A DNA stretch of 64,000 nucleotides from Chloroflexota bacterium (GTDB lineage: Bacteria > Chloroflexota > Anaerolineae > Anaerolineales > Villigracilaceae), in contig JACRLB010000046.1 of the NCBI GenBank assembly GCA_016235445.1, positions 1-64,000 on the forward strand, read 5' to 3'. The position numbers and the translations under genes were made by a program. Each line of letters begins with the position of its first letter. Within the stretch, counting starts at the first letter, position 1. Positions 1 to 64,000 of this stretch are shown here, piece by piece. Under the pieces are notes generated by a model, which was not told where the DNA came from, ran no database searches, and was given only the letters and a program-made list of their open reading frames with translations.

Positions 1-75
1 CACGATTGCGATCAAGGCATTCAGCACTTGTTGAGATTTCAGAATTCGGTTATTTTTAACGGTGCGCTTGGACAT
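1..75 (-). CDS. 5' end of an unidentified protein (partial)
   Basis: On the minus strand an ATG at 75-73 opens a reading frame that stays open to the window edge. It encodes 25 residues beginning MSKRTVKNNRILKSQQVLN. An AAGGAGA ribosome site lies 10 nt upstream (86-92), which makes this a credible gene start. The rest of the gene is outside the window. The product is not recognisable from 25 residues; the basic N-terminus gives no function. Confidence 0.5.
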   Translation of the reverse strand, partial: MSKRTVKNNRILKSQQVLNALIAIV

Positions 76-266
76 GGCGGTTTGGTCTCCTTGGTAAGAG
101 CCAAGTAAACCATGTTCAAGCCTTTTCGTGAACTACTGATAATAACCAACGGGGGTCGTGTATTGCCTGCCCGTTCTGCGCCCAGTGACCGTGATCAACA
201 TCATACCCTTGCTCAACAAGCCATGCAGTGGCGAACGCAAAACCGCAGACATAAAATTATTTCCGT

Positions 267-1157
267 TCATTTCAGCGCTCCGTACATTTGGTCGGGCGCG
301 AGTAATTCAGGGAAGCGATCTCTCAGCGTAGTCCGCGCTTCGTAGCACAGGTGACAGGCGTCGGCGTAGTGCGAAGCGTGCGGCAGGTTGTATTCAGTCA
401 CCAGCGCGGCGGGTCCGCCTTCGAGCAGTGGTCCGCAAATCGGATGGGCATCCGCATTATATTCTTCGCAAATTTTCTTTAATGACTTTTCGAATAAATT
501 ACCAATCACGATGCCCTGACAAATATGGAGGTTGCCAAGCGGGTCAAGATGGACGCGCCCCGGCTCGCGCAAATCTTCATGCGGACAGGAATCGAATCCT
601 TCCCAGGGATGGCTGGTTGCTTTTTCGGCAAGCATTTTCGCCGCCCGACCACGATACATGACCGCGCCTTCGTTTTCGATTTGACCATGCGTTTGCTTCG
701 CCTCGGCATCAGGCTGGGCAATGCTGATCATGCCTGTTGGAATGTTCAACCCCTTTGCCGCCGCCAGCGCATTCTGCGGACGTTCTCCCAGGCATTCACC
801 ACAGTGAAATAAGTCACTGCTCACAGTGAGATCATCCACCCGCCCCGCAAAAGGACTCAGCCACTCCTGGGCATCGGCTACGGAATTTGCCCAATAAGCA
901 TTGGACACAATACCAACCGAGAAACCCAACTCCGCCGCTTTGCGAACCGCTTTGACCAAAATGGCATAATACAAAAACGGCTCGCCGCCTTCAAAATAAA
1001 TCGAAGTGACGCCCGCCTCTTTTGCCTGCTCGAGAATTTGCTCGATCTGTTCGAATGTGAGCGTGCCCGCCTGCCACGGACTGCCCCACACAAAACAGTG
1101 ATCGCATTCGTAGGTACAGCGATAGGTGAGAAGAATATGCAAGCCTTCAAGTTTCAT
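267..1157 (-). CDS. Radical SAM protein with SPASM-like C-terminus
   Basis: The 296-residue product has the radical SAM 4Fe-4S motif CxxxCxxC at Cys14, Cys18 and Cys21, and a GGEP motif near residue 57 that binds the SAM amino group. A C-terminal stretch resembles a SPASM/twitch auxiliary-cluster region (DPLGNLHIC, a GNLF motif, then ICGPL and CHLC). The ATG at 1157 has an AAGGAG site just upstream. Radical SAM/SPASM enzymes often modify peptides or cofactors, but no peptide substrate gene can be seen next to it, so the substrate is unknown. It is transcribed towards the partial gene at the window edge and away from upp. The superfamily call is secure; the reaction is not. Confidence 0.85.
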   Translation of the reverse strand: MKLEGLHILLTYRCTYECDHCFVWGSPWQAGTLTFEQIEQILEQAKEAGVTSIYFEGGEPFLYYAILVKAVRKAAELGFSVGIVSNAYWANSVADAQEWLSPFAGRVDDLTVSSDLFHCGECLGERPQNALAAAKGLNIPTGMISIAQPDAEAKQTHGQIENEGAVMYRGRAAKMLAEKATSHPWEGFDSCPHEDLREPGRVHLDPLGNLHICQGIVIGNLFEKSLKKICEEYNADAHPICGPLLEGGPAALVTEYNLPHASHYADACHLCYEARTTLRDRFPELLAPDQMYGALK

Positions 1158-1556
1158 ATTGGACTCCTTGCTCTCTTTTAAATGTACAAAAAATGAGGCG
1201 GCGAGTCATGGGTCAAAAATCACCTTCACGGCTATAATTAACTCACCTTATGCAAAAGGCTTTATGACCCCGAAGAGGTGTCGTAGCCTGTAATATCCAT
1301 GTCATCCCTTCGGGATTTGATTTTCCTCACGAAATTTCTATAATCCTGCCATCCCTTCGGGATTGAACTGCGTAAGGTGAATCATTAGCTCACCTTACGC
1401 GCCCTCATACCCTAACGGGCACTTTCCCCAACCCTTCCCCCGAAGGGGAAGGGAGTCCCCTCTCCCTTCGGGAGAGGGTTAGGGTGAGGGAAAAACACGC
1501 GCATTTTCTAAAAACTACGTAAGGTGAATCATTAAATAACCCACTTCGGAGGAACC
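1158..1556. other. Repeat-filled intergenic region between divergent genes
   Basis: No gene is visible here. The stretch holds two copies of an ATCCCTTCGGGATT hairpin (about 1303-1318 and 1350-1364) and a large G/C-rich palindromic repeat (1390-1528, listed separately). The 17-bp sequence CGTAAGGTGAATCATTA occurs twice in direct orientation, at 1371-1387 and 1518-1534, flanking the large palindrome like a target duplication. Promoters for the divergent radical SAM gene and upp must lie here, but I cannot assign them. Confidence 0.6.
1390..1528. repeat. Large palindromic repeat, family A copy 1
   Basis: The ends CACCTTACGC and ACGTAAGGTG are inverted. The interior has nested hairpins made of CCTTCCCCCGAAGGGGAAGG and CTCTCCCTTCGGGAGAGG, plus CCTCATACCCTAACGGGCAC. 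Related copies lie at 32628-32750, 33503-33592, 49144-49240 and 51036-51190, always in intergenic DNA. Confidence 0.8.
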
Positions 1557-2183
1557 ATGTCCAACATTTACGCATCCAAACATCCGCTCGTTGCCCACAA
1601 ACTTTCACGTTTAAGAGACAGGAAGACCGAACCCAAGAAGTTCCGCGAACTCGTCCGCGAGATTGCGGGACTTCTCGCATATGAAGCCACCGCCGACCTG
1701 CAAACCCTGGAAGTGGAGATCGAAACCCCGCTGGAAAAAATGAAGGCGCAGGAATTAAAAGAAAAGATCGGCCTCGTCCCCATCCTGCGCGCGGGGCTTG
1801 GCATGGTGGAAGGGATTTGGGAACTGATGCCCTCCGCCGAAGTCTGGCACATCGGGCTGTACCGCGATGAACACACTCTCAAGCCCGTGGAATATTACAA
1901 CAAACTGCCCGTGGACCCGCGTGTTTCCGTCTGCCTCATCCTCGACCCGATGCTTGCCACTGGCGGTTCAGCCACCGCCACCGCCGATATTCTCAAACGC
2001 TGGGGCGTGAAGAAAATTAAATTCGTCGGTCTCATCGGCGCGCCCGAAGGAATCAAAGCCATGCAAACCGCCCACCCTGATATTGATATTTTCCTCGCCG
2101 CCATCGACGATCATTTGAATGAACGCGCGTACATCGTCCCTGGGTTGGGCGACGCAGGAGATAGGCAGTTTGGGACAGGGTGA
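1557..2183 (+). CDS. upp: Uracil phosphoribosyltransferase
   Basis: The 208-residue protein has the usual Upp length and signatures: an N-terminal [13 protein letters not shown] segment, [14 protein letters not shown] in the middle, and the PRPP-binding loop [10 protein letters not shown]. It salvages uracil by joining it to PRPP to give UMP in the cytosol. The ATG at 1557 has a GGAGG site directly upstream. It is the first gene of a tightly packed plus-strand run. The following hydrolase starts 40 nt downstream; the gap is filled by a period-7 CAGTnnn repeat that also covers the end of this gene's 3' flank. The C-terminal residues [11 protein letters not shown] are typical of the family. Confidence 0.96.
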
Positions 2184-2185
2184 GG

Positions 2186-2213
2186 CAGTGATCAGTAAAC
2201 AGTCATCAGTTTT
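2186..2213. repeat. Heptamer repeat, CAGTnnn x4
   Basis: Four consecutive 7-bp units read CAGTGAT, CAGTAAA, CAGTCAT and CAGTTTT. The array sits between upp and the hydrolase start, directly before its AGGAG ribosome site. It is the reverse-complement relative of the ACTGnnn array at 24428-24488 and of the array at 43603-43630. Confidence 0.75.
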
Positions 2214-2223
2214 CAGGAGCGAC

Positions 2224-3069
2224 ATGAGTAACGATACCATCGAAATTGACGGACATCGCATCGCCTATACAATGACAGGCTCACCATCCAACCCGCCTGT
2301 CATTCTTGTACATGGGATTATGTCTCATCGCGGTGTGTGGACGCGAACCGTTGAGTCGCTCAAAGCAAACTTCTTTTGCATTGCCCCCGACTTGCCCGGC
2401 TTCGGCGACAGCGACAAGCCAAAAAACGGCGATTACACTATTGCAAAACAAGCCGAGCGCATCCTGAAAATTGCCGACGATTTTGGCTTCGACAAATTCA
2501 TCCTCATCGGCCACTCCATGGGCGGGCAGATTTCCACATATCTCGCGGCCACTCTCGCCCCACAGCGCGTACACAAACTCGTCAGCGTGGGCGGCGTGGT
2601 GACAGGTGAACTCTCGGAGAGTCTGCAAAATACACGGCGCCTGACTGCCATAGCAGAACGAAATCCATGGTTGTATCAACTCTCTCGCAAACTAAATAAA
2701 TGGAAACCTTACGCCTATCGGACATTTCAGCCCTGGTTTTACAAAATCAAAGAACTGCCCTTCGACTCGTGGGAAGTGGACAGAGATCACGCTTCAGATC
2801 CAGGCATTGCCTCATCCACACCCAAAGCATGGGATTCGCTCAATGCAACCGACCTGACCCCTGCCCTCAAAAATATCATCGCCCCCACACTTGTCATCTT
2901 TGGGATTCAAGATGGTACTGTCCCAGTTGCGCAGGCGCATTTATTTAAAGAAAAACTTCCCGCCACACAACTTGTATTGATCGACCAATGCGGGCATTTT
3001 CCAATGTATGAAACTTTTGATAAATACATAAACCACATACAGGGATTCCTGAACCAGCTCACAGGATAA
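2224..3069 (+). CDS. Alpha/beta-fold hydrolase
   Basis: The product is a 281-residue alpha/beta hydrolase. It shows the oxyanion-side motif HGIMSHRGVW, the nucleophile elbow GHSMGG, an acid residue candidate in FGIQDGTVP and the catalytic histidine in CGHFPMYE. This composition fits small esterases, epoxide hydrolase-like or C-C bond hydrolases; the substrate cannot be told. A longer frame exists upstream to 2119 but overlaps upp; I chose ATG 2224 because AGGAG lies just before it and the protein then begins at the family's first strand. It is followed after 3 nt by the TfoX-like gene, so co-transcription is likely. Confidence 0.88.
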   Translation: MSNDTIEIDGHRIAYTMTGSPSNPPVILVHGIMSHRGVWTRTVESLKANFFCIAPDLPGFGDSDKPKNGDYTIAKQAERILKIADDFGFDKFILIGHSMGGQISTYLAATLAPQRVHKLVSVGGVVTGELSESLQNTRRLTAIAERNPWLYQLSRKLNKWKPYAYRTFQPWFYKIKELPFDSWEVDRDHASDPGIASSTPKAWDSLNATDLTPALKNIIAPTLVIFGIQDGTVPVAQAHLFKEKLPATQLVLIDQCGHFPMYETFDKYINHIQGFLNQLTG

Positions 3070-3072
3070 ACA

Positions 3073-3399
3073 ATGGCATACAATATCAAACTTGCAGAAC
3101 GCATCCGCACCGAATTACATGGATTGCCCTTTGTGGAAAAGAAAATGTTCGGCGGGGTTGGCTTTTTGGTTTACGGCAACATGGCTTGCGGAGTGTACAA
3201 GGAAGATATGATCGTGCGGGTTGACCCGCAGAAACACGCAACACTCCTGAAAAAAGCACACACAAAAGTTTTCGACATCACAGGCAGGCCCATGAAAGGC
3301 TGGCTGATGGTCGAACCCGATGGATGCAAAACCGCCAGACAATTAGGCGCGTGGGCCAAAGAAGGCGTTGAATTCGCGTTGACTCTCCCTCCAAAATGA
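3073..3399 (+). CDS. TfoX N-terminal domain protein
   Basis: This 108-residue protein matches the TfoX/Sxy N-terminal domain: an amphipathic start, then VEKKMFGGVGFLVYGNMACGV, IVRVDPQ and MKGWLMVEPDG. The fold is found alone in many bacteria; in gammaproteobacteria it belongs to a competence regulator, but single-domain versions like this have no settled role. The gene ends in an ATGA overlap with the alcohol dehydrogenase, which supports translational coupling. No DNA-binding or membrane segment is seen. Confidence 0.85.
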   Translation: MAYNIKLAERIRTELHGLPFVEKKMFGGVGFLVYGNMACGVYKEDMIVRVDPQKHATLLKKAHTKVFDITGRPMKGWLMVEPDGCKTARQLGAWAKEGVEFALTLPPK

Positions 3400-4439
3400 A
3401 TGCAATGCTTCTTGAGTCAATTGGGGATGTGACCCCGCTTCATCCGCCCTTGAAGCTGGTTCAACATCCCAAACCGATCCTCGCCCCGGGCGAAGCCCTC
3501 ATCAAAGTCACCCGCTGTGCAGTTTGTCACACCGAGTTGGACGAGATCGAAGGCCGCACTCCCCCGCCGCGTCTGCCTGTGATTTTGGGGCATCAGGTGG
3601 TAGGGATTCTGGAATCCAGCGGCTTGCCGCTGGAAAACCGACAGCAAGCTGTCGGACTCCAGAGTGGCGCTCGCGTAGGCGTGGCATGGATCGCATCCGC
3701 TTGCGGCGAGTGCCACTTTTGCAAAACGGGGCGCGAGAATCTTTGTCCGCAATTCAAGGCAACGGGACGGGACGTTGACGGCGGTTACGCCGAGTACATG
3801 AAAGTCCGCGCTGAGTTTATGCACCCCATCCCTGACTCGCTTTCAGATTCCGAAGCCGCGCCGTTGCTGTGCGCGGGCGCGATTGGGTATCGGTCCTTGC
3901 GATTGAGCAATTTGCAGAATGGGCAGGCACTGGGGTTGATGGGGTTTGGGGGGTCGAATCATCTCGTATTGAAACTGGCAAAACACAAATTCCCCAATTC
4001 TCCAATTTTCGTCTTCAGCAGAAATCCTGAAGAGCGTGAGTTTGCTTTATCTCTTGGAGCGGCCTGGGCGGGGATGATTGATCAGAGTCCGCCTGAGGCG
4101 TTGGATGCTGTCATCGACACCACACCAATTTGGGGCGCAGACATGGAAGCGTTGAAATGCCTGAGGGCAGGCGGAAGACTGGTCATCAACGCGATTCGTA
4201 AAGAGGAAAATGACAAGGATGTTTTTCTCAAAATGGATTATCCTTCGCAGTTGTGGATGGAAAAGGAAATCAAATCGGTGGCGAATGTGACGCGCGCTGA
4301 TGTGCGCGAGTTTTTGCAAATTGCGGCGGAGGCGAAGATCAAACCTGAATTTCAAGAATACGAATTGAAAGACGCCAACCGGGCGTTGGCCGAGATGAAG
4401 CAAGGCAAAATTCACGGAGCGAAAGTGTTGAGGATATAA
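3396..4439 (+). CDS. Zinc-dependent alcohol dehydrogenase family protein
   Basis: The 347-residue protein is a medium-chain dehydrogenase. The catalytic zinc ligands are in CAVCHTEL and GHQVVG, and the structural zinc site is CGECHFCKTGRENLC. A Rossmann region follows (GLMGFGGSNH). It should oxidise or reduce an alcohol/aldehyde with NAD(P). Its start overlaps the TfoX-like gene by 4 nt and the amidase begins 1 nt after its stop. Odd: between the catalytic and structural zinc regions, residues about 71-89 are encoded by two adjacent palindromes (3617-3632 and 3638-3655), making the loop longer than usual for the family. This looks like a repeat inserted in frame. Confidence 0.9.
   Translation: MNAMLLESIGDVTPLHPPLKLVQHPKPILAPGEALIKVTRCAVCHTELDEIEGRTPPPRLPVILGHQVVGILESSGLPLENRQQAVGLQSGARVGVAWIASACGECHFCKTGRENLCPQFKATGRDVDGGYAEYMKVRAEFMHPIPDSLSDSEAAPLLCAGAIGYRSLRLSNLQNGQALGLMGFGGSNHLVLKLAKHKFPNSPIFVFSRNPEEREFALSLGAAWAGMIDQSPPEALDAVIDTTPIWGADMEALKCLRAGGRLVINAIRKEENDKDVFLKMDYPSQLWMEKEIKSVANVTRADVREFLQIAAEAKIKPEFQEYELKDANRALAEMKQGKIHGAKVLRI
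3617..3655. repeat. Paired palindromes inside the alcohol dehydrogenase gene
   Basis: Two perfect or near-perfect palindromes, CAGCGGCTTGCCGCTG and CCGACAGCAAGCTGTCGG, lie back to back in frame and encode part of SSGLPLENRQQAVGLQ. A related CGGACAGCTTGCTGTC palindrome occurs inside the acyl-CoA synthetase gene near 19191. Confidence 0.7.
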
Positions 4440-4440
4440 A

Positions 4441-6126
4441 ATGGAAAACAAAAACGCGTACGATCTAAAATCTGTAAAACTGCCGTACCTGGCAGGCGGG
4501 ATGTTGAAATTCTTTGCATCTCTCGTAGAAGGTTTCCTGGGCGGGCTGATCATGCCAAGTTTGTTCGAAAGCGCGGGCATCCACTGGCTGAGAAAACAAA
4601 ATTTCGACGAAACGCCCACGCATCATCCGATCCATTTCACGGGCGAACTGCAAAAGGAAGCGTCTGCCGTTCCAGAAAAAGAATGGCCGCGTGAAGCCCC
4701 GAACGGGAAGGGTTTTCAATTTGCAAGCGTGTTTGATTTTGCAAACGCCTATCGCAATGGAACGACCACGCCAGAGGAAGTTGCCAAAAAAGTTTTGCAT
4801 TCCATCGATGCCAGCAACAAAGGCGATACGCCGCTGAAAGCCTTCATCGCAGTCAACCGTGACGATGTGATGAGGCAGGCGCGCGAATCCACGCTGAGAT
4901 TCAAAGCGGGCAAACCGCTCAGCATTTTCGACGGCGTGCCTGTGGCGGTCAAAGATGAATTGAACATGACGCCGTACCCAACCACAGTCGGCACATCATT
5001 TTTAGGAAAGACTCCCGCAAAAGAAGATTCAACCGTCGTTGCGAGGTTGCGAAGCGCAGGCGCGCTGTTGGTTGGCAAGGCCAACATGCACGAAATCGGC
5101 ATCAATGTTTTCGGCCTTAACCCGCATCACGGCACAACCCGCAACCCATACAACCCAAATCATTTCACGGGCGGCAGTTCCAGCGGTTCGGCCACAGCCG
5201 TTGCCGCAGGGCTTGTGCCCATCGCCATCGGCGCGGATGGCGGCGGCTCGATCCGCATCCCCTCTTCGTTTTGCGGACTGGTCGGCTTGAAAGCCACCTT
5301 TGCAAGAGTCAGCGAGCATGGCGCATTTCCATTGGATTGGAGCGTCGCTCACATCGGGCCGATAGCTGGTTCGGCCACCGACGCGGCATTGACCTACGCC
5401 CTCATCGCTGGCCCCGACCCGAAAGACCCCATTTCACTTCATCAGCCTTTGCCCTCCCTAAAAGGCTGGGACGATCTCAACCTCAAAGGCCTTAAGCTCG
5501 GCGTGTACTGGCCCTGGTTCCGCCATGCAGATGCGGAAACAACAGCCGCCTGCGAAGCCATGCTCAAGGAATACGAAAAAATGGGCTGTGAGATCGTAGA
5601 AGTTACCATCCCTGACCTCGAAGCGAATCGCATTGCACACAGCGTCAGCATTCTGGGTGAGATGGCGCAAGGGATGAATGCCACCTACAGCCAGCATCAC
5701 AAAGAGCACGGGTTGGATGTGCGCATCAATCTTGCCCTGGCGCGCAAGCTATCCGCCACCGATTACGTGTCTGCACAACGCATCCGCACACGGATCATCC
5801 ATCACTTCAACAACGCCTTCAAACAAGCGGATGTCATCCTCACCCCCGCAACAGGCATCCCCGCGCCAGAGATCAAGAAGGGCGCATTGCCAGACGGCGA
5901 GTCTGATTTAAGTACCACCGTCGAGATCATGCGCTTCGTCACCGCCGCAAATATGACAGGCATGCCCGCCATCTCCTTCCCTGTCGGCTACACCCAAAAG
6001 GGACTGCCCATCGGCTTGCAGGTGATGGGCAAAGCCTGGGACGAATCCACACTTCTGCGCATGGCTCTTGCCGCCGAGCAGGTGGTGGAGCGCAAGGCTC
6101 CGCAGGTGTATTTCAAGATGCTGTAG
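4441..6126 (+). CDS. Amidase signature family hydrolase
   Basis: The 561-residue product carries the amidase signature triad: Lys171 in VAVKDE, then the glycine/serine-rich GGSSSGSATA about residues 245-254 and GADGGGSIRIPSS, which hold the cis-Ser and nucleophile Ser. It should hydrolyse a carboxamide or ester. The N-terminal 100 residues are an extension before the core and include a hydrophobic stretch (LKFFASLVEGFLGGLIM), reminiscent of membrane-associated fatty-acid-amide-hydrolase-like enzymes. It starts 1 nt after the dehydrogenase stop with GAGGA overlapping that stop, and closes the upp operon. The substrate is unknown. Confidence 0.9.
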   Translation: MENKNAYDLKSVKLPYLAGGMLKFFASLVEGFLGGLIMPSLFESAGIHWLRKQNFDETPTHHPIHFTGELQKEASAVPEKEWPREAPNGKGFQFASVFDFANAYRNGTTTPEEVAKKVLHSIDASNKGDTPLKAFIAVNRDDVMRQARESTLRFKAGKPLSIFDGVPVAVKDELNMTPYPTTVGTSFLGKTPAKEDSTVVARLRSAGALLVGKANMHEIGINVFGLNPHHGTTRNPYNPNHFTGGSSSGSATAVAAGLVPIAIGADGGGSIRIPSSFCGLVGLKATFARVSEHGAFPLDWSVAHIGPIAGSATDAALTYALIAGPDPKDPISLHQPLPSLKGWDDLNLKGLKLGVYWPWFRHADAETTAACEAMLKEYEKMGCEIVEVTIPDLEANRIAHSVSILGEMAQGMNATYSQHHKEHGLDVRINLALARKLSATDYVSAQRIRTRIIHHFNNAFKQADVILTPATGIPAPEIKKGALPDGESDLSTTVEIMRFVTAANMTGMPAISFPVGYTQKGLPIGLQVMGKAWDESTLLRMALAAEQVVERKAPQVYFKML

Positions 6127-6395
6127 TTTCTTTTTGTACGCGGAGTTGATGGACGACACGGATTCTTTTTGAAGAAACAGAAAAAATCCGTCCGTTCCGT
6201 GTATTCCGTGTAAAAAAATATTTAATCGAGCTAAAGCAAATGGGCTAAAATTGCTCCAATTTAGTAGACTTTATCGGTAATTAGAAAAAACGTCCCGAAG
6301 GTTATCGTCAGACCCTTAATTTACTCGAAACAAACCTTCGGGACGGTGCTTGTATAAATTGCTCCAATTTAGTGTTGTCCCAAAAGGAGAATCCC
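6127..6395. other. Intergenic region with repeat and 108-bp direct-repeat unit
   Basis: No gene is visible. An imperfect palindrome built of ACGGA-type words covers about 6158-6215 (relative of the core of the mobile element at 7642-7771). Downstream, the 18-bp sequence AAATTGCTCCAATTTAGT occurs at 6248-6265 and again at 6356-6373, exactly 108 bp apart. Between the two copies is a hairpin with 13-bp arms, CGTCCCGAAGGTT (6291-6303) and AACCTTCGGGACG (6333-6345). Confidence 0.6.
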
Positions 6396-6821
6396 ATGGC
6401 CGAGTTGAAAACCAAAATGACCGAAGCCAGCGTCGAAGATTTTTTGAACGCCATCAAAGATGAGCAAACCCGCAACGACTGTTTCGAGATCGTGAAGATC
6501 ATGAAGCAGGTGACGAAAGCCGAGCCAAAGTTGTGGGGGACGAGCATCGTCGGCTTCGGCAGTTATCATTACAAAAGCGAGAGGAGCAGGCAGGAAGGCG
6601 ATTGGCCGTTGACGGGCTTCTCGCCGCGCAAACAAAACCTGACTTTATACATCATGGGCGGTTTCGACCCGCACAAAGATTTGCTGAAAAAACTTGGAAA
6701 ATTTAAAACAAGCGTGGGATGTTTGTACATCAAAAAACTTGCGGATGTGGACAAAAAGGTCTTGAAGGAACTCGTCAACGCGTCTGTGAAAGTGATGAAG
6801 AAAAGTGTATCAGCGAGCTGA
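6396..6821 (+). CDS. DUF1801 domain protein (YdhG-like)
   Basis: The 141-residue product has the DUF1801 pattern: an N-terminal helix with VEDFLNAI, then PKLWGTSIVGFGSYHYK, the arginine-rich turn and the LYIMGGFD strand. The family is small, cytosolic and has no firmly assigned biochemical role. ATG 6396 was chosen because AAAAGGAGA precedes it; an upstream ATG at 6372 lies in the second 18-bp direct repeat. The last codons and the following bases include a small inverted repeat (ATCAGCGAGCTGAT). Confidence 0.82.
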   Translation: MAELKTKMTEASVEDFLNAIKDEQTRNDCFEIVKIMKQVTKAEPKLWGTSIVGFGSYHYKSERSRQEGDWPLTGFSPRKQNLTLYIMGGFDPHKDLLKKLGKFKTSVGCLYIKKLADVDKKVLKELVNASVKVMKKSVSAS

Positions 6822-6838
6822 TGCACTCCAGAGGATGA

Positions 6839-7609
6839 ATGAGCCTGCAAAAAGACCCCGAAGGATTTGAGAAAAGAATCCTGCACAAATTTTTAGACTT
6901 CAAAGATAAACGCATTCTGGAAGTTGGATGCGGCGAGGGGCGGTTGACCTGGCAATACGCCGCCGCTTCCTCCTTAACCGTTGGGTTTGATCCTGACCAT
7001 TCGGCATTGCGCGTGGCCCGGGCAGATGCGCGAGATAAATCTCGCGATACCTATTTTGCGAGCGCAAGCGCGAGCCACATTCCCTTTTCCAAAGAGACAT
7101 TCGATATCGCCATCCTGGCATGGTCACTCTGATGAATGCAACACGAGAGCATGGTCCATGCTCTGGATGAAATTCGCAGAACGCTCAAGCCAAACGGCAT
7201 CCTCATTGACTTGCGGCCTGTGGAGGATAACTGGTCGGTGGAGATCGTTTCGTCGGCGGGCTGGCAGGTATCGGGTAGGTTGAGCGATGTGCCTGCGGGG
7301 GTGGCAGATGATGAGGCGGCGTTCAATGCCATGCGGGAGGTCGAATCCAAGGGGTGGTACATCAAAAAAGAAGAAGAGGAATTTGCCTTCTTTTATTATT
7401 GGGATACCCCGTCTGAGATGAAGGAGTTCATGGAGGCCGAATGGGAGGATTTTGAAAAACTCGAAGAGGATGTTTTCCGAAAGACAAGCTCGCTGTGGGC
7501 CTCTGCCAACGCGGATGCGCGCGTGCGGGTGCGCGTAAAAATGCTGATCACGAAGTGGATAAGATGCAGGTCAAATTGTCAATTTGACCTGCATGTACTG
7601 ATTATTTGA
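6839..7609 (+). CDS. Class I SAM-dependent methyltransferase with two in-frame TGA codons (possible selenoprotein)
   Basis: Residues 1-97 hold the SAM motif I LEVGCGEGR, the motif II region VGFDPD and FDIAILAWSL. Codons 98 and 99 (7130-7135) are TGA TGA, after which the same frame continues with MQHESMVHALDEIRRTLKPNG and a normal methyltransferase C-terminal half to 7609. The spacing between the WSL strand and the LKPNG strand looks undisturbed, so nothing but the two stops is wrong; TGA is one base from the Cys codons TGT/TGC. A hairpin at 7146-7164 and selB at 43924 make selenocysteine insertion possible. Alternatives are a recent pseudogene, sequencing error, or two separate translations with restart at ATG 7136. 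Another oddity is a palindrome at 7029-7046 inserted in frame. AGAGGA lies 4 nt before ATG 6839. Confidence 0.75.
7029..7046. repeat. Palindrome inside the methyltransferase gene
   Basis: CGCGAGATAAATCTCGCG is a perfect palindrome encoding part of ARDKSRDT. The reverse complement of its surroundings closely matches the intergenic sequence at 63279-63301 (TATCGCAAGATTTATCTTGC), so it is a copy of a dispersed repeat. Confidence 0.65.
7146..7164 (+). promoter_or_regulatory. SECIS-like hairpin just after the tandem TGA
   Basis: AGAGCATGG / CCATGCTCT form perfect 9-base arms around a single T. As RNA the loop would be GUC or GGUCC on a 7-8 bp stem. The stem starts 10 nt after the second TGA, and the loop G lies 18-21 nt from the two stops. 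Bacterial SECIS elements sit directly downstream of the UGA and need a G (often GU) in a small apical loop at about this distance. The hairpin could also be a chance palindrome within coding sequence. Confidence 0.4.
7565..7593. repeat. 29-bp perfect palindrome at the methyltransferase 3' end
   Basis: Arms TGCAGGTCAAATTG (7565-7578) and CAATTTGACCTGCA (7580-7593) are perfect inverted repeats around one T. It lies within the last codons of the methyltransferase frame. It has no following T-run, so it may be an operator, an attenuator or an inserted repeat rather than a terminator. Confidence 0.6.
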
Positions 7610-7641
7610 ATATGCTATACTTCATCAACTTTGCAGTGTAA

Positions 7642-7771
7642 GAGACTGTTTTTAAGTACACGGATTCGACGGACAACACGGACAAACAAAGATATTTCAA
7701 AAGGTTTTCCGTGAAAATCCGTTCGTTCCGCAGAGTCTGTGTCCAAAAAAGAGAGTTTAAGAAACGGTCTC
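7642..7771. mobile_element. MITE-like element, IS5-type ends, copy 1
   Basis: The 130-bp element has inverted ends GAGACTGTTTTTAAG and TTTAAGAAACGGTCTC and is flanked by the direct repeat TAA (7639-7641 and 7772-7774). It encodes no protein. A 131-bp relative with the same ends lies at 50905-51035. Ends starting GAGAC and a 3-bp T-A-rich target duplication resemble IS1031/IS427-type members of the IS5 family; a transposase is not in this window. Its right end is only 12 bp from the next gene's start. Confidence 0.75.
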
Positions 7772-7783
7772 TAAGGAAATTTT

Positions 7784-9106
7784 ATGTGTGACACTCTGAT
7801 CGCCACCAAACTCGCCACGGCCAATGGAATTGCGGTCTTCGGAAAAAACTCCGACCGCCCGCCCAACGAAGGGCAATCCATGGTGTATTTTCCCGCCGCC
7901 ACACACAGCGCGGGAAGCAAAGTGAAATGCACCTACATTGAAATTCCACAGGTAGAAAAAACACACGCGGTCTTCCTCTCCAAACCGTTTTGGATGTGGG
8001 GCGCGGAAATCGGCGTGAACGAACACGGGCTGGTGATCGGCAACGAAGCCATCTATTCCAAAATCCCTGCCAACAAAAAACCCGCCCTGCTCGGCATGGA
8101 CATGTTGCGCGCCGCGCTCGAACGCGCCGTCACCCCGCGCGAAGCCGTGCAGGTCATCGTCGACCTGCTGGAAGAATTCGGCCAGGGCGGCAACTGCGCT
8201 TCGCACGGCAACAGCATGTATTATCACAACAGCTTCCTCATCGCCAACGCCGAAGACGCCTGGGCGCTCGAAACCGTAGACAGGCAATGGGCGGCGCGTC
8301 AGGTCAAAGACGTTTACTCCATCTCCAACTGCCTCACCATCGGCAATGAATATGAACTCGCCTCCTCCAACCTGGTAGACCTCGCCATACAAAAAGGTTT
8401 AACCAAATCGCAAAATCAATTTCATCTCGCGCGCAACTTCAACGATTTTCTCTACACCAGTTTTGGCAAGGGGCTTATCCGCCGCGAAACCACCTTCGCC
8501 ACCCTCGGCGAACAAAAAGGAAAATTCAGCATCGAGCAAATGATGTCCACCCTGCGCCATCACAAGGATGAAAATTTCAACGCGCAAAACGGCGTCACCG
8601 AAATCGATATTTGTATGCACGCGGGTTTCGGCCCCATCCGCATCAGCCAAAGCACCGCCTCCCTCGTCGTTCATTTGGACAAAAACAACCCAATCATTTT
8701 CGCCACTGGCACATCCGCCCCCTGCACAAGCATTTTCAAACCCTTCTGGATGGATACCGCATCTTCTCTTAACCTCGGGCCTGTTCCAACATCCCAGGCA
8801 GATTCTTCATCCATCTATTGGACTCACGAAAAATTGCACCGTGCCACCCTGCTCAACTACCCCGAACGAATCCAAACCTACGCCGCCGACCGCGACATGC
8901 TTGAAAAGAAATTTATCGAAGGCGCATTGAAACTACAAACTTCTTCCACAAAAGAACGCGCCGAGTTCACCAATCAATGCCTCGCCGAAAGCGCCGCCGC
9001 CGAAGCCGAATGGCTCAAACGCGTGGAAAAAGTCCCCGCAAAGAAGAACCTCCTCCATTCGATGGCGTGGGGTGGGTTCAATAGGAAGGCGGGGGTTGAG
9101 GGGTAG
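7784..9106 (+). CDS. C69-family (secernin-like) Ntn peptidase
   Basis: The 440-residue protein begins MCDTLIATKLATANG, placing Cys2 as the N-terminal nucleophile after Met removal, as in peptidase C69 dipeptidases and secernins. The following GKNSDRPPNEGQ segment and the internal NEHGLVIGNEA and NCLTIGNEY segments fit the family's Ntn fold. It probably hydrolyses small peptides or amides in the cytosol. TAAGGA precedes the ATG and comes from the flank of the mobile element that ends 12 bp upstream, so the element may influence expression. The coding strand is rich in C-ended codons, unlike the next gene. Confidence 0.87.
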   Translation: MCDTLIATKLATANGIAVFGKNSDRPPNEGQSMVYFPAATHSAGSKVKCTYIEIPQVEKTHAVFLSKPFWMWGAEIGVNEHGLVIGNEAIYSKIPANKKPALLGMDMLRAALERAVTPREAVQVIVDLLEEFGQGGNCASHGNSMYYHNSFLIANAEDAWALETVDRQWAARQVKDVYSISNCLTIGNEYELASSNLVDLAIQKGLTKSQNQFHLARNFNDFLYTSFGKGLIRRETTFATLGEQKGKFSIEQMMSTLRHHKDENFNAQNGVTEIDICMHAGFGPIRISQSTASLVVHLDKNNPIIFATGTSAPCTSIFKPFWMDTASSLNLGPVPTSQADSSSIYWTHEKLHRATLLNYPERIQTYAADRDMLEKKFIEGALKLQTSSTKERAEFTNQCLAESAAAEAEWLKRVEKVPAKKNLLHSMAWGGFNRKAGVEG

Positions 9107-9158
9107 GCGCTTCGCGTGGGGATTGGAGACTAGCGACTAAGACTCGAGGAAAGATTAG

Positions 9159-11141
9159 ATGAAGTTAAGGTATCGAGCAGACATAGACGGGATAAGAGCA
9201 ATTGCAGTTTTAGCCGTCATTTTTTATCACGCAGACATAAAACTCTTTTCCGGTGGATATGTGGGGGTTGATGTTTTTTTTGTGATCTCGGGGTATTTGA
9301 TCACCTCGATTCTCCTCAAGGAATTGGATGAAAACGAATTTTCGCTAGCCCGGTTTTACGAACGGCGAATTCGGCGCATTTTCCCCGCCCTCTTTGCATT
9401 CATGGCGGCAACGCTGGTTGTCAGCAGTGTATTTTTCGACGCAAACGAATTTCAGGAATTCGGCAAAAGCTTGATCGCAACAACTCTTTTTTCCTCCAAT
9501 ATTTTATTCTGGACGCAATCCGGTTACTTCGAGGGACCCTCTGAACTTAAACCACTCCTGCACACCTGGTCACTGGCGGTCGAGGAACAATTTTATATCT
9601 TGTTCCCGTTGCTCCTTGCCCTGCTCGCGCGCTATATACGACCCCGGCTTGCCCCTGCGCTTGCAGGCATTGCCCTGATATCCTTTGCAATAAATATATA
9701 CGGATTGAACCACGATCCATCCGGCGCCTTTTACCTTGCCCACATGCGGGTCTGGGAATTGTTAATGGGAAGCATTCTTGCAACAAGGATCATTCCTGTA
9801 AAACCCAACCTGCATGTTCGAAATTTACTTGGCCTGATCGGGCTGGGAATGATTTTGGCTCCCGTTTTTTTATACACAAACGACACCCCTTTCCCCGGCG
9901 TAACGGCATTCATCCCCACCTTCGGGACTGCGTTGATTATCTACAGCGGTGATGAAAGTAAAACGTTTATTGGGCGAATTCTCGGCTTTTGGCCCCTTGT
10001 TTTTATTGGGCAAATTTCATACTCCCTATATCTCTGGCATTGGCCATTGATCGTTTTTGCCAGGTATTATGCAATTATAGAATTAAAGGCACAAGAAACA
10101 GCCGGGGTATTGCTGGCAATATTTATTTTATCTTCTCTTTCCTGGCGGTTTGTTGAAACCCCTTTCAGAAAAAAAACATTCCTCAAAGGCCCATGGATTT
10201 TTGCGTTTGCGGCAATCACAATGGTAATGACCCTTTCCATTGGGTCCGCCGTTTATTTGAAAGGCGGTTTTCCCGGTCGGCTTTCTTCAAAGCAGGCGGA
10301 TACCGGTCAAAACGCGGACACGCAATGGAAAAACTGGGGCAAGTGTGATTTGGACGCAAATAACCTGCCTGCCCCATTGGAACTTTGCGTCATCGGGGCG
10401 GATGCAAATACGCCGGTATTCTTATTATGGGGCGATTCTCATGCGCGCGCGCTGGCTACATCTATTCAAACCTCGGCTTCACAGGCAGAAATCACCGGCG
10501 TTACAGCATATACGTCCGGGTGCGCGCCTTTATTGGGCATTGACCGGCAGGGACAAAAACCATGCGGCGAATTCAACACAGCCGTCATAAATTACATTCA
10601 AAGCCACCCAAACCTGAAGACTGTAATTTTGGTATCCAGATGGGCATTATCAGCGGAAGGAACCCGCTATAAAACCGAAGAGGGCAAAAGCGTCATACTG
10701 GTAAATGCCCTGACAGGTTCAACGCAAACGGACACAAATGAAACCTTATTTAAATTGGGGCTTGAGCAAACTGTCAACAAACTACTTGAAATGGGGCGAA
10801 AGGTTGTCATCGTCACCCAGGTTCCTGAAATTGGTTATGATGTCCCGTCTGCCTTCTCGATTGCACAGCGCACTGGCAGGGACTTGAACAAAATTATCGC
10901 ACCTTCACTTGATGAATATCTGGATAGAAATCTAATCGTTGCCAGCGCAGTCGAATCACTGGCGGCAAAAGGCAACGTGCAAATTGTGTATCCACCGCAA
11001 GCATTATGCATCGGGGAAAACTGCCTGGTAGTAAGCGAAGGGCATCCGCTTTATCGGGATGACGATCACCTGTCCACATTTGGCGCTCGATACATATCCT
11101 ATCTATTCGACCCCGTTTTCGAGAATCTTCCAGGTGAGTAG
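9159..11141 (+). CDS. Acyltransferase 3 / SGNH O-acyltransferase (OafA-like)
   Basis: The 660-residue product starts with the acyltransferase-3 membrane domain: RYRADIDGIRAIAVLAVIFYH at the first segment, then FFVISGYLIT and the arginine pair RFYERRIRRIFPA. About ten hydrophobic segments follow. The C-terminal third is a soluble SGNH-type domain with LLWGDSHARAL (nucleophile block) and a DDHLS motif near the end. OafA-like enzymes acetylate O-antigen, peptidoglycan or exopolysaccharide on the outer face of the membrane. Base composition is more A/T-rich than the neighbours, which may indicate transfer. It stands alone, away from the envelope cluster at 22-32 kb. Confidence 0.92.
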   Translation: MKLRYRADIDGIRAIAVLAVIFYHADIKLFSGGYVGVDVFFVISGYLITSILLKELDENEFSLARFYERRIRRIFPALFAFMAATLVVSSVFFDANEFQEFGKSLIATTLFSSNILFWTQSGYFEGPSELKPLLHTWSLAVEEQFYILFPLLLALLARYIRPRLAPALAGIALISFAINIYGLNHDPSGAFYLAHMRVWELLMGSILATRIIPVKPNLHVRNLLGLIGLGMILAPVFLYTNDTPFPGVTAFIPTFGTALIIYSGDESKTFIGRILGFWPLVFIGQISYSLYLWHWPLIVFARYYAIIELKAQETAGVLLAIFILSSLSWRFVETPFRKKTFLKGPWIFAFAAITMVMTLSIGSAVYLKGGFPGRLSSKQADTGQNADTQWKNWGKCDLDANNLPAPLELCVIGADANTPVFLLWGDSHARALATSIQTSASQAEITGVTAYTSGCAPLLGIDRQGQKPCGEFNTAVINYIQSHPNLKTVILVSRWALSAEGTRYKTEEGKSVILVNALTGSTQTDTNETLFKLGLEQTVNKLLEMGRKVVIVTQVPEIGYDVPSAFSIAQRTGRDLNKIIAPSLDEYLDRNLIVASAVESLAAKGNVQIVYPPQALCIGENCLVVSEGHPLYRDDDHLSTFGARYISYLFDPVFENLPGE

Positions 11142-11281
11142 CGAATGGATATTTCAGGACTTACGCAAAACCTTGATAGAGTCCACTTATCTCCACAAAT
11201 TTACGCTAATCCTTTTAAAAATTCGCGTGGATTGGCTAATAAGTCTTATATTAGATCTCTTGCAAAAGTCCAAAACCTTAA

Positions 11282-11331
11282 AAAAACAAACCCACTCCGA
11301 ATGAGATTGATTTCGGGGTGGGTTTGTTTTT
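11282..11331. terminator. Bidirectional terminator between convergent genes
   Basis: A long stem pairs AAAAACAAACCCACTCCGAA with TTCGGGGTGGGTTTGTTTTT. A-rich and T-rich arms at both ends allow termination of the acyltransferase (plus) and of the convergent YDG/MBG gene (minus). Confidence 0.85.
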
Positions 11332-11351
11332 ACAGACGCTGATATGCTTTT

Positions 11352-13427
11352 TTACGGGAGTGTGTATTTAATGATAAGTTGGGGTTGTCCGCTGGCTGAG
11401 TTGCCGCTCAGGAATTTCATGAGGTTGGCAATTGCGTCGTTGTTGGTGCTCTTTGAAAAGTAGAGGCGGAACTGGGTGAGCCCCATGGTATTGACATTGT
11501 TCCTGCCAGAGAGGTTGAGTGTGACGCCGTACCAACCCGCGATGGGGGTCTTGCCGAACGTCCCTGCTTGTGAGGCCGAAGGCGCCGCCTGGAAATCTGT
11601 AACAGCCAGGGTCGAAGCTCCAAAGGTTCCTTTGCGAACATCAACCATTAGTTTGCCCAGCACGTTGAAGGGATTGGCTCCCACGGGCGCGCCGCTCTGC
11701 TTGATCTTAATCACTGCGGATTGAATCACCGCGCCATCGGGGAGACTGCCCGTGTTGAAGGAAAGAATGCCGCGATATTGACGTTTGGCAGAATCATCGC
11801 CAAGTTGGAAGGTAGTATCGGTGGAGTTTTTCGTGCCGCCCAGACCAGACGCCTGTGTGCGTTCCAAAATCCAGCCGTCATTTGCGGCCTGGGATTTGAA
11901 CGTGAGGATGGGGGTGATTGTCAGATTCGCGGCAATGTAGGTCAGGTCGTAGTTAGCCGAGGCGGGGAAGATGTTGATCGAGACCGCATACAGGCCGGGG
12001 GTTTCGCCAGAGGCGCGTATCAATGTCAGGGTATCTCCCGTTGCCAGCGATCCGCTGGTTGCGTGGTAGGTCAGGATGGGGTCGGGTGATCCAATTGGCT
12101 TGCTTTTTGCATCCGCTTGAATGGTGACGGGGCGAATGGTGATGAGGCCGGTTAGGTCGGGAGTATAGGTATAGGAGTAGTTGTTCCCTCCGTTGCCATC
12201 GTTGATGAGACCGGCGGGGGTGAGGGTCTTGCCAGCGCCCGCGTTTTTTGTGTCGAAGGTTTGAGTCCAGGCGGGTTCGGTATCGCCCGCCGCAAGCGGA
12301 GTGACGGCGTCGAGCAGGGGGAGGCCGCTCGAAGCAGTGGAGCCATCATAGGTTTTTGTATCCGTTACCGCGTTGACGATGATTGGCAATTGGGTGATTG
12401 CGCCAGTGGTGTTGGGGACAAAATTGTATGAATAGTTGAGGCCGCCGTTGCCATCGTCAACTGCGCCGGCGGGGGTGAGGGACTTTCCTGTGCCGGCATT
12501 CTTGTTGTTGAAGGTTTGAGTCCAGGCGGGTTCAACGTCTGGGGCAATGAGCGGTGTGCCTGGTGACAGGGTTGGAACGCCAGTGGAACTTGTGCTTCCA
12601 TCGTAGACCTTGGAATCAGCAACTGCGGTGACTGTGATTGACAAAGGAGTAATGTTGGCTGTGCGGGTGGGGGCAATGAGGGTGTATCTGCTTGCATTTG
12701 CGCCGGATAAACCCAGGCCGCTGATGGCGACCGTTTTCCCTGTGCCTGCATTCCGATCTGCGAAGCTGGCGGTGATGGGACCGGTGGTGTCGAGGGAAAC
12801 AACATCGCCGGAGACGATGTCTGCCGCCGTGAGGGATGGGCTTCCGAGGGTGATTGTTGCGGTGGTGTTGCCATCATAAGCTTTGTTATTTGGGGTCAGG
12901 CCGGCCGCAGAAACGGTGATCGGTTTTGGGTCTGCCGTTACTGTGGGGGAGCCTGAAAAAATTTCGTACAGCCCGTCGCCGCCTGGGATGTCCGTCATCG
13001 TGGTGAACGAGTAGGGAGAAACGGAGGGCGCGGGAATTGTCACCCCGGAATAGGTGATCGTGAAAGACTGTCCTGAAAGACAGCTATCAATATCCACCAT
13101 GATGGTTGAGCCGGCGATGGCAAAGAGCGGGGAGCCAATCAAGGAGCAGGTACCGGCGTTCACGCTGACACGTCCCGCCCCGACCGTGCTGATGGGGGGC
13201 GTCCAGCCTGCGGGGATTGTCAACTGGACCTGTGAACCGTTGGGGAAGTCATTATCGGCTGTGAATGTAAATGTGAAGGTATTGCCGCTGCTTCCGTACG
13301 TTGCGCTGGTCGGGCTAACGGACATCAACCCATCCCCGTTCACTGCCCCCGCCGCATAGACCGGTGTGACTGCCTGGGTTAACAGGAGGCCGACACAAAT
13401 CAGAATATAAGACCATTTTGCTCTCAT
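11352..13427 (-). CDS. Secreted YDG/MBG-repeat protein with DNRLRE-like C-terminus
   Basis: Starting at ATG 13427, which has AAGGAG upstream, the protein has 691 residues and a signal peptide (LICVGLLLTQAVTPVYA, then AGA). After an N-terminal Ig-like region come repeated modules with the words YDGNTTATI, KVYDGSTSS and KTYDGSTASS, each followed by FxxKNAGTGK, i.e. YDG-type modules, and a MBG-like module (PIGSPDPILTYHATSG). The final 170 residues (FKSQAANDGWILERTQ onwards) resemble DNRLRE/carbohydrate-binding beta-sandwich domains. The protein is probably a surface or extracellular adhesin-like protein. No sortase or PEP-CTERM anchor is visible. A longer frame to 13496 lacks a signal peptide at its start. 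Confidence 0.85.
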   Translation of the reverse strand: MRAKWSYILICVGLLLTQAVTPVYAAGAVNGDGLMSVSPTSATYGSSGNTFTFTFTADNDFPNGSQVQLTIPAGWTPPISTVGAGRVSVNAGTCSLIGSPLFAIAGSTIMVDIDSCLSGQSFTITYSGVTIPAPSVSPYSFTTMTDIPGGDGLYEIFSGSPTVTADPKPITVSAAGLTPNNKAYDGNTTATITLGSPSLTAADIVSGDVVSLDTTGPITASFADRNAGTGKTVAISGLGLSGANASRYTLIAPTRTANITPLSITVTAVADSKVYDGSTSSTGVPTLSPGTPLIAPDVEPAWTQTFNNKNAGTGKSLTPAGAVDDGNGGLNYSYNFVPNTTGAITQLPIIVNAVTDTKTYDGSTASSGLPLLDAVTPLAAGDTEPAWTQTFDTKNAGAGKTLTPAGLINDGNGGNNYSYTYTPDLTGLITIRPVTIQADAKSKPIGSPDPILTYHATSGSLATGDTLTLIRASGETPGLYAVSINIFPASANYDLTYIAANLTITPILTFKSQAANDGWILERTQASGLGGTKNSTDTTFQLGDDSAKRQYRGILSFNTGSLPDGAVIQSAVIKIKQSGAPVGANPFNVLGKLMVDVRKGTFGASTLAVTDFQAAPSASQAGTFGKTPIAGWYGVTLNLSGRNNVNTMGLTQFRLYFSKSTNNDAIANLMKFLSGNSASGQPQLIIKYTLP

Positions 13428-13872
13428 TTTTTCTCCTTGCAATTCGTTTGATTGGGAAATATAAATCCTGGATTTCCACCAGGATCGATATTCCATTTAG
13501 TAGTCGTAAGACGCAGGGGGAAGTTATGGGAGTTTGAAGAAAGCCATCAGGAATTAATCATGTGATTAATCCTTTTTGGCAGGCGTAAGGGCTGTTGCAA
13601 AAAATCCATTTTTTAACGCGAAGGCGCAAAGGCGCAATGGTTTTCAAGAAAACACTTTGATTTTGCGGTTCCTGACAAGAGCGGGTTTTATCCGCGCGCG
13701 GGAATAAGAATTGTTCATGAATTGGTTGGGTCGTGGGTAGATATTGGGAATTCAAGGTAGCTTGGATGACGAGTGACGATCCTTGAAGATAAATTGGAGA
13801 TAATCCTTACATAGTGGGTATAATCAGGAAAATTCCCGGTACGAGACAACCCTAACCTTAAGCGAGGGATTT
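13428..13872. promoter_or_regulatory. Divergent intergenic region with promoter of the TIR-STAND gene
   Basis: TATAAT at 13819-13824 with a weak upstream TTGGAG (19-bp spacing) is a plausible promoter about 48 nt before the TIR-STAND start, whose ribosome site is GAGGGA. The remaining sequence contains GGGCTGTTGCAAAAAATCC near 13587, resembling the end of an IS, followed by GCGAAGGCGCAAAGGCGC, a short tandem word. No gene is seen between 13497 and 13800. Confidence 0.5.
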
Positions 13873-16800
13873 ATGACCGACGGACATTGTTTCATCAGTT
13901 ATTCCAACTCAGATGGGTTGGACTTTGCCACCAAGCTATCCGATGAACTTGAGGGCGGACATCCGTTCACGAGTGTTTGGTTCGATAAGCGCGATTTGAA
14001 ACCTGGCGATAACTGGGACGACCAGATTTCATCTGCCATTCGTGGATGCAAGTGTCTCGTGTTTGTGCTGACCGAAGACAGCACATCCGAAGGCTCAGTC
14101 TGCAAGGATGAATGGACATGGGCGTTGAAATATAAGAAACCTGTCATTCCCATTCGTTTGCACACAAAAGCTGAATTGCCATTTCGTTTGGGAAGTCGTC
14201 AATTTATTGATTTCGTTTCAAATTTTGAAGATGGGATTAGCAAACTACGCAAGTATTTTACTTATCTTGATTCACCTCAAGGAATTTTAGAAGAACTCAA
14301 ATATCGTCTCACCGATGCACAACGCGATTTACGCCGCGCCCGTTCTGATGACCAGCCTCGGATTAGAGCAGAACTCGACGAATTGACCGAGCAGATTAAA
14401 CGTCAGGAAGAGATCGTTAGGAATCCCAAAGCGGCGGAAGGGAAGACCGAGAAGAACATCCAGAGCGGACTCGAGCGCGAGCGTCAGCCAGAGAAACCTG
14501 TCGCGAGGAAAACATCCACGCGCTTTATCAATCCGCAGCCAGCAATCGCCCCAATATATTTTCAAAATCGTTTTATAGAAACTAACCAAATTGCTGAATT
14601 TTTGGAAAACGACACGCAACGCTTAATGACCATCGTGGGACGCGCGGGCGTAGGAAAATCCGCACTGGTCTGTCGCCTGCTCAAGGCGTTGGAAAGAGGC
14701 GAGCTTCCCGATGACCTCGGCGAGATGAAAGCCGACGGGATCGTCTATTTGAGCGAGACGGGCAGTCACAGGGTCAACTTTGCGAACGTCTTCGCGGATC
14801 TGAGCAAACTCCTGCCTCCTTCGGAGGAGACCGCTGAGCGGCTGGAGGGAATCTATAAGAACCCGCAGACGTCCACAGGCGATAAAATGCGCGCGCTGTT
14901 GGATGCCTTCCCCAGCGGACGTGTGATCCTGCTGTTGGATAACTTTGAAACCCTGATCGACCCCGAAAGCCTGAGCCTGCGTGACAGCGAATTGAGCGAC
15001 GCACTGAATGCCCTGCTCGGCGGACAGCACCATGCCGTGAAAGCGGTCATCACCACCCGCATCGCGCCGCGTGACCTGGCGATGGGCGAGCCAGGCAGGC
15101 AGCATCACCTGAGTTTGGATGAAGGACTCGAATCGCCTTACGCGGAAAACGTCCTGCGTGAAATGGACGCGGACGGACGCGTGGGACTCAAGACCGCGCC
15201 TGATGCGTTGCTGAACAAAGCCCGCGAAAAGACACGCGGCTACCCGCGCGCGCTGGAAGCGTTGTATGCCATCCTGTCGGTTGACCGTTACACCACGCTC
15301 GAAGAACTGCTCGAGCTCAGCCTGCCCGATGAAGTGGTGCAGAAACTGGTGGGCGAAGCCTTCAACCGCCTTGACCTGAGCGCGCAAAAAGTGATGCAGG
15401 CGCTGGCTGTGTACAACCGCCCCGTCAGCCCCGCCGCAATTGATTACCTGTTGCAACCGCATTTGCCAAGCATTGACAGCGCGCTGGTGCTCAACCGTTT
15501 GGTGAACATGCACTTTGCCCGCCGCGAAGCAGGGAGATATTATTTACATCCTGCGGATAAGGAATATGCTTTCAGTATTATTCCTGAAAAAGATTTAACC
15601 ACGAAGGACACGAAGGTCACTAAGGAAAACCAAGAAGAGGATGAGGGTTTACTCACCATTCAGCGTGAACTTGATTCTTTGCGCTCTTCGCGGTTAAATG
15701 CCTTTACCCAACACGACCTGCTCAACCGCGCCGCGGATTACTTCGCCCAAGCCCGCAAGCCGCGCGCGGAATGGAAAAAACTAGACGATCTCTCCGCGCA
15801 ACTGGCGGAATTTGAATTACGCTGTGAAGCAGGCGATTACGATACCGCTGGCTGGATAATGGGCGAAATAGGTTTTGATTATATGTTTTTCTGGGGGCAT
15901 TATCGATCTATGATTGATATGTATGAAAAATTGCTAGGAAAAATTAAAGATATCCGACTGCGTGGCAAAAGTACAGGTGATCTTGGCTCAGCGTATCGCA
16001 ATACTGGACAAATTTTTAAGGCAATACAATATTACAACCAAGCACTTGAAATCGCGCAAGAAGCAAAGAATCGTGCTGGTGAAGGTGCATGGCTCAGCAA
16101 CCTTGGGGTTACCTACGGCGATTTAGGTAATGCTCGCAAAGCCATCGAATTCCAAGAATTAGCATTAGTCATTTTCCGCGAGATTGGCGATCGTAAAGGC
16201 GAAGCAGCTAATTTAACAGGTCTGGCAAATCGTTACTCTCAACTAGGTGATGGTCGTAAGGCATTCGAGCGCTATGAACAAGCCTTATTAATTGACCGCG
16301 AAATCGGTGATCGTAGTGGTGAATCTATTGACCTTGAAAATATTGGTCATCTTTTGTTGAGCCTCGAAGATTATCAAAAAGCAAAAGAAAATTATCAGCA
16401 AGCCATTCAAATTGCAGATGAAATTTCTTTCCCAGAAACGTCAAGTTGGGCACGTTGGGGATTGGCAAAGTCTTATCTCTTCCAAAATGAACTGGTCAAT
16501 GCCCGCGCCACCATCGAAGCCGCACTTCAATATGATGTGCCGCAATACAATCACAATGCAACCGCCCTGCACGGAATCATCGCATTGCGGCAAGGGGAAA
16601 GGGCAACCGCGCAAGAGGCTTTTACCAAGTCCATTGCGCAGGCGGATGAAATCCTTGCCAAGACGCCCGATTATTATTCCGCGCTGGATGCGAAGGGGCT
16701 TTCGATTTGTGGATTGTTGATTTGCGATTTACGATTGAAGAAGGACGATTTACGATCAGATGCAGTGGAAACGTTTAGGAAGGCGCGGAAGATTGCGCCA

Positions 16801-16917
16801 CATGCGGGGGTGGTTAAGTCCGTGCTGAGGTTGTTTGATGAATTGGTCAAGTGCGATGAGGAGGGGGTGTTGAAAGGGGTGAGAGAGGTGATTGAAGGAA
16901 ACCCGTTGGTTGAGTAG
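13873..16917 (+). CDS. TIR - STAND NTPase - TPR protein (candidate defence/cell-death sensor)
   Basis: The 1014-residue product has three parts. Residues 1-135 form a TIR domain: FISYSNSDG, the BB-loop-like [10 protein letters not shown], and S75xxCKDE80W, where Glu80 aligns with the catalytic Glu of NAD-cleaving TIRs. Residues about 137-185 are coiled coil. A STAND-type NTPase follows with P-loop [10 protein letters not shown] near 255 and Walker B ILLLDNFE near 350. The C-terminus has several TPRs ([20 protein letters not shown], then [18 protein letters not shown]) about 700-870. Such architectures act in bacteria as NLR-like antiphage sensors, with TPRs recognising a trigger and TIR depleting NAD. 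Oddities: a repeat inserted in frame at 15593-15699, a heptamer array at 16703-16757, and the last codons (NPLVE-stop) supplied by a REP-like element. Function is inferred. Confidence 0.88.
15593..15699. repeat. Palindromic repeat inserted in frame in the TIR-STAND gene
   Basis: Outer arms TTTAACCACGAAGGACACGA and CTCTTCGCGGTTAAA are imperfect inverted repeats. The insert encodes lysine/threonine/glutamate-rich residues ([13 protein letters not shown]...) between the NTPase and TPR regions. The same ACCACGAAGGACACGAAG word occurs outside genes at 22011-22031 and 36555-36580. Confidence 0.8.
16703..16757. repeat. Heptamer repeat (GATTTGC/GATTTAC) inside the TIR-STAND gene
   Basis: Period-7 words GATTTGT, GATTTGC, GATTTAC and GATTGAA run through the coding sequence and translate as [19 protein letters not shown], unlike the TPR helices around it. 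Confidence 0.65.
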
Positions 16918-17037
16918 GCAACGGTGCTCTTCCATTGCCGTATCGAAACCAACAGTTACACGGAAATTTCTGTTTACTGGTGACGGGTGGTTTCGATACG
17001 CCGCGAAGAACAAGAGCGCGGCTACTCAACCACCGAG
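16907..17037. repeat. REP-like element covering the TIR-STAND stop codon
   Basis: GGTTGAGTAGG (16909-16919) with GTATCGAAACC (16939-16949), and GGTTTCGATAC (16989-16999) with GGCTACTCAACC (17019-17030), form two inverted REP-type units. GTT GAG TAG of the first unit supplies Val, Glu and the stop codon of the TIR-STAND protein. Confidence 0.75.
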
Positions 17038-17199
17038 TTGGACGTGGAAAATTGCGTCACATGCGGGCGCGAAGCGGTCAAGTCCGTGTTGCGGTTGTTT
17101 GATGAGCTGGTCAAGTGCGATGAGGAGGGGGTGTTAAAGGATGTGAGGAAAGCGGTGGAGGGCGAATCGCGGGACGGGGGTTGAGCGGGGCTAAAGCCG

Positions 17200-17290
17200 C
17201 CTGCTCAGTACATGGAAGCCCTGCGGGCTGAGGAGCGAGTCGGCTTGTAGCCGACTTTCATGAACTGAGGCAGGGATTTATCCCGCCGAG
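17200..17290. repeat. Hairpin spacer between tail copies R2 and R3
   Basis: GAGTCGGCTTGTAGCCGACT forms a hairpin, bracketed by GCTCAGTACATG and CATGAACTGAGGC. A related set with CTGCTCAGTACAT occurs at 49610-49690. Confidence 0.6.
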
Positions 17291-17439
17291 TCCCATGCGC
17301 AAGATTGCGCCACGTGCGGGCGCGAAGCGGTCAAGTCCGTGTTGAGGTTGTTTGATGAGTTGGTCAAGTGTGATACACAGGGGATTTTGAAAGGATGTGA
17401 GGAAAGCGGCGGAGGGTGCGGAGCAAAAGATGCTCGCGG

Positions 17440-17592
17440 CTTAGGCATCGGTGCATCCGATCCATCGCCCTGGACTAAAGTCCTGGGCTACACATACGAA
17501 ACCGCCTAAAGGCGGTTAGTCCGCTTTCAGCGGACTTTGTAAGAATAGCCCGACGGTTTTGCGAAGCATCCTTTAGGACATCGTCGGGCGGG
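17440..17592. repeat. Hairpin cluster, copy 1
   Basis: Successive hairpins CTGGACTAAAGTCCTGG, ACCGCCTAAAGGCGGT and GTCCGCTTTCAGCGGAC are followed by AGCCCGACGGTTTTGCGAAG and a closing CGTCGGGCGGG. No coding frame. It lies between R3 and R4 and is repeated at 17677-17846. Confidence 0.8.
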
Positions 17593-17676
17593 TTGAGGTT
17601 GTTTGATGAGTTGGTCAAGTGCGATGAGGAGGGGGTGTTGAAGGATGTGAGGAGCACGGCGGAGGGCATGGAATAA

Positions 17677-17846
17677 AATGACATCGGCGCATCCAATCCA
17701 TCGCCGTGGATTGAAATCCACGGCTACCCATACAAAGTCGCCTTAAGGCGACTTCCCCATACGGGGACGATGAGTCCGCTTTCAGCGGACTTCGTAGGAA
17801 TAGCCCGACGGTTTTGCGAAGCATCCTTTAGGGCATTGACGGGCGG
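17677..17846. repeat. Hairpin cluster, copy 2
   Basis: This is a direct repeat of 17440-17592 with changed stems (GTGGATTGAAATCCAC, AGTCGCCTTAAGGCGACT) and one extra hairpin, CCCCATACGGGG. The segment AGCCCGACGGTTTTGCGAAG is identical in both copies. The stems differ while pairing is kept, suggesting selection or repeated insertion for the hairpin form. Confidence 0.8.
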
Positions 17847-17890
17847 GCACAAGGGGAGAGGCAAATTCCAATGATGCGTGACTTTTATCT

Positions 17891-17920
17891 TTGTTCATCT
17901 CCGTTCATCATGGTTATAAT
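17891..17920 (+). promoter_or_regulatory. Promoter giving a probably leaderless mRNA
   Basis: TTGTTC (17891-17896) and TATAAT (17915-17920) are separated by 18 bp. A start point about 7 nt after the -10 box falls on the ATG at 17927, and no Shine-Dalgarno is present, so the acyl-CoA synthetase message may be leaderless. Confidence 0.55.
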
Positions 17921-17926
17921 CGCCGC

Positions 17927-20098
17927 ATGGACTCCACCCTCACCCCCTTCTTCAAACCTCGCGGCGTCGTCGTTATCGGCGCATCCACTTCGCCTGAAAA
18001 ATTGGGATATGGCGTGGCGCGCAACCTCACCGCCAGCGGATATCGCGGCGCGATTCACTTCGTCAGCCAGAAAAGCGGCCTGTTGTTTGGGAATCAGCTC
18101 TACTTAAGTTTGAGCGATGTACCCGATCCCGTTGACCTTGCGATTCTCATCGTCCCGCCGAATGCAACACCCGAAGCCATCGAAGCCTGCGGTCAGCGCG
18201 GGATCAAAGCCGTAACCATTGTCACTGGAGGATTTCGCGAAGTTGGCGCAGAGGGTGCGGCGCTCGAAAAAAAATGTGTTGAAGTCGCACGCAAGCACGG
18301 CGTGCGTTTGCTTGGCCCCAATTGCATCGGCACGCTCGATACGCACCTCCCGCTCGATACAACTTTTTTACAACCGCCCATGCCCGCAAAAGGAAGCGTC
18401 GGTTTCATTTCTCATTCGGGCGCATTTGCCGCCGCCATCATCGATTGGGCGCGTGGGCAGGGTTTCGGTTTTTCGCAGATCGTCAGCCTCGGAAATCAAG
18501 CCGATGTCAACGAGACGGATGTGCTCCCCGAAGTTGCAAAGGATGAACACACGCGCGTCATCGCGCTCTACATGGAAAGCGTTTCGGACGGCGCAAAATT
18601 CATTCAAGCCGCGAGCGAAGTCACAAAACATAAACCTGTCATTGCGCTGAAGGTCGGTCGCTTTGAAGCGGGACAAAAAGCCGCCGCCTCTCACACGGGC
18701 GCGCTGGCTGGCTCCGAAGCGGCATTCGACGCGGCCTTTGCAAAAGCTGGCGTTTTGCGCGCCGAAACCGCCGAGCAAATGTTCGACTGGGCGCGGGCGT
18801 TGGAGACTTGTCCACTGCCATCCTTCGCCCTGAGCGGAGGTCTGAGCGAAGCGGAGCGAAGACGAAGACCGCAGTCGAAGGGCGGCATGGCGATATTAAC
18901 CAACGCAGGCGGACCCGGCGTGATCGCCGCCGATTCGCTCGAAACGAACGGGCTGGTACTGTCTCAACTGGCAGAATCCACGCTGGAGGCTTTATCCACA
19001 ACCCTGCCCCCCTCTGCCAGTATCCACAACCCCGTAGACATGCTCGCCTCCGCATCGCCCGAAGCCTACGCCGCCTGCCTGAAAATTTTATTGCAGGATG
19101 AAAATGTGAATGGCGTGCTGGTGATTCTCCCGCCGCCGCCGATGTTCAAGGCCGAAGATGTTGCGGAAAAAATTGTTGAGACTCTGAAGTCGGACAGCTT
19201 GCTGTCTGGCAAGCCCGAAGCATACCCATACGGGCACACGAGCTTCGGGACTCCTGAATCAAAGCCTGTTGTCATTGCATTGATGGGTTCAACGCTTGTT
19301 GAAGAAGCCAACAAAGTATTTCAACGCGCAAATATTCCGACCTATCCATTCCCTGAACGCGCGGCTTCTGCATTGGGTGTGCTTGCAAAACGGGCAGAAT
19401 ATCTTGAAAGTAAACAGACCCTAAAGGTCTCTGAGACCTTTAGGGTCTCGGAACCAAAAGATAATAGTGTTGATAGTCTCCTCACGGCGTACGGCATTCC
19501 AACCGCACCCATCAAACTTGCGCGGGATGAAAACGAAGCAGTCACCATTGCCAATGAAATCGGCTTCCCGCTCGTGATGAAGATCGCCTCGCCTGATATT
19601 TTGCACAAGTCGGATGTTGGCGGAGTCATCCTCAACATCAAAGACACAGCATCTCTCAAGAGCGCCTGCACGAAAATGATAAAACGGGTTGAAAGACTCA
19701 TTCCCCCGCCGCAGATCGACGGCGTGCATTTACAGCGTCAAATCTCTGGTGGACAGGAAGTCATCATCGGCATGGTGCGCGATCCACTGTTTGGGGCGTT
19801 GATGATGTTCGGCTCAGGCGGCATCGAGGTGGAAGGACTCAAGGATGTGGCATTTGCCCTGGCGCCGCTGAATCAGGCCGAGGCGGAGTCGCTGATGCGA
19901 AGAACGTGGGCTGGGAGAAAACTCAAAGGCTTTCGCAGTATCCCGCCCGTTGACGAGGAATCTGTCATCGATGCCTTGATCAAATTATCGCATCTCGCAA
20001 TCGAGCATGAAAACATTGCAGAGATCGAGATCAATCCATTGCGTGTGCTGGGCAAAGGCGCGGTGGCTGTGGATGTTCGAGTAAAATTGCGCGCATGA
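17927..20098 (+). CDS. Acyl-CoA synthetase (ADP-forming), alpha-beta fusion
   Basis: The 723-residue protein joins both parts of NDP-forming acyl-CoA synthetases. The N-terminus is a CoA-binding Rossmann domain (GVVVIGASTSPEKLGYGVARN), followed by succinyl-CoA-ligase-like domains with the phosphohistidine-type motif ASHTGALAGS. The C-terminus from about residue 510 is an ATP-grasp domain (FPLVMKIASPDILHKSDVGG). It interconverts acetyl- or acyl-CoA plus ADP and Pi with the free acid, CoA and ATP. It overlaps the MOSC gene by ATGA. Odd: three palindromic repeats lie in frame (18822-18885, 19190-19249, 19416-19448), the last a perfect 33-bp palindrome in the linker before the ATP-grasp domain. 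Confidence 0.92.
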   Translation: MDSTLTPFFKPRGVVVIGASTSPEKLGYGVARNLTASGYRGAIHFVSQKSGLLFGNQLYLSLSDVPDPVDLAILIVPPNATPEAIEACGQRGIKAVTIVTGGFREVGAEGAALEKKCVEVARKHGVRLLGPNCIGTLDTHLPLDTTFLQPPMPAKGSVGFISHSGAFAAAIIDWARGQGFGFSQIVSLGNQADVNETDVLPEVAKDEHTRVIALYMESVSDGAKFIQAASEVTKHKPVIALKVGRFEAGQKAAASHTGALAGSEAAFDAAFAKAGVLRAETAEQMFDWARALETCPLPSFALSGGLSEAERRRRPQSKGGMAILTNAGGPGVIAADSLETNGLVLSQLAESTLEALSTTLPPSASIHNPVDMLASASPEAYAACLKILLQDENVNGVLVILPPPPMFKAEDVAEKIVETLKSDSLLSGKPEAYPYGHTSFGTPESKPVVIALMGSTLVEEANKVFQRANIPTYPFPERAASALGVLAKRAEYLESKQTLKVSETFRVSEPKDNSVDSLLTAYGIPTAPIKLARDENEAVTIANEIGFPLVMKIASPDILHKSDVGGVILNIKDTASLKSACTKMIKRVERLIPPPQIDGVHLQRQISGGQEVIIGMVRDPLFGALMMFGSGGIEVEGLKDVAFALAPLNQAEAESLMRRTWAGRKLKGFRSIPPVDEESVIDALIKLSHLAIEHENIAEIEINPLRVLGKGAVAVDVRVKLRA
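18822..18885. repeat. Palindromic repeat inside the acyl-CoA synthetase gene (1)
   Basis: CCTTCGCCCTGAGCGG at the left and GCAGTCGAAGGGCGG at the right are inverted. It encodes an arginine/glutamate-rich loop (GLSEAERRRRPQSKGG). The CTGAGCGAAG word recurs inside the MFS gene near 47165. Confidence 0.7.
19190..19249. repeat. Palindromic repeat inside the acyl-CoA synthetase gene (2)
   Basis: CGGACAGCTTGCTGTCTG is a hairpin, followed by CCCGAAGC ... GCTTCGGG with CCATACGGG in between. It encodes SDSLLSGKPEAYPYGHTSF, a low-complexity loop not expected of the enzyme core. Confidence 0.65.
19416..19448. repeat. Perfect 33-bp palindrome inside the acyl-CoA synthetase gene (3)
   Basis: Arms AGACCCTAAAGGTCT and AGACCTTTAGGGTCT surround CTG. 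It encodes QTLKVSETFRVS in frame. The same arms occur in the intergenic repeat upstream of selB, at about 43819-43832 and 43862-43875. Confidence 0.85.
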
Positions 20099-20916
20099 TT
20101 CAACTCTCCAACCTCACCTACTATCCCATCAAAGCCTGTCGCGGATTCGACCTGCAAGCATCCAACGTCGAACGCATGGGGCTTGAACATGACCGCCGCA
20201 TGATGGTGGTCACCCCCGAGGGTGAATTCCTCACCCAGCGCGAATATCCCAAACTCGCGCTCATCACCCCAACGCTTCGACTGCGCTCCGCTCCGCTCAG
20301 CGAGAATGATTCGGTCACGCTCTCCGCGCCGAATTTTGATTCGATTCAATTTGGAATTCAAAGATCAGGCGCTACCATCCCCGTCAATATTTGGAAGAGC
20401 GAGGGCGTATCAGCCGTGGATCAGGGCGAAGAGTCTGCGCAATGGCTTTCCGATTGGCTTGGCACACCCGTCCGCCTCGTTCACATCGCCGATGGATTTC
20501 TGCGCAAGGTGAATTCGGATTACGCCGTCAACGCAGATGACCACACTGGATTTGCAGACGGCTACCCAATCTTGATCCTCTCTGAAGCATCGCTTCAAGA
20601 CTTAAACTCGAAGCTGGATTCTGCTCTCCCGATGAATCGATTCCGCCCGAACATTGTCGTCAAAGACTGCGCTCCCTTCGCAGAAGACTCATGGAAGCGC
20701 ATCCGCATCGGCGATGTGGAAATGGCGCTCGTCAAACCCTGCGCACGCTGCGAAGTGACAACTACAGACCAGGTCACTCTTGAGAGAAAAAAAGAACCGC
20801 TCAAAACTCTGGGCGGCTATCGCAAGCACAAGCTCGGCGCGATCTTTGGGATGAATGTAATCCCATTGAACGAGGGCAGGCTTGAAATTGGGATGGAAGT
20901 GGAGATTTTGGAATAA
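20095..20916 (+). CDS. MOSC domain protein (YcbX-like)
   Basis: The 273-residue protein has an N-terminal MOSC beta-barrel segment (YPIKACRGFDLQ, then GLEHDRRMMVV) and the MOSC domain proper with NRFRPNIVV and the conserved cysteine in KPCARCEVTT. Relatives reduce N-hydroxylated compounds or deliver sulfur using a molybdenum cofactor; no fused ferredoxin domain is present. It overlaps the preceding synthetase by ATGA, so it is translated with it. Near residues 60-72 the sequence SAPLSENDS is encoded by a GCTCCGCTCAGCGAGAATGA word like that in the MFS gene, a possible small repeat insert. Confidence 0.88.
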   Translation: MIQLSNLTYYPIKACRGFDLQASNVERMGLEHDRRMMVVTPEGEFLTQREYPKLALITPTLRLRSAPLSENDSVTLSAPNFDSIQFGIQRSGATIPVNIWKSEGVSAVDQGEESAQWLSDWLGTPVRLVHIADGFLRKVNSDYAVNADDHTGFADGYPILILSEASLQDLNSKLDSALPMNRFRPNIVVKDCAPFAEDSWKRIRIGDVEMALVKPCARCEVTTTDQVTLERKKEPLKTLGGYRKHKLGAIFGMNVIPLNEGRLEIGMEVEILE

Positions 20917-21022
20917 AAGTAGAGGGCGGAAGGCAGAATGCAGAATGCAAAAAGGCTTCGGAAGATATTACATTCTTCAAAAGCCTTTTATTTTTCCTTC
21001 GTGTACTTTGTGCCCTTTGTGT
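20917..21022. repeat. Heptamer and CTTTGTG-type repeats between convergent genes
   Basis: GGCAGAATGCAGAATGCA (about 20933-20950) is a GCAGAAT heptamer array. CCTTCGTGTACTTTGTGCCC follows near 20996 and is one arm of the ACGAAG/CTTTGTG repeat family. No gene is visible. Confidence 0.6.
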
Positions 21023-21991
21023 TTAAATAATATCCCCCGCATACTTATCTGCAAACAAAGCAGGCTGACCGCCCGTGTGCCAGAAAAGCACAGTCTCATC
21101 CTTCTTGAAGAATCCCTTGCGGATGAGATCGATCATCCCTGCGGCGGCGCGGCCTGTGTAGACGGGGTCCAACAGCAAGCCTTCATTGCTGGCAAATAAC
21201 TTTATCGCCTCGCGCTCCCCTTCCCCAAAGACCCCGTACCCCGCCTGACAATAATCTTCCGTAGCAAGCACATCGTTGCGGTTGAAATGAATTCGTTCAC
21301 CAAACTTCTCGCTGGCTTGTGAAGCCAACTCGGAGACGTGGGATTTTAATTCCTCTTCTGGCTCATCGATGCTGATTCCCAGCACCTTGCCTTTGAAATC
21401 GAACAACCGCTGACCCAATACTAATCCCGCGTGCGTGCCGCCCGAGGATGTACCAAAGACGATCCAATCTGCGTGGACATTTTGCTGAATGAATTCTTCC
21501 ATCGCAAAGGTGTACCCCATTGCCCCCGTAGGACTCGACCCGCCGTAAGGCACGAGATAAGGCTTTTTCCCTGCGGCTACGGCTTTGTCAAAAGTATCCT
21601 GCAAAATGCGGTCACGATCTTTACGGTCTTCCACGGTGACAATTTCCGCGCCGAAAAGTTGGTCAAGCAGAAAATTTGCGGAAGGTTGCTTGGGCTTGTC
21701 ACCCGTCAACACCAATGTGCAGTCAAAACCATAACGAGCGGCAGAGGCGGCAGTCTGGCGGCAGTGATTGGACTGTATCGCGCCGCCTGAGATCAACGTG
21801 TCCGCACCTTGCTGGCGAGCTTCGGCAATCAGGAATTCCAGCTTGCGGGTTTTGTTCCCACCGAAAGCCAGCCCTGTCTGGTCATCGCGTTTGACGAAAA
21901 GACGCGGTCCGCCAAGGGTTTTGGTGAGGTTCGGCAATTCCTCGATGGGTGTAGGAAGATGGGCGAAGTTGAGACGGGGAATAGTTTTCAT
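21023..21991 (-). CDS. D-cysteine desulfhydrase / ACC deaminase family PLP enzyme
   Basis: The 322-residue protein has the family's N-terminal LPTPIEELPNL, then KRDDQTGLAFGGNKTRKLEFL, in which the lysine of GGNKTRK is the expected Schiff-base residue, and SGGAIQSNHCRQTAA. A glycine-rich phosphate loop (GTSSGGTHAG) follows near residue 190. Fold-type II PLP enzymes of this family break D-cysteine to pyruvate, sulfide and ammonia, or deaminate ACC; the choice cannot be made from motifs alone. The neighbouring genes do not form an operon with it. The upstream region carries an ACGAAGGACACGAAG repeat. Confidence 0.9.
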   Translation of the reverse strand: MKTIPRLNFAHLPTPIEELPNLTKTLGGPRLFVKRDDQTGLAFGGNKTRKLEFLIAEARQQGADTLISGGAIQSNHCRQTAASAARYGFDCTLVLTGDKPKQPSANFLLDQLFGAEIVTVEDRKDRDRILQDTFDKAVAAGKKPYLVPYGGSSPTGAMGYTFAMEEFIQQNVHADWIVFGTSSGGTHAGLVLGQRLFDFKGKVLGISIDEPEEELKSHVSELASQASEKFGERIHFNRNDVLATEDYCQAGYGVFGEGEREAIKLFASNEGLLLDPVYTGRAAAGMIDLIRKGFFKKDETVLFWHTGGQPALFADKYAGDII

Positions 21992-22007
21992 TTGACTCCT
22001 TTATTTA

Positions 22008-22470
22008 TCCACGAAGGACACGAAGAAGCACGAAAAGTACAAAGGTTAATAAACGAAGCGCTTCCATTCGAGTTTCGCATGACTGCCGAAATTAATTAAG
22101 ACACCAACTTTGTAACCAGTGGCTTTCAAGTAATTAATAATCTGAGACTCCTCCCTGCCTGTTAATTTATCAAGGGCTTTAAATTCAACTATGATCTTTT
22201 CAAAGCAGATCATGTCTGCAATATATTCCTTTTTTAAGACATGTTGCTTATACTGAATTTGAAGAACCTGTTGTGACACAAAAGGGATTCTCTTTGAAAC
22301 AGATTCAATTTCCATTGCTTCCTGATAGACCGCTTCCAAAAAACCAGAGCCTAAAACACGATGCACTTCGATTGCCGCACCTACAATTGCAAAGACTTCG
22401 TCCTTGTAAATTAACTCCGTCATCACGTCTCCCAAAAACTTAGTGTCTCTTCGTGTCCTTCGCGGATTCT
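22008..22470. mobile_element. GxxExxY gene with flanking inverted repeats
   Basis: The left arm TCCACGAAGGACACGAAG begins about 22010; the right arm TCTTCGTGTCCTTCGCGGA lies about 22446-22465. The two are inverted relative to each other and enclose only the GxxExxY gene. Solitary versions of the arms occur elsewhere in the window. Confidence 0.55.
22046..22423 (-). CDS. GxxExxY protein
   Basis: The 125-residue product contains the defining motif GSGFLEAVY and a nuclease-like strand pair (ADMICFEKIIVEFKAL ... ESQIINYLKATGYKVGVLINFG). The DxxxxxxxxxxxE-V-K/FKAL layout recalls PD-(D/E)XK folds; the family's role is unknown. I chose ATG 22423, with GGGAG five bases upstream, over a TTG at 22435. 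The gene is framed by inverted ACGAAGGACACGAAG / CTTCGTGTCCTTCG repeats (22008-22032 and 22440-22470), so gene plus repeats may form one unit of transfer. Confidence 0.85.
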   Translation of the reverse strand: MTELIYKDEVFAIVGAAIEVHRVLGSGFLEAVYQEAMEIESVSKRIPFVSQQVLQIQYKQHVLKKEYIADMICFEKIIVEFKALDKLTGREESQIINYLKATGYKVGVLINFGSHAKLEWKRFVY

Positions 22471-23635
22471 ACTCCAACGCTTGCTTCGTTTTTTGTTTTC
22501 CACGCGAGCGCATCACATCCAACACGCGCGGCATGATATCCGCGTACACTTTGTACCAAAGTTTGTTCGGCGCAAAATCATAAGCGCCCAGAGTCCGCAC
22601 CACTTCACCGCCCAAGCCTTCCTTGAAGCGGTACACGCCCCACATCGAGTCGCTTTCATCAAAGACTTCTGGCGCGCCCCACAGATCGTAAGCCGTGCAT
22701 CCATTGGACTTTGCGTGTTTTATTGCTTCCCACTGCAAAAGGTAGGTCGGCATCTTTTCACGGTGCGCATTGCGCGACATGCCGTAGACATAATATCCAC
22801 GGCCTGCGAACATGAACAGGAAAATTGCAGAGACAGCCTCCCCATCCACTTCGGCGATCAAAGGGATTGCAGAAGGCAGAATGCGGAATGCAGAATGCGG
22901 AATGAATGTTTTCCAAACGGTCATGTAGTAATTTTCATCGCGGATAACGAAGCCATCTCGCACGCTTGTTTCGGCGTACATTTTGTAAAGCATGGGTAGA
23001 TCATTTTCTGTGCCAACGCGAACCGTCACATCTTTTTTCCCCGCCAGGCGGACGTTGTAGCGCGTCTTCGGTTTCATGCGCATGAGGATTTCATCTTCGG
23101 TGGATGTCAAATCTACGAGGACGGAATTTCTGAACTGAATCTGGTCGGACGAATATACCCACCCCCTGCGCCTCAACTCGAACATCACGGCCTGTCCGCT
23201 GTTTTCTGTGACATCTCCCTCGCTGTTAGGGACTCCGCGCGCAAGCACAACATCGGGGTCAAGTTTCAGGAAGATCGCGCCTTGTTTTCTCGCGAAGGAT
23301 TGCAGGTCATTCAACACGCGAGTCCGCAGGGGTTCATTCTTCCAATCCAGCAAGGGACCTTTGGGAGCGTAGAGGACAGATAAGCGGGCGGCGAAACCAC
23401 GGTTGAGAATGGTGCGTTTCAAAACAAGACAAGCGGCTTGAACGGGAAAGATGAAAGAAGAAAGATTTGTTCTCTCTTCTTTCATCTTTCCATCTTTATC
23501 CCATACCAAATAAATTGGCTGCCAACCATACTTCGCCTTCACCTGTCCCCATTCGTAGGTTTGCAGGAAGTGCGGGTTGGGCAGTTGGCTGATGAGCTGG
23601 TCCCAGAGTTGGGGGGGTTGAGAGGATGAGGTCAT
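22469..23635 (-). CDS. FemA/B-like aminoacyltransferase (first of two)
   Basis: The 388-residue protein fits the FemAB/GNAT-like fold: FLQTYEWGQVKAKYGWQP at the N-terminus, KPKTRYNVRLAGKKDVTVR in the middle, and LLQWEAIKHAKSNGCTAYDLWG near the C-terminus. Relatives add amino acids to the peptidoglycan stem peptide through aminoacyl-tRNA. It lies directly downstream of a paralogue. Two repeats are in frame: GAAAGAT heptamers at 23445-23497 (encoding KMKEERTNLSSF) and GCGGAAT/GCAGAAT heptamers at 22869-22903 (encoding HSAFRILPSAIP). No strong ribosome site is visible; the leader is occupied by a TAATTGG repeat. Confidence 0.88.
   Translation of the reverse strand: MTSSSQPPQLWDQLISQLPNPHFLQTYEWGQVKAKYGWQPIYLVWDKDGKMKEERTNLSSFIFPVQAACLVLKRTILNRGFAARLSVLYAPKGPLLDWKNEPLRTRVLNDLQSFARKQGAIFLKLDPDVVLARGVPNSEGDVTENSGQAVMFELRRRGWVYSSDQIQFRNSVLVDLTSTEDEILMRMKPKTRYNVRLAGKKDVTVRVGTENDLPMLYKMYAETSVRDGFVIRDENYYMTVWKTFIPHSAFRILPSAIPLIAEVDGEAVSAIFLFMFAGRGYYVYGMSRNAHREKMPTYLLQWEAIKHAKSNGCTAYDLWGAPEVFDESDSMWGVYRFKEGLGGEVVRTLGAYDFAPNKLWYKVYADIMPRVLDVMRSRGKQKTKQALE
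22869..22903. repeat. Heptamer array GCGGAAT/GCAGAAT in the first femAB-like gene
   Basis: Five successive 7-bp units read GCAGAAG, GCAGAAT, GCGGAAT, GCAGAAT, GCGGAAT. The same heptamer occurs at 20933-20950 and about 26589-26600 outside genes. Confidence 0.8.
23445..23497. repeat. GAAAGAT heptamer palindrome in the first femAB-like gene
   Basis: GAAAGATGAAAGAAGAAAGA on the left is answered by CTTCTTTCATCTTTCCATC on the right, giving a period-7 inverted repeat in frame. Confidence 0.7.
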
Positions 23636-23646
23636 TTGAAGTTAAG

Positions 23647-23686
23647 TAATTGGTAATTGGTAATTACTATTTACCAATTACCAATC
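23647..23686. repeat. TAATTGG heptamer palindrome at the junction of the femAB-like genes
   Basis: ATTGGTAATTGGTA and TACCAATTACCAAT are inverted arms. The upstream paralogue ends inside it: its last residues LVIGK and stop codon are repeat sequence. Confidence 0.85.
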
Positions 23687-24689
23687 TCGTATAAAGCCAA
23701 TATAACAATGGATTGTACACTTTGTCCAACGCTTGCGAGGCGCGTTTGATTTGACCGCCGAAGCCGCGTTTGAAGCGATAGACTCCCCATAGTCCGTCGT
23801 GGCGGGATTCAAATTGAGCTTCGAGAGCTTCTTCGTTTTCGTCAGGGACGCCCCACAGATCGTACTCGTCACAGCCGCGCGCTTTTGCCCAGCGGATGGC
23901 TTCCCATTGTAAGAGATAGGTTGGCATCCGGTTGCGTTCCTGATCGTTTGATGCGCCGTAGACATACCATGCGCGTTTCCCATTTGCGAAGACCATCAAC
24001 GAAGCGAGCGGTTTGCCTTCAAATTCAGCAACGAGCAATTCGCATGTTCCCTTCGGATGAAACAACTCATAAGCGCGTTGATAATATTCTTTTGAATGCA
24101 CGCCAAATTTATCGCGCCCGCCTGTGACGGTCATCATTTCGTGGAAGGCGGGGATATCGTCCCATGCGCGGACGGTGATGCCCTTTTTCTCAGCGAGGCG
24201 GATGTTATAGCGGCACTTCGGTTTCATGCGAGCGAGAATTTGCTCTTCGTTGTCTTTAATTTCAATTGTGATGGTGCGCGGGGGTTGGATGTTGTGGGGA
24301 GAAATGCGTAATTGGTAATTGGTAATTGGTAATTGGTTTTCGGTCATGGAGTCTTCCCATGCATCGGGTTCGATTTTGAGGAAGACAGCGCGATTCTTCT
24401 TGCAAACAGAATCAACTTCCTTCCAAAACTGATCACTGATCACTGATAACTGTTCACTGTTCACTGACCACTGTCCACTGAAAACTGGTTTCGGCATATA
24501 GCCGAGAGTCAAACCCAAAGGCAGGCGGCGGAAGAGGATTTGGCAACCAACTTCGTTGTTAAGGAGGAGGCGCACGGGTTTCCATCCAAAATTATTTTTT
24601 AATTCACCCCATTCGCCCATCTGCAAGAGATGCGCGTTTGAATGATCCGATATAAATTGATTCCAATCAGCGAGGGAAACTTCAGGCAT
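23667..24689 (-). CDS. FemA/B-like aminoacyltransferase (second of two)
   Basis: The 340-residue paralogue has LLQMGEWGELKNNFGWKPVR at its start, KPKCRYNIRLAEKKGITVR mid-protein and LLQWEAIRWAKARGCDEYDL near the C-terminus. Its role in interpeptide-bridge or related lipid-linked transfer is inferred from the family. It follows the dehydratase gene by 5 nt. Two heptamer arrays lie in frame: ACTGnnn at 24428-24488 (encoding SGQWSVNSEQLSVISDQF) and TAATTGG x4 at 24309-24336 (encoding NQLPITNYQL). Together they add about 30 residues to a region where the paralogue differs, and its C-terminus is also repeat-encoded. Confidence 0.88.
   Translation of the reverse strand: MPEVSLADWNQFISDHSNAHLLQMGEWGELKNNFGWKPVRLLLNNEVGCQILFRRLPLGLTLGYMPKPVFSGQWSVNSEQLSVISDQFWKEVDSVCKKNRAVFLKIEPDAWEDSMTENQLPITNYQLRISPHNIQPPRTITIEIKDNEEQILARMKPKCRYNIRLAEKKGITVRAWDDIPAFHEMMTVTGGRDKFGVHSKEYYQRAYELFHPKGTCELLVAEFEGKPLASLMVFANGKRAWYVYGASNDQERNRMPTYLLQWEAIRWAKARGCDEYDLWGVPDENEEALEAQFESRHDGLWGVYRFKRGFGGQIKRASQALDKVYNPLLYWLYTRLVIGK
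24309..24336. repeat. TAATTGG x4 in the second femAB-like gene
   Basis: Four perfect tandem 7-bp units run in frame, read on the minus strand as part of NQLPITNYQL. Identical units are found outside genes at 23647-23686 and 26612-26660. Confidence 0.9.
24428..24488. repeat. ACTGnnn heptamer array in the second femAB-like gene
   Basis: Nine units begin with ACTG: ACTGATC twice, then ACTGATA, ACTGTTC twice, ACTGACC, ACTGTCC, ACTGAAA and ACTGG. The invariant four bases and variable three resemble degenerate heptamer repeats. Confidence 0.9.
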
Positions 24690-24694
24690 TGACG

Positions 24695-26581
24695 CTAGAC
24701 CACGGATGTCATATCAGGCGGCGGGGTGGCGCGGATGGAGCCTGAGGGGAGAAAATCATTGAGTTGGCGAATCAGGCTGTCGGTCTCGGAGTGAAGCGCG
24801 GATTGAGCAAGCCCCTCGATGGCGCGCGCAAGCGAATCGCCATCCACCTTTTCCTCTTCGACGGCGCGAAAAATTTCAGAGTGTTGGGTAGGCTTGAATT
24901 CCATGCCCTCTTCCCAAAGATCCTCGCGCAGTTTTTCGCCAGGGCGAATACCCGTGAACGTGATCTCAATATCACGGTGCGGCTCCAAACCAGAAAGCTT
25001 GATGAGGTCTTCGGCAAGATCGAGGATGCGAACCTGCTGACCCATGTTGAGCATGAACACCTCGCCGCCCCCGCCCATCGACGCGGCTTGCAAAACAAGA
25101 TGCACAGCTTCGGGGATGGTCATAAAATAACGATACATTTCAGGATGCGTGATGGTCACTGGCCCGCCGCGCGCAATTTGATTTTTGAATTTCGGAACCA
25201 CACTGCCGCGACTGCCAAGCACATTTCCAAAACGAACCACGGAATACGCGCGCTTCGTGCGCTGTGCGGTATCGAGGACGATCATCTCGGCGAGACGTTT
25301 CGTTGCGCCCATGATGCTGACGGGGCGAACGGCTTTATCTGTGGAGATAAGAACGAGTCTTTCCACCCCGTACCTGTTCGCTGTTGCTACAACATTTCTC
25401 GTACCGAGGACATTGTTCGTGATCGCCTCTTCGACATTCGCTTCCATCAATGGAACATGCTTGTGCGCCGCCGCATGAAAGACCACCTGCGGCTGATGCA
25501 GTTTGAACATCTCTTCGATGCGGCCCACATCGCGCACATCGGCAATGACGGGGTGAATGGAAAGGGACGGGAAATCTTCGTTGAGTTCGAGCAGTGATTC
25601 AAAGATGCTGTTCTCGCCGTGACCAAGCAAAATTAATTCAGCAGGAGACCAACGCGCCACCTGACGGCAGATCTCGCGTCCGATGGAACCGCCCGCGCCT
25701 GTGACCATGATGCGCTTGCCGCTGAGGATCGAACCAACCAAATGATCGTCAATCGTGACAGGTTCGCGGCGCAGTAAGTCGGTAATATCCACTTCTCGCA
25801 AACGGTTGACGCTGACCTTGCCGCCGATCAATTCATACATCCCAGGCATGGTGCGGGACGAAATCCCTTTTTTGCGGCAGGCGTCATTGACGAGGCGAAT
25901 GATACTGCCAGGTGCGGATGGGATGGCGATGATGACTTCGTCTACGCGCTGGTTATCGAGAATATCTGCAATCTTGTTTACCCTGCCAATGACAGAGACC
26001 CCGTAAATTTGATGATTCTGCTTGGCGGGGTCATCATCGAGAAAGCCAACGGGGACGAGATTCAACTGGGACGATTTTTGCAATTCACGCACGACGAGCG
26101 CACCCGCGTCCCCTGCCCCGATGATGAGGGCGCGTTTTGTTTCGCGCAGCGCTTCGCGGGAACTTGTATTTTGCTCCGCGAGAATCCGCAAGGCAAAACG
26201 CGAGCCGCCGATGAGAACGAGAGAGAGCAACCAGTCAATGCCGAGCGCAGAGCGGGGCATACCGGGTTGGAGCAGTTTGAAATTGATAAGCAGGAGCATG
26301 ACGCCCGAAGTCAACACCGTGGCAGTGGTCACAGCCACGGTAATCAGGCGAAGTTCGCTCGTGCTGGCATACACCCACAAGCGGCGATATAAGCCAAAGG
26401 AATAATAAACGGGGATTTTTACAAGCAGTGCCACCGCGCACATCATCAACGCGGCGGGGAAATAGAACGGCAATTCGCTGACGTCCAACCGCAAAGCAAA
26501 ACTGCCCAGCACCGAAACGATGATGAGGGCAATATCGCCAATTAAGACAAAGCGGTTACGAACGTGAGGGCGGGAGGACAT
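24695..26581 (-). CDS. FlaA1/CapD-like nucleoside-diphosphate-sugar dehydratase
   Basis: The 628-residue protein has four N-terminal membrane segments (starting RFVLIGDIALIIVSVLGSFA), a first nucleotide-binding domain (GAGDAGALVVREL) and a C-terminal SDR domain (VTGAGGSIGREICRQ, with ISTDKAV and GATKRLAE around the active site). This is the architecture of membrane UDP-GlcNAc 4,6-dehydratases/epimerases that start modified-sugar synthesis. A longer frame to 26659 begins in heptamer repeats (encoding INYQLLF) and is unlikely; ATG 26581 begins the first membrane segment region. It is between the epimerase and the FemA/B-like genes in one minus-strand run. Confidence 0.9.
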   Translation of the reverse strand: MSSRPHVRNRFVLIGDIALIIVSVLGSFALRLDVSELPFYFPAALMMCAVALLVKIPVYYSFGLYRRLWVYASTSELRLITVAVTTATVLTSGVMLLLINFKLLQPGMPRSALGIDWLLSLVLIGGSRFALRILAEQNTSSREALRETKRALIIGAGDAGALVVRELQKSSQLNLVPVGFLDDDPAKQNHQIYGVSVIGRVNKIADILDNQRVDEVIIAIPSAPGSIIRLVNDACRKKGISSRTMPGMYELIGGKVSVNRLREVDITDLLRREPVTIDDHLVGSILSGKRIMVTGAGGSIGREICRQVARWSPAELILLGHGENSIFESLLELNEDFPSLSIHPVIADVRDVGRIEEMFKLHQPQVVFHAAAHKHVPLMEANVEEAITNNVLGTRNVVATANRYGVERLVLISTDKAVRPVSIMGATKRLAEMIVLDTAQRTKRAYSVVRFGNVLGSRGSVVPKFKNQIARGGPVTITHPEMYRYFMTIPEAVHLVLQAASMGGGGEVFMLNMGQQVRILDLAEDLIKLSGLEPHRDIEITFTGIRPGEKLREDLWEEGMEFKPTQHSEIFRAVEEEKVDGDSLARAIEGLAQSALHSETDSLIRQLNDFLPSGSIRATPPPDMTSVV

Positions 26582-26668
26582 TTGAAATTCAGAATGCAGA
26601 ATAATGAGGAAGGCAGAATTGGTAAATAGTAATTGGTAATTGATTATATAAATTACCAATTACTATTT
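26582..26668. repeat. Mixed heptamer repeats upstream of the dehydratase
   Basis: GCAGAAT-type units (about 26589-26612) are followed by TAATTGG-type arms (about 26620-26661) in inverted arrangement. The epimerase stop codon falls at the edge of this repeat. Confidence 0.75.
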
Positions 26669-27590
26669 ACGGATTTCTCATTGACTCCACGGCTTCCTTC
26701 AACCCTTGCGCCAATGTGACCTGAGGCTTGAAGCCGAGGGATTCCACGATCTTCTTCGGTGTGCCGATGGAGCGGTAGATGTCGCCTGCACGCGGTTCGG
26801 CGTGGATATGTTTGGGAGCGTTCGGGAATATCTGGTAGAGGATGTCGAGCAGGTCGAGCAGACGAGTCTCGACACCTGTGCAGACGTTGAAGATTTTGCC
26901 GGGCGCGGCAGGGTGTTCAGATGCGAGCAGGTTGGCTTGCACCACGTCACGGACGTTGACGAGGTCACGGGTCTGGCCGCCATCACCGTAGATGGTGATG
27001 GGTTTGTTGTCCAACATGCGGCGGATGAAGATCGGCACGGCGGCGGCGTACATGGAATCAGGCCGCTGGCGCGGGCCGTAGACGTTGAAGTAGCGCAAGG
27101 CGGCAACTTCTAAACCAAATTGCTGGGTGAATAATTCCGCGTACATTTCATCCACGCGTTTGGAGGTGGCGTACGGCGACAACTGACGAAGCGGAGTCTC
27201 TTCCGAAAGCGGGTAGGCTTCCGAATCTCCGTACACTGCGGCGCTGGAGGCAACCACCACCCGTTTGACGCCTGCCTTGCGGGCGGCTTCAAACAAAATG
27301 GATGTGCCCGTCACGTTGACATCAAGACATTCAAGCGGCTTTTCCATTGATTCGGGAACCGAGACAAAAGCCGCTTCGTGGAAGATGATGTCCATGCCTT
27401 TGACGGCATCCGCGACTTTGGAGGAATCGCGCAGGTCGCCTTCGAGAAGGTCAACATCCAGGCCCTTCAAATTCTCGCGCTTGCCCGAGGAGAAATTGTC
27501 CAGGATGCGAACAGTGTGACCAATTTCGAGTAAAGTGCGTGAGATATGCGAGCCGATAAAGCCTGCGCCGCCAGTGACTAGATATTTCAT
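26667..27590 (-). CDS. NAD-dependent nucleotide-sugar epimerase/dehydratase
   Basis: The 307-residue extended SDR has the NAD-binding GGAGFIGSHI at residues 7-16, SSAAVYGD and the active-site YATSK. It most resembles UDP-glucose/UDP-N-acetylglucosamine 4-epimerases (LRYFNVYGPRQRPDS). It would supply an epimerised nucleotide sugar for the envelope polysaccharide made by neighbouring genes. It sits 3 nt downstream of the sugar transferase gene. Confidence 0.9.
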   Translation of the reverse strand: MKYLVTGGAGFIGSHISRTLLEIGHTVRILDNFSSGKRENLKGLDVDLLEGDLRDSSKVADAVKGMDIIFHEAAFVSVPESMEKPLECLDVNVTGTSILFEAARKAGVKRVVVASSAAVYGDSEAYPLSEETPLRQLSPYATSKRVDEMYAELFTQQFGLEVAALRYFNVYGPRQRPDSMYAAAVPIFIRRMLDNKPITIYGDGGQTRDLVNVRDVVQANLLASEHPAAPGKIFNVCTGVETRLLDLLDILYQIFPNAPKHIHAEPRAGDIYRSIGTPKKIVESLGFKPQVTLAQGLKEAVESMRNP

Positions 27591-27593
27591 AAT

Positions 27594-29036
27594 TTATCTC
27601 CCAGTTCTTCTTAAGACAGTTCCAATCGTCCTCAGCACAATGCTGAAGTCCATGCCTAGGGTGCGATGTTTGATGTAATACAGATCGTATTCGAGTTTAA
27701 CAACGGTTTCCCTGATTGTGGCAACATAACCATAATTGATTTGCGCCCAGCCTGTGAGGCCGGGCTTCACCAACAGCCTTGCGCGGTAAAAGGGAATCTG
27801 CTTCTGGTATTCGGCCACCAGTTCAGAGCGTTCGGCGCGCGGCCCAACGAGGCTTATTTCACCCTGCAACACGCTCAGGAATTGGGGCATTTCATCCAAA
27901 CGGGATCTGCGCAGGAAGTTGCCAACTTTCGTCACTCGCGGATCATTTTCCACGGCGGCTTTGGCTTCTCCGTCCGCTTCCGCATCCTGCTGCATGGTGC
28001 GGAATTTATAAATCCTGAAAACACTGCCGCCCTTGCCAAGCCTGGTCTGGGAATAAAAAATCGGAAAGCCGCTTTCCAACAGAATCGCAATGGATATGAA
28101 TGGAAAGATCAGGATGAAAATGAAAGTTCCAATAAAACCGCCCAGAATATCCAAGAGGCGTTTGAACAACTCATACGTGCCGCTGACGCGCACCTGATCC
28201 ACAAAAGAGCGGATGACCCAATCTGATTCAAGGTGTTCGATGGGCACGCGCTGGGTCAACTCTTCGTACATGATCGGCATCCGCGAGACTTCCACGCCGC
28301 GTTCCTGGGTATCCAAAATAGTTTGGAAGGTCTCCCCTTTGATCTCGCCATTGATGGCAACCACAATATCTGAAACACGATAATCCTCCACAATGTCGAG
28401 GAGGTGTTCGCTTGTGCCGAGTACGGCGAAACCAAAATAAGACTTGTTCTTTTTTCTTAGATCATCATCTATGAAGCCGAGCAGAATAAACGGCGGCGGG
28501 CTGAGCTTGCGGTAAATATCAGCAAGGGAGTGGCCGGCCTTGCCCGCGCCCACGATCAGCACACGGCGCATCAACCCTGATGAGGTGTAGAGCCTGATAA
28601 AGATGGCGCGCCAGCCCAACGTTAAGAAGGAAGCGATGACGAGGAACGCGCCCACTGCAATTCGCGGGAGCGAGTTCGGGTCGAGATTAATCGTGAAGAG
28701 CAGGGAATAAACCAGCAAACCAACGATGGGAGCCACCGCAATGCCGCGCAGGGTTTTACGCCAATTGCCCGCGGAATGAGGGTCGTACGACTCCACCATC
28801 AGCAACAACCAGACGAGCGGCAGAAGATAAAACCAAAAAGGGACTTCGATTGTGATCAGGCGCTCGGCCCTGCCAGGGGGCAAACCGCTTTCGATTAATT
28901 TATACAGGGTGTATTGATACCAAAAATAAATAGCGCCAACCATGGCGCTGACAGACGCGATAAAATCCCCCACCAGTAAAATAGCGCGCTGTTCGCTGGG
29001 TCTTAATCGTAACGAAGGTCTATAAATATCAGCCAT
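27594..29036 (-). CDS. Polyprenyl glycosylphosphotransferase (WcaJ-like)
   Basis: The 480-residue product has about four N-terminal membrane segments, a Rossmann-like CoA-binding-type domain (VLIVGAGKAGHSLADIY), a membrane hairpin (LGGFIGTFIFILIFPFISI) and the catalytic bacterial-sugar-transferase domain (FYSQTRLGKGGSVFRIYKFR, then KPGLTGWAQINYGY). It transfers a sugar-1-phosphate to undecaprenyl phosphate, the first step of a repeat unit. It overlaps the glycosyltransferase gene by 8 bp. Confidence 0.94.
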   Translation of the reverse strand: MADIYRPSLRLRPSEQRAILLVGDFIASVSAMVGAIYFWYQYTLYKLIESGLPPGRAERLITIEVPFWFYLLPLVWLLLMVESYDPHSAGNWRKTLRGIAVAPIVGLLVYSLLFTINLDPNSLPRIAVGAFLVIASFLTLGWRAIFIRLYTSSGLMRRVLIVGAGKAGHSLADIYRKLSPPPFILLGFIDDDLRKKNKSYFGFAVLGTSEHLLDIVEDYRVSDIVVAINGEIKGETFQTILDTQERGVEVSRMPIMYEELTQRVPIEHLESDWVIRSFVDQVRVSGTYELFKRLLDILGGFIGTFIFILIFPFISIAILLESGFPIFYSQTRLGKGGSVFRIYKFRTMQQDAEADGEAKAAVENDPRVTKVGNFLRRSRLDEMPQFLSVLQGEISLVGPRAERSELVAEYQKQIPFYRARLLVKPGLTGWAQINYGYVATIRETVVKLEYDLYYIKHRTLGMDFSIVLRTIGTVLRRTGR

Positions 29037-30066
29037 TTTTTTTGAACAAATTTAAAACGCCGCTCCATAAAAAACCCGCGCCCCATGCAGTGTGCATGGT
29101 TGAGATCGCGAGCGGCAGTCCCCACAGCAAAAACCCTTTCCTTTTATTGAATGCCAGTCTTGAACCAGCCAGCCCCAGAACCGAAAAATAAATAAATACC
29201 TGCGCCGCAAGTAAATACCGCGCAGATGCCGCCCACAAGGATAACACAATCAGGATAAGGAGGCTGGATACAAACGCGGGCGGCAACGCCTGCCGCCAGC
29301 GCAAGGTGTGCGGATACCGCTTGAGCATTCGAAACTTCCAATATCCGTAACGCCAATACTGCTCTGCCAATTTAGCGAGCGTACTGCGTGAAAAATAAAC
29401 GGAGCGTATCGAAGGGTCAAGCCAGACCACGCCGCCCGATTCACGCACGCGGGTGTTGAACTCGTAATCTTCATTTGAAAGCAGGGTTTCATCGAACATG
29501 CCGATCTTTTCGATCAACCCGCGGCGAAAGGAACCGAACGGCACGGTATCCACCGCACCCGCTTTTGCGTCGAGACGATACATCGCATCGCCCACGCCCA
29601 ACGGATGCGCCGCCGCAAACGAAATCGACTCAGCCATCCACGTCTCTGCGCCCGCGCGGATCTCCCACACACCGCCCACATTTCCTCCCCTGCCCGATTG
29701 ATGCGCCGCAACACAGCGCTCCACATATTCGGGGATGGGCATCGAATGCGCATCCAAGCGGACAATGATCTCGCCTCTCGACTCACGAATGGCCTGATTC
29801 AGTCCCGAAGGAATCGTCCTAGCTGGATTAGTCACCACGCGCACCGCCAAATCTGCGCGCTCCTTTTGAAAATCAGCGATCACATCCCGCGTCCTGTCTG
29901 TGGACATGCCGTCCGAGACGATCAACTCCATCTGCCCACGCGGATAAGTCTGCGCAAAAACCGCATCCAGCAAATGGCGGATGGTGGCTTCCTCGTTATA
30001 GCAGGGAACGATGATGGAGACAAAGGGTGGCATGGTTTCTTTAAATCGTTTCGGTCCATTCAACAA
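29029..30066 (-). CDS. Glycosyltransferase family 2 with membrane C-terminus
   Basis: The product (345 residues from ATG 30066, or 334 from ATG 30033) has the GT-A signature VSIIVPCYNEEATI, a second acidic motif in IIVRLDAHS and an ED motif in SNEDYEF. The C-terminal 90 residues have hydrophobic segments (FVSSLLILIVLSLWA), typical of ExoA-like succinoglycan glucosyltransferases. It would extend the lipid-linked sugar. The start is uncertain: neither ATG has a strong ribosome site, and ATG 30033 sits directly before the first strand. A TACGTAAT palindromic repeat (30068-30097) precedes it. Confidence 0.9.
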   Translation of the reverse strand: MLNGPKRFKETMPPFVSIIVPCYNEEATIRHLLDAVFAQTYPRGQMELIVSDGMSTDRTRDVIADFQKERADLAVRVVTNPARTIPSGLNQAIRESRGEIIVRLDAHSMPIPEYVERCVAAHQSGRGGNVGGVWEIRAGAETWMAESISFAAAHPLGVGDAMYRLDAKAGAVDTVPFGSFRRGLIEKIGMFDETLLSNEDYEFNTRVRESGGVVWLDPSIRSVYFSRSTLAKLAEQYWRYGYWKFRMLKRYPHTLRWRQALPPAFVSSLLILIVLSLWAASARYLLAAQVFIYFSVLGLAGSRLAFNKRKGFLLWGLPLAISTMHTAWGAGFLWSGVLNLFKKNG

Positions 30067-30067
30067 A

Positions 30068-30097
30068 TTACGTAATACGCATCACGTATTACGTAAT
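30068..30097. repeat. ATTACGTAATACGC-type palindrome
   Basis: ATTACGTAATACG and CGTATTACGTAAT are inverted arms around CATCA. It separates the histidine kinase stop codon from the glycosyltransferase start. Confidence 0.75.
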
Positions 30098-30098
30098 T

Positions 30099-31493
30099 TT
30101 ACTTCGGCAATCTGGCTTTCATCAGCGGCAGGAAAACATCGAAGGACGAACCCTCTCCCTGCCTGCTGTGGACGCTAATTCTACCACCATGAGCCATCAC
30201 AATCTCATGCGCAATCGCCAGCCCCAGCCCCGCGCCATGCTGTTCGCCGCCCCTGCGGGCAGGGTCTGCCTGATAAAACCTCCCAAAGATATGCGCCTGC
30301 GCCTGCTCTGAAATGCCAGCCCCTGTATCCGTAACCGAAATGCGCATCGTGTTTTTTTCAACCGCCGCCCACAAAGAGATCAACCCGCCGCGCGGAGTGA
30401 ACTTGAGCGCGTTGTCCACCAGGTTTGTAAAAACCTGCGCCATGCGGTCGCCATCCGCTGTGATGGGCGGCAAATTGGCTGAAACATTCACTTCGATATT
30501 CACGCCCGCCCTCTGCAACTGCGGCGTAAATTTTTCAGCAACCGCATTCAACACAGCCAGCATATTGACACGGCTCATTGTAATATCTGCCGTGCCTGCA
30601 TCGAGCCGCGCCAGGTCGAGCAAATCCAACACCATGCGGTGCATTCGCGCAGACTCAGTGTAGATCACCTGCGCGGCCTGCTCGCGCGATTCGCTCGTGT
30701 CTGCCGTGCCATCCAGGATCGCCTGCGCGAATCCCTGAATGGAGGTAAGCGGCGTCTTCAATTCATGCGAGACGTTTGCCACGAACTCGCGCTGTGATTT
30801 TTGACTCGCGTGCATCCGCGTGATCATGGCGTTAAACGCCCGCGTCAATTCCTGGACCTCGTGCGGGCCGCCGGTTTCTACAGCTTTGATCTCATCTGAC
30901 GGAAAGGCGCGAGTCACAGCCACAATCTTTTGCAGTGGGTCTGCAATCCAGCGCGCGAAAAAGAAAGCCACCACCAGCGAAAGCAGTAACGCGATCAGTC
31001 CGCCTTGCAGGATGATGGGCAAAAACTCATCATTAAATACATTCAAAATGGAAATGCGCGGGCGCGGGGACGCCACCATTAAAATGCTTCCATCAGAAAG
31101 TTCCTCGATTGAATATAACCAGTTTGCCCCGTTCTCATCGCGGGCAAGGGGCGTTGTGCGCCGATTCAATGTTCTTTGTTTTGGGAATGGAAGCGGAACT
31201 TCCCTGTCAGCGTAGGTATCCAGAATCAGTTGTTTATCCTGGGAGAACAATAAAACCCGCACCTTGAAAGTGCGCGAAGCTTTCTCTGCGGATACCGAAA
31301 CAGGCTGGGATTGCGGCACATTCTCGCGTTCCATCACAACGGCCTGCACCGCCCGCAACCGCTCCAAAGTTTGACGATACAAAATGGGGTTACGGATCAG
31401 GTAAACAAACAAAATCATCGCCACCAGGCTTAATGCCGTGACGATGATGAAGGCGTAGCTTAACCAGAGGCGGGAGCGGAGGGAGGAGAGCAT
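30099..31493 (-). CDS. Sensor histidine kinase
   Basis: The 464-residue membrane kinase has an N-terminal segment (LSYAFIIVTALSLVAMILFVYLI), an extracytoplasmic region, a second membrane segment near residue 165 (GGLIALLLSLVVAFFFARWI), a HAMP region, and HisKA with the phospho-acceptor in VSHELKTPLTSIQG. The N, G1 and G2 boxes are NLVDNALKFT, VTDTGAGIS and GAGLGLAIA. It is encoded after the response regulator and before the envelope genes, so it may control them. The signal is unknown. Confidence 0.95.
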   Translation of the reverse strand: MLSSLRSRLWLSYAFIIVTALSLVAMILFVYLIRNPILYRQTLERLRAVQAVVMERENVPQSQPVSVSAEKASRTFKVRVLLFSQDKQLILDTYADREVPLPFPKQRTLNRRTTPLARDENGANWLYSIEELSDGSILMVASPRPRISILNVFNDEFLPIILQGGLIALLLSLVVAFFFARWIADPLQKIVAVTRAFPSDEIKAVETGGPHEVQELTRAFNAMITRMHASQKSQREFVANVSHELKTPLTSIQGFAQAILDGTADTSESREQAAQVIYTESARMHRMVLDLLDLARLDAGTADITMSRVNMLAVLNAVAEKFTPQLQRAGVNIEVNVSANLPPITADGDRMAQVFTNLVDNALKFTPRGGLISLWAAVEKNTMRISVTDTGAGISEQAQAHIFGRFYQADPARRGGEQHGAGLGLAIAHEIVMAHGGRISVHSRQGEGSSFDVFLPLMKARLPK

Positions 31494-31527
31494 GGGAAAG
31501 GTAAACAGGAAAACAAATAGACACGTA

Positions 31528-32208
31528 TTACATGACTAATTTATATCCAACCCCGGTAACTGTTTCAATTTTCACACTCCCGCCCTCCATCTTTTTGCGG
31601 AGGTGGGCAATGTGGACATCCACAGTGCGGGTCTGGCCGTAGTAATCGAATCCCCAGGCAAGCTGGAGCAATTGCTCGCGGGTGAACACACGGCCGGGTT
31701 GCTCTGCCAGGGTGAGTAAAAGGTCAAATTCCTGGGTACGCAGGTCGAGGGTCCGCGAAGCGAGGCGAACTTCCCGTGTGACGGGGTCAATCGTCAAGTC
31801 ACCGCGGTGGACGGTTTTGCCATCCGCCTGTTTTTTGTTATCGCCCCTGCGTAAAATGGCTTTGACGCGCGCGATCAATTCACGCGGATTGAACGGCTTG
31901 GTGAGGTAATCGTCCGCGCCGAGTTCGAGGCCGAGGATTTTGTCGATGTCCTCATCCCGCGCGGTCAGCATGATGATCGGGGTCTGGTCTCCGCTGGCGC
32001 GCAATTTTCGACAGACTTCAAAACCATCCAGTTTGGGGAGCATCACATCCAGCACGATCAAGGCAGGCCTCTGCTTTGCCACCGCCTCCAGCGCGGATTC
32101 GCCGTCTGAAATTTCCTGCACGCGAAATCCCTCACGCTCGAAATACATGCGCGCAAGCTGGATGATGGATGGTTCGTCGTCAACCAGCAGGATCAATTCA
32201 GAGGACAT
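31528..32208 (-). CDS. OmpR/PhoB-family response regulator
   Basis: The 226-residue protein has a receiver domain with the acidic pair in LLVDDEPS, phospho-acceptor Asp in LIVLDVMLPKLDG, the switch Thr in IMLTARDED and Lys in LTKPF, then a winged-helix DNA-binding domain (RTVDVHIAHLRKKME). It pairs with the adjacent kinase. It starts 3 nt after the RidA gene stop. The targets cannot be told from the sequence, but the genes downstream are for envelope polysaccharide. Confidence 0.95.
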   Translation of the reverse strand: MSSELILLVDDEPSIIQLARMYFEREGFRVQEISDGESALEAVAKQRPALIVLDVMLPKLDGFEVCRKLRASGDQTPIIMLTARDEDIDKILGLELGADDYLTKPFNPRELIARVKAILRRGDNKKQADGKTVHRGDLTIDPVTREVRLASRTLDLRTQEFDLLLTLAEQPGRVFTREQLLQLAWGFDYYGQTRTVDVHIAHLRKKMEGGSVKIETVTGVGYKLVM

Positions 32209-32211
32209 GGT

Positions 32212-32595
32212 TTAGGCAATTAATGCAACCGCTTCAATTTCAACCAGCCCGCCTTTGGGTAAACCCGCAACCGCAATGGTACTGCGCGCGGGCGGGTTGG
32301 CGCCAAAAAATTCAGCGTAGATCGTGTTCATCTTTGCAAAGTCGTTCATGTCTTTCAAAAAGACAGTGGTCTTCATAACATGCTCCAAACTGGAGCCTGC
32401 CGCTTCCAACACACTGCGGAGGTTGGTAAGTACCTGGCGGGTTTGCCCTTCGATGCCGCCTTCAACCAATTCCATTGTGGCGGGGTCGAGGCCAACTTGC
32501 CCGGCAGTGTAAACCAGCGCGTCTGTGCGAATGGCCTGGGAATAGGGACCAATTGCTTTTGGAGCGTTGTCGGTTTGGATGATTTCCTTTTTCAT
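32212..32595 (-). CDS. ridA: RidA family enamine/imine deaminase
   Basis: The 127-residue protein has IGPYSQAI near the N-terminus, AGQVGLDP and PPARSTIAV, in which the arginine binds the substrate carboxylate. RidA removes reactive 2-aminoacrylate made by PLP enzymes; the D-cysteine desulfhydrase-like gene in this window is one possible source. It is the first gene of the run that continues with the two-component system. Confidence 0.93.
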   Translation of the reverse strand: MKKEIIQTDNAPKAIGPYSQAIRTDALVYTAGQVGLDPATMELVEGGIEGQTRQVLTNLRSVLEAAGSSLEHVMKTTVFLKDMNDFAKMNTIYAEFFGANPPARSTIAVAGLPKGGLVEIEAVALIA

Positions 32596-32828
32596 GATTA
32601 CCTCATTTTGATGATTGAACTTCGAGCATTAATAACTCACCTTACGCAGTTTCTCTCCCTCATCCCCCGCCCTTCCCCCGAAGGGGAAGGGAGTCTCCTC
32701 TCCCTTCGGGAGAGGGTAGGGTGAGGGCGCGTAAGGTAAATTAATAATTTGAAACGAGACGACTTTTATTTTACCGCTTAATATAAAAAGCCTTCCACAT
32801 CCCAAAGTAACTTCAACAAGAGGCAATC
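32596..32828. other. Intergenic region with family A palindrome
   Basis: Family A copy 2 occupies about 32628-32750, with ends CTCACCTTACGC and GCGTAAGGTAAA and nested hairpins (CTTCCCCCGAAGGGGAAGG; CTCTCCCTTCGGGAGAGG). The ATTAATAA word flanks both sides. The rest is A/T-rich with no gene. Confidence 0.7.
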
Positions 32829-32867
32829 CAACAAGACAGGCGCAATTAAATTGCGCCTGTCTTGTTG
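32829..32867 (-). terminator. Terminator after the secreted helical protein gene
   Basis: CAACAAGACAGGCGCAATT pairs with AATTGCGCCTGTCTTGTTG, a 19-bp perfect stem directly downstream (minus strand) of the gene ending at 32877. Confidence 0.75.
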
Positions 32868-32876
32868 TAGATCAAA

Positions 32877-33419
32877 TTACGAATCGCGGTCTGAATTCGG
32901 CTCGGCAGGTTTGTTGGCTTTACGGAAGGCTTTCCATGCCTCGCGCAGAGCCTTGAACGTGCCACCCATCGCGGACTTGATTTCCTGCATTTTCGTGCGC
33001 ATCTGCTCCACAGTAGACCTGGCCTGTTCGGCGTCTGTCACTTTGCCGTTTGCGTCAAACCCCGCATGGGAGCTGACGATACTGCCGATGCTTTCATAGG
33101 TTGGCTGGGCGGCAATCAATGCGGCTTCGTAGGCATCCAACGCGGCTTGCAGTTCGGTAACATCCTTGCCTTTTTCAGCGGCCTTATCGATGCGTTCCTG
33201 AATTTTGGCAATGTGCGCATCGGTGTCTTCAAACGCCTTGCCAAGACGTTCATACTTATGCAATTGACGCGCCCAAATGCGTTCCAGTTTTTCGCTGGAT
33301 ACATCGCCCGCTATGGGTGGGTTCTCGTCCGCGGCAAATGCGCTGGTAGCTGGGAATGCCGCAAAGACGAGGGCGGCGGCGGATACCGCCAGGATCATTT
33401 TCTTGAACACGTTTTTCAT
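32877..33419 (-). CDS. Secreted helical protein of unknown function
   Basis: The 180-residue protein has a clear signal peptide (KMILAVSAAALVFAAFPATSAFA, then ADENPP). The mature part is almost wholly helical and charged (ERIWARQLHKYERLGKAFED, then AKIQERIDKAAEKGKD), with heptad-like spacing, and ends in a hydrophilic tail. I do not recognise the family. A GGAGG site precedes the ATG. It is monocistronic, with a strong terminator behind it. Confidence 0.75.
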   Translation of the reverse strand: MKNVFKKMILAVSAAALVFAAFPATSAFAADENPPIAGDVSSEKLERIWARQLHKYERLGKAFEDTDAHIAKIQERIDKAAEKGKDVTELQAALDAYEAALIAAQPTYESIGSIVSSHAGFDANGKVTDAEQARSTVEQMRTKMQEIKSAMGGTFKALREAWKAFRKANKPAEPNSDRDS

Positions 33420-33593
33420 TGGAAACCTCCTTCAGGTTATGCTGTGATTTTAGGGGAAGGAAGTTAATGGCATGTGGCGGGGATGTAAAAAGGTTGTAAA
33501 TTCCTCACCCTAACCTTCTCCCGAAAGGAGAGGGGACTGCCCTCCCCATGGGGAGAAGGGTTGGGGAAAGTGCCCGTTAGGGTATGAGGGCAA
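33420..33593. repeat. Family A palindrome copy 3
   Basis: CCTCACCCTAAC (33503) to GTTAGGGTATGAGG (33577-33590), with CTTCTCCCGAAAGGAGAGG and CCCTCCCCATGGGGAG-type stems inside. It lies directly before the stop codon of the CapA-like gene. The left 80 bp hold the promoter region of the secreted helical protein. Confidence 0.75.
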
Positions 33594-35246
33594 TTACGGC
33601 AACACAATCGGCGTGAGTGTGACTGTGGGCTGGGGAATGGGCGTGGGCAAAAGCGGAACCCAACCGCTGTAAAAAAAATACTCCGAAAGGAAAGCCGTGC
33701 GCTCGCGCTCATTCATCGGGCGCGGACGGGAGAAATCCTCCAGCATGGCGGTCAACAATTCCATGCCGAGATATTTGCCATCGTAGAAAACGTGGCGGTC
33801 TATAAATTCGCGGCGGGTTTCATCGATCACACTGCCGTCGGGCATTTCATAAGTCATCTGGTCGAAGAAGAGATTGCCCAAGCCATAATGAATAAATGAG
33901 TCGCCGCGAAACTCCATCAAATGCGGGTAATGCGCCTGGCTTCCGCTCACCACTGCCGCGCCTGCATCGGCAACCGCGCGGAATCCCTCCTCGTGTTTGT
34001 AGCACGGGCCGAAGTGATAACACTCCTCGTGTTGAAACGTGAAGATCACCAGATAACCCTGCGCGGTCACATCCTGAATTTGTTTGGTGAAAAACTTGTA
34101 ATCACAATCCGCGGCGCCGGGGGAAAAATCTGTCGCCTTCACAAATTTATAAGAAAATTTTCCATTACAGCCCATGAAGGCAATTTTGTTGCCGTTCACT
34201 TCCATCAACACCGGCTTGCGGGCTTCCTCTTTATTTGCGCCGCCGCCGTAATATGGCAGACCATTTTGTTTATAAATTTCCAGGGTGTCGAGCAGGGCTT
34301 GCGCGCCGCGATCCATAAAGTGATCGCCCGTCAACTCGATAACATCCGCGCCAACATATTCGAGCAATTCAAAATATTTCGGGTCACTGCACAGAATGAA
34401 ATTGGTATACCCCGGCGTGGGAAATGGACAGTTGGCATCGAAAGCCACTTCATTGCTGATGTGGGTCACATCCGCGTTGTAGAGCCAATCGTAGATCAAC
34501 TCGCCGGGGCGGGTGGCGCCTTTGGTTTCCATCGTGAAGGCGGTGGCGCGCACCAAAGCCGTGACGCCCGTCAAAACAACGGTGGTCAATTTTGAAGCGT
34601 CGCGGTTTGACTCGGGCAATGCAAACGAATCTGAATTCGATAAACCAAATTTTATTTCGAGCGGGTACGCATCCGCAGAGAAATCTTTATGAATCGGCGA
34701 TTGGCCGTCCACGCTGAGAACTTTCCACTTTGGCTGGATTTCCTCGAACGGGATGATCGCCCAACTGGATGTATCTTTCCACGCGGCATTCAACAACTCA
34801 TCGGACGGAACGCTTCGCACCGCGCCCGAAGCTGGCTCTCCCCAAAGGGCAGTGAACGCCCCCAGAGTGGAGTCTGCCATTAGTAAACCGTGCCCAGCCA
34901 TCGGCGCAGAAGGAGCGCCGTTCCAGGCGGAGATCAAATCTTCGTAGGTCACATCATCTGTGACGGTGGGGAAAGGCGCAACGAGGGTATAAATCCACAA
35001 CGCGCCTGAGTCAGCGACATCCAGTTTTTGTGTGGCAAGCGCAGAATCGTCAACGAGTGGAATATCCCATGTTTGCGCGATGGCGCGCAGATCGTCTGGC
35101 ACGGCGGGACTCATCCACAGCGCATCGGGCATGGCCGTGTTGGTGGGAAGCGGCGTGGCTGACTGAACAATTGGCGTTTCTGTTGGGGCAGGCGCGCAAG
35201 CCGCGAGGATGGAAATGCAGATGAACAGGTTAAATATTTTTTTCAT
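33594..35246 (-). CDS. CapA-family (poly-gamma-glutamate synthesis-type) lipoprotein
   Basis: The 550-residue product begins with a lipoprotein signal (LFICISILAAC, Cys17 next to APAPTETP). The C-terminal 270 residues are a CapA metallophosphatase-like domain: ELTGDHFMDRG, LPYYGGGANKEEARKPVLME, FTFQHEECYHFGP and GSQAHYPHLMEFRGD. CapA proteins act in poly-gamma-glutamate export or anchoring, but solitary relatives like this have no proven role, and no capBC is nearby. The N-terminal half is a less conserved, possibly substrate-binding-like region. Confidence 0.87.
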   Translation of the reverse strand: MKKIFNLFICISILAACAPAPTETPIVQSATPLPTNTAMPDALWMSPAVPDDLRAIAQTWDIPLVDDSALATQKLDVADSGALWIYTLVAPFPTVTDDVTYEDLISAWNGAPSAPMAGHGLLMADSTLGAFTALWGEPASGAVRSVPSDELLNAAWKDTSSWAIIPFEEIQPKWKVLSVDGQSPIHKDFSADAYPLEIKFGLSNSDSFALPESNRDASKLTTVVLTGVTALVRATAFTMETKGATRPGELIYDWLYNADVTHISNEVAFDANCPFPTPGYTNFILCSDPKYFELLEYVGADVIELTGDHFMDRGAQALLDTLEIYKQNGLPYYGGGANKEEARKPVLMEVNGNKIAFMGCNGKFSYKFVKATDFSPGAADCDYKFFTKQIQDVTAQGYLVIFTFQHEECYHFGPCYKHEEGFRAVADAGAAVVSGSQAHYPHLMEFRGDSFIHYGLGNLFFDQMTYEMPDGSVIDETRREFIDRHVFYDGKYLGMELLTAMLEDFSRPRPMNERERTAFLSEYFFYSGWVPLLPTPIPQPTVTLTPIVLP

Positions 35247-35265
35247 GCAAATCTCGTTATGATTC

Positions 35266-35318
35266 CGTAGTGACGACTTTAGTCGTCTTTGGTGTTAACG
35301 ACTGAAGTCGTTACTACA
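35266..35318. repeat. GACTTTAGTCG / CGACTGAAGTCG repeat, copy 1
   Basis: GTAGTGACGACTTTAGTCGT and ACGACTGAAGTCGTTACTAC form a pair of hairpins inside inverted ends. A close relative lies at 43692-43749. Confidence 0.75.
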
Positions 35319-35335
35319 TTGAAAATTTCAAAATA

Positions 35336-35366
35336 AAAGCACGAAGCAAGTTGTACGCCTCGTGCT
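35336..35366 (-). terminator. Possible terminator after the MenC-type gene
   Basis: AGCACGA and TCGTGCT pair around a 15-nt loop, 25 bp downstream of the enolase stop codon (minus strand). The T-run is weak. Confidence 0.4.
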
Positions 35367-35390
35367 GAAAAGAATCAAATCAATTTGAAG

Positions 35391-36506
35391 TTACGAAGTT
35401 TTATCCAACTTTATCTGGGCGAGCGAAAATGATTTCAACGCTTCTTCGTTGATCGTCACGCCCAAACCTGCGCCGCGCGGCACGTCTATGGTTGAATCGG
35501 AATTCAAGATGAAACGTTCGTTGGTGATATCGCGCGCGTAATATCGGTCGGAGGCGGAAACGTCACCGGGCAAAATAAAGTTTGGCAGGGATGCGAGCGC
35601 AAGGTTCGAGGCGCGGCCAATGCCCGTCTCCAACATGCCGCCGCACCAAACGGGCATATTGATTTGCTGGCACAGGTCATGCACCATCACACCCTGACTC
35701 AAGCCGCCGAGCCTGCCCGCTTTGATGTTGATGATCTTGCAGGCTTTTATTTCGATGGCGTAGCGCGCGTGGCGCGGCGTGATGATGCTTTCATCCAAAC
35801 AGACGGGGGTTTCAAACTGCGCCTGAAATTTATGATGATCCCAAATGTCATCTTCGAACAAGGGTTGTTCGATCAGCAGGAGATTCAATTTGTCCAAGGG
35901 CTTGAGGCTGGGGGCGTCTTCCATGGAATAGGCGGAGTTCGCATCCACTTGCAGGCGCAGGCTGGGGAATTCCCTGCGAACGGCGGCGGCAACCTCGACA
36001 TCTTTGCCGGGTTTGATCTTGAGTTTCGCGCGCGCATAACCCTGCTTGACGAAGTCTGTGACGGCCTCGACCATTTTTTCAGGAGATGCCTGAATGCCGA
36101 TGGAAACGCCAACTTCCACTTTGTCGCACACGCCGCCGAAGAGTTCACTTAATGATTTGCCTGCGCGTTTGCCGAGCAGGTCCCAGACGGCCATTTCCAC
36201 GCCTGCTTTGGCAAGGTGATGCCCGCGAATGCCTGAGACTTTTTCCTGAAAATCTGCGGCGTCTTTCACATCCTTGCCGAGGAGCAGGGGGGCAATGAAA
36301 TCCTTGAGAATGTGCATGGATGTGCCGGTGGTCTCGTAGTTGTAGCCGGGGTCGCGGGTGGCGACGCATTCGCCGTAGCCAACGAGTCCCTCGGAATGGA
36401 TTTCAATGACGACGCACTGGCGGTCTGTCTCGCGTCCGAAGGATGTTTCAAACGCCGCGATCAACGGCATGGAAAGATGATGGAGGGTAATCGATTCTAT
36501 TTTCAT
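35391..36506 (-). CDS. MenC-type enolase (o-succinylbenzoate synthase / N-acylamino acid racemase)
   Basis: The 371-residue protein fits the enolase superfamily, muconate-lactonising group: catalytic lysine in RAKLKIKPG, metal ligands Asp in VDANSAY, Glu in LLIEQP and Asp in CLDES, and second lysine in NIKAGRLGG. The sequence matches the MenC-2/NSAR branch, where one enzyme may make o-succinylbenzoate for menaquinone or racemise N-succinyl amino acids. No other men gene is in the window, so the physiological role is open. Its upstream region is a mobile element. Confidence 0.88.
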   Translation of the reverse strand: MKIESITLHHLSMPLIAAFETSFGRETDRQCVVIEIHSEGLVGYGECVATRDPGYNYETTGTSMHILKDFIAPLLLGKDVKDAADFQEKVSGIRGHHLAKAGVEMAVWDLLGKRAGKSLSELFGGVCDKVEVGVSIGIQASPEKMVEAVTDFVKQGYARAKLKIKPGKDVEVAAAVRREFPSLRLQVDANSAYSMEDAPSLKPLDKLNLLLIEQPLFEDDIWDHHKFQAQFETPVCLDESIITPRHARYAIEIKACKIINIKAGRLGGLSQGVMVHDLCQQINMPVWCGGMLETGIGRASNLALASLPNFILPGDVSASDRYYARDITNERFILNSDSTIDVPRGAGLGVTINEEALKSFSLAQIKLDKTS

Positions 36507-36521
36507 GAAATTCCTATTTCG

Positions 36522-36705
36522 ATAATGTCACATTAGGCTGAAACCAAAGTTCTTCACCACGAAGGTCACGAAGTAACACGAAGAAAACCTTTGGTTTTAG
36601 CATTTTGCTCTTCTCACCTGCACTGCAACAAACGCAGTGCGGCGCAAGTGTTGTGACCCTTTGTGGACTTTGTGGTAAAAGATTTTGAAATGTGGCATTG
36701 TCAAA
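36522..36705. mobile_element. MITE-like element with TGACATTGTCA ends, copy 1
   Basis: Ends ATAATGTCACATTAG and AAATGTGGCATTGTCA are inverted. The interior has ACCACGAAGGTCACGAAG and a CTTTGTGGACTTTGTGGT arm. About 105 bp of it (36601-36705) is nearly identical, in opposite orientation, to 63307-63440. It fills the gap between two minus-strand genes and encodes nothing. Confidence 0.8.
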
Positions 36706-37227
36706 CTATTCAACCTTTACTTCGCCCTGGTCTTCGTTCATTTTCATGCCGCGCAGGGCATCGTCCATGCTGGTGGATTCGAGTCTCATGCCTGGAGCGG
36801 GAGTTCCGCAATAGGGGCAAAGGTTCCAGGATAATTCCATGAACCTCGAGCAGTTGTGGCAGGTCTTCTTTAATTTAGTGTGACAGTTGGGGCATATCTG
36901 CCAGTCTTCTTTTACGCGGCGTTCACAGCCCGGGCAGAGCGGAAGGTCTTCCAATGCCTGGAGCAGGGCTTCTTCTTCGAGGGTGCGCTGGTATTCCTCT
37001 TCCAATGTGCGCGGCGGGCGAAGGATGAGATACACCAGCGCGCCAGGCAGGTTCAAGACAGCCACAAGCAAGGCGGCGAGCGTTTGCACCAATGGGTCTC
37101 TGGCGCGGGCGCGGATGTCGCGATACGTCCACACCACGAGGCTGATCCACAAGGCGGCGAGGAAGGCTCCGCCAAATGCGGTTAATACGATGGTTAGATT
37201 GCTGAGAAAAACGGGGTCAAAGGTCAT
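36706..37227 (-). CDS. Membrane protein with double zinc ribbon
   Basis: The 173-residue protein has two N-terminal membrane segments (IVLTAFGGAFLAALWISLVV and LAALLVAVLNLPGALVYLIL), a helical linker and two cytosolic zinc ribbons: CPGCERRVKEDWQICPNC, and CHNCSRFMELSWNLCPYC. Such proteins are common but have no assigned function; the ribbons may bind protein or nucleic acid. It lies between the DUF3048 lipoprotein and a mobile element. Confidence 0.82.
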   Translation of the reverse strand: MTFDPVFLSNLTIVLTAFGGAFLAALWISLVVWTYRDIRARARDPLVQTLAALLVAVLNLPGALVYLILRPPRTLEEEYQRTLEEEALLQALEDLPLCPGCERRVKEDWQICPNCHTKLKKTCHNCSRFMELSWNLCPYCGTPAPGMRLESTSMDDALRGMKMNEDQGEVKVE

Positions 37228-37304
37228 GTGGACTCCACGTCAAACGGGGGTGCTGTCATTTTAATCCATTATTTCGAAAGAGGCTGTTGATGCGGGATGG
37301 GCGT

Positions 37305-38615
37305 TCACGGCGTTTGGAACACAAATCGCCAATCGCTTCCATTCTGGGTGTAGGTGGAGGTTGTTCCCAAAACCTGGTAGAAGGTTCTCCCCGGGCGCAG
37401 GTAGATGGGGGTTCCGTCCAGGTTGGTGAGGACGATGGGTTGTTCCATTTCAGTGCGATTCCAATAGGCAGGGATGGCAAGTCCATCGCGGAAGACGATG
37501 GCATTTCCGAAATCTATCAAATCAATGTTGAAGACTTCATCGTGCGCGTTGTATGGATTTGCAAAAATATGCGGCACGAACAGGACAACCACGTTCGAGG
37601 CGGTAACGGGTAAATTGGTCACTGCATCAGACAGGGGGGCATAGGCTTCGGGTTTTCCCTCGATCATGTCGTTGGCTTCCTGGTAGCGGAAGTAGTTCTG
37701 CGTGGCAGGCTCATACTCCCAATAGTTGTAGCTATATTCAGAGTAAAAGGAATAGATCCGTGTGGCCTGCTGTGCGCCTGCCGGCACATCCGATGTGAAA
37801 AATCCGCCGCCGATGGTTTGCAGGGAATTATCGACACCTTTCTTTTCTGCGCAGGCAGACCACTTTGAAGTATCGAAGAAAATATTATTGTATGAATCTC
37901 GTTCATAGTCGCCGATGTAATAGGGTGGGCAGGCTGAGCCAAACCCTACGCTGACAAGGAATTCATCGAGCGGAGAGTTGTGCAGATAGTTCAATTCACG
38001 CGGGTCGGCGCCTTTGAACATGAGAAAGGCATGGTACATGCGGCCAACATGCTCATCCATGTACCTGCCTGAGCGGACGGGGCCTACCTGGGTGGAATCG
38101 TTGCTGTAGAAAATCGCGATAAAGCGCGTGTCTCCCCATTCGATGTAATATTCATAGACCACGTCTGCCAGGGTCAACCCGGATTGCGGGCGGACGTAGT
38201 CCGGTGAATTGCCGATTTTTATGGCGAGCGGCCTGCGTTGCAAAAGGCTGGGGTTGTTGACGGGTAGCCCGGTCAATGGGTTGTTGAGGGTGGTTGTGGT
38301 AACGTCTGCAGAGGGGATGATGTCTGCGGGGGTGGGCAGGCCGTCGCCAAGAACGTATTTGGTTGGGTAGGGGGTAAAGGTGGGCTGGGCTTGTGGAGTG
38401 GACAGGGAAAGAAGGGTATCTGGAGATGCGCCGGGCAGGGGTTGAAAAGGTGTCAGCGTGGGAGAAATATCGGAGAAAATAGAGTCAGCTTGCAGGGAGG
38501 GAAGAGGCGTTATATCCGTTGGGGCGGCGGTGGGGGCGCAGGATGAAATCCAGAGGAGGGCCAGGATCGGGAGCAGAATTTTTTGTCGGATGAATTTACG
38601 ATACGAATAAACCAT
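37305..38615 (-). CDS. DUF3048 domain lipoprotein
   Basis: The 436-residue product from ATG 38615 has a lipoprotein-like signal (ILLPILALLWISSC, followed by APTAAPT) and a proline/threonine-rich stretch. The DUF3048 core begins near residue 110: NPLTGLPVNNP, IKIGNSPDYVRPQSGL, ADVVYEYYIEWGDTRFIAIF and VGPVRSGRYMDEH. The C-terminal half fits the second DUF3048 domain (VLTNLDGTPIYLRPGRTFYQ). The family (YerB-like) is extracytoplasmic and of unknown activity. A TACAAT sequence lies 8 nt before the ATG and no Shine-Dalgarno is seen. Confidence 0.87.
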   Translation of the reverse strand: MVYSYRKFIRQKILLPILALLWISSCAPTAAPTDITPLPSLQADSIFSDISPTLTPFQPLPGASPDTLLSLSTPQAQPTFTPYPTKYVLGDGLPTPADIIPSADVTTTTLNNPLTGLPVNNPSLLQRRPLAIKIGNSPDYVRPQSGLTLADVVYEYYIEWGDTRFIAIFYSNDSTQVGPVRSGRYMDEHVGRMYHAFLMFKGADPRELNYLHNSPLDEFLVSVGFGSACPPYYIGDYERDSYNNIFFDTSKWSACAEKKGVDNSLQTIGGGFFTSDVPAGAQQATRIYSFYSEYSYNYWEYEPATQNYFRYQEANDMIEGKPEAYAPLSDAVTNLPVTASNVVVLFVPHIFANPYNAHDEVFNIDLIDFGNAIVFRDGLAIPAYWNRTEMEQPIVLTNLDGTPIYLRPGRTFYQVLGTTSTYTQNGSDWRFVFQTP

Positions 38616-38683
38616 GCGGGGATTGTACCAAAAGCGTTTGGCGAAAGGGAGCACGCAATAAAACTGATACAATTGCGCATCCC

Positions 38684-40234
38684 ATGTTGATTTTGATTTC
38701 CTGTCTTTTATTATTTGTCACAGCGTTGGCATTGATGGTTCTGCGCGTGGCGCAACCTATTGCGCGGTATACCTGGCTGGTAGCCGCAGGCGGTGGAATT
38801 TTAGCCTCGCTGAGTGTGTTTCTTTGGCTGGCTCAACTGCCTTTTGAAATTGCCCTGCCTGCCTGGCGGCCGGCTTCTTTGTTTACAACCCCCATCCTTT
38901 TTCGCGCAGATGAAATTTCGTGGCCGTTTTCGATCAGCATGGCGGCTTTAACTCTGGCTGTCTTGTTGACCGCCGCGGCGCGGCCTGTTTTTGTCAATTC
39001 GTTTTCATGGGTGGGCGCGCTTGCATTGGGCGGCGTTGGGATTCTGGCAGTGACCGCCGACAACCCCCTGACCTTGCTGTTGGTTTGGGCGTCGCTGGAT
39101 TTGACCGAATTGATTACGCAATTACGCTCGGTGAATGGAAAATCAAATAACGAAAAGGTGGTCGTTTCTTTTTCAGCCCGGGCTTTTGGGCTGGGGCTGT
39201 TGCTGTGGGCAAATGTGGCGAGCGCGGCCGGGGGAAGTGTGTTGGATTTTCAATCCATTTCGGCTGGCTCTGGTTTATACCTGGTGGCGGCGGCAGGTTT
39301 GCGTTTGGGGGTATTTCCACTGCACTTGCCATATTCCTCTGAATCCAGTTTGCGGCGCGGGCTTGGCACATCACTGCGTTTGATATCGGCGGCATCCAGC
39401 ATGGTGCTGTTGGCGCGCACGCCAACGGAAAGTTTGAATTCGATGGCGTCTTCCTTGTTGACCATCCTCGCGCTCGTCGCCGCAATCTACGGCGGATGGA
39501 TGTGGCTGCGCGCACCCGATGAATTGAATGGCCGTCCATACTGGACGATCAGCCTGGTTTCTTTATCCGTTATCTCTGCACTCAGCGGCAACCCCAGCGG
39601 CGCAATTGCCTGGGGCTGTGCCCTGATTCTTGTTGGCGGCTCGCTCTTCCTTTCTTCTGTGCAACTCCCCTGGCTCAACCGCGCCACATTGGCCGGGGTG
39701 TGGAGTCTTTCATCCCTGCCATTTTCACTCACCGCAGGCGCGTGGCTTGGCAGGCTGGGGTTTTTTATGCCATTCGTAATCGTCGCGCAGGCGTTGACCG
39801 TTGCAGGCTTCATCCGCCATGCCTTACGCCCCAGCGGGCGCGACTCGCTTGAATCACAGCCGGGTTGGGCGCGCGCTGTATACCCCGCAGGAATTTTATT
39901 GCTTGTCATTGTTCAAATTTTATTGGGATTTATCGGCTGGGATGGGGCGCTTCAGGTCGGCGCCTGGCTTCAAGCCCTCCTCGCTTCTCTTCTGACCTTT
40001 GGGCTGGTCTGGGCCACCCCGCGTTTTCGCATCCTCAACCCGATTCGCGCCCACTGGGTCACTTCCACAACATCACGGTGGAGCGGAGTCTCTCAGGGTT
40101 TTTGGTCTTTGTATCGCGGGTTGGCAAAGATCAGCCAGTCCATCAGCGTAACGCTTGAAGGCGAAGGCGGCATCATGTGGACCTTGCTTTTCGTTGTCCT
40201 TTTCATTTCATTATTAGCCCAGGGATCCCCATAA
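38684..40234 (+). CDS. Complex-I-like proton-conducting membrane subunit (NuoN/M-like) 1
   Basis: The 516-residue hydrophobic protein has about 13-14 membrane segments and the Mrp/NuoM/NuoN family layout, including LFRADEISWPFSISMAALTL and LTLLLVWASLDLTELITQL. The typical glutamate of the fifth helix (WExM) is not evident; instead an Asp and Glu occur (SLDLTEL). It begins a three-gene operon: the next gene starts 1 nt after the stop. Divergent from DUF3048 by 68 bp. A TACAAT box lies at 38668-38673. It probably moves H+ or Na+, alone or with missing partners. Confidence 0.78.
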   Translation: MLILISCLLLFVTALALMVLRVAQPIARYTWLVAAGGGILASLSVFLWLAQLPFEIALPAWRPASLFTTPILFRADEISWPFSISMAALTLAVLLTAAARPVFVNSFSWVGALALGGVGILAVTADNPLTLLLVWASLDLTELITQLRSVNGKSNNEKVVVSFSARAFGLGLLLWANVASAAGGSVLDFQSISAGSGLYLVAAAGLRLGVFPLHLPYSSESSLRRGLGTSLRLISAASSMVLLARTPTESLNSMASSLLTILALVAAIYGGWMWLRAPDELNGRPYWTISLVSLSVISALSGNPSGAIAWGCALILVGGSLFLSSVQLPWLNRATLAGVWSLSSLPFSLTAGAWLGRLGFFMPFVIVAQALTVAGFIRHALRPSGRDSLESQPGWARAVYPAGILLLVIVQILLGFIGWDGALQVGAWLQALLASLLTFGLVWATPRFRILNPIRAHWVTSTTSRWSGVSQGFWSLYRGLAKISQSISVTLEGEGGIMWTLLFVVLFISLLAQGSP

Positions 40235-40235
40235 G

Positions 40236-40844
40236 ATGGCGGCTGACATTATTTCCTGGCTGGCCGTAGGGTTGATGCTTGCCACATCCACCACAATGTT
40301 GATCTCCCGCGACTGGCGTGTGAGTCTCGGCTCGCTGGCCGCGCAATATATTTCGGTTTTCTGGCTGGCATCGCGTCACCTGCCCTTTGTGATGGGCTCC
40401 GTCAAATTGATTGCAGGCTGGATGGTGGTGGCCGCCCTCGGCATGACCCGCCTCGGATTAACCAACCTCGAAGAAGAGGAAGACACCTTCTGGCCGCGTG
40501 GACGATGGTTTCGTGTAATTCTTACATTCATGGTTCTGCTGGTTACGGCAGGTTCCACCCCACGGATCGAAGCGGCCATTCCAGGGCTGGGGCTTCCCGT
40601 CATTGCAGGCGGCCTGCTTTTGATCGGAGCAGGAGTGGTCCACCTTGGCGTAACCTCCAACCTTCTGCGGGTGACGCTCGGCCTGCTTACAATGCTGGCA
40701 GGGTTCGAGATCATTTACGCCGCCGTGGAAAGTTCCATTCTCGTGACGGGTTTTCTGGCTATCGCCAATTTAGGGCTGGGCATGGTCGGCTCCTACCTGC
40801 TGGCGGCTGGTTCCACGCCCATTGAAAACGGAGAGGAACTATGA
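40236..40844 (+). CDS. Small complex-I-like membrane subunit (HyfE/NuoK-like)
   Basis: The 202-residue protein has about six membrane segments. The C-terminal half resembles NuoK/HyfE, with buried acids in LLTMLAGFEIIYAAVESSIL. The N-terminal half (ISRDWRVSLGSLAAQYISVF) is more like the HyfE group. An acidic linker, TNLEEEEDTFW, joins the halves. The last 4 nt overlap the next gene (ATGA). It should form part of the membrane channel with its two neighbours. Confidence 0.72.
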   Translation: MAADIISWLAVGLMLATSTTMLISRDWRVSLGSLAAQYISVFWLASRHLPFVMGSVKLIAGWMVVAALGMTRLGLTNLEEEEDTFWPRGRWFRVILTFMVLLVTAGSTPRIEAAIPGLGLPVIAGGLLLIGAGVVHLGVTSNLLRVTLGLLTMLAGFEIIYAAVESSILVTGFLAIANLGLGMVGSYLLAAGSTPIENGEEL

Positions 40845-42238
40845 GCGCCCCGCTTCTCTGGATCGCCATTCCCTTCCTTGTGGGTGTTTCGATCCTCTTT
40901 TTCCTGCGCGAACGTTTTTCCGCTTTCATCGGTGGCAGTGTCGCCGCCATCCTGGCATTGATCGCCCTGATCTTCCCGATAGACGAGGCTCTCCTGCTGG
41001 GTTCGATCTCGTTAAAAATCTCACCTTCCATCCAATTCTTTGGGCGCAGTTTCGAATTCAGCGCGGCCGATGGCGCATTGCTAGCCATCATCTACGGCCT
41101 GGCGGCTTTGTGGTTCTTTGGCACAGAGGCATCAGGGACGGCAAACCGTTTCGTCTCATTAGGCCTGATGATCGTATCCCTGCTGACGGCATCCATTGCG
41201 GTGGAGCCGTTTCTCTTTGCCGCGCTTCTGATCGAAATTGCCGCAATGCTGGTTATTCCCCTGCTCGTACCTCCCTACCAGAAACCCGGGCGCGGCGTGG
41301 TGCGCTTCCTCATTTATCAAACATTTGCCATGCCCTTCATCCTCTTTTCAGGGTGGATGCTGGCAGGGGTAGAAGCCAGCCCCGGCGACCTGGGTACAAC
41401 CACACAGGCCGGCACAATGCTTGGCCTCGGCTTTGCGTTTTTATTTGCAGTCTTTCCACTTTACAACTGGATTCCCATGTTGATGGATGAAGCCTCGCCC
41501 TATGTGGCTGGGTTTCTGCTTTGGGCATTGCCCACCTTCACTGTCATCTTTGCGCTCGGTTTCCTGGACCGTTATGTCTGGTTGCGTACCTCCCCACAGC
41601 TTTCCAACGCCATACAGTTTGCCGGGGTATTCATGGTGGCAAGCGGCGGGGTTTTCGCCTCCCTGCAACGGCATATCGGACGCATGATGGGGTACTCGGC
41701 AATTGCAGAGACGGGACTGTTGATCATCATCATGGGGTTGCCATCTTCAGAAATCGTCAACCTTACTTTTCTGCTCCTCATCCCGCGCGGGCTTGTGCTG
41801 GCTGTGTGGGCATTGGCGCTTTCCATCCTCAAGCGCAACGCGTATTCATTGCTGTTCAACGAAGTGCAGGGACTTGCCCGCAGTTTTCCAGCGGCAGTAA
41901 CCGCCCTCCTTCTCGCCCAGCTTTCGATGGCTGGGTTTCCACTGCTGGCAGGGTTCCCGGCCCGCCTGGCGGTCTGGCAGGAACTGGCGGGACAATCCCT
42001 CACGATGACACTGTGGGTATTTATCGGAATGCTCGGCTTGCTGGCCGCCGCCATTCGCAGTCTGGCCGTGTTTGTGATGGCCGATGAAGAAAAAAAATGG
42101 AGGGTGAACGAATCCTGGGTACAAGTCACCATGCTGGGGCTGGGAGTGATCGGGCTTTTCATCCTGGGGATGTTCCCGCAAATCTTACAGCCCTTTTTGG
42201 CAGACCTGCCCTCTCTCTTCAATCGCATTGGACAATAA
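40841..42238 (+). CDS. Complex-I-like proton-conducting membrane subunit (NuoN/M-like) 2
   Basis: The 465-residue protein has about 14 membrane segments with the proton-translocating module's signs: LFAALLIEIAAMLVIPLL (acidic helix), LFSGWMLAGVEASP, and the conserved helix-7/8 region HIGRMMGYSAIAETGLLI with LFNEVQGLARS. It closes the trio. No quinone-binding, Fe-S or hydrogenase subunit genes are present on either side. Confidence 0.8.
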   Translation: MSAPLLWIAIPFLVGVSILFFLRERFSAFIGGSVAAILALIALIFPIDEALLLGSISLKISPSIQFFGRSFEFSAADGALLAIIYGLAALWFFGTEASGTANRFVSLGLMIVSLLTASIAVEPFLFAALLIEIAAMLVIPLLVPPYQKPGRGVVRFLIYQTFAMPFILFSGWMLAGVEASPGDLGTTTQAGTMLGLGFAFLFAVFPLYNWIPMLMDEASPYVAGFLLWALPTFTVIFALGFLDRYVWLRTSPQLSNAIQFAGVFMVASGGVFASLQRHIGRMMGYSAIAETGLLIIIMGLPSSEIVNLTFLLLIPRGLVLAVWALALSILKRNAYSLLFNEVQGLARSFPAAVTALLLAQLSMAGFPLLAGFPARLAVWQELAGQSLTMTLWVFIGMLGLLAAAIRSLAVFVMADEEKKWRVNESWVQVTMLGLGVIGLFILGMFPQILQPFLADLPSLFNRIGQ

Positions 42239-42341
42239 CGGGTGTGGAATATTTTTCCGGCACTCCGCGTGGGGCAAGTCTTTGGTTTGCCTCGCAAGTC
42301 AGAGACTTGCGCCACATTTCCGAAACTTTAGTCCACACCCG
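42238..42341. mobile_element. MITE-like palindromic element with ACGGGTGTGGA ends
   Basis: Left end ACGGGTGTGGA (42238-42248) and right end TCCACACCCGT (42331-42341) are perfect inverted repeats, extended by TTTTCCGG / CCGAAA similarity. The interior hairpin is CGCAAGTCAGAGACTTGCG. It begins at the end of the antiporter-like operon. Confidence 0.7.
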
Positions 42342-42413
42342 TCAATAAGCCGTGTTTGCGGCGTGCTATAATTTTTATTGACCTGAATTTTCCCATCAAC
42401 ACCGGAGACCAAC

Positions 42414-43601
42414 ATGGAATTTGAACAAATCGTCAAGCGGCTCGATTTTTTGGAAAAACAACAACGCGAAAACAAGGAAACCCTTGGCGCGTTAAGCGAA
42501 CGCCTGACCTCCTTTGAAGCGTCGGTCAATGTCGTATCCAAACAGATCAAAACGATCAGCAAACAGGTGACCGATATTGCCCCCGCCACCAAACGCGTGG
42601 AGCAGTTCGAAACCATGCTGACCCGACAGCGCAACGACATCGTCAAGTTGATCGAGGAAAACGAGAAAACCCGCACAAAAGCGGAAAAGGATACAGACAA
42701 ACGAGTCCAGGCCGAATTTACCGAGATCAACAAAACGCTCACTCAGTTGAAAACAGCCACCAATTTAACCGAGATCAAAAAACAACTCAAGGAACGCTCG
42801 GACGAAATCCAGCGCGTGCTCAACAACGTCAGCGATCTCAAGACACGCGTGGAGGATGCCAAACGCTCCAACGAAGATGTTCAACACGCCCTGAAAGCAT
42901 CGGAAGAAACCCGCAAGAACGACCTGAAACGGGTTGCCGATGTTCAAGGTGAATTGACCTCCCTCCGCAAACGCCTGGACGAAAACCGCGAAAAGACCAC
43001 CATCACCGCCGACAGCATTCGCAATGTTGAAAACCGTTTTACAGAATTGATCGCCTCCGAGTTGGAACGCAAGCAAACCCAGACCGCTTTTATCGAACAG
43101 CAGGCCATTGCCCAAATTGACCGTGACCGCGCCTGGAAGGAATGGAAGGAAAAATACGAAGCCTTCCAAAAGGAAGCCGAAAGCCTCGATACCCACGTTC
43201 AAAAATTGGATGAAGCCCTGCGCGGCGCGAAAAAAGCCCAGGAAACCTACCTCGAACTCAACACCAAACTCGAACGCCGCATCAGCGAAGTGACCGAAAT
43301 GCAGCGCCTCGCCGAAGACCGCTTGAGACAGGAATGGGTCAGCTTCAAAGCCGACGATCAAAAACGCTGGACGGGGTACAGCCTGTCCTCCGAAGAAGCC
43401 TTCCGCGATATTCGCAAAGAAGTTCAAAAATATGAAAGCCGCATTACAACCTTGAACGACGCCGCCCAGGTTCTGCAAGACCAAATGCACCAGACAGCCG
43501 ACACAACCGAAAAACAATTGCAGGAAATGATAAACGTGGTGCATGAATGGATGACATCCTACCAGCGCATCATGGGGCATGGGAAGAAGACGAAGAAGTG
43601 A
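42414..43601 (+). CDS. Coiled-coil protein of unknown function
   Basis: The 395-residue protein is almost entirely coiled coil (VKRLDFLEKQQRENKETLGA through KKQLKERSDEIQRVLNNV to AEDRLRQEWVSFKADDQK), without membrane segment, signal peptide or enzymatic motif. The composition (K, E, Q, T rich) suggests a long cytosolic rod, structural or scaffold. GGAG precedes the ATG; TATAAT at 42367-42372 may be its -10 box. A CAGTGAA heptamer array starts right after the stop codon. I do not recognise a specific family. Confidence 0.8.
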   Translation: MEFEQIVKRLDFLEKQQRENKETLGALSERLTSFEASVNVVSKQIKTISKQVTDIAPATKRVEQFETMLTRQRNDIVKLIEENEKTRTKAEKDTDKRVQAEFTEINKTLTQLKTATNLTEIKKQLKERSDEIQRVLNNVSDLKTRVEDAKRSNEDVQHALKASEETRKNDLKRVADVQGELTSLRKRLDENREKTTITADSIRNVENRFTELIASELERKQTQTAFIEQQAIAQIDRDRAWKEWKEKYEAFQKEAESLDTHVQKLDEALRGAKKAQETYLELNTKLERRISEVTEMQRLAEDRLRQEWVSFKADDQKRWTGYSLSSEEAFRDIRKEVQKYESRITTLNDAAQVLQDQMHQTADTTEKQLQEMINVVHEWMTSYQRIMGHGKKTKK

Positions 43602-43602
43602 G

Positions 43603-43923
43603 CAGTGAATAGTTATCAGTGAACAGTGGAGATCGTGATGATTTCCACTGTTTTATTTTCGGTAGTGGCGCGGAATAACTGATGATGATATTGTAGAGAT
43701 AACTTTAGTCGTCTTTTCACGGCAAAAAGCGACTGAAGTCGCTACTACAGAAATCTGTCATTTATTTCATCCCACTGTTTTATTTTCAATTTGCTACCGT
43801 ACATTTTCCTCGTAAAAGACCCTAAAGGTCTTTCTTGCCAATCAGGAATTTGCGAAGGGAATGGAGACCTTTAGGGTTTGGATGTACGGTAGAGAAATTT
43901 ACAAAGTGTGGTTAAATTGAGGC
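43603..43923. repeat. Repeat-filled region upstream of selB
   Basis: Three repeat types occupy this 320-bp gap. CAGTGAA, TAGTTAT, CAGTGAA, CAGTGGA form a heptamer array (43603-43630). TAACTTTAGTCGT ... GCGACTGAAGTCGCTACTAC (43692-43749) is the hairpin pair also at 35266-35318. CTACCGTACAT (about 43792) and ATGTACGGTAG (about 43881) enclose AGACCCTAAAGGTCT-type arms identical to those inside the acyl-CoA synthetase gene. No tRNA-Sec is found here. Confidence 0.7.
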
Positions 43924-45819
43924 ATGAGAGTCATCGGCACAGCAGGCCATGTAGACCACGGCAAATCCACATTAATTGAAGCGCTCACGGGTTCGCATCC
44001 CGACCGCCTCAAAGAAGAGCAAGCCCGCGAGATGACCATCGAACTCGGCTTCGGCTGGCTCACCCTCCCAAACGGCGAAGAAGTCGGCATCGTGGATGTG
44101 CCCGGCCATCGTGATTTCATCGAGAACATGCTTTCAGGCATCAGCGGCATAGACGCCGCCCTGCTCGTCATCGCCGCCGATGAAGGCGTGATGCCGCAAA
44201 CAAAAGAACACCTCGCGATTTTGGATCTCTTGCAGATTCCCGCTGGATTGATCGTCGTGACAAAAACAGACCTCGCCTCCGACTCAGGGTGGCTTGATCT
44301 GCTCGAAGCAGACATTCGCTCCGCTGTGAGCGACACCGCGCTCAAAGACGCGCCCATCGTTAGAGTCTCTGCCAAAACAAAAACAGGGTTCGACAATCTA
44401 ATCTCCCATCTCCAATCTCTCCTCCAAGAAAAACCTGCCCGCCTTGATCTTGGCCGCCCGCGCCTGCCCATTGACCGTGTCTTCAGCATGAGCGGATTCG
44501 GCACCGTCGTCACTGGCACACTCAGCGACGGACATCTTTCCATCGGCGATGAAGTGGAAATTCTACCCAGCGGATTAAAGGGCAGAGTGCGGGGGCTTCA
44601 AACCCATAAGAAAAAAGAAGAAAGAGCCTTTCCAGGTTCGCGCACGGCAGTCAACATCTCAGGCGTGGACACAGAATCCCTGCGGCGCGGCGATGTGGTC
44701 GTTCGACCGAATCAATACCAGTCCACCCGCAGGATCGATGCGCGTCTTCGTCTGCTCAAAGATATTGACCTGTCCATCAAACATGGCGACGAAGTGAAAT
44801 TCTTCGTCGGCGCGAGTGAGACAATTGCCACCCTGCGCCTGCTTGGAAAAGAAGAACTCAACGCTGGCGAAGAAGGCTGGATTCAGCTTGAACTGCGCGA
44901 GCCGCTCGTCACCGTGCGCGGTGACCGCTACATCCTGCGGCGTCCATCACCCAGTGAAACCCTCGGCGGCGGCGTGGTGATCGACCATCAACCCAAGGGC
45001 AGGCATAAACGTTTCGACGAGAGTGTGCTCAAATCTTTGGAATCCCTTGCGCAAGGCTCGCCCGCCGATGTGCTGTTGGAAGCGGCCATGTCGTTGAACG
45101 CCGCATCGTTGAAAGAAATCGTAACCAAATCTCGCTTGGAAGCATCCACCACAGAAACGGCAATAAAGGAACTGCTGGGCAGTGGTCAACTTGTGCTTTT
45201 GGAAGCGGGCGAACCCAACCCCAAAAGTGACTCGCTTGCCATCGCCCTCCCCCACTGGAACGATCTGCGCGGGCGGGTTGAAAATACTCTCGATGAGTTT
45301 CACAGGCAATTTCGATTAAGACGCGGCATTCCCCGCGAGGAATTGAAAAGCAGGCTCAAACTCACGCCGCGTATTTTCAACGCCATCATCAACAGGCTGA
45401 TTGCCGATCACGTGATCACTGATCACTCTCTTTGGATTGCAAAAGCCGGGCATGAGATTCTCTTCCATGGGGCCGAGCAGGCCAGGGTCGAGGAAATGAT
45501 GCGAAGGTTTGCGAAGAGTCCATATGCCACACCCAGCGTCAAGGAATGCCAGGCCGAGGCTGGCGTGGAAATCGTCAACGCGTTGATCGAAACGGGCAGG
45601 CTGATTGCAGTCTCGCAGGATGTCATCTTCCGCAAACAGGATTATGATGAGATGGTCGAAAAAATAAAAGCCGCCATTCGACAAAATGGGCAGGTGACGC
45701 TTGGCGAAGTGCGCGACATGCTGGATACGACCAGAAAATATATTCAGGCGTTATTGGAGCATTTGGATTCCATCGGAGTGACCATGCGCGAAGGGGATGC
45801 CAGAAAGTTGAGAACATAA
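43924..45819 (+). CDS. selB: Selenocysteine-specific elongation factor SelB
   Basis: The 631-residue protein is a translational GTPase: G1 in GTAGHVDHGKST (residues 5-16), the switch region KEEQAREMTIELGFGW, G3 DVPGHRDF and G4 TKTD. EF-Tu-like beta-barrel domains follow (FSMSGFGTVVTGTL). The C-terminal 190 residues are winged-helix repeats (LRRGIPREELKSRLKLTPRI, then GQVTLGEVRDMLDTTRKYI), the SECIS-binding part that EF-Tu lacks. It brings Sec-tRNA to UGA codons marked by a SECIS hairpin. The length is normal for SelB. It overlaps the SRAP gene by 1 nt (TAATG). selA, selC and selD are not in the window, so they must be elsewhere if the system works. Confidence 0.93.
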   Translation: MRVIGTAGHVDHGKSTLIEALTGSHPDRLKEEQAREMTIELGFGWLTLPNGEEVGIVDVPGHRDFIENMLSGISGIDAALLVIAADEGVMPQTKEHLAILDLLQIPAGLIVVTKTDLASDSGWLDLLEADIRSAVSDTALKDAPIVRVSAKTKTGFDNLISHLQSLLQEKPARLDLGRPRLPIDRVFSMSGFGTVVTGTLSDGHLSIGDEVEILPSGLKGRVRGLQTHKKKEERAFPGSRTAVNISGVDTESLRRGDVVVRPNQYQSTRRIDARLRLLKDIDLSIKHGDEVKFFVGASETIATLRLLGKEELNAGEEGWIQLELREPLVTVRGDRYILRRPSPSETLGGGVVIDHQPKGRHKRFDESVLKSLESLAQGSPADVLLEAAMSLNAASLKEIVTKSRLEASTTETAIKELLGSGQLVLLEAGEPNPKSDSLAIALPHWNDLRGRVENTLDEFHRQFRLRRGIPREELKSRLKLTPRIFNAIINRLIADHVITDHSLWIAKAGHEILFHGAEQARVEEMMRRFAKSPYATPSVKECQAEAGVEIVNALIETGRLIAVSQDVIFRKQDYDEMVEKIKAAIRQNGQVTLGEVRDMLDTTRKYIQALLEHLDSIGVTMREGDARKLRT

Positions 45820-46490
45820 TGTGCGGACGTTTTACACTTACCGTTAACCCAGCCGAATTACAAGATGCCTTTGGAGATTTCATTTTTCCAAATCAATTCG
45901 CGCCGCGTTTTAATATCGCCCCATCCCAGCCCGTGCTTGCCATCCCGAACGATGCGAAGAACAAAGCCGATTTTTTTTCATGGGGTTTAATTCCATCCTG
46001 GTCCAAAGACCCAACCATCGCAAACCGCCTCATCAACGCGCGCGGCGAAACCATCGCAGAAAAACCGTCCTTTCGGGGCGGCTTCAAATACAAACGTTGC
46101 CTCATCCCCGCCGATGGATTTTACGAATGGAAAGCTCAGGGCGGCGAAAAAACCAAAGTCCCCTACTTCATCCACATGAAAGACCGCCAGCCTTTCGCCT
46201 TCGCAGGCCTGTGGGATGAATGGCGCTCGCCCGACGGCGGCACACTGCTCACCTGCACCATCATCACCACCGAACCCAACGAATTGATGGCGACTCTGCA
46301 CAACCGGATGCCCGTGATTTTAGATCAAAAGGATTACGAGCAATGGCTGGACGCCGCGCCTCAGACTCCCGAACGCCTGCTCCCGCTCATCAAGCCTTTC
46401 CCCGCTGACAAAATGTCCGCCTACGCCGTTTCAACCCTCGTCAACAAACCCGGCAATGACCGCCCCGAATGCGTTGTGCCTTTGTCATAA
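45819..46490 (+). CDS. SRAP domain protein (YedK/HMCES-like)
   Basis: The 223-residue protein begins MCGRFTLT, placing the catalytic Cys2 at the mature N-terminus. It has the SRAP signatures APRFNIAPSQPVLAI, WGLIPSW, NARGETIAEKPSF and the PADGFYEWK and LHNRMPVIL motifs. SRAP proteins bind abasic sites in single-stranded DNA and form a covalent thiazolidine crosslink through Cys2. It is coupled to selB by TAATG, although no functional link between the two is known. Confidence 0.95.
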   Translation: MCGRFTLTVNPAELQDAFGDFIFPNQFAPRFNIAPSQPVLAIPNDAKNKADFFSWGLIPSWSKDPTIANRLINARGETIAEKPSFRGGFKYKRCLIPADGFYEWKAQGGEKTKVPYFIHMKDRQPFAFAGLWDEWRSPDGGTLLTCTIITTEPNELMATLHNRMPVILDQKDYEQWLDAAPQTPERLLPLIKPFPADKMSAYAVSTLVNKPGNDRPECVVPLS

Positions 46491-46493
46491 TTG

Positions 46494-46534
46494 ATAACTC
46501 TGGAGTCCATCAGCAAGCTGATGGACTCCAGAGT
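46494..46534. terminator. Hairpin between SRAP and MFS genes
   Basis: ACTCTGGAGTCCATCAGC and GCTGATGGACTCCAGAGT are perfect inverted arms around AA. No T-run follows, so it may be a repeat rather than a terminator; related CTGGAGT..GCTGATGGA words occur near 59153-59185. Confidence 0.5.
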
Positions 46535-46548
46535 AGTACACAAAAAAC

Positions 46549-47832
46549 ATGCGCCCACTAAAAAACTGGTTGGTTGTTCACTTCCCCGCCCTTTCCTCGC
46601 GTGATTATGTCCTGTTCCTGATCGGTCAATTCGTCTCCGTCATTGGCACGTGGATGCAGGCCACAGCCCTGCCCTATCTTGCCTATCGCATCTCCGGCCG
46701 CCCGCTGGATTTGGGCCTCATCGGATTCTCGAACACCCTGCCCACTTTGTTATTTGCGCTTCCTGCGGGCGTGCTCGTCGAACGCTGGGACAAACGCAAA
46801 ACGGTTATTCTGTTTCAAGCCATCATGTCCATTCAGGCGTTTGGGCTGGCGTATCTTGCATACACAAATCAAATTCAGATTTGGCATATAGTCACCCTGG
46901 CATTTTTCTACGGCTCGGCTGTCGCCGTGGAAGTGACCGCCCGCCAGGCAATGCTCATCGAACTGGCGGGGCGCGAATCTCTGCCCAGCGCCATCGCCCT
47001 GCAAACCACCGCTTTCAACCTTGGGCGTGTGCTTGGTCCGCTCAGCGCCGCGTGGTTGATCTCTGCCACAGGCAGTGAAGGCAGTGTCTTTTTGGTGAAT
47101 GGGATCAGTTTCATCTTCGTGATCGCGGGACTGTTTTTGGCGAGGACCAGGTTCAAGACCCGCACTGAGCGAAGTCGAAGTCTCGAGAATGAAGCGAATC
47201 CATCCCAGGGCATGGGCAGTGAATTCAGGGAAGGGCTTGTCTACATCAGGCGCAATGCGGTGGTGTTGTCTGCCATCTTAATGTCTGCTTTGCTGGGATT
47301 CTTCGGTATCCCATTGCTTCAACAACTGCCCGCTCTTGCCCGCGATGTATTAAGAACTGCGCTGGATACAGAATCCCTGATCGCGGCGCGAACAAGCAGT
47401 TTATATACCGCCCAGGGAGTTGGGGCCGTGCTGGCGGCTTTTATGGTGGCGTATCTCAGCTCGGCAAACAAAAGCAAAATGCTGTTGTGGGGGCAGGCGG
47501 CTTTTATTTTCCCGGTCATTGCACTGGGCGTTACAGCAAAAATGAATCTTGATTTGGTATTGCTGGCTTTCATCGGCTGGGGAACGGTGACGCAACTGGT
47601 GACCATGAATACGATGATCCAGATGCAGGTGCCAAACGATCTGCGCGGACGGGTATTCAGCATCTACTTTTGGGCATTGCAGGGAGTGGCTCCATTTGGA
47701 AGCATTATGATCGGGTGGATCGCGCAAACCTGGAATGTGCAAACCGCCATCGTAGCAGGCGGGACGATCTGCCTGCTCGGCATCGCATTCGTGAGGCTGA
47801 TATTTATGCAAAGGAAGCAAACATCGGCTTAA
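46549..47832 (+). CDS. MFS transporter
   Basis: The 427-residue protein has about twelve membrane segments and the first-loop MFS motif region (PAGVLVERWDKRKTVI). The pattern (SRDYVLFLIGQFVSVIGTWMQ) matches the enterobactin exporter/EntS-like group of efflux proteins. The substrate is unknown. In the central loop, RTERSRSLENEANPSQG is partly encoded by CACTGAGCGAAGTCGAAGTC, a dispersed palindromic word, another in-frame repeat. Confidence 0.9.
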   Translation: MRPLKNWLVVHFPALSSRDYVLFLIGQFVSVIGTWMQATALPYLAYRISGRPLDLGLIGFSNTLPTLLFALPAGVLVERWDKRKTVILFQAIMSIQAFGLAYLAYTNQIQIWHIVTLAFFYGSAVAVEVTARQAMLIELAGRESLPSAIALQTTAFNLGRVLGPLSAAWLISATGSEGSVFLVNGISFIFVIAGLFLARTRFKTRTERSRSLENEANPSQGMGSEFREGLVYIRRNAVVLSAILMSALLGFFGIPLLQQLPALARDVLRTALDTESLIAARTSSLYTAQGVGAVLAAFMVAYLSSANKSKMLLWGQAAFIFPVIALGVTAKMNLDLVLLAFIGWGTVTQLVTMNTMIQMQVPNDLRGRVFSIYFWALQGVAPFGSIMIGWIAQTWNVQTAIVAGGTICLLGIAFVRLIFMQRKQTSA

Positions 47833-47859
47833 GGCAGGATAAGTCTTTCCCTGCCCTGC

Positions 47860-47889
47860 TTGACTTCGATTTTTTGCCCATGTTATGAT
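47860..47889 (+). promoter_or_regulatory. Promoter of the LysM-M23 peptidase gene
   Basis: TTGACT (47860-47865) and TATGAT (47884-47889) are 18 bp apart. Transcription would start near 47896, which argues against the upstream ATGs at 47885 and 47888 as translation starts. Confidence 0.6.
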
Positions 47890-47962
47890 GAAAAATATGC
47901 AAAACAACTTCAAGGAAGATGTTCCGAACCCTGCCGAAAATGGCAAAAAAAAGGAACAGGCC

Positions 47963-49108
47963 ATGACAGATACTCCCCTGCCGCAACGCGGTTTTCTAAG
48001 CCGCTGGATGAGCGGCCTTGTGGATATGGGGCTGGGTGAACCGCTTTTAAGAATTGGCACAAACCTGCTTTCGATCATTGCGATTGGAATCGTAATTGCG
48101 CTCGTGCAGGGGTTTTTCCGTCAGATGGAAAATCCACTTTCAGAAAACAGCGGGCAGGCGCCAGGTCCAGCCGAGAGCGCGGGTGTGGATTCTATCCCTG
48201 CCCCGGGGTTGAACATCCCCATCCTCGATGGAATTTCGCGCTCTGCCCAAATCCATACCAACATCCCCAGCCGCCCGCGCGAAGAAATCAGCATTTATAC
48301 AGTGCAGGATGGCGATACGGTTTTTGGCATTGCAGAAAAATTTGGTTTGGAACCAGAGACGGTTTTGTGGGGGAATTATGAAGTCCTGTTGGACGACCCG
48401 CATTCACTGCGGCCCGGGCAGGAGTTGAATATTCTCCCTGTGAATGGCGTCTATTGGCAATGGCTGGGCGGGCTGACTTTTGGTTCGTGGGCTGAATTCT
48501 ACGGTGTGACCGCCGCAGATATTATTGAATTTCCCGGCAACAATATTGACGCCAAATCCATTGGTGATTATGAAAATGCAAATATCCCGGTGGAAACGTG
48601 GCTCATCATCCCGAACGGCGAAAGGGATTTTGTAAGTTGGAGCGCCCCGCTCGGTGTGACGCGCGAAAACCCCGCCTCGGCGCGGGTGCTTGGCGCGGGC
48701 GCATGTGATCCCGTCAACGGCGGCGCGGTTGGGTACGGGTATTACGTCTACCCTACCAACAAGCATTATCTCTCTGGCTTTGATTATTCTGAGAAGACAA
48801 ATCACTATGGCATCGACCTTGCAGGCAATGAAGGCGAAGGTGTGTACGCGGCAGATGCGGGCGTGATCGTCTACGCAGGCTGGAATGATTACGGTTACGG
48901 CAATATGATTATGATCGACCACGGCAATGGTTTCCAATCTTTGTACGCGCATTTGAACGCCCTCAACGTCGGCTGTGGGCAAAGTGTTGGGCAGGGCGAA
49001 GGGATAGGCGCGGTTGGCTCCACGGGCCGTTCCTCCGGGCCGCATTTGCATTTCGAGTTGATGGCAGGCGCAAAAGTGAATCCCTGGGATTATTTACCGC
49101 CGCCATAA
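47963..49108 (+). CDS. LysM-M23 peptidoglycan endopeptidase-like protein
   Basis: From ATG 47963 (AAGGA 7 nt upstream) the protein has 381 residues. A membrane segment (LLSIIAIGIVIALVQGFF) anchors it. A LysM-like region follows (YTVQDGDTVFGIAEKFGLEP, then LRPGQELNILP) and the C-terminus is an M23 domain: HYGIDLAGNEGEGVYA holds the first zinc-ligand His and Asp, and GPHLHFEL the HxH ligands. It should cleave peptidoglycan cross-links outside the membrane, or act as a scaffold. A longer frame from 47885 exists but overlaps the promoter. Confidence 0.88.
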   Translation: MTDTPLPQRGFLSRWMSGLVDMGLGEPLLRIGTNLLSIIAIGIVIALVQGFFRQMENPLSENSGQAPGPAESAGVDSIPAPGLNIPILDGISRSAQIHTNIPSRPREEISIYTVQDGDTVFGIAEKFGLEPETVLWGNYEVLLDDPHSLRPGQELNILPVNGVYWQWLGGLTFGSWAEFYGVTAADIIEFPGNNIDAKSIGDYENANIPVETWLIIPNGERDFVSWSAPLGVTRENPASARVLGAGACDPVNGGAVGYGYYVYPTNKHYLSGFDYSEKTNHYGIDLAGNEGEGVYAADAGVIVYAGWNDYGYGNMIMIDHGNGFQSLYAHLNALNVGCGQSVGQGEGIGAVGSTGRSSGPHLHFELMAGAKVNPWDYLPPP

Positions 49109-49143
49109 TACTTGTGTATGCAAAGGTTTCAGCATTCCCCTTT

Positions 49144-49240
49144 TCCCTCACCCCAAGTATGAAGACTTTTCGCCGTGTCGACTCCCCCCTCTCCCTGAGG
49201 GACGTGTGCCCGTAAGGGTAGAGGGCAGGGTGAGGGGTTT
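49144..49240. repeat. Family A palindrome copy 4 (degenerate)
   Basis: CCCTCACCCCAAG at the left and GGCAGGGTGAGGGG at the right are inverted, with CCCCCCTCTCCCTGAGGGA and CCCGTAAGGGTAGAGGG inside. It lies between the peptidase and tRNA-Val. Confidence 0.65.
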
Positions 49241-49282
49241 TCACAGCCCAGCGAACAATCTACCTCCCCCGGTCGCTTTCCT

Positions 49283-49356
49283 GGTCGCATAGTTCAGCTG
49301 GTTAGAACATTCGGTTCACATCCGAAAGGTCACAGGTTCGAGTCCTGTTGCGACCA
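49283..49356 (+). tRNA. tRNA-Val (anticodon CAC)
   Basis: A full cloverleaf can be folded: acceptor GGTCGCA with TGCGACC, D stem GTTC/GAAC, anticodon stem TTCGG/CCGAA with loop TTCACAT (anticodon CAC), variable AGGTC and T arm ACAGG-TTCGAGT-CCTGT. Discriminator base A; CCA is not encoded. A terminator follows 2 nt later. Confidence 0.96.
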
Positions 49357-49357
49357 C

Positions 49358-49386
49358 AAAAAAACTGCCTTTCGGCAGTTTTTTTT
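49358..49386 (+). terminator. Terminator after tRNA-Val
   Basis: AAAACTGCC and GGCAGTTTT pair around TTTC, preceded by A-run and followed by eight T, a textbook intrinsic terminator. Confidence 0.9.
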
Positions 49387-49391
49387 ATTTT

Positions 49392-49534
49392 GGGAGTGGC
49401 TAAAAGAATGGGCTAAAAAAACCTCTCACCACGAATATCACAGAGTACACAGAGATTTCTAAGAGTTTTTCTCTGTGACCTCCGTGTGCTCCGTGGTTAA
49501 ATCTTTTGGCAAGCCCACTACATTAGCCACTCCC
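49392..49534. mobile_element. MITE-like element with GGGAGTGGCTAA ends
   Basis: Ends GGGAGTGGCTAA (49392-49403) and TTAGCCACTCCC (49523-49534) are perfect 12-bp inverted repeats, continued by TGGGCT / AGCCCA. The interior is a large palindrome of CACCACGAATATCACAGAG and CTCCGTGTGCTCCGTGGT. It is 143 bp long and encodes nothing. Confidence 0.8.
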
Positions 49535-49883
49535 TTTATTTTCGATCTCCCAAAAACCAAACGAATATATACTGTGCGCGGTTACAAACTGCGGTTTTCT
49601 GCCGCCGTTTCGCGGGGATAAATCCCCTGCTCAGTACATAAAAGTCCGCTAAAGCGGACTCACAGTCGACTTCAACGTACTGCCCGCCGAATCTCTGTTG
49701 AACAAAAGCGCAGTTCATGACCGCGCCCAATATAAATGCAAATTTTTTCGTGTTGTTCGCCCAATTTGCGTAATTTGCGTTAAAAGGTTTCGATCTATTG
49801 CACAGAGTCTACACATGAGCCAAATCTCATATTTTCATAAGAATTCGGTTTCCTGTTGAATTCTCTTTTATAATCAACCCACA
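49535..49883. promoter_or_regulatory. Intergenic region before the sigma factor gene
   Basis: The left part has AAGTCCGCTAAAGCGGACTC (about 49648), a hairpin related to the clusters at 17440-17846, plus CTGCTCAGTACAT. The right part has TATAAT at 49868-49873, only 10 bp before the sigma factor ATG, suggesting a very short or absent leader. No gene is convincing. Confidence 0.5.
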
Positions 49884-50522
49884 ATGACAACTCGGACAAA
49901 CGAAAACTGGCTGGCAGACCTGAGAGACACGGGCGAAAACCACACCGAAGCATTAAATGACCTGCGCGAAATTATCCAAAAAGGCCTGCCTTACGCGCTC
50001 TCCCGCTGGCTCTCCTCCGACGACCCGCTCTTTCAACCGCTTGTCGAAGAAGTGACCCAGGAAACCCTTTTGCGCGTACTCGACCAACTCGGCACCTTTG
50101 AAGGCCGCAGTCTCTTCACCACCTGGGTACACAAAATCGCCATTCGGATTGCGCTGACCGAACTGCGCCGCAAACGCTGGCGGGACGCCTCCCTCGACGA
50201 GTTGACAGAAAACGAAGACGCTCCCCCTCCCCCCGGCCTGCTCGCTGACCCCCAGGCATCTCCCGAAACCTCAGCAGAACGCAAAGACATGCTCGTCCGC
50301 GTCCGGCGCATCCTGGAAGAGGAACTCACTCCAAAACAGCGCGAAGCCCTCGTTCTGCTCAGCCTTCAAGATGTACCCATGGAAGAAGCCGCCAAACGCA
50401 TGAAAACCAACCGCAACGCGCTTTACAAACTTCTGCATGATGCCCGTCTGCGGCTCAAAAGACGCCTCGCCCTCGAAGAACTCACCCCACAGGATTTATT
50501 ATCCGCCTTCGAACAAAAGTAA
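49884..50522 (+). CDS. RNA polymerase sigma-70-family (ECF-type) sigma factor
   Basis: The 212-residue protein has region 2 (VEEVTQETLLRVLDQLGTFEGRSLFTTWVHKIAIRIALTEL in outline, with the FTTWVHKIA promoter-melting motif) and region 4 (LTPKQREALVLLSLQDVP, then helix-turn-helix EEAAKRMKTNRNALYKLLHD). It directs RNA polymerase to a set of target promoters. A zinc-finger anti-sigma gene follows after about 33 nt. The targets are unknown; the secreted metallopeptidase genes just downstream are candidates. Confidence 0.93.
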   Translation: MTTRTNENWLADLRDTGENHTEALNDLREIIQKGLPYALSRWLSSDDPLFQPLVEEVTQETLLRVLDQLGTFEGRSLFTTWVHKIAIRIALTELRRKRWRDASLDELTENEDAPPPPGLLADPQASPETSAERKDMLVRVRRILEEELTPKQREALVLLSLQDVPMEEAAKRMKTNRNALYKLLHDARLRLKRRLALEELTPQDLLSAFEQK

Positions 50523-50555
50523 GATTAATATTTGATTAATCGTCACATTTATATA

Positions 50556-50855
50556 ATGAACACAAAAAAAATTATTCAACACATTCAACATACTTTTAAT
50601 CCACAGAAAGAAAAAATGGAACTCAAAGACGAGGTTGTACTTAAGTTCCTGCGCGTACTCGAAAACGCCCGCGAAGAAGAACTATCCTGCGGAGAGATGT
50701 ACGCCCGCCTCGATCAATTCGTGGAAAGCGAAGTCCAGGCCAAAGATGCAGACAAGATCACCCCGCTCATTCAGGAACACCTGGACATGTGTCCCGAATG
50801 CTGTGAGGAATACGAAGCCCTCCTGGCGATACTGAAAAACACAAAGGAAGTATAA
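50556..50855 (+). CDS. Soluble zinc-finger anti-sigma factor
   Basis: The 99-residue protein carries the ZAS/zf-HC2 pattern: Cys in ELSCGEMYARLDQFVE, then HxxxCxxC in EHLDMCPECCEEYEALL. It has no membrane segment, so it is a cytosolic anti-sigma factor whose zinc site could sense redox or metals directly. ATG 50556 was chosen over an upstream TTG at 50532. It forms an operon with the sigma factor and is followed by a strong terminator. Confidence 0.85.
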   Translation: MNTKKIIQHIQHTFNPQKEKMELKDEVVLKFLRVLENAREEELSCGEMYARLDQFVESEVQAKDADKITPLIQEHLDMCPECCEEYEALLAILKNTKEV

Positions 50856-50890
50856 AAAAAATGACGGGTGAAGAACCCGTCATTTTTTTT
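50853..50890 (+). terminator. Terminator of the sigma/anti-sigma operon
   Basis: AAAAAAAATGACGGGT and ACCCGTCATTTTTTTT pair around GAAGA, right at the anti-sigma stop codon. Confidence 0.92.
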
Positions 50891-50904
50891 ATTAATTCAC
50901 CTTA

Positions 50905-51035
50905 GAGAGCGTTTCTTAAGTCCGAAAATTGAGAAAGAAAAGAGCATTAACCACAGAGAACACGGAGTCCACAGAGGCTTTTTAAGGTTTTTTCTCCGTG
51001 CTCTCTGCGGTAAAAAGCCTTTAAGAAACAGTCTC
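50905..51035. mobile_element. MITE-like element, IS5-type ends, copy 2 (nested)
   Basis: The 131-bp element has ends GAGAGCGTTTCTTAAG and CTTTAAGAAACAGTCTC, matching 7642-7771, and is flanked by TTA on both sides (50902-50904, 51036-51038). Removing it with one TTA restores CACCTTACGCGCCCTCAT, the end of a family A palindrome, so it jumped into that repeat. The interior is CCACAGAGAACACGGAG with CTCCGTGCTCTCTGCGG. Confidence 0.85.
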
Positions 51036-51190
51036 TTACGCGCCCTCATACCCTAACGGGCACTTTCCCCAACCCTTCCCCTTCGCTTTGCGGGGGAAGG
51101 GAGTCCCCTCTCCCTGCGGGACATCATGCCCGTAGGGTAGAGGGCTAAGGTGAGGGAAAGTCTACGTTTTTTCGTGAAACTGCGTAACAT
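51036..51190. repeat. Family A palindrome copy 5 (host of the nested element)
   Basis: TTACGCGCCCTCATACCCTA opens it, as in copy 1, and AAACTGCGTAA closes it. Inner stems are CCTTCCCCTTCGC/GCGGGGGAAGG and CCCCTCTCCCTGCGGGA. Its left end lies at 50892-50904, separated by the inserted element. Confidence 0.8.
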
Positions 51191-51193
51191 CAG

Positions 51194-52009
51194 TTACTTG
51201 AAATAAATGGTTGGGCCAAAAACAAGAGTGTATGCAAGCAGGAAAGCGGCGCTCGAAACGATCCAGCCCCAGCTTCTCTCCATGGTAAAAGGCGTGTCGC
51301 CCGTATTCTTTTTGCGGTCGAGTAGTTGCATCATCCAGGCCAACCCTGAAGTGCCGCCCATGCTCGATGCTACTGATGAGACCAGTACGATTACGAGTCC
51401 ATAAGGGTTAAGCAAACCAATCAGCACCGCAACCAACCCACCCGTCAGGTAGGAGACGAGCGAGAGCATTTGCGCACGGTTGACCCGTTCCACGCCTTCG
51501 CCGCCGATGAAGGCGTCCATCTTTCGAATGGAAATACGAATCACCCAGTAATAACTGGCAAGGCCAAGGACAGCCAAACCAACACGGTATATCCACTCAG
51601 GCTGAACTTGATAGAACGCGCCGTATTGGCCTGTACCAAGGTCGCCAATGCCAGCTATGCCTGAGAAAAGCACATATCCCGCCGCGATCATCAGGTTGAC
51701 CGTTGCAAAGTGCCACAGGAAATACCTGAGCTGTGAATTTGATTTTGAAGCACGATCAATGAGCGCCATACCAAGAACGCCTGTTATCAAGCTCATCAAC
51801 GGGCCTGCAAGAGCTACGAGGCGGTTTCCCATATTTGAAAGACTCTCGTAGTTACAGTCTACATAAAATGCGCCAAGCTCCTTGATGCGGCCTCCAAGCG
51901 AGTAACATGCGAGGGCGTGCCCCGCGTGTTCATGCAATGCAGTGGCAAGCATAAATGAAAAGGCTGAAAGCAAGATCAGCGTTGGAAGGTCAACCTTTAT
52001 TTTAGACAT
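51194..52009 (-). CDS. M50-like polytopic membrane protein with HEHAGH motif
   Basis: The 271-residue protein has about six membrane segments. The first carries ATALHEHAGHALACYSLGG, close to the HExxH-containing helix of site-2 proteases but with one additional residue (HExxGH becomes HEHAGH). A second family-like feature is NRLVALAGPLMSLITG. The NxxPxxxxDG motif that provides the third zinc ligand is not seen. It may be a divergent intramembrane protease or an inactive relative. It diverges from the secreted metallopeptidase gene. Confidence 0.65.
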   Translation of the reverse strand: MSKIKVDLPTLILLSAFSFMLATALHEHAGHALACYSLGGRIKELGAFYVDCNYESLSNMGNRLVALAGPLMSLITGVLGMALIDRASKSNSQLRYFLWHFATVNLMIAAGYVLFSGIAGIGDLGTGQYGAFYQVQPEWIYRVGLAVLGLASYYWVIRISIRKMDAFIGGEGVERVNRAQMLSLVSYLTGGLVAVLIGLLNPYGLVIVLVSSVASSMGGTSGLAWMMQLLDRKKNTGDTPFTMERSWGWIVSSAAFLLAYTLVFGPTIYFK

Positions 52010-52397
52010 ATAAATCTCCTTTATTCGAATTGTAATTGCAAGAGTATAAACGTGTTGTTCCTTTAAGTCATCTTTCTATAAATGGTTTTTTAGAGTGGAC
52101 AGCAAACATACATCCAACAATTCAACCTGTCGGGTTTTTTATGAAAACTCATGTAATACAACATCAACAATTCAGACCCTCTTTGTGAAGTATATTTTGT
52201 TAATCTCAATTGACTTTGCATTTTTGTTATGTTATTATTTTATTGCTCCATTCAAAGAAATGAGTGTTTCAAATAAATTCCGGTGTATTGCCGGGCCTGG
52301 CACGACGAGGAGGATACTATTAAAAAAATTACACCATCGGTTATTCGAAAAAAAAACTTCATACGTTTGCATCTTATATTAATTTAAGGAGATGAAG
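52010..52397. promoter_or_regulatory. A/T-rich divergent intergenic region
   Basis: This 388-bp stretch is far more A/T-rich than its surroundings and holds the start signals of both flanking genes. AAGGAG (52387-52392) is the ribosome site of the metallopeptidase. A 95-codon frame at 52095-52382 has no ribosome site or recognisable protein character. A G/C-richer patch, GTATTGCCGGGCCTGG (about 52284), might form a structured leader, but I match it to no known riboswitch. Confidence 0.45.
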
Positions 52398-55300
52398 ATG
52401 AAATCAGTTAAACTATTTCCAAAGTATAGATCAATGCTCAACATACTGTCGGTATTGATTATCATTTCGTTACTAGCGGCAGGGGGAAGTTCAAACGCAG
52501 CGGCAAAAAGTCCTTCACAAGAATCACTCCCAAACGCTGTAAATCAGCAAAAATTAAATCAATGCCTTGGGGCGGAGGGGAATACCACGTACCACCCATT
52601 GACCGGTAATGTCAGTTTTGCGGGGGCCAGCCCGGTTGAGCCAATTCAACAGATCACGGAGGGGTTACAATCTGCTTCTCCGGAAGAGGCGGCGCGGGGG
52701 TATCTGTCTGAGTGTGGGAGCCTGTTTGGGTTGACCGATCAGGCCAACGATTTAGTCATGAACCGCGAAAGGGTGACGGAAGATGGGCGGACTGTGGTGC
52801 GCTTCCAGCAGTATTTTCAGGGCGTCCCAGTCTTTGGCGGGGAACTTCTGATGCAGCTTGGTGCAGGTAATAATGTCATTTTGGTTAATGGCAGTGTGTT
52901 GCCGCGAGTCAAGTTGAACACTCAAGCTGGTGTTGACCCTGCCGCCGCGCAACAGGCAGCTTTGCAATTGGTGGCGGAGCAGTACGGCCTCAGCGCGGAT
53001 GCCTTAAAGGTGAGCGACGCGCAGTTGTGGGTTTATAGCCCTTTGTTGATTGAATCCAAGATTGCGCCGGCGGCGCTGGTATGGCGGATGGAAGTTACGC
53101 CGCTGGAACTGGCTCCGATCCGTGAACTGGTGTTGATCAACGCACATGATGGCAGTGTTGTGTTGGATATCAACCAGGTGGACACCGCCTTGAATCGCCT
53201 GACTTACACAGCAGGTAACACCACTACACGACCCGGCACCCTGGTTTGCAATGAATCCGACCCGACTTGTGCGGCCGGGGATACGGATGCGAAAAACGCC
53301 CATAAATTCGGCGGCGATACGTACAATTTTTATTCCACTTATCACGGCCGTGACAGCCTTGATAATGCTGGTATGTCCCTGATCTCCACCGTGCATTATG
53401 ATACTGCCTATTGCAATGCCTTCTGGGATGGATTCCAGATGACTTATGGCGACGGTTGTACCATCGTGGTGGATGATGTGGTGGCGCACGAAATGACGCA
53501 TGGCGTAACAGAATACGAGTCTAACCTGGTGTATTCCTACCAGTCTGGCGCCATCAATGAATCTTTCTCAGATATTTGGGGTGAGTTTGTGGATTTGACC
53601 ACCACTACAGGCGGCACCGACACAGCCGGAAACAGATGGCTAATGGGTGAAGATACAAGCATTGGCGCAATTCGCGATATGCAAGATCCCACCACGTTTG
53701 GCGACCCTGACCGAATGGGAAGCCCGCTTTACTACACTGGTTCTGGGGATAACGGCGGCGTCCACACGAACAGTGGCGTGGGTAATAAAACGGCTTATTT
53801 AATTACCGATGGTGACACCTTCAATGGATACACCGTTACTGGCATTGGCATCACGAAGGCCGCCAAAATCTTCTACGAAGCTCAGACGAATATCCTTGTT
53901 TCCAATTCGAATTATCATTCGCTCTACGATGCGCTGAGACAGGCTTGCACCACTTTGACCGGCACCAGCGGCATTACAGCGGCGGATTGTACGGAAGTGG
54001 GCGAAGCCGTTCTTGCGACGCAGTTGAATCTCCTGCCCCTGCCTCCCGCGGCCCCTGCAAATGACGCTTTTGCAAGCCCAATCGTTATATCCACTACTCC
54101 TTACACCAACACCCAGGATATTAGCAGCGCCACTACGGCGGGCGACGATCCTACTTTCTCCTGCACTTCGCATAAAGGCACAACTTCGGTCTGGTATCAA
54201 GTCACACCCTCCTCGTCAGGCACGCTTACCGTGGATACGGTCGGCAGTAATTTCGATACCGTGCTTGGCATTTGGACGGGTAGCACTCCGGCCGGGCTGA
54301 CATCGGTGGGTTGCAATGATGACATTGATTACGCTGGCGGCAATTACCAGTCGCGAGTGATCGTCTCTGTCACGGCGGGTCAAACTTATCGTATCGAGGC
54401 GGCAGGCTACTCCGGCGGGGGAAACCTCACCATCCACGCGAGTCTTCCAGTGTCCTCCAATACGCCTACTATTATCGCCCCTAAAGGCGCAACTACCGAC
54501 ACAACGCCAACCTATAAATGGAGCAAGGTAACAGGAGCAACCAATTACCGCTATCAACTCATGAAAGGCGCGACAACCGTATATACAAAGACGGTTTCCG
54601 CAAGTGTCTGTGGGGCAACCACCTGCTCCAGCACACCGCCAAATGTGCTTGGACCTTTCGCGTACAAATGGCGAATTCAAGCAATGGTTGGCGGTGTATG
54701 GAGGGCTTACAGCGCTTATACAGCCTTCACAATATCTCCAGCGACCATTGCCCCTAAAGGCACAATTACGGATACCACGCCAACTTATAAATGGACCAAG
54801 ATTGCGGGAGCAACGCAATATCGCTATCAACTCGTGAAAGGTGCAACAACGATATATACGAAAACAGTTCCCGCCAGCGCCTGTGTAGGGGCAACCTGCA
54901 CAAACACGCCTACAAATGTGTTGGGAGCTTTCACATACAAATGGCGAGTTCAAGCAATGGTGGGCGGGGTATGGGGTACCTATAGCACCTATGCTACTTT
55001 CACTATAAACTCGTCGACTGGTGGATTCGACTCCCAATTCACCAGCGATGCTGCCGGATGGACACCTTCGAGCGGTTCGTGGAGCGTATCCGGTGGCAAT
55101 TATCATTCACCTGGTATTGCCTCAAAAGCTGTAACAACCGTGCATAGTAACAGCTACAGCACTCTTACATACGAGGCCCGAATGATGCGGACAGGGGCAT
55201 GTATAAGCTGCGTGAATTCCCTTTATTTCCGTGGCATACCAAACCCATTAATGTCCAACAACAACTGGAATACCGCCTTTAGATTCTCGTATACCAATGA

Positions 55301-55673
55301 TGGATACTGGCAGTTCCTGTATATTAATAACGGGGTTTACTATTCATTGGTGGACTTCACCCCCACATCCGCCATCGCTCAAAATGGATGGAATACGCTA
55401 AAGATCGTTGCAAATGGAACCTCCATTAAGCTCTACATCAACGGTTCTATGATGGTTTCCGGTACGGCTACCGGTTTTAACCCAACCGGGAATGTAGGAG
55501 CTGGCTTTTACAGCAGCTATGGCGCAAGTGAAATAGGATATGTAGATTGGGCCAAACTTAATCTAACCGGTCTGCCCTTTGAATTTACGCCGGAAGAAGA
55601 AGGCGCCTTGACATTCGATCTATCGAACGAAACGCTTCTTCCAATGGAAGGAGATCCAAATATTGCTCCATAA
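52398..55673 (+). CDS. Secreted multidomain M4 (thermolysin-like) metallopeptidase
   Basis: The 1091-residue preproprotein has a signal peptide (LSVLIIISLLAAGGSSNAAA), an FTP/PepSY-type propeptide (RFQQYFQGVPVFGGELLMQL) and the M4 catalytic domain: HEMTH near residue 364, the third ligand Glu in GAINESFSDIWGE, and the His region DNGGVHTNSGVGNKTAYL. After the catalytic domain come a PPC-like domain (SSSGTLTVDTVGSNFDTVLG), two copies of an Ig/Fn-like repeat (TPTYKWSKVTGATNYRYQL and TPTYKWTKIAGATQYRYQL) and a concanavalin-like C-terminus (YFRGIPNPLMSNNNWNTAFR). It is an extracellular protease with probable substrate-binding modules. ATG 52398 is placed correctly behind AAGGAG; 52392 is too close. 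Confidence 0.93.
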   Translation: MKSVKLFPKYRSMLNILSVLIIISLLAAGGSSNAAAKSPSQESLPNAVNQQKLNQCLGAEGNTTYHPLTGNVSFAGASPVEPIQQITEGLQSASPEEAARGYLSECGSLFGLTDQANDLVMNRERVTEDGRTVVRFQQYFQGVPVFGGELLMQLGAGNNVILVNGSVLPRVKLNTQAGVDPAAAQQAALQLVAEQYGLSADALKVSDAQLWVYSPLLIESKIAPAALVWRMEVTPLELAPIRELVLINAHDGSVVLDINQVDTALNRLTYTAGNTTTRPGTLVCNESDPTCAAGDTDAKNAHKFGGDTYNFYSTYHGRDSLDNAGMSLISTVHYDTAYCNAFWDGFQMTYGDGCTIVVDDVVAHEMTHGVTEYESNLVYSYQSGAINESFSDIWGEFVDLTTTTGGTDTAGNRWLMGEDTSIGAIRDMQDPTTFGDPDRMGSPLYYTGSGDNGGVHTNSGVGNKTAYLITDGDTFNGYTVTGIGITKAAKIFYEAQTNILVSNSNYHSLYDALRQACTTLTGTSGITAADCTEVGEAVLATQLNLLPLPPAAPANDAFASPIVISTTPYTNTQDISSATTAGDDPTFSCTSHKGTTSVWYQVTPSSSGTLTVDTVGSNFDTVLGIWTGSTPAGLTSVGCNDDIDYAGGNYQSRVIVSVTAGQTYRIEAAGYSGGGNLTIHASLPVSSNTPTIIAPKGATTDTTPTYKWSKVTGATNYRYQLMKGATTVYTKTVSASVCGATTCSSTPPNVLGPFAYKWRIQAMVGGVWRAYSAYTAFTISPATIAPKGTITDTTPTYKWTKIAGATQYRYQLVKGATTIYTKTVPASACVGATCTNTPTNVLGAFTYKWRVQAMVGGVWGTYSTYATFTINSSTGGFDSQFTSDAAGWTPSSGSWSVSGGNYHSPGIASKAVTTVHSNSYSTLTYEARMMRTGACISCVNSLYFRGIPNPLMSNNNWNTAFRFSYTNDGYWQFLYINNGVYYSLVDFTPTSAIAQNGWNTLKIVANGTSIKLYINGSMMVSGTATGFNPTGNVGAGFYSSYGASEIGYVDWAKLNLTGLPFEFTPEEEGALTFDLSNETLLPMEGDPNIAP

Positions 55674-55691
55674 GCAAGCTTCCATTCAATA

Positions 55692-55733
55692 AATATGAAA
55701 GCCCCGCCATATCAGCGGGGCTTTCATATTTTT
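55692..55733 (+). terminator. Terminator of the secreted metallopeptidase gene
   Basis: AATATGAAAGCCCCGC pairs with GCGGGGCTTTCATATT, followed by TTT, 19 bp after the stop codon. Confidence 0.9.
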
Positions 55734-55760
55734 ACAACCATACTCTTTATGTTACCAACC

Positions 55761-55994
55761 TCAAAACGGCAGGGACACCCCCAGTAACTTCAACCCGGCA
55801 TAGATCATGAGCAGACCCACAACCGCAGCCCAGGGAGCGCGTCGGGCCAGTTCCAGCAACACGTCCCAGAAAGAAGCGGCCTGCAAAGTCTTTACATCCG
55901 CAACAGGCTTCAAGACTCCCAGCCAGACGAGCACCGAGACGATCTCCATCCCTGTCCCCACCAGAATAAGCAGATAACCTACACCAGTTTGCAT
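55761..55994 (-). CDS. Small membrane protein, two segments
   Basis: From ATG 55994 (AGGAGG upstream) the protein has 77 residues and two hydrophobic segments: GYLLILVGTGMEIVSVLVWLG and WAAVVGLLMIYAGLKLLGV, joined by a polar loop. The family is not recognised. A longer frame starting at 56066 lacks a ribosome site. Confidence 0.65.
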   Translation of the reverse strand: MQTGVGYLLILVGTGMEIVSVLVWLGVLKPVADVKTLQAASFWDVLLELARRAPWAAVVGLLMIYAGLKLLGVSLPF

Positions 55995-56210
55995 ACACAG
56001 CCTCCTATAATAAAATAAACAGATTGAACGGAATGCAGACTTTAGCCTGCATTTTCGCAGGAGCAAAGCGGAATAAATTTATAATTTACTGAATTTAGTA
56101 TAGAACATTCGGGGGAAAGATTCAATACAAATTAAAAAAATGGTTGAAAATGGCCCTGCCAAAGCGTATACTGGTACTACTTATCGTATCGTCTTTAAAA
56201 AGGAGAATCC

Positions 56211-57347
56211 ATGCACACCCATCATTCTGTATTCTGTATCACCCCCCCGCACATGCTCCAGGAGATTGTCCGCAACGGTTCCTCCACCCAGCGCGATCTT
56301 GCCCTGCGAACCCTGATCACCTCCGAACAGATGCGCGGTCAGCGGCGCGCGATAAAGTCTGTGGCCGCCTTTATGGGCACAGCCATAACAGCAGGAGACA
56401 AACAACGCTCCGTCTACGACGCAAAGAATGACTCCCAATTACCCGGCACACTGGTGCGAAACGAAGGCGACCCCGCCTCCACCGACCCTGCTGTCAATGA
56501 GGCTTATGATGGATCGGGAGTAACCTACGATCTTTACTACGATATTTTTGGACGAAACTCGATCGACAACAAAGGGTTGAAACTCGAATCCACCGTCCAC
56601 TACCAGAAGGGATACGACAACGCCTTCTGGGACGGCAAACAAATGGTCTACGGCGATGGCGATGAAGACCTGCCCCCCGCCGATCGCTTATTCAACCGCT
56701 TCACCATCGCATTGGACATCATCGGGCACGAACTCACCCATGGCGTCACCCAGCACGAAGCCAACCTCGCCTACTGGGACCAGTCCGGCGCGCTCAACGA
56801 ATCCCTGTCCGATGTATTCGGCTCACTGGTAAAACAATACCAACGAAAACAAACCGCCAGCGAAGCGGACTGGGTCATCGGCGAAGGCCTGTTCACGTCC
56901 AATGTCAACGGAGTCGGCATCCGCACAATGAAAGCGCCAGGCACCGCCTACAACGATCCCGTTCTCGGCAAAGACCCCCAGCCCGGGCACATGAAAGATT
57001 ACGTCCGCACCATTGAAGATAACGGCGGCGTGCATATCAACTCAGGCATCCCCAACCACGCGTTCTATATCACCGCGCTCGAGTTGGGCGGCAACGCCTG
57101 GGAAAAGGCAGGGCGCATCTGGTACAAAACCCTCACAGACAAACTCCAGGAACGCTCCACCTTCCAACAGGCATGTGACCTGACCTACGAAGCCGCCAGC
57201 GAACTCTTCGGCGCAAACAGCCTCGAACAGCAAGCCGTCAAAAAAGGCTGGAGCGAAGTTGGCATCACCGTCGGCGGTGATGCGCCCACAGGCTGTCTAA
57301 GCGCCATCCTCGGCGTCTTTGGAATTTCAGCACGCGCGGAGAAATAA
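56211..57347 (+). CDS. Protealysin-like M4 metallopeptidase without signal peptide
   Basis: The 378-residue protein starts with a short protealysin-type propeptide (SVFCITPPHMLQEIVRNG, with the PPHML motif and cysteine) and no signal peptide. The catalytic domain has HELTH at residues 173-177, Glu in GALNESLSDVFGS and EDNGGVHINSGIPNHAFY. Protealysin-like enzymes act inside or leave cells by unusual routes and are processed by loss of the propeptide. AAGGAG precedes the ATG. Its stop overlaps the next gene by TAATG, which encodes its probable inhibitor. Confidence 0.92.
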   Translation: MHTHHSVFCITPPHMLQEIVRNGSSTQRDLALRTLITSEQMRGQRRAIKSVAAFMGTAITAGDKQRSVYDAKNDSQLPGTLVRNEGDPASTDPAVNEAYDGSGVTYDLYYDIFGRNSIDNKGLKLESTVHYQKGYDNAFWDGKQMVYGDGDEDLPPADRLFNRFTIALDIIGHELTHGVTQHEANLAYWDQSGALNESLSDVFGSLVKQYQRKQTASEADWVIGEGLFTSNVNGVGIRTMKAPGTAYNDPVLGKDPQPGHMKDYVRTIEDNGGVHINSGIPNHAFYITALELGGNAWEKAGRIWYKTLTDKLQERSTFQQACDLTYEAASELFGANSLEQQAVKKGWSEVGITVGGDAPTGCLSAILGVFGISARAEK

Positions 57348-57658
57348 TGCAAATCATATTCGAACGTTCGGGCGGCATCATGGGATTGAAATCCAGCCTG
57401 ACCTTGGATTTGAACGAACTGCCCCTCGATCAAGCTGGGACTTTACGCAGGCTCCTCGACGAAGCAAATTTTTTTTCGCTGACGGAAAATCCCCCCACCC
57501 GCCCCACCCCGGATGGTTTTCAATACACCCTCACCGTCGTAACCGACACCATCTCGCACACCGTCCGCACCAGCGACACAACCGCGCCAGATGAATTACA
57601 CCCCCTTCTTCATGAGCTTTCCCAAAGGGCAAGGACTCAGGGCAGGCTGAAGGCGTAA
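57347..57658 (+). CDS. Emfourin-like inhibitor of M4 metallopeptidase
   Basis: The 103-residue protein matches emfourin-type small proteins encoded beside protealysin genes: FERSGGIMGLKSSLTLDLNE at the N-terminus, RRLLDEANFF mid-protein and DGFQYTLTVVTDTISHTVRT near the C-terminus. Emfourins bind tightly to M4 peptidase active sites and keep them inactive in the cytosol. Translational coupling (TAATG) to the peptidase supports this role. There is no signal peptide. Confidence 0.85.
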   Translation: MQIIFERSGGIMGLKSSLTLDLNELPLDQAGTLRRLLDEANFFSLTENPPTRPTPDGFQYTLTVVTDTISHTVRTSDTTAPDELHPLLHELSQRARTQGRLKA

Positions 57659-57685
57659 TTCCTGCAACAGCAGGGCTTAAATACA

Positions 57686-57726
57686 CAGTCCCGAATGACG
57701 GATCATTTACCCGTCATTCGGGACTG
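57686..57726. terminator. Bidirectional terminator between the M4 inhibitor and yggU-like genes
   Basis: CAGTCCCGAATGACGG pairs with CCGTCATTCGGGACTG around an A/T-rich loop. It lies between converging transcripts. Confidence 0.8.
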
Positions 57727-57751
57727 CTTCCATTTCATATGTGTTTTCCAA

Positions 57752-58060
57752 TCAATCCATATACGCCGTAATGCGCTGGTGCGCAGTTTCCACATCCATA
57801 TCCAGCACCGAGATCAACTTATCCCTGCCGTTCTCACCAGCCACAATCTCCACACGAGATTTTGGCACGCCAAGCACCTCCGCAAGAAAAGCCACCAACT
57901 CAACATTGATCTGCTCCTCAGAAGCATCCGCGGCGAGATGGACTTTGATCGTGCCATCATCCAACACCGCCACAACCTGGCTGTTGCTCGCGCGCGGCGT
58001 CACACGCACCGCCAAAGCAGACCCGCGCTGGCCGTCGTGAAGATTAAATTTTCTAGTCAT
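57752..58060 (-). CDS. DUF167 family protein (YggU-like)
   Basis: The 102-residue protein has the DUF167 signatures ALAVRVTPRASNSQVV and IKVHLAADASEEQINVELV, followed by the GxxxRxK-like GENGRDKLISV. The function is unknown. It is the last gene of the yggS-yggT-yggU order, a common arrangement in bacteria. GAGGTGA precedes the ATG, 12 nt after the yggT stop. Confidence 0.9.
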   Translation of the reverse strand: MTRKFNLHDGQRGSALAVRVTPRASNSQVVAVLDDGTIKVHLAADASEEQINVELVAFLAEVLGVPKSRVEIVAGENGRDKLISVLDMDVETAHQRITAYMD

Positions 58061-58072
58061 GGTTCACCTCGT

Positions 58073-58336
58073 TTATAAAGAAAGAAGGATTTTTATCAAA
58101 ACCTGCGACAACAACTCAACAGCCAAAATCAGAATCATCGGGCTGAAATCAACCATCCCCGTCCGCGGCATCAAATTACGGATCGGCCCCAGAAACGGCT
58201 CGATAATACGGCCCAGTGCCTCGCGAACCGGATGATACGGCGGCAGGAAAAACGAAAGCAAAGCCGATGCAATCACAACATAAATAAAAAGCCGCGCAAT
58301 CGAAGCAATAACCAAAGCCAAAAACTCAAAGTTCAT
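58073..58336 (-). CDS. YggT family membrane protein
   Basis: The 87-residue protein has two membrane segments and the conserved PYHPVREALGRIIEPFLGPI stretch followed by LMPRTGMVDFSPMILILAV. YggT proteins are linked to cell-division or osmotic phenotypes in some bacteria; the mechanism is unknown. It overlaps yggS by ATGA. Confidence 0.92.
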   Translation of the reverse strand: MNFEFLALVIASIARLFIYVVIASALLSFFLPPYHPVREALGRIIEPFLGPIRNLMPRTGMVDFSPMILILAVELLSQVLIKILLSL

Positions 58337-59073
58337 TCGATCTCCGTTTTATATTTTCTCGCGCCCACAATCGCCGTACCCACCCGCACCAGTGTGGCGC
58401 CCTCTTCCACTGCCGCTTCGTAATCCAGGCTGGTTCCCATCGAAAGCTCCGAAAAATTCACCAGCGGAAATTGCCCCGAAAGATATTCCTGCAATCTCTT
58501 CACCTTCTGAAAATACAAACGTGAGAATTCAGCCGTCTCACCCAACGGAGGCATCGCCATCAACCCATGCACCTTCAAACGCGGCAGGGAAAAAACGTCC
58601 GCAAGTTCGGCGCATAATTCCTGCCAGCGTGTTTCATCCCACGCGGGCCAGCCGCCTTTGCTTTCCTCGCCGCCAACATTGAACTCCAGCAAAACAGGCA
58701 AAGTCCGATTCGCTTCACCGCAAAATCGATCCAGCTTCCGCGCAAGTTTCAAACTGTCCAGCGAATGTAAAAAGTTAAAGTTCGCGGCCACGAGCTGCGC
58801 CTTGCGACTCTGCACATGACCGATCATGTGCCATTCTACCGCAGAAAATTCCTGGAGAAATTGAATTTTCATAACACCTTCTTCAGGATAATTCTCTCCC
58901 AAAATTTTCACGCCCGCCTCGATGGCCGCGCGCACAATTTCCACAGGCTGTGATTTTGTCACCACAACCAGCTTCACAGACCCCGCCTCGCGCCCCGCCT
59001 TTTTTGCCGCAACAGCAATTCTATCCAGCGTCGCCAGATATCTTTCACGGATGGATTCGACTATTTCGCTCAT
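58333..59073 (-). CDS. YggS family PLP-binding protein (PLP homeostasis)
   Basis: The 246-residue protein is a PLPBP: the PLP lysine lies in LVVVTKSQPVE, followed by LGENYPEE, EWHMIGHVQSRK, the LEFNVGGEESKGG strand and a C-terminal SMGTSLDYEAAVEEGATLVR. It binds PLP without known catalysis and helps balance vitamin B6 and amino-acid pools. It is upstream of yggT in the same operon. Confidence 0.95.
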   Translation of the reverse strand: MSEIVESIRERYLATLDRIAVAAKKAGREAGSVKLVVVTKSQPVEIVRAAIEAGVKILGENYPEEGVMKIQFLQEFSAVEWHMIGHVQSRKAQLVAANFNFLHSLDSLKLARKLDRFCGEANRTLPVLLEFNVGGEESKGGWPAWDETRWQELCAELADVFSLPRLKVHGLMAMPPLGETAEFSRLYFQKVKRLQEYLSGQFPLVNFSELSMGTSLDYEAAVEEGATLVRVGTAIVGARKYKTEIE

Positions 59074-59188
59074 GGATTTATTTTAACCGAACCGCGCATC
59101 TTTCCTAACCCAAACCTGCTCAAACAACCCAACCATTCGCCACGCTGACAATTTCTGGAGTCGGGCGGCAGGCTGATGGATCCCGGAG

Positions 59189-59968
59189 TTAAATCATCGC
59201 CATCAACACACCGAACCTGCCCGTCTTGCCTTTTTCAGCGCGGTGCGAAAACCAATCGTCCAAATGACAGGCGGTACACACGCCAGAGACCTGCACCTGC
59301 TCCACGCCCGCATTTTGCAGTTGAATCAAATTGGCTGTCCACAAGTCGAGATAGATTCTTCCGTCCCTGGCTTGGAGGATGCGTTCAGCATCTTTGCCGT
59401 ATTTTTCACGAAACTGCAAAGCAACTTCCTCGCCCACTTCGTAATGATCCACGCCGATGGATGGGCCAATGCCAGCGACAATATCTTTTGGGTTACAGCC
59501 GTACCGCGTTTGCATCTCCTCGATGGTGGTCTTTGCCACGCCTTTCACGGTTCCCATCCAGCCCGCGTGGGAGATGCCGATTACTTTTTTCTGCGGGTCG
59601 TGAAAGAGGAGCGGGACGCAATCTGCAAAGCGCATGAAAAGCGAGACTTCAGGATTATCCGTCAAAAGGATGTCGGCGCGGGCGGGATGATTTTCGAGCG
59701 GGCGCGGTGCGTCAGCGTGGACAATGTCTGTGCCGTGAACCAGCCATACGTCATGAAGAGAGGCGGGGTCGCGTCCAAGCGCATTAAATATGCGAATGCG
59801 ATTCTCGGCCACGTGAGCAGGGTCATCGCCCACCGATCCTCCAAGATTAAGAGAATGCCAGGGCGCAGGGCTTACGCCGCCGCGGCGGGTGAAGACCGCC
59901 TGCATGAGCGCATTTGAAAAAATATCGAAGCGGTAATAACGCAGGCCGGCGTGTTCGTGATAGGGCAT
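59189..59968 (-). CDS. pgeF: PgeF/YfiH-type purine nucleoside phosphorylase or peptidoglycan editing factor
   Basis: From ATG 59968 the protein has 259 residues and the multicopper-oxidase-laccase family signatures: VFTRRGGVSPAPWHSLNLG, HGTDIVH, FADCVPLLF, ISHAGWMGTV and CHLDDWFSHR with the metal-binding Cys and His. Family members have adenosine/purine phosphorylase activity and correct peptidoglycan composition. The start overlaps the DUF2085 stop (TAATG); the frame continues upstream to 60223 only as a shadow of that gene. It precedes yggS, a common neighbour. Confidence 0.92.
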   Translation of the reverse strand: MPYHEHAGLRYYRFDIFSNALMQAVFTRRGGVSPAPWHSLNLGGSVGDDPAHVAENRIRIFNALGRDPASLHDVWLVHGTDIVHADAPRPLENHPARADILLTDNPEVSLFMRFADCVPLLFHDPQKKVIGISHAGWMGTVKGVAKTTIEEMQTRYGCNPKDIVAGIGPSIGVDHYEVGEEVALQFREKYGKDAERILQARDGRIYLDLWTANLIQLQNAGVEQVQVSGVCTACHLDDWFSHRAEKGKTGRFGVLMAMI

Positions 59969-60978
59969 TAGTCCGAGGCCTGGTGAACCGCGAATTTTTT
60001 GATGTAATACTGGCGGGTTTCGCTCATCGATTCTTCGATGTTGGGGTAGGCGAACCAGGCGGTTGCAAAACCGAAGAGCGCGCCAGTGAACGCGCGCAGG
60101 AAGGGCGTGCTTTCGCGGTACGGCACGAGGGACGCGAGCCAGTCCCAATTGAACTGGCTGAAGAGCTGTGAGAATCCATCCAGGCCGATGGGCGCAATAC
60201 CGATGAGGAGCCATAGCATCCAATGCAGTGATTTGAAGCGGCGGCCTGTTAGCCCGAAGATAATTCCAAAACCCAGAATGGCAAGGTAGATGGCGATGTC
60301 ACGTTCACATAAAGCAACCTTGTAGCCAACCGCATCATCGCCGATGTAATTGCGGGCTTCAAAACGCGTAAAGCTGTAGGGGTCGCTTAGGTTCGCAAGG
60401 CCTGTTACTTCTTCGAATGTTTTTACGCCTTGCAGTCTCGCTTCTGCCAGCGGATAGTAAGGCTGTTCGCCGTAGAGGAAGAAGGAGCGAAAGCCGAATT
60501 GATGGCACAAGGGCTTGTACATGCGGTAGATGATTTGCGCGGGCAGGACTGCATTTAATTTCATCAGGGTTGGCGCGAGGAAGGGCAGGCCGACATACAA
60601 GAGCATGAAAAGATTCAAAATGAGCAGGTAACGCCTGGCGATCCAAGATGAGACACGGTCGCCGGTGGTGATGCTCCTGCCTTTTTGGACGCGCTGTTTG
60701 TATTCGGGGTCTTCCAATTTTTCCAACTGGTTCTTCCTGTCGAAGGCCGCGCCGATGGTCATTTTTAGTTTCTGGCTGGTGATGGGATATTTCAACGCGT
60801 ACGGCCCTGCCTCCACGACGGGGATGGACTGCGCGTATTTTGCAACCAGCACAGCATCGGAATCAATGTCTACTTCGATAAGACGGTGGGGATATTGGGA
60901 TTGAAGTTTAGTCAATTCAACCCTGATTTCGTCACAGGGTTTGCTGTCTTTGCGGGTGAAGAGGGTTACATTGAGCAT
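59968..60978 (-). CDS. Glutaredoxin-like / DUF2085 membrane fusion protein
   Basis: From ATG 60978 (AGGA upstream) the product has 336 residues. Residues 1-80 resemble a glutaredoxin-like (DUF836) domain (LNVTLFTRKDSKPCDEIRVE, VDIDSDAVLVAKYAQSIPVV), but the usual CxxC is reduced to one Cys (SKPC). The remainder is a membrane domain of five or so segments with the DUF2085 motif PLCHQFGFRSFFLYGEQ and CERDIAIYLAI. The coupling of a thiol domain to DUF2085 suggests redox or thiol signalling at the membrane, but no activity is known. It is translationally coupled to pgeF. Confidence 0.8.
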   Translation of the reverse strand: MLNVTLFTRKDSKPCDEIRVELTKLQSQYPHRLIEVDIDSDAVLVAKYAQSIPVVEAGPYALKYPITSQKLKMTIGAAFDRKNQLEKLEDPEYKQRVQKGRSITTGDRVSSWIARRYLLILNLFMLLYVGLPFLAPTLMKLNAVLPAQIIYRMYKPLCHQFGFRSFFLYGEQPYYPLAEARLQGVKTFEEVTGLANLSDPYSFTRFEARNYIGDDAVGYKVALCERDIAIYLAILGFGIIFGLTGRRFKSLHWMLWLLIGIAPIGLDGFSQLFSQFNWDWLASLVPYRESTPFLRAFTGALFGFATAWFAYPNIEESMSETRQYYIKKFAVHQASD

Positions 60979-61046
60979 AATTAATCCTGTAAAAAAGACT
61001 TGACACAAAAACTCAAAGAAGCACAAGGATTACCCTTCTTTTTAAC

Positions 61047-61188
61047 GGCTCTTCAGGATTGAGTGGGGTAAAACCCCATCTACCACAGAGCGCACAAAGA
61101 TCACAGAGATTTTAAAGGGTTTTTCTCTGTGGACTCTGTGATCTTTGTGGTGAAAAAATGTGCAACCCCACTAAATACCAAAGAGCCT
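61047..61188. mobile_element. MITE-like element with GGCTCTT ends
   Basis: Left end GGCTCTTCAGGATTGAGTGG and right end CCACTAAATACCAAAGAGCC are imperfect inverted repeats. The interior palindrome is ACCACAGAGCGCACAAAGAT with ATCTTTGTGGT. It resembles the element at 49392-49534 in size (142 bp) and interior words but has different ends. Confidence 0.7.
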
Positions 61189-61349
61189 TTTTAACTTAAC
61201 CTTCGTGTACGTTGTGTCCTTTATGTTTAAATGGTTTTAATTTTGGCTCTTGCGTCGTTTCAAGGAGCTCGTCAAAAAAGAGGCGTATTTTCGAGGCAAA
61301 ATCGAACAAAAATTGCCCAGCTCCTTGAAATCACTTATGAGCCTTAATT
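61189..61349. repeat. Inverted repeat downstream of ccdA
   Basis: CCTTCGTGTACGTTGTGTCC (about 61200) is a single arm of the CTTTGTG family. TTTCAAGGAGCT (61258-61269) and AGCTCCTTGAAA (61319-61330) are 12-bp inverted arms around a 49-nt loop. No gene is seen. Confidence 0.6.
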
Positions 61350-62072
61350 TTAAATCCCAAAATTAAAATAGAAGAACTGGCCTTGCTGGGCAATCAGTTC
61401 AAATATTCCTGTGAAGAGCATCACGCCGACAATTACTAAAATCACGCCCATGGCAATTTCAACATAGCGCATTACCTTGTTGTATTTTTTCAGGGTGGCG
61501 GTTACCCAGCCAATGCCCAGGGCGGCCACCAGAAACGGGATCGCCAGCCCCGCCGAATAGAACGTGAGCAGGGTCGCGCCAAGTGAAACAGAGCCGCCAT
61601 TGATGGCAAGCGTGAGAATCGCGCCGAGGACAGGTCCCACGCAGGGAGACCAGCCCGCCGAGAAGAACACACCCATCAACGCCGAGGAGAGGTATCCTAA
61701 CTTTGGGTTTGGCGCCTGCTGTACGCGGGTATCGTAGGCCAGGAATGGGATGTGGAATACCCCGATCATGTGCAATCCAAAGATGACCACCACAATGCCG
61801 CCAATCTTCGCCAGCCAGTAGCGCAGGTCATACAGCAGGCCGCCAGCAAAGGAGGCGGCCACACCCAGCAGGATAAACACCGTGCTGAAGCCCAACACAA
61901 AGGCAACTCCGTGGCTGAAAGTCAGCCAGCGGTTGGGCTGGTCACCCGCACCTGCCGCGCGTCCGCCGAGATAGCCAACATACGCAGGCACAAGCGAAAA
62001 CACACAAGGAGAAAGGAAGGAGGCCAACCCTGCCAGAAAAGCAAGCCAGACGCTAATTTGTGAAATTTCCAT
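61350..62072 (-). CDS. ccdA: CcdA-type thiol-disulfide membrane transporter
   Basis: The 240-residue protein has six membrane segments, the proline/cysteine motif in FLSPCVFSLVPAYVGYLGG and its partner in FSAGWSPCVGPVLGAIL. CcdA carries reducing equivalents from cytosolic thioredoxin across the membrane to extracytoplasmic thiol proteins, including those for cytochrome c maturation. It follows the L,D-transpeptidase gene by 20 nt; no cognate thioredoxin-like protein is adjacent. Confidence 0.93.
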   Translation of the reverse strand: MEISQISVWLAFLAGLASFLSPCVFSLVPAYVGYLGGRAAGAGDQPNRWLTFSHGVAFVLGFSTVFILLGVAASFAGGLLYDLRYWLAKIGGIVVVIFGLHMIGVFHIPFLAYDTRVQQAPNPKLGYLSSALMGVFFSAGWSPCVGPVLGAILTLAINGGSVSLGATLLTFYSAGLAIPFLVAALGIGWVTATLKKYNKVMRYVEIAMGVILVIVGVMLFTGIFELIAQQGQFFYFNFGI

Positions 62073-62092
62073 AATGATTTAGAACCTCGGGA

Positions 62093-63250
62093 TTAGAATT
62101 TTCTCTCTGTAGATTGCACAATTGTGCCGTGATCGGGAAGGGATACGCGTAATTCGCTTTGGGCAAGCGATACATACGGAGTAGTCCAGCGGAAGATCCA
62201 TTTGGCATTTTCAGGGGTTACATTGATACAGCCGTGCGAGCGCTTCTCGCCAAAGGCATTGTGCCAAAACGCGCCGTGGATGGCAATCCCTTCGCCGCTG
62301 ATAAATGTATTCCACGGAACCGCAGGGGTGGAGTAACCCGCCTGAGCCGAGCCTGCCGTCATATTTTTGGAAATTATTTTCCAGTGGGTAATCAAGTTCC
62401 CCGCTGGGGTGGCAAATTGATCCGAGATTTGACCTGTGATCGGGTCGTAGGCTTTTCCGCTGGAGATGCGGCAGAAGAAAACTTCGTTACTGCCTTCAAA
62501 GCAGGAGAGGGTTTGATAGTCCAAATCCACTGAAATTGTCTTTTCATCGGGGTTGAAGTCTGGGGTGATGGGCGCCACTTCTTCTTCCGTGAGAATCTTG
62601 AACCCTGCGCCATCGCCCCAGAAGAACTCACCGTAGCCGCCGCCGTAACCGTAGCCCTTGCCGTAGGCATCTTCATTCCAGCGGTATTCCACAAAGCCAT
62701 TACTCTGGCGGATTTGGTCAATCCACACCACCTGCCCATAATACAAACGTGGCGGGAAGTTATAGGTAATGTGATCCTGGAGCCAGGGAGAGGCAACCAC
62801 GCCTTCGTGAGTCAACTCGATGTAAGGGACGGTCACTTCTGCCCAAAAGCCAGTCTGCCCTGCGGGGAGTTCTGCGATGGGCACGTTGGGGAAATTCTTC
62901 GTCGGCTGAAGCATGGATGCGTAAATGTAACCTTGTGAAGTCTCCACGTAGCGCTGGTTGGATAATCCGCCGATCACATTCCCGATCACCTCGCGTCCCC
63001 ACTCCACGAGCGTATCCGCGCCCAGCTTGCCAATGGAGGTGTTCAAGCCAGGGTCGTTCGTGGGGCGGCTGCGAAGGTCAATATCAGGCTCCACCACGCG
63101 GCCAATAATGTCACTGACGGGGAACTGCGGCAAACGTTTCGGCGTGTACAACGCTTCAAGTTCAGGGAAGTTATATGGCTTGAACGCCATCGCGCCGAAA
63201 CCAACCCCTGCCAGTTTTAGAAAGTCACGCCTTGAAATTGGTCTTTGCAT
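62093..63250 (-). CDS. Tat-exported L,D-transpeptidase (YkuD domain)
   Basis: From ATG 63250 (AAAGGTG upstream) the protein has 385 residues and begins with a twin-arginine signal: ISRRDFLKLAGVGFGAMAF. A middle region resembles SH3b-type beta modules. The C-terminal YkuD domain has IHGAFWHNAFGEKRSHGCIN, with the catalytic His and Cys of the HGxxW...SHGC motif. It would form 3-3 cross-links in peptidoglycan or attach proteins to it. Its export through Tat is unusual for this family in well-studied bacteria but common in actinobacteria-like and Chloroflexota sequences (recollection). Confidence 0.93.
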   Translation of the reverse strand: MQRPISRRDFLKLAGVGFGAMAFKPYNFPELEALYTPKRLPQFPVSDIIGRVVEPDIDLRSRPTNDPGLNTSIGKLGADTLVEWGREVIGNVIGGLSNQRYVETSQGYIYASMLQPTKNFPNVPIAELPAGQTGFWAEVTVPYIELTHEGVVASPWLQDHITYNFPPRLYYGQVVWIDQIRQSNGFVEYRWNEDAYGKGYGYGGGYGEFFWGDGAGFKILTEEEVAPITPDFNPDEKTISVDLDYQTLSCFEGSNEVFFCRISSGKAYDPITGQISDQFATPAGNLITHWKIISKNMTAGSAQAGYSTPAVPWNTFISGEGIAIHGAFWHNAFGEKRSHGCINVTPENAKWIFRWTTPYVSLAQSELRVSLPDHGTIVQSTERKF

Positions 63251-63278
63251 GATACACCTTTGACTCGTGAAAAAATTG

Positions 63279-63301
63279 TATCGCAAGATTTATCTTGCGA
63301 G
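63279..63301. repeat. Palindrome matching the one in the methyltransferase gene
   Basis: TCGCAAGATTTATCTTGCGA is a perfect palindrome upstream of the L,D-transpeptidase gene. Its reverse complement with flank resembles 7029-7050. Confidence 0.7.
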
Positions 63302-63306
63302 TGTAG

Positions 63307-63463
63307 TTTGACAATGTCACATTTCAAAACCTTTTACCACAAAGTCCACAAAGGGGCACAACACTTGCGCCGCACTGCGTTCCCTGGCACCGCCCGCCAG
63401 GGCAGGTGTGTTGCAGTGCAGGTGAGGAGAGCAAAATGCTAAACCCAATTGTGACATTGTCAA
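63307..63463. mobile_element. MITE-like element with TGACATTGTCA ends, copy 2
   Basis: Ends TTTGACAATGTCACA and TGTGACATTGTCAAA are perfect inverted repeats. The interior matches 36601-36705 reversed (ACCACAAAGTCCACAAAGG, ACACTTGCGCCGCACTGCGT, GTTGCAGTGCAGGTGAG) but carries an additional CCTGGCACCGCCCGCCAGGG hairpin of about 27 bp. Confidence 0.85.
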
Positions 63464-63655
63464 AGTAGTTACTTCAAAAACAAACGCAAGATAAATCTCC
63501 CTGGCACTGCCCGCCACATCGGCTCTTTGCATTGCTTCGCATCGCAAAGCAATGTCGCATTCGCGGAGCGCTGCCGAAGGGGCAAGTGTGCAGTACCTTT
63601 ACTTTGCAAGCATACCTGCAAACAAAATGAGCGTCAACGGCACAGTGAGAATATA
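63464..63655. other. Intergenic region with hairpin words
   Basis: It holds CCCTGGCACTGCCCGCCA (about 63501), related to the extra hairpin of the preceding element, and GCATTGCTTCGCATCGCAAAGCAATG (in two arms, GCATTGCTT / AAGCAATG). No gene is seen. Confidence 0.5.
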
Positions 63656-64000
63656 TTAATCTTGCAGGTAAACTTCCAAAGCGCGCAAACAGTTTGCGCT
63701 CAGCTTGTGCCCTACTTCATCTTCGCAATAGGTCACTTGCGCGCCAGCCTGCTCGAGCAAAGCCATGGATGCGCGGGCACGTTCCACAGGAATCAATTTA
63801 TCCTGCGTGCCATGCGCCACGAAAATATCTTTCCCAGCCAGCGCCTTCTTCGCAATGTATTCATCCAGGCCAGAGGGAAGAAAACTGGCCAGCACGCCCA
63901 TTTTGCGAACACGCTGGGGATACAACATCCCCATCAAATTGACCATTGCCCCGCCCTGGCTGAATCCCATCAAATCGAATTGCCGCGCTTCCAACTTAAC
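63656..64000 (-). CDS. Alpha/beta hydrolase, phospholipase/carboxylesterase type (partial)
   Basis: The 5' end is beyond the window. The visible 114 residues contain the nucleophile elbow GFSQGGAM, the acid residue in HGTQDKLIPVERAR and the catalytic His in DEVGHKLSAN. This fits the carboxylesterase/phospholipase (YpfH/EstB-like) group of serine hydrolases acting on short acyl esters or thioesters. No ribosome site can be judged. Confidence 0.88.
   Translation of the reverse strand, partial: VKLEARQFDLMGFSQGGAMVNLMGMLYPQRVRKMGVLASFLPSGLDEYIAKKALAGKDIFVAHGTQDKLIPVERARASMALLEQAGAQVTYCEDEVGHKLSANCLRALEVYLQD

What the first reader, a model, noticed from the sequence alone, without database searches (positions are those of the whole stretch)
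6839..7609. Methyltransferase with tandem in-frame TGA and a SECIS-like hairpin: candidate di-selenocysteine protein
The reading frame of a SAM methyltransferase is intact except for TGA TGA at codons 98-99. Ten nt later a perfect 9+9-base hairpin with a GUC loop begins; the loop G is 18-21 nt from the stops, in the range I recall for bacterial SECIS elements. selB is in the same window, so the cell probably decodes UGA as Sec. TGA is one step from Cys codons. Two adjacent Sec residues in a methyltransferase would be unusual, and might bind metal(loid) or serve redox. A pseudogene or sequence error remains possible.
Basis: partly seen in the sequence, partly recalled or inferred. Interest (0 to 1): 0.9.

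Follow-up and report, generated by a model that had tools for sequence, protein, structure and literature searches.

The report
Methyltransferase with two adjacent selenocysteines
A bacterial methyltransferase gene that looks broken by two stop codons in a row is instead, very probably, a working enzyme family in which both stops are read as the rare amino acid selenocysteine, side by side near the expected active site.

Summary
ORF 6839-7609 (+) is a class I SAM methyltransferase, open except for TGA TGA at codons 98-99.

It is not a pseudogene. In 75 distinct family sequences, mostly from unnamed Chloroflexota genomes and some from a second phylum, the pair is UU in 51, UC in 15, CU in 8 and CC in 1; the best tree needs 17 switches. 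The hairpin keeps its stem through paired changes at all 7 core pairs (66 sequences). The one CC homologue has lost it. selA, selB, selC and selD are present, and selD itself has an in-frame TGA with a hairpin at matching spacing.

So this is a di-selenocysteine family in which one coding-region SECIS appears to serve two consecutive UGAs. No UU motif is among the 119 prokaryotic families of a 2026 review, and no NCBIfam model reaches its cut-off. Consecutive Sec is reported for an algal PDI.

The substrate is unknown. The pair aligns with the His-His site of some small-molecule methyltransferases, not with the ArsM cysteine.

The parts
6839..7609 (+). Di-selenocysteine class I SAM methyltransferase gene. 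The family's conserved part ends near 7564; the last 14 codons are an extension not shared by the relatives aligned.
7130..7132 (+). UGA codon 98, first Sec (U98)
   Evidence: Sec or Cys in 75 of 75 distinct family sequences
7133..7135 (+). UGA codon 99, second Sec (U99)
   Evidence: Sec or Cys in 75 of 75 distinct family sequences
7146..7164 (+). Bacterial SECIS hairpin inside the coding sequence: 8-bp stem, GUC loop, loop G at 7154
6372..6821 (+). DUF1801 (PF08818) protein gene directly upstream (ATG 6396 is a likelier start). It neighbours the methyltransferase, sometimes in 2-3 copies, in most close relatives with flanks examined; probable operon partner there.
43924..45819 (+). selB, Sec-specific elongation factor (decoding machinery)

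Best explanation
The gene encodes a full-length SAM-dependent methyltransferase with two adjacent selenocysteines (U98-U99). Shown by sequence: conserved tandem UGAs, Sec/Cys interchange, and a covarying hairpin that meets the bSECIS rules. Inferred: SelB with Sec-tRNA(Sec) uses this single hairpin twice. It acts first when UGA98 is in the A site (loop 21 nt ahead). It acts again after one translocation, when UGA99 is in the A site (loop 18 nt ahead; the loop-proximal GG is then 17 nt ahead, as in this genome's own selD). The two selenolates sit in the loop after strand beta-4, where some related small-molecule methyltransferases carry His-His, so they probably face the methyl donor. My most likely reading of their role is that they hold or activate a soft substrate (a metal(loid) or a chalcogen compound) for methyl transfer. 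I put about 0.4 on that role, against about 0.95 on the Sec-Sec identity, to which the confidence below refers.
For: TGA pair kept in relatives: 30 of 61 nearest genomes have a family member with in-frame TGA at the pair and one more (G011) has CC. In a class-wide draw all 48 matches at E<=1e-20 (46 of 396 genomes) have 1-2 in-frame TGA. In a phylum-wide draw of 400 genomes all 51 matches down to E = 2.9e-30 (46 genomes) have 1-2 TGA, while the 22 weaker matches (E >= 1.6e-20) have none. Of 75 distinct sequences, UU 51, UC 15, CU 8, CC 1; 17 changes on the best tree, and well-supported branches alone force at least 12 for the UC label. The pair is as invariant as the SAM-binding GxGxG over 32 sequences down to about 30% identity. 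Hairpin: 98.1% of 462 cells paired, double changes at 7 of 7 pairs, 0 of 500 shuffles as high. His in the stem is CAT 57, CAC 0, whereas the His five codons upstream is CAT 23, CAC 18. The CC homologue L023 has no hairpin. Sec machinery complete. Fold: pLDDT 89.9, class I methyltransferase. UU aligns to HH of 6uv6 and CH of TleD 5gm1, two of the four alignments shown.
Against: No protein-level proof of Sec. Two genomes with UU lack a SelA match: G034 (700 contigs) and G038 (93% complete, and only a weak 48.8-bit tRNA-Sec hit); G013, G017, G031 and G035 lack a tRNA-Sec above cut-off. These are mostly draft genomes, but the gaps are real, and the machinery was checked only in the 61 nearest genomes. 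L099 folds poorly (-3.9 kcal/mol). L050 (CU) has no hairpin in the same register and was left out of the pair counts. L022 has an apparent frameshift. On starred branches only 5 independent pairs were available for the covariation sign test: 3-4 concordant, 0 discordant, not significant (median p 0.25). The model is less sure around the pair (mean pLDDT 74 for residues 91-100), and the other two alignments shown put TS (3sm3) or a gap (1xxl) at the pair. No substrate, partner or pathway is shown; neighbours outside the closest relatives vary.
Confidence: 0.94

Rival explanations
1. Pseudogene or sequencing error: the gene is dead and the two TGAs are disabling mutations.
For: Two consecutive stops would normally mean this. 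Most relatives are metagenome-assembled drafts. One of 75 family loci (L022) has an apparent frameshift, and L163 and L027 look incomplete.
Against: The same codons are TGA in many separate assemblies with downstream sequence conserved, including single-contig ones (G021, G026). Replacement only by Cys in the sequences read.
Confidence: 0.01
2. Two genes: the first 97 codons end at TGA, and the second half restarts at the ATG (7136) that follows the pair.
For: In the window the codon after the pair is ATG, and both ORFs are called by a simple ORF finder.
Against: In 61 sequences that codon is ATG 30, ATT 15, ATC 8, GTG 4 and CTG, TTT, GTC, ATA once each. Variants UC, CU and CC read straight through one or both positions. 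The split would cut the Rossmann domain after beta-4.
Confidence: 0.02
3. TGA is read as another amino acid (nonspecific readthrough or a reassigned code) rather than Sec.
For: Readthrough of UGA occurs in bacteria (recalled).
Against: Only Cys alternates with TGA, a covarying hairpin follows, selA/B/C/D are present, and TGA ends this very ORF at 7609.
Confidence: 0.02
4. It is a di-Sec protein, but the pair is a redox switch (a vicinal diselenide that opens and closes) and not part of methyl transfer.
For: The review PMC13188914 (section 7) holds that most uncharacterised selenoproteins are likely redox proteins. Cys replaces Sec at either place, also as a CC pair, which could form a vicinal disulfide.
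Against: The pair lies after beta-4, in the loop that lines the methyl-transfer site in this fold (recalled), and aligns with His-His of AtmM. No thioredoxin-like partner gene was found among the 20 neighbour ORFs scanned.
Confidence: 0.3

Closest known systems
PDI_e of haptophyte and SAR algae (GUGUU motif; PMC7539508)
   Same: Two consecutive Sec residues from tandem UGA; presented there as the first such case (section read).
   Different: Eukaryotic thioredoxin-fold protein. The eukaryotic SECIS is recalled to lie outside the coding region, where it is not tied to one UGA. Here it is a methyltransferase with a bacterial in-frame hairpin fixed 18-21 nt after the pair.
MduS, methyltransferase domain-containing double selenoprotein (NF045649)
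   Same: Methyltransferase domain and two Sec.
   Different: Score 38.1 of 380 required. Table 1 of PMC13188914 gives motif CxxU, not UU; profile 338 positions against about 242 residues here. Its original paper (Haft and Tolstoy 2025) was not held.
Selenoprotein arsenite methyltransferase ArsM (NF008823)
   Same: Class I SAM methyltransferase with a Sec form; key Cys in the loop after beta-4 (role recalled).
   Different: The ArsM SNC cysteine aligns with W95, three residues before the pair. The only ArsM-type model listed scores 25.2 of 240 (NF040539). The genome has its own ArsM elsewhere, G000:C9.
Small-molecule methyltransferases TleD (5gm1), AtmM (6uv6), and TTHA0223 (2yr0, function unknown)
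   Same: Fold and domain. TTHA0223 Z 20.2, rmsd 3.6, 213 aligned; TleD E 8.9e-16.
   Different: AtmM has His-His and TleD Cys-His where this family has Sec-Sec; no Sec.

Membership tests
Bacterial selenoprotein (Sec-UGA with bSECIS) | In-frame UGA aligned to Cys in homologues | tested here: met
   75 of 75 distinct sequences have only Sec or Cys at both positions, 17 changes on the best tree
Bacterial selenoprotein (Sec-UGA with bSECIS) | bSECIS model: loop 3-9 nt, stem 4-16 bp, G in first two loop positions, 16-37 nt from UGA, MFE <= -7.5 (PMC13188914) | tested here: met
   loop 3 nt, stem 8 bp, G first, 18 and 21 nt, -12.9 kcal/mol for the 39-nt stretch after TGA2
Bacterial selenoprotein (Sec-UGA with bSECIS) | selA, selB, selC, selD in the genome | tested here: met
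Bacterial selenoprotein (Sec-UGA with bSECIS) | Selenium present in the protein | not testable with these tools
   needs 75Se or mass spectrometry
Class I SAM-dependent methyltransferase | Methyltransferase domain over cut-off, GxGxG motif, Rossmann-like fold | tested here: met
   PF13649 65 bits (cut-off 27); G30, G32, G34 invariant; model pLDDT 89.9
Class I SAM-dependent methyltransferase | Methyl transfer activity | not testable with these tools
   substrate unknown
MduS (NF045649) | Curated whole-protein score | tested here: not met
   38.1 of 380
MTase/UXPK-star double selenoprotein (NF047649) | Curated whole-protein score | tested here: not met
   22.4 of 460
CpaM (NF043040) | Curated whole-protein score | tested here: not met
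   57.7 of 180
Arsenite methyltransferase ArsM | Conserved Cys after beta-4 (SNC motif) | tested here: not met
   W95 in its place in the alignment with L169
PDI_e (consecutive Sec) | Thioredoxin-like fold, GUGUU motif | tested here: not met
   only methyltransferase domains found; motif is SLUU

The most novel reading that the evidence does not exclude
The Sec-Sec pair is the catalytic heart of a new kind of selenium-dependent methyltransferase. Two selenolates replace the His-His next to SAM and either clamp a soft metal(loid) or organometal substrate, or take the methyl group themselves and pass it on. Tandem Sec is made by one coding-region SECIS that is used twice in succession.
Probability: 0.38. 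Interest if true: 0.92.

Novelty: new variant of a known kind. Interest (0 to 1): 0.82.

Why it matters
If decoding is as inferred, this is a natural bacterial system for inserting two Sec residues in a row from one SECIS. UU, UC and CU natural variants are available to test how spacing and SelB recycling work. It also adds a widespread methyltransferase family that a plain ORF finder splits in two, and it puts a vicinal diselenol next to a methyl donor, a chemistry I know of in no described enzyme (from memory). The direct question becomes testable: what does a Sec-Sec methyltransferase methylate?

Tried and rejected
Viral contigs: 20 loci, all generic methyltransferases at 24-32% identity (of its two patterns the one over the pair was written with Cys, so UGA copies may have been missed by it). 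Plasmids: one generic partial match. Operon logic: DUF1801 is found upstream only in close relatives, and not in all of those examined (none near L054). The 20 neighbour ORFs scanned, from near and distant loci, have mixed annotations (SH3, UPRTase, YegS-type kinase, glyoxalase, XdhC, glycosyltransferase, Ham1 and others); one gene cluster, with an SH3 domain in the members scanned, recurs next to the family in 4 loci (L044, L047, L048, L053). No pathway can be read from this. ArsM-like identity was tested and rejected. Structure searches give only the general fold.

The tree test of paired changes was underpowered and I do not lean on it. Sequence windows of 60 nt identical to an earlier one were dropped before counting (61 distinct plus 5 divergent gave 66 in A3). 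L050 (no hairpin in register), L023 (CC) and the seven second-phylum sequences were not in A3. Matches that came without a locus were not read codon by codon; for them I know only the number of in-frame TGAs. Haft and Tolstoy 2025 and Haft and Gwadz 2023, which describe related selenoproteins, are not held, so I saw them only through the review PMC13188914 (section 7 parts 1-2 of 3, and passages of others). Searches for consecutive Sec, tandem UGA, Chloroflexota selenoproteins and Sec-containing methyltransferases. Other papers seen: PMC7539508 (section 7 and passages), PMC2375036 (passages); PMC12013277 and PMC5029168 (term finds without a hit).

Full report
Observation. The frame at 6839-7609 (+) is a class I SAM methyltransferase (PF13649 65 bits, cut-off 27), interrupted only by TGA TGA at 7130-7135, codons 98-99. 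The loop G is 18 nt after TGA2 and 21 nt after TGA1. In the whole window only these two TGAs, and one antisense place inside selB, have at least 80 open codons on both sides plus a SECIS-like hairpin of 5 bp or more.

Machinery. The window's genome (98% complete) has selB in the window, selA at G000:C28:29187-30278 (463.8 bits), a tRNA-SeC with anticodon TCA and selD at G000:C24:68775-69710 (348.6 bits). That selD itself has an in-frame TGA, followed 17 nt later by GG inside the hairpin AGCGC-GGAU-GCGCU (the hairpin was read by eye). In our gene the corresponding GG(UC) is also 17 nt after TGA2. The genome therefore has a same-genome control with matching spacing.

Relatives. Of the 61 nearest genomes, 30 hold a family member with in-frame TGA at the pair and one more holds a Cys-Cys version (G059, whose locus L050 reads CU, is counted among the 30). 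In 396 genomes of the class, 46 have a match at E<=1e-20, and all 48 matches have 1-2 TGA. In 400 genomes of the phylum, all 51 matches down to E = 2.9e-30 (46 genomes) have 1-2 TGA; the other 22 listed, from E = 1.6e-20 on, have none. Four of those 22 were read at the pair, and none has CC or a Sec pair there: one has CF, one CH, and two have gaps. In the phylum of genome G792, whose record is labelled Solirubrobacterales (Actinomycetota by NCBI; the tool does not name its own grouping), 8 of 396 genomes including G792 have TGA members. Seven of them read CU (5), UC (1) and UU (1). The eighth, in G792 itself, is a 3-kb contig 79% identical to the window protein with the same neighbour gene, and may be a misbinned Chloroflexota piece. 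Of 14 named close relatives, 12 are labelled Anaerolineales or Chloroflexi, one Brevefilum fermentans and one Solirubrobacterales.

Sec/Cys interchange. Every family locus that I fetched and read has U or C at both positions. In 75 distinct sequences the pair is UU 51, UC 15, CU 8, CC 1. A maximum-likelihood tree built with the trait columns masked needs 17 changes among these states; branches with strong support alone force at least 12 for UC, 11 for UU and 4 for CU. Over 32 diverse sequences the pair is invariant as Sec/Cys, as are G30, G32 and G34 of the SAM-binding motif.

SECIS. In 61 distinct 60-nt windows the 8-bp stem has 95.3% of 488 cells paired, with 0 of 500 shuffles as high. Adding five divergent sequences (66 in all) and taking the inner 7 pairs gives 98.1% of 462 cells paired, double changes at all 7 pairs, covariation 0.251 against 0.126 in shuffles (0 of 500), and slid controls of at most 59.7% paired. 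The count of pair types is less striking (17 of 500 shuffles reach it). The loop G is an invariant column. Protein need alone does not explain this. The stem His is CAT in 57 and CAC in 0, while the His five codons earlier is CAT 23, CAC 18 (p 1e-8). The Ser/Gly codon and the Ala codon switch together in 59 of 60 (p 3e-16; these p values ignore relatedness). L097 changes both residues (Ala and Gly) while keeping the stem. The one CC homologue has neither the MVHAL residues nor the hairpin. Weak points: L099 folds poorly, and L050 has no hairpin in register.

Decoding. UC members use the hairpin at the UGA1 distance and CU members at the UGA2 distance, so the same element appears to serve either codon. 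With UU it must serve both in succession (inference).

Fold and place of the pair. The AlphaFold model (Cys in place of Sec, 24-row alignment) has mean pLDDT 89.9, but only 74 for residues 91-100. Its nearest solved folds are class I methyltransferases (2yr0 Z 20.2, rmsd 3.6, 213 aligned; several others tie). Residues 98-99 follow strand beta-4 (88-93). Of the four profile alignments shown, the pair falls on CH of TleD and HH of 6uv6, on TS of 3sm3 and on a gap in 1xxl. The ArsM cysteine falls on W95.

Neighbours. DUF1801 genes lie just upstream in most close relatives with flanks examined, sometimes duplicated, but not in L054. Further out the context differs. None of the 20 neighbour ORFs scanned looks like metal resistance, so the substrate idea rests on chemistry and position only.

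Known or new. The 2026 review PMC13188914 counts 119 prokaryotic families and subfamilies; I read its Table 1 in full. It holds no UU motif and no such methyltransferase. NCBIfam (June 2026) has no model over cut-off. Consecutive Sec is described for algal PDI_e (PMC7539508, section read), and an algal Sec methyltransferase is listed in PMC2375036 (passages); I did not compare its sequence. The library holds open-licence papers only and two key papers were not held, so earlier description elsewhere is not excluded.

Limits. Draft genomes explain some, perhaps not all, of the cases where UU occurs without a detected SelA (G034, G038) or tRNA-Sec (G013, G017, G031, G035). One family locus of 75 (L022) has an apparent frameshift, and L163 and L027 look incomplete. 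Nothing here measures selenium or activity.

Noticed in passing
L038:2404-2406 (- strand), G000:C24: selD of the same genome is itself a selenoprotein gene: in-frame TGA followed by a GG-loop hairpin, GG 17 nt after the TGA.
   Followed up: partly
window 6372-6821; L046, L051, L053, L061, L062, L066, L070: DUF1801 gene upstream of the methyltransferase, present in 2-3 copies in these relatives (L053 and L062 are the same contig).
   Followed up: partly
L158-L164: A second phylum (genome G792 is labelled Solirubrobacterales) carries the family mostly as Cys-Sec (CU 5, UC 1, UU 1) rather than Sec-Sec.
   Followed up: partly
L111 (G206:C16): Two family members about 4 kb apart in one genome, each with a single TGA by the search table.
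   Followed up: no
L044, L047, L048, L053: Genes of one cluster with a bacterial SH3 domain (PF08239 in the L044, L047 and L048 members scanned) lie next to the family in these loci.
   Followed up: no
L059 / L136 (JAUQWL010000076.1): 3-kb contig in a Solirubrobacterales bin, 79% identical to the window protein with the same C69-peptidase neighbour; probably a misbinned Chloroflexota contig.
   Followed up: no
L022 (G017:C2): Apparent frameshift near the N-terminus of one family member that keeps UU.
   Followed up: partly
G039:C61:12987-13580 and G039:C14:64508-65218: ArsM-like genes with one in-frame TGA each, possible further selenoproteins or gene ends.
   Followed up: no
window 13873-16917: 1014-aa TIR, NTPase (NACHT/STAND-like) and TPR protein, of the kind seen in bacterial defence.
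   Followed up: no
window 52392-55673: 1093-aa thermolysin-like (M4) metallopeptidase with a lectin-like C-terminal part.
   Followed up: no
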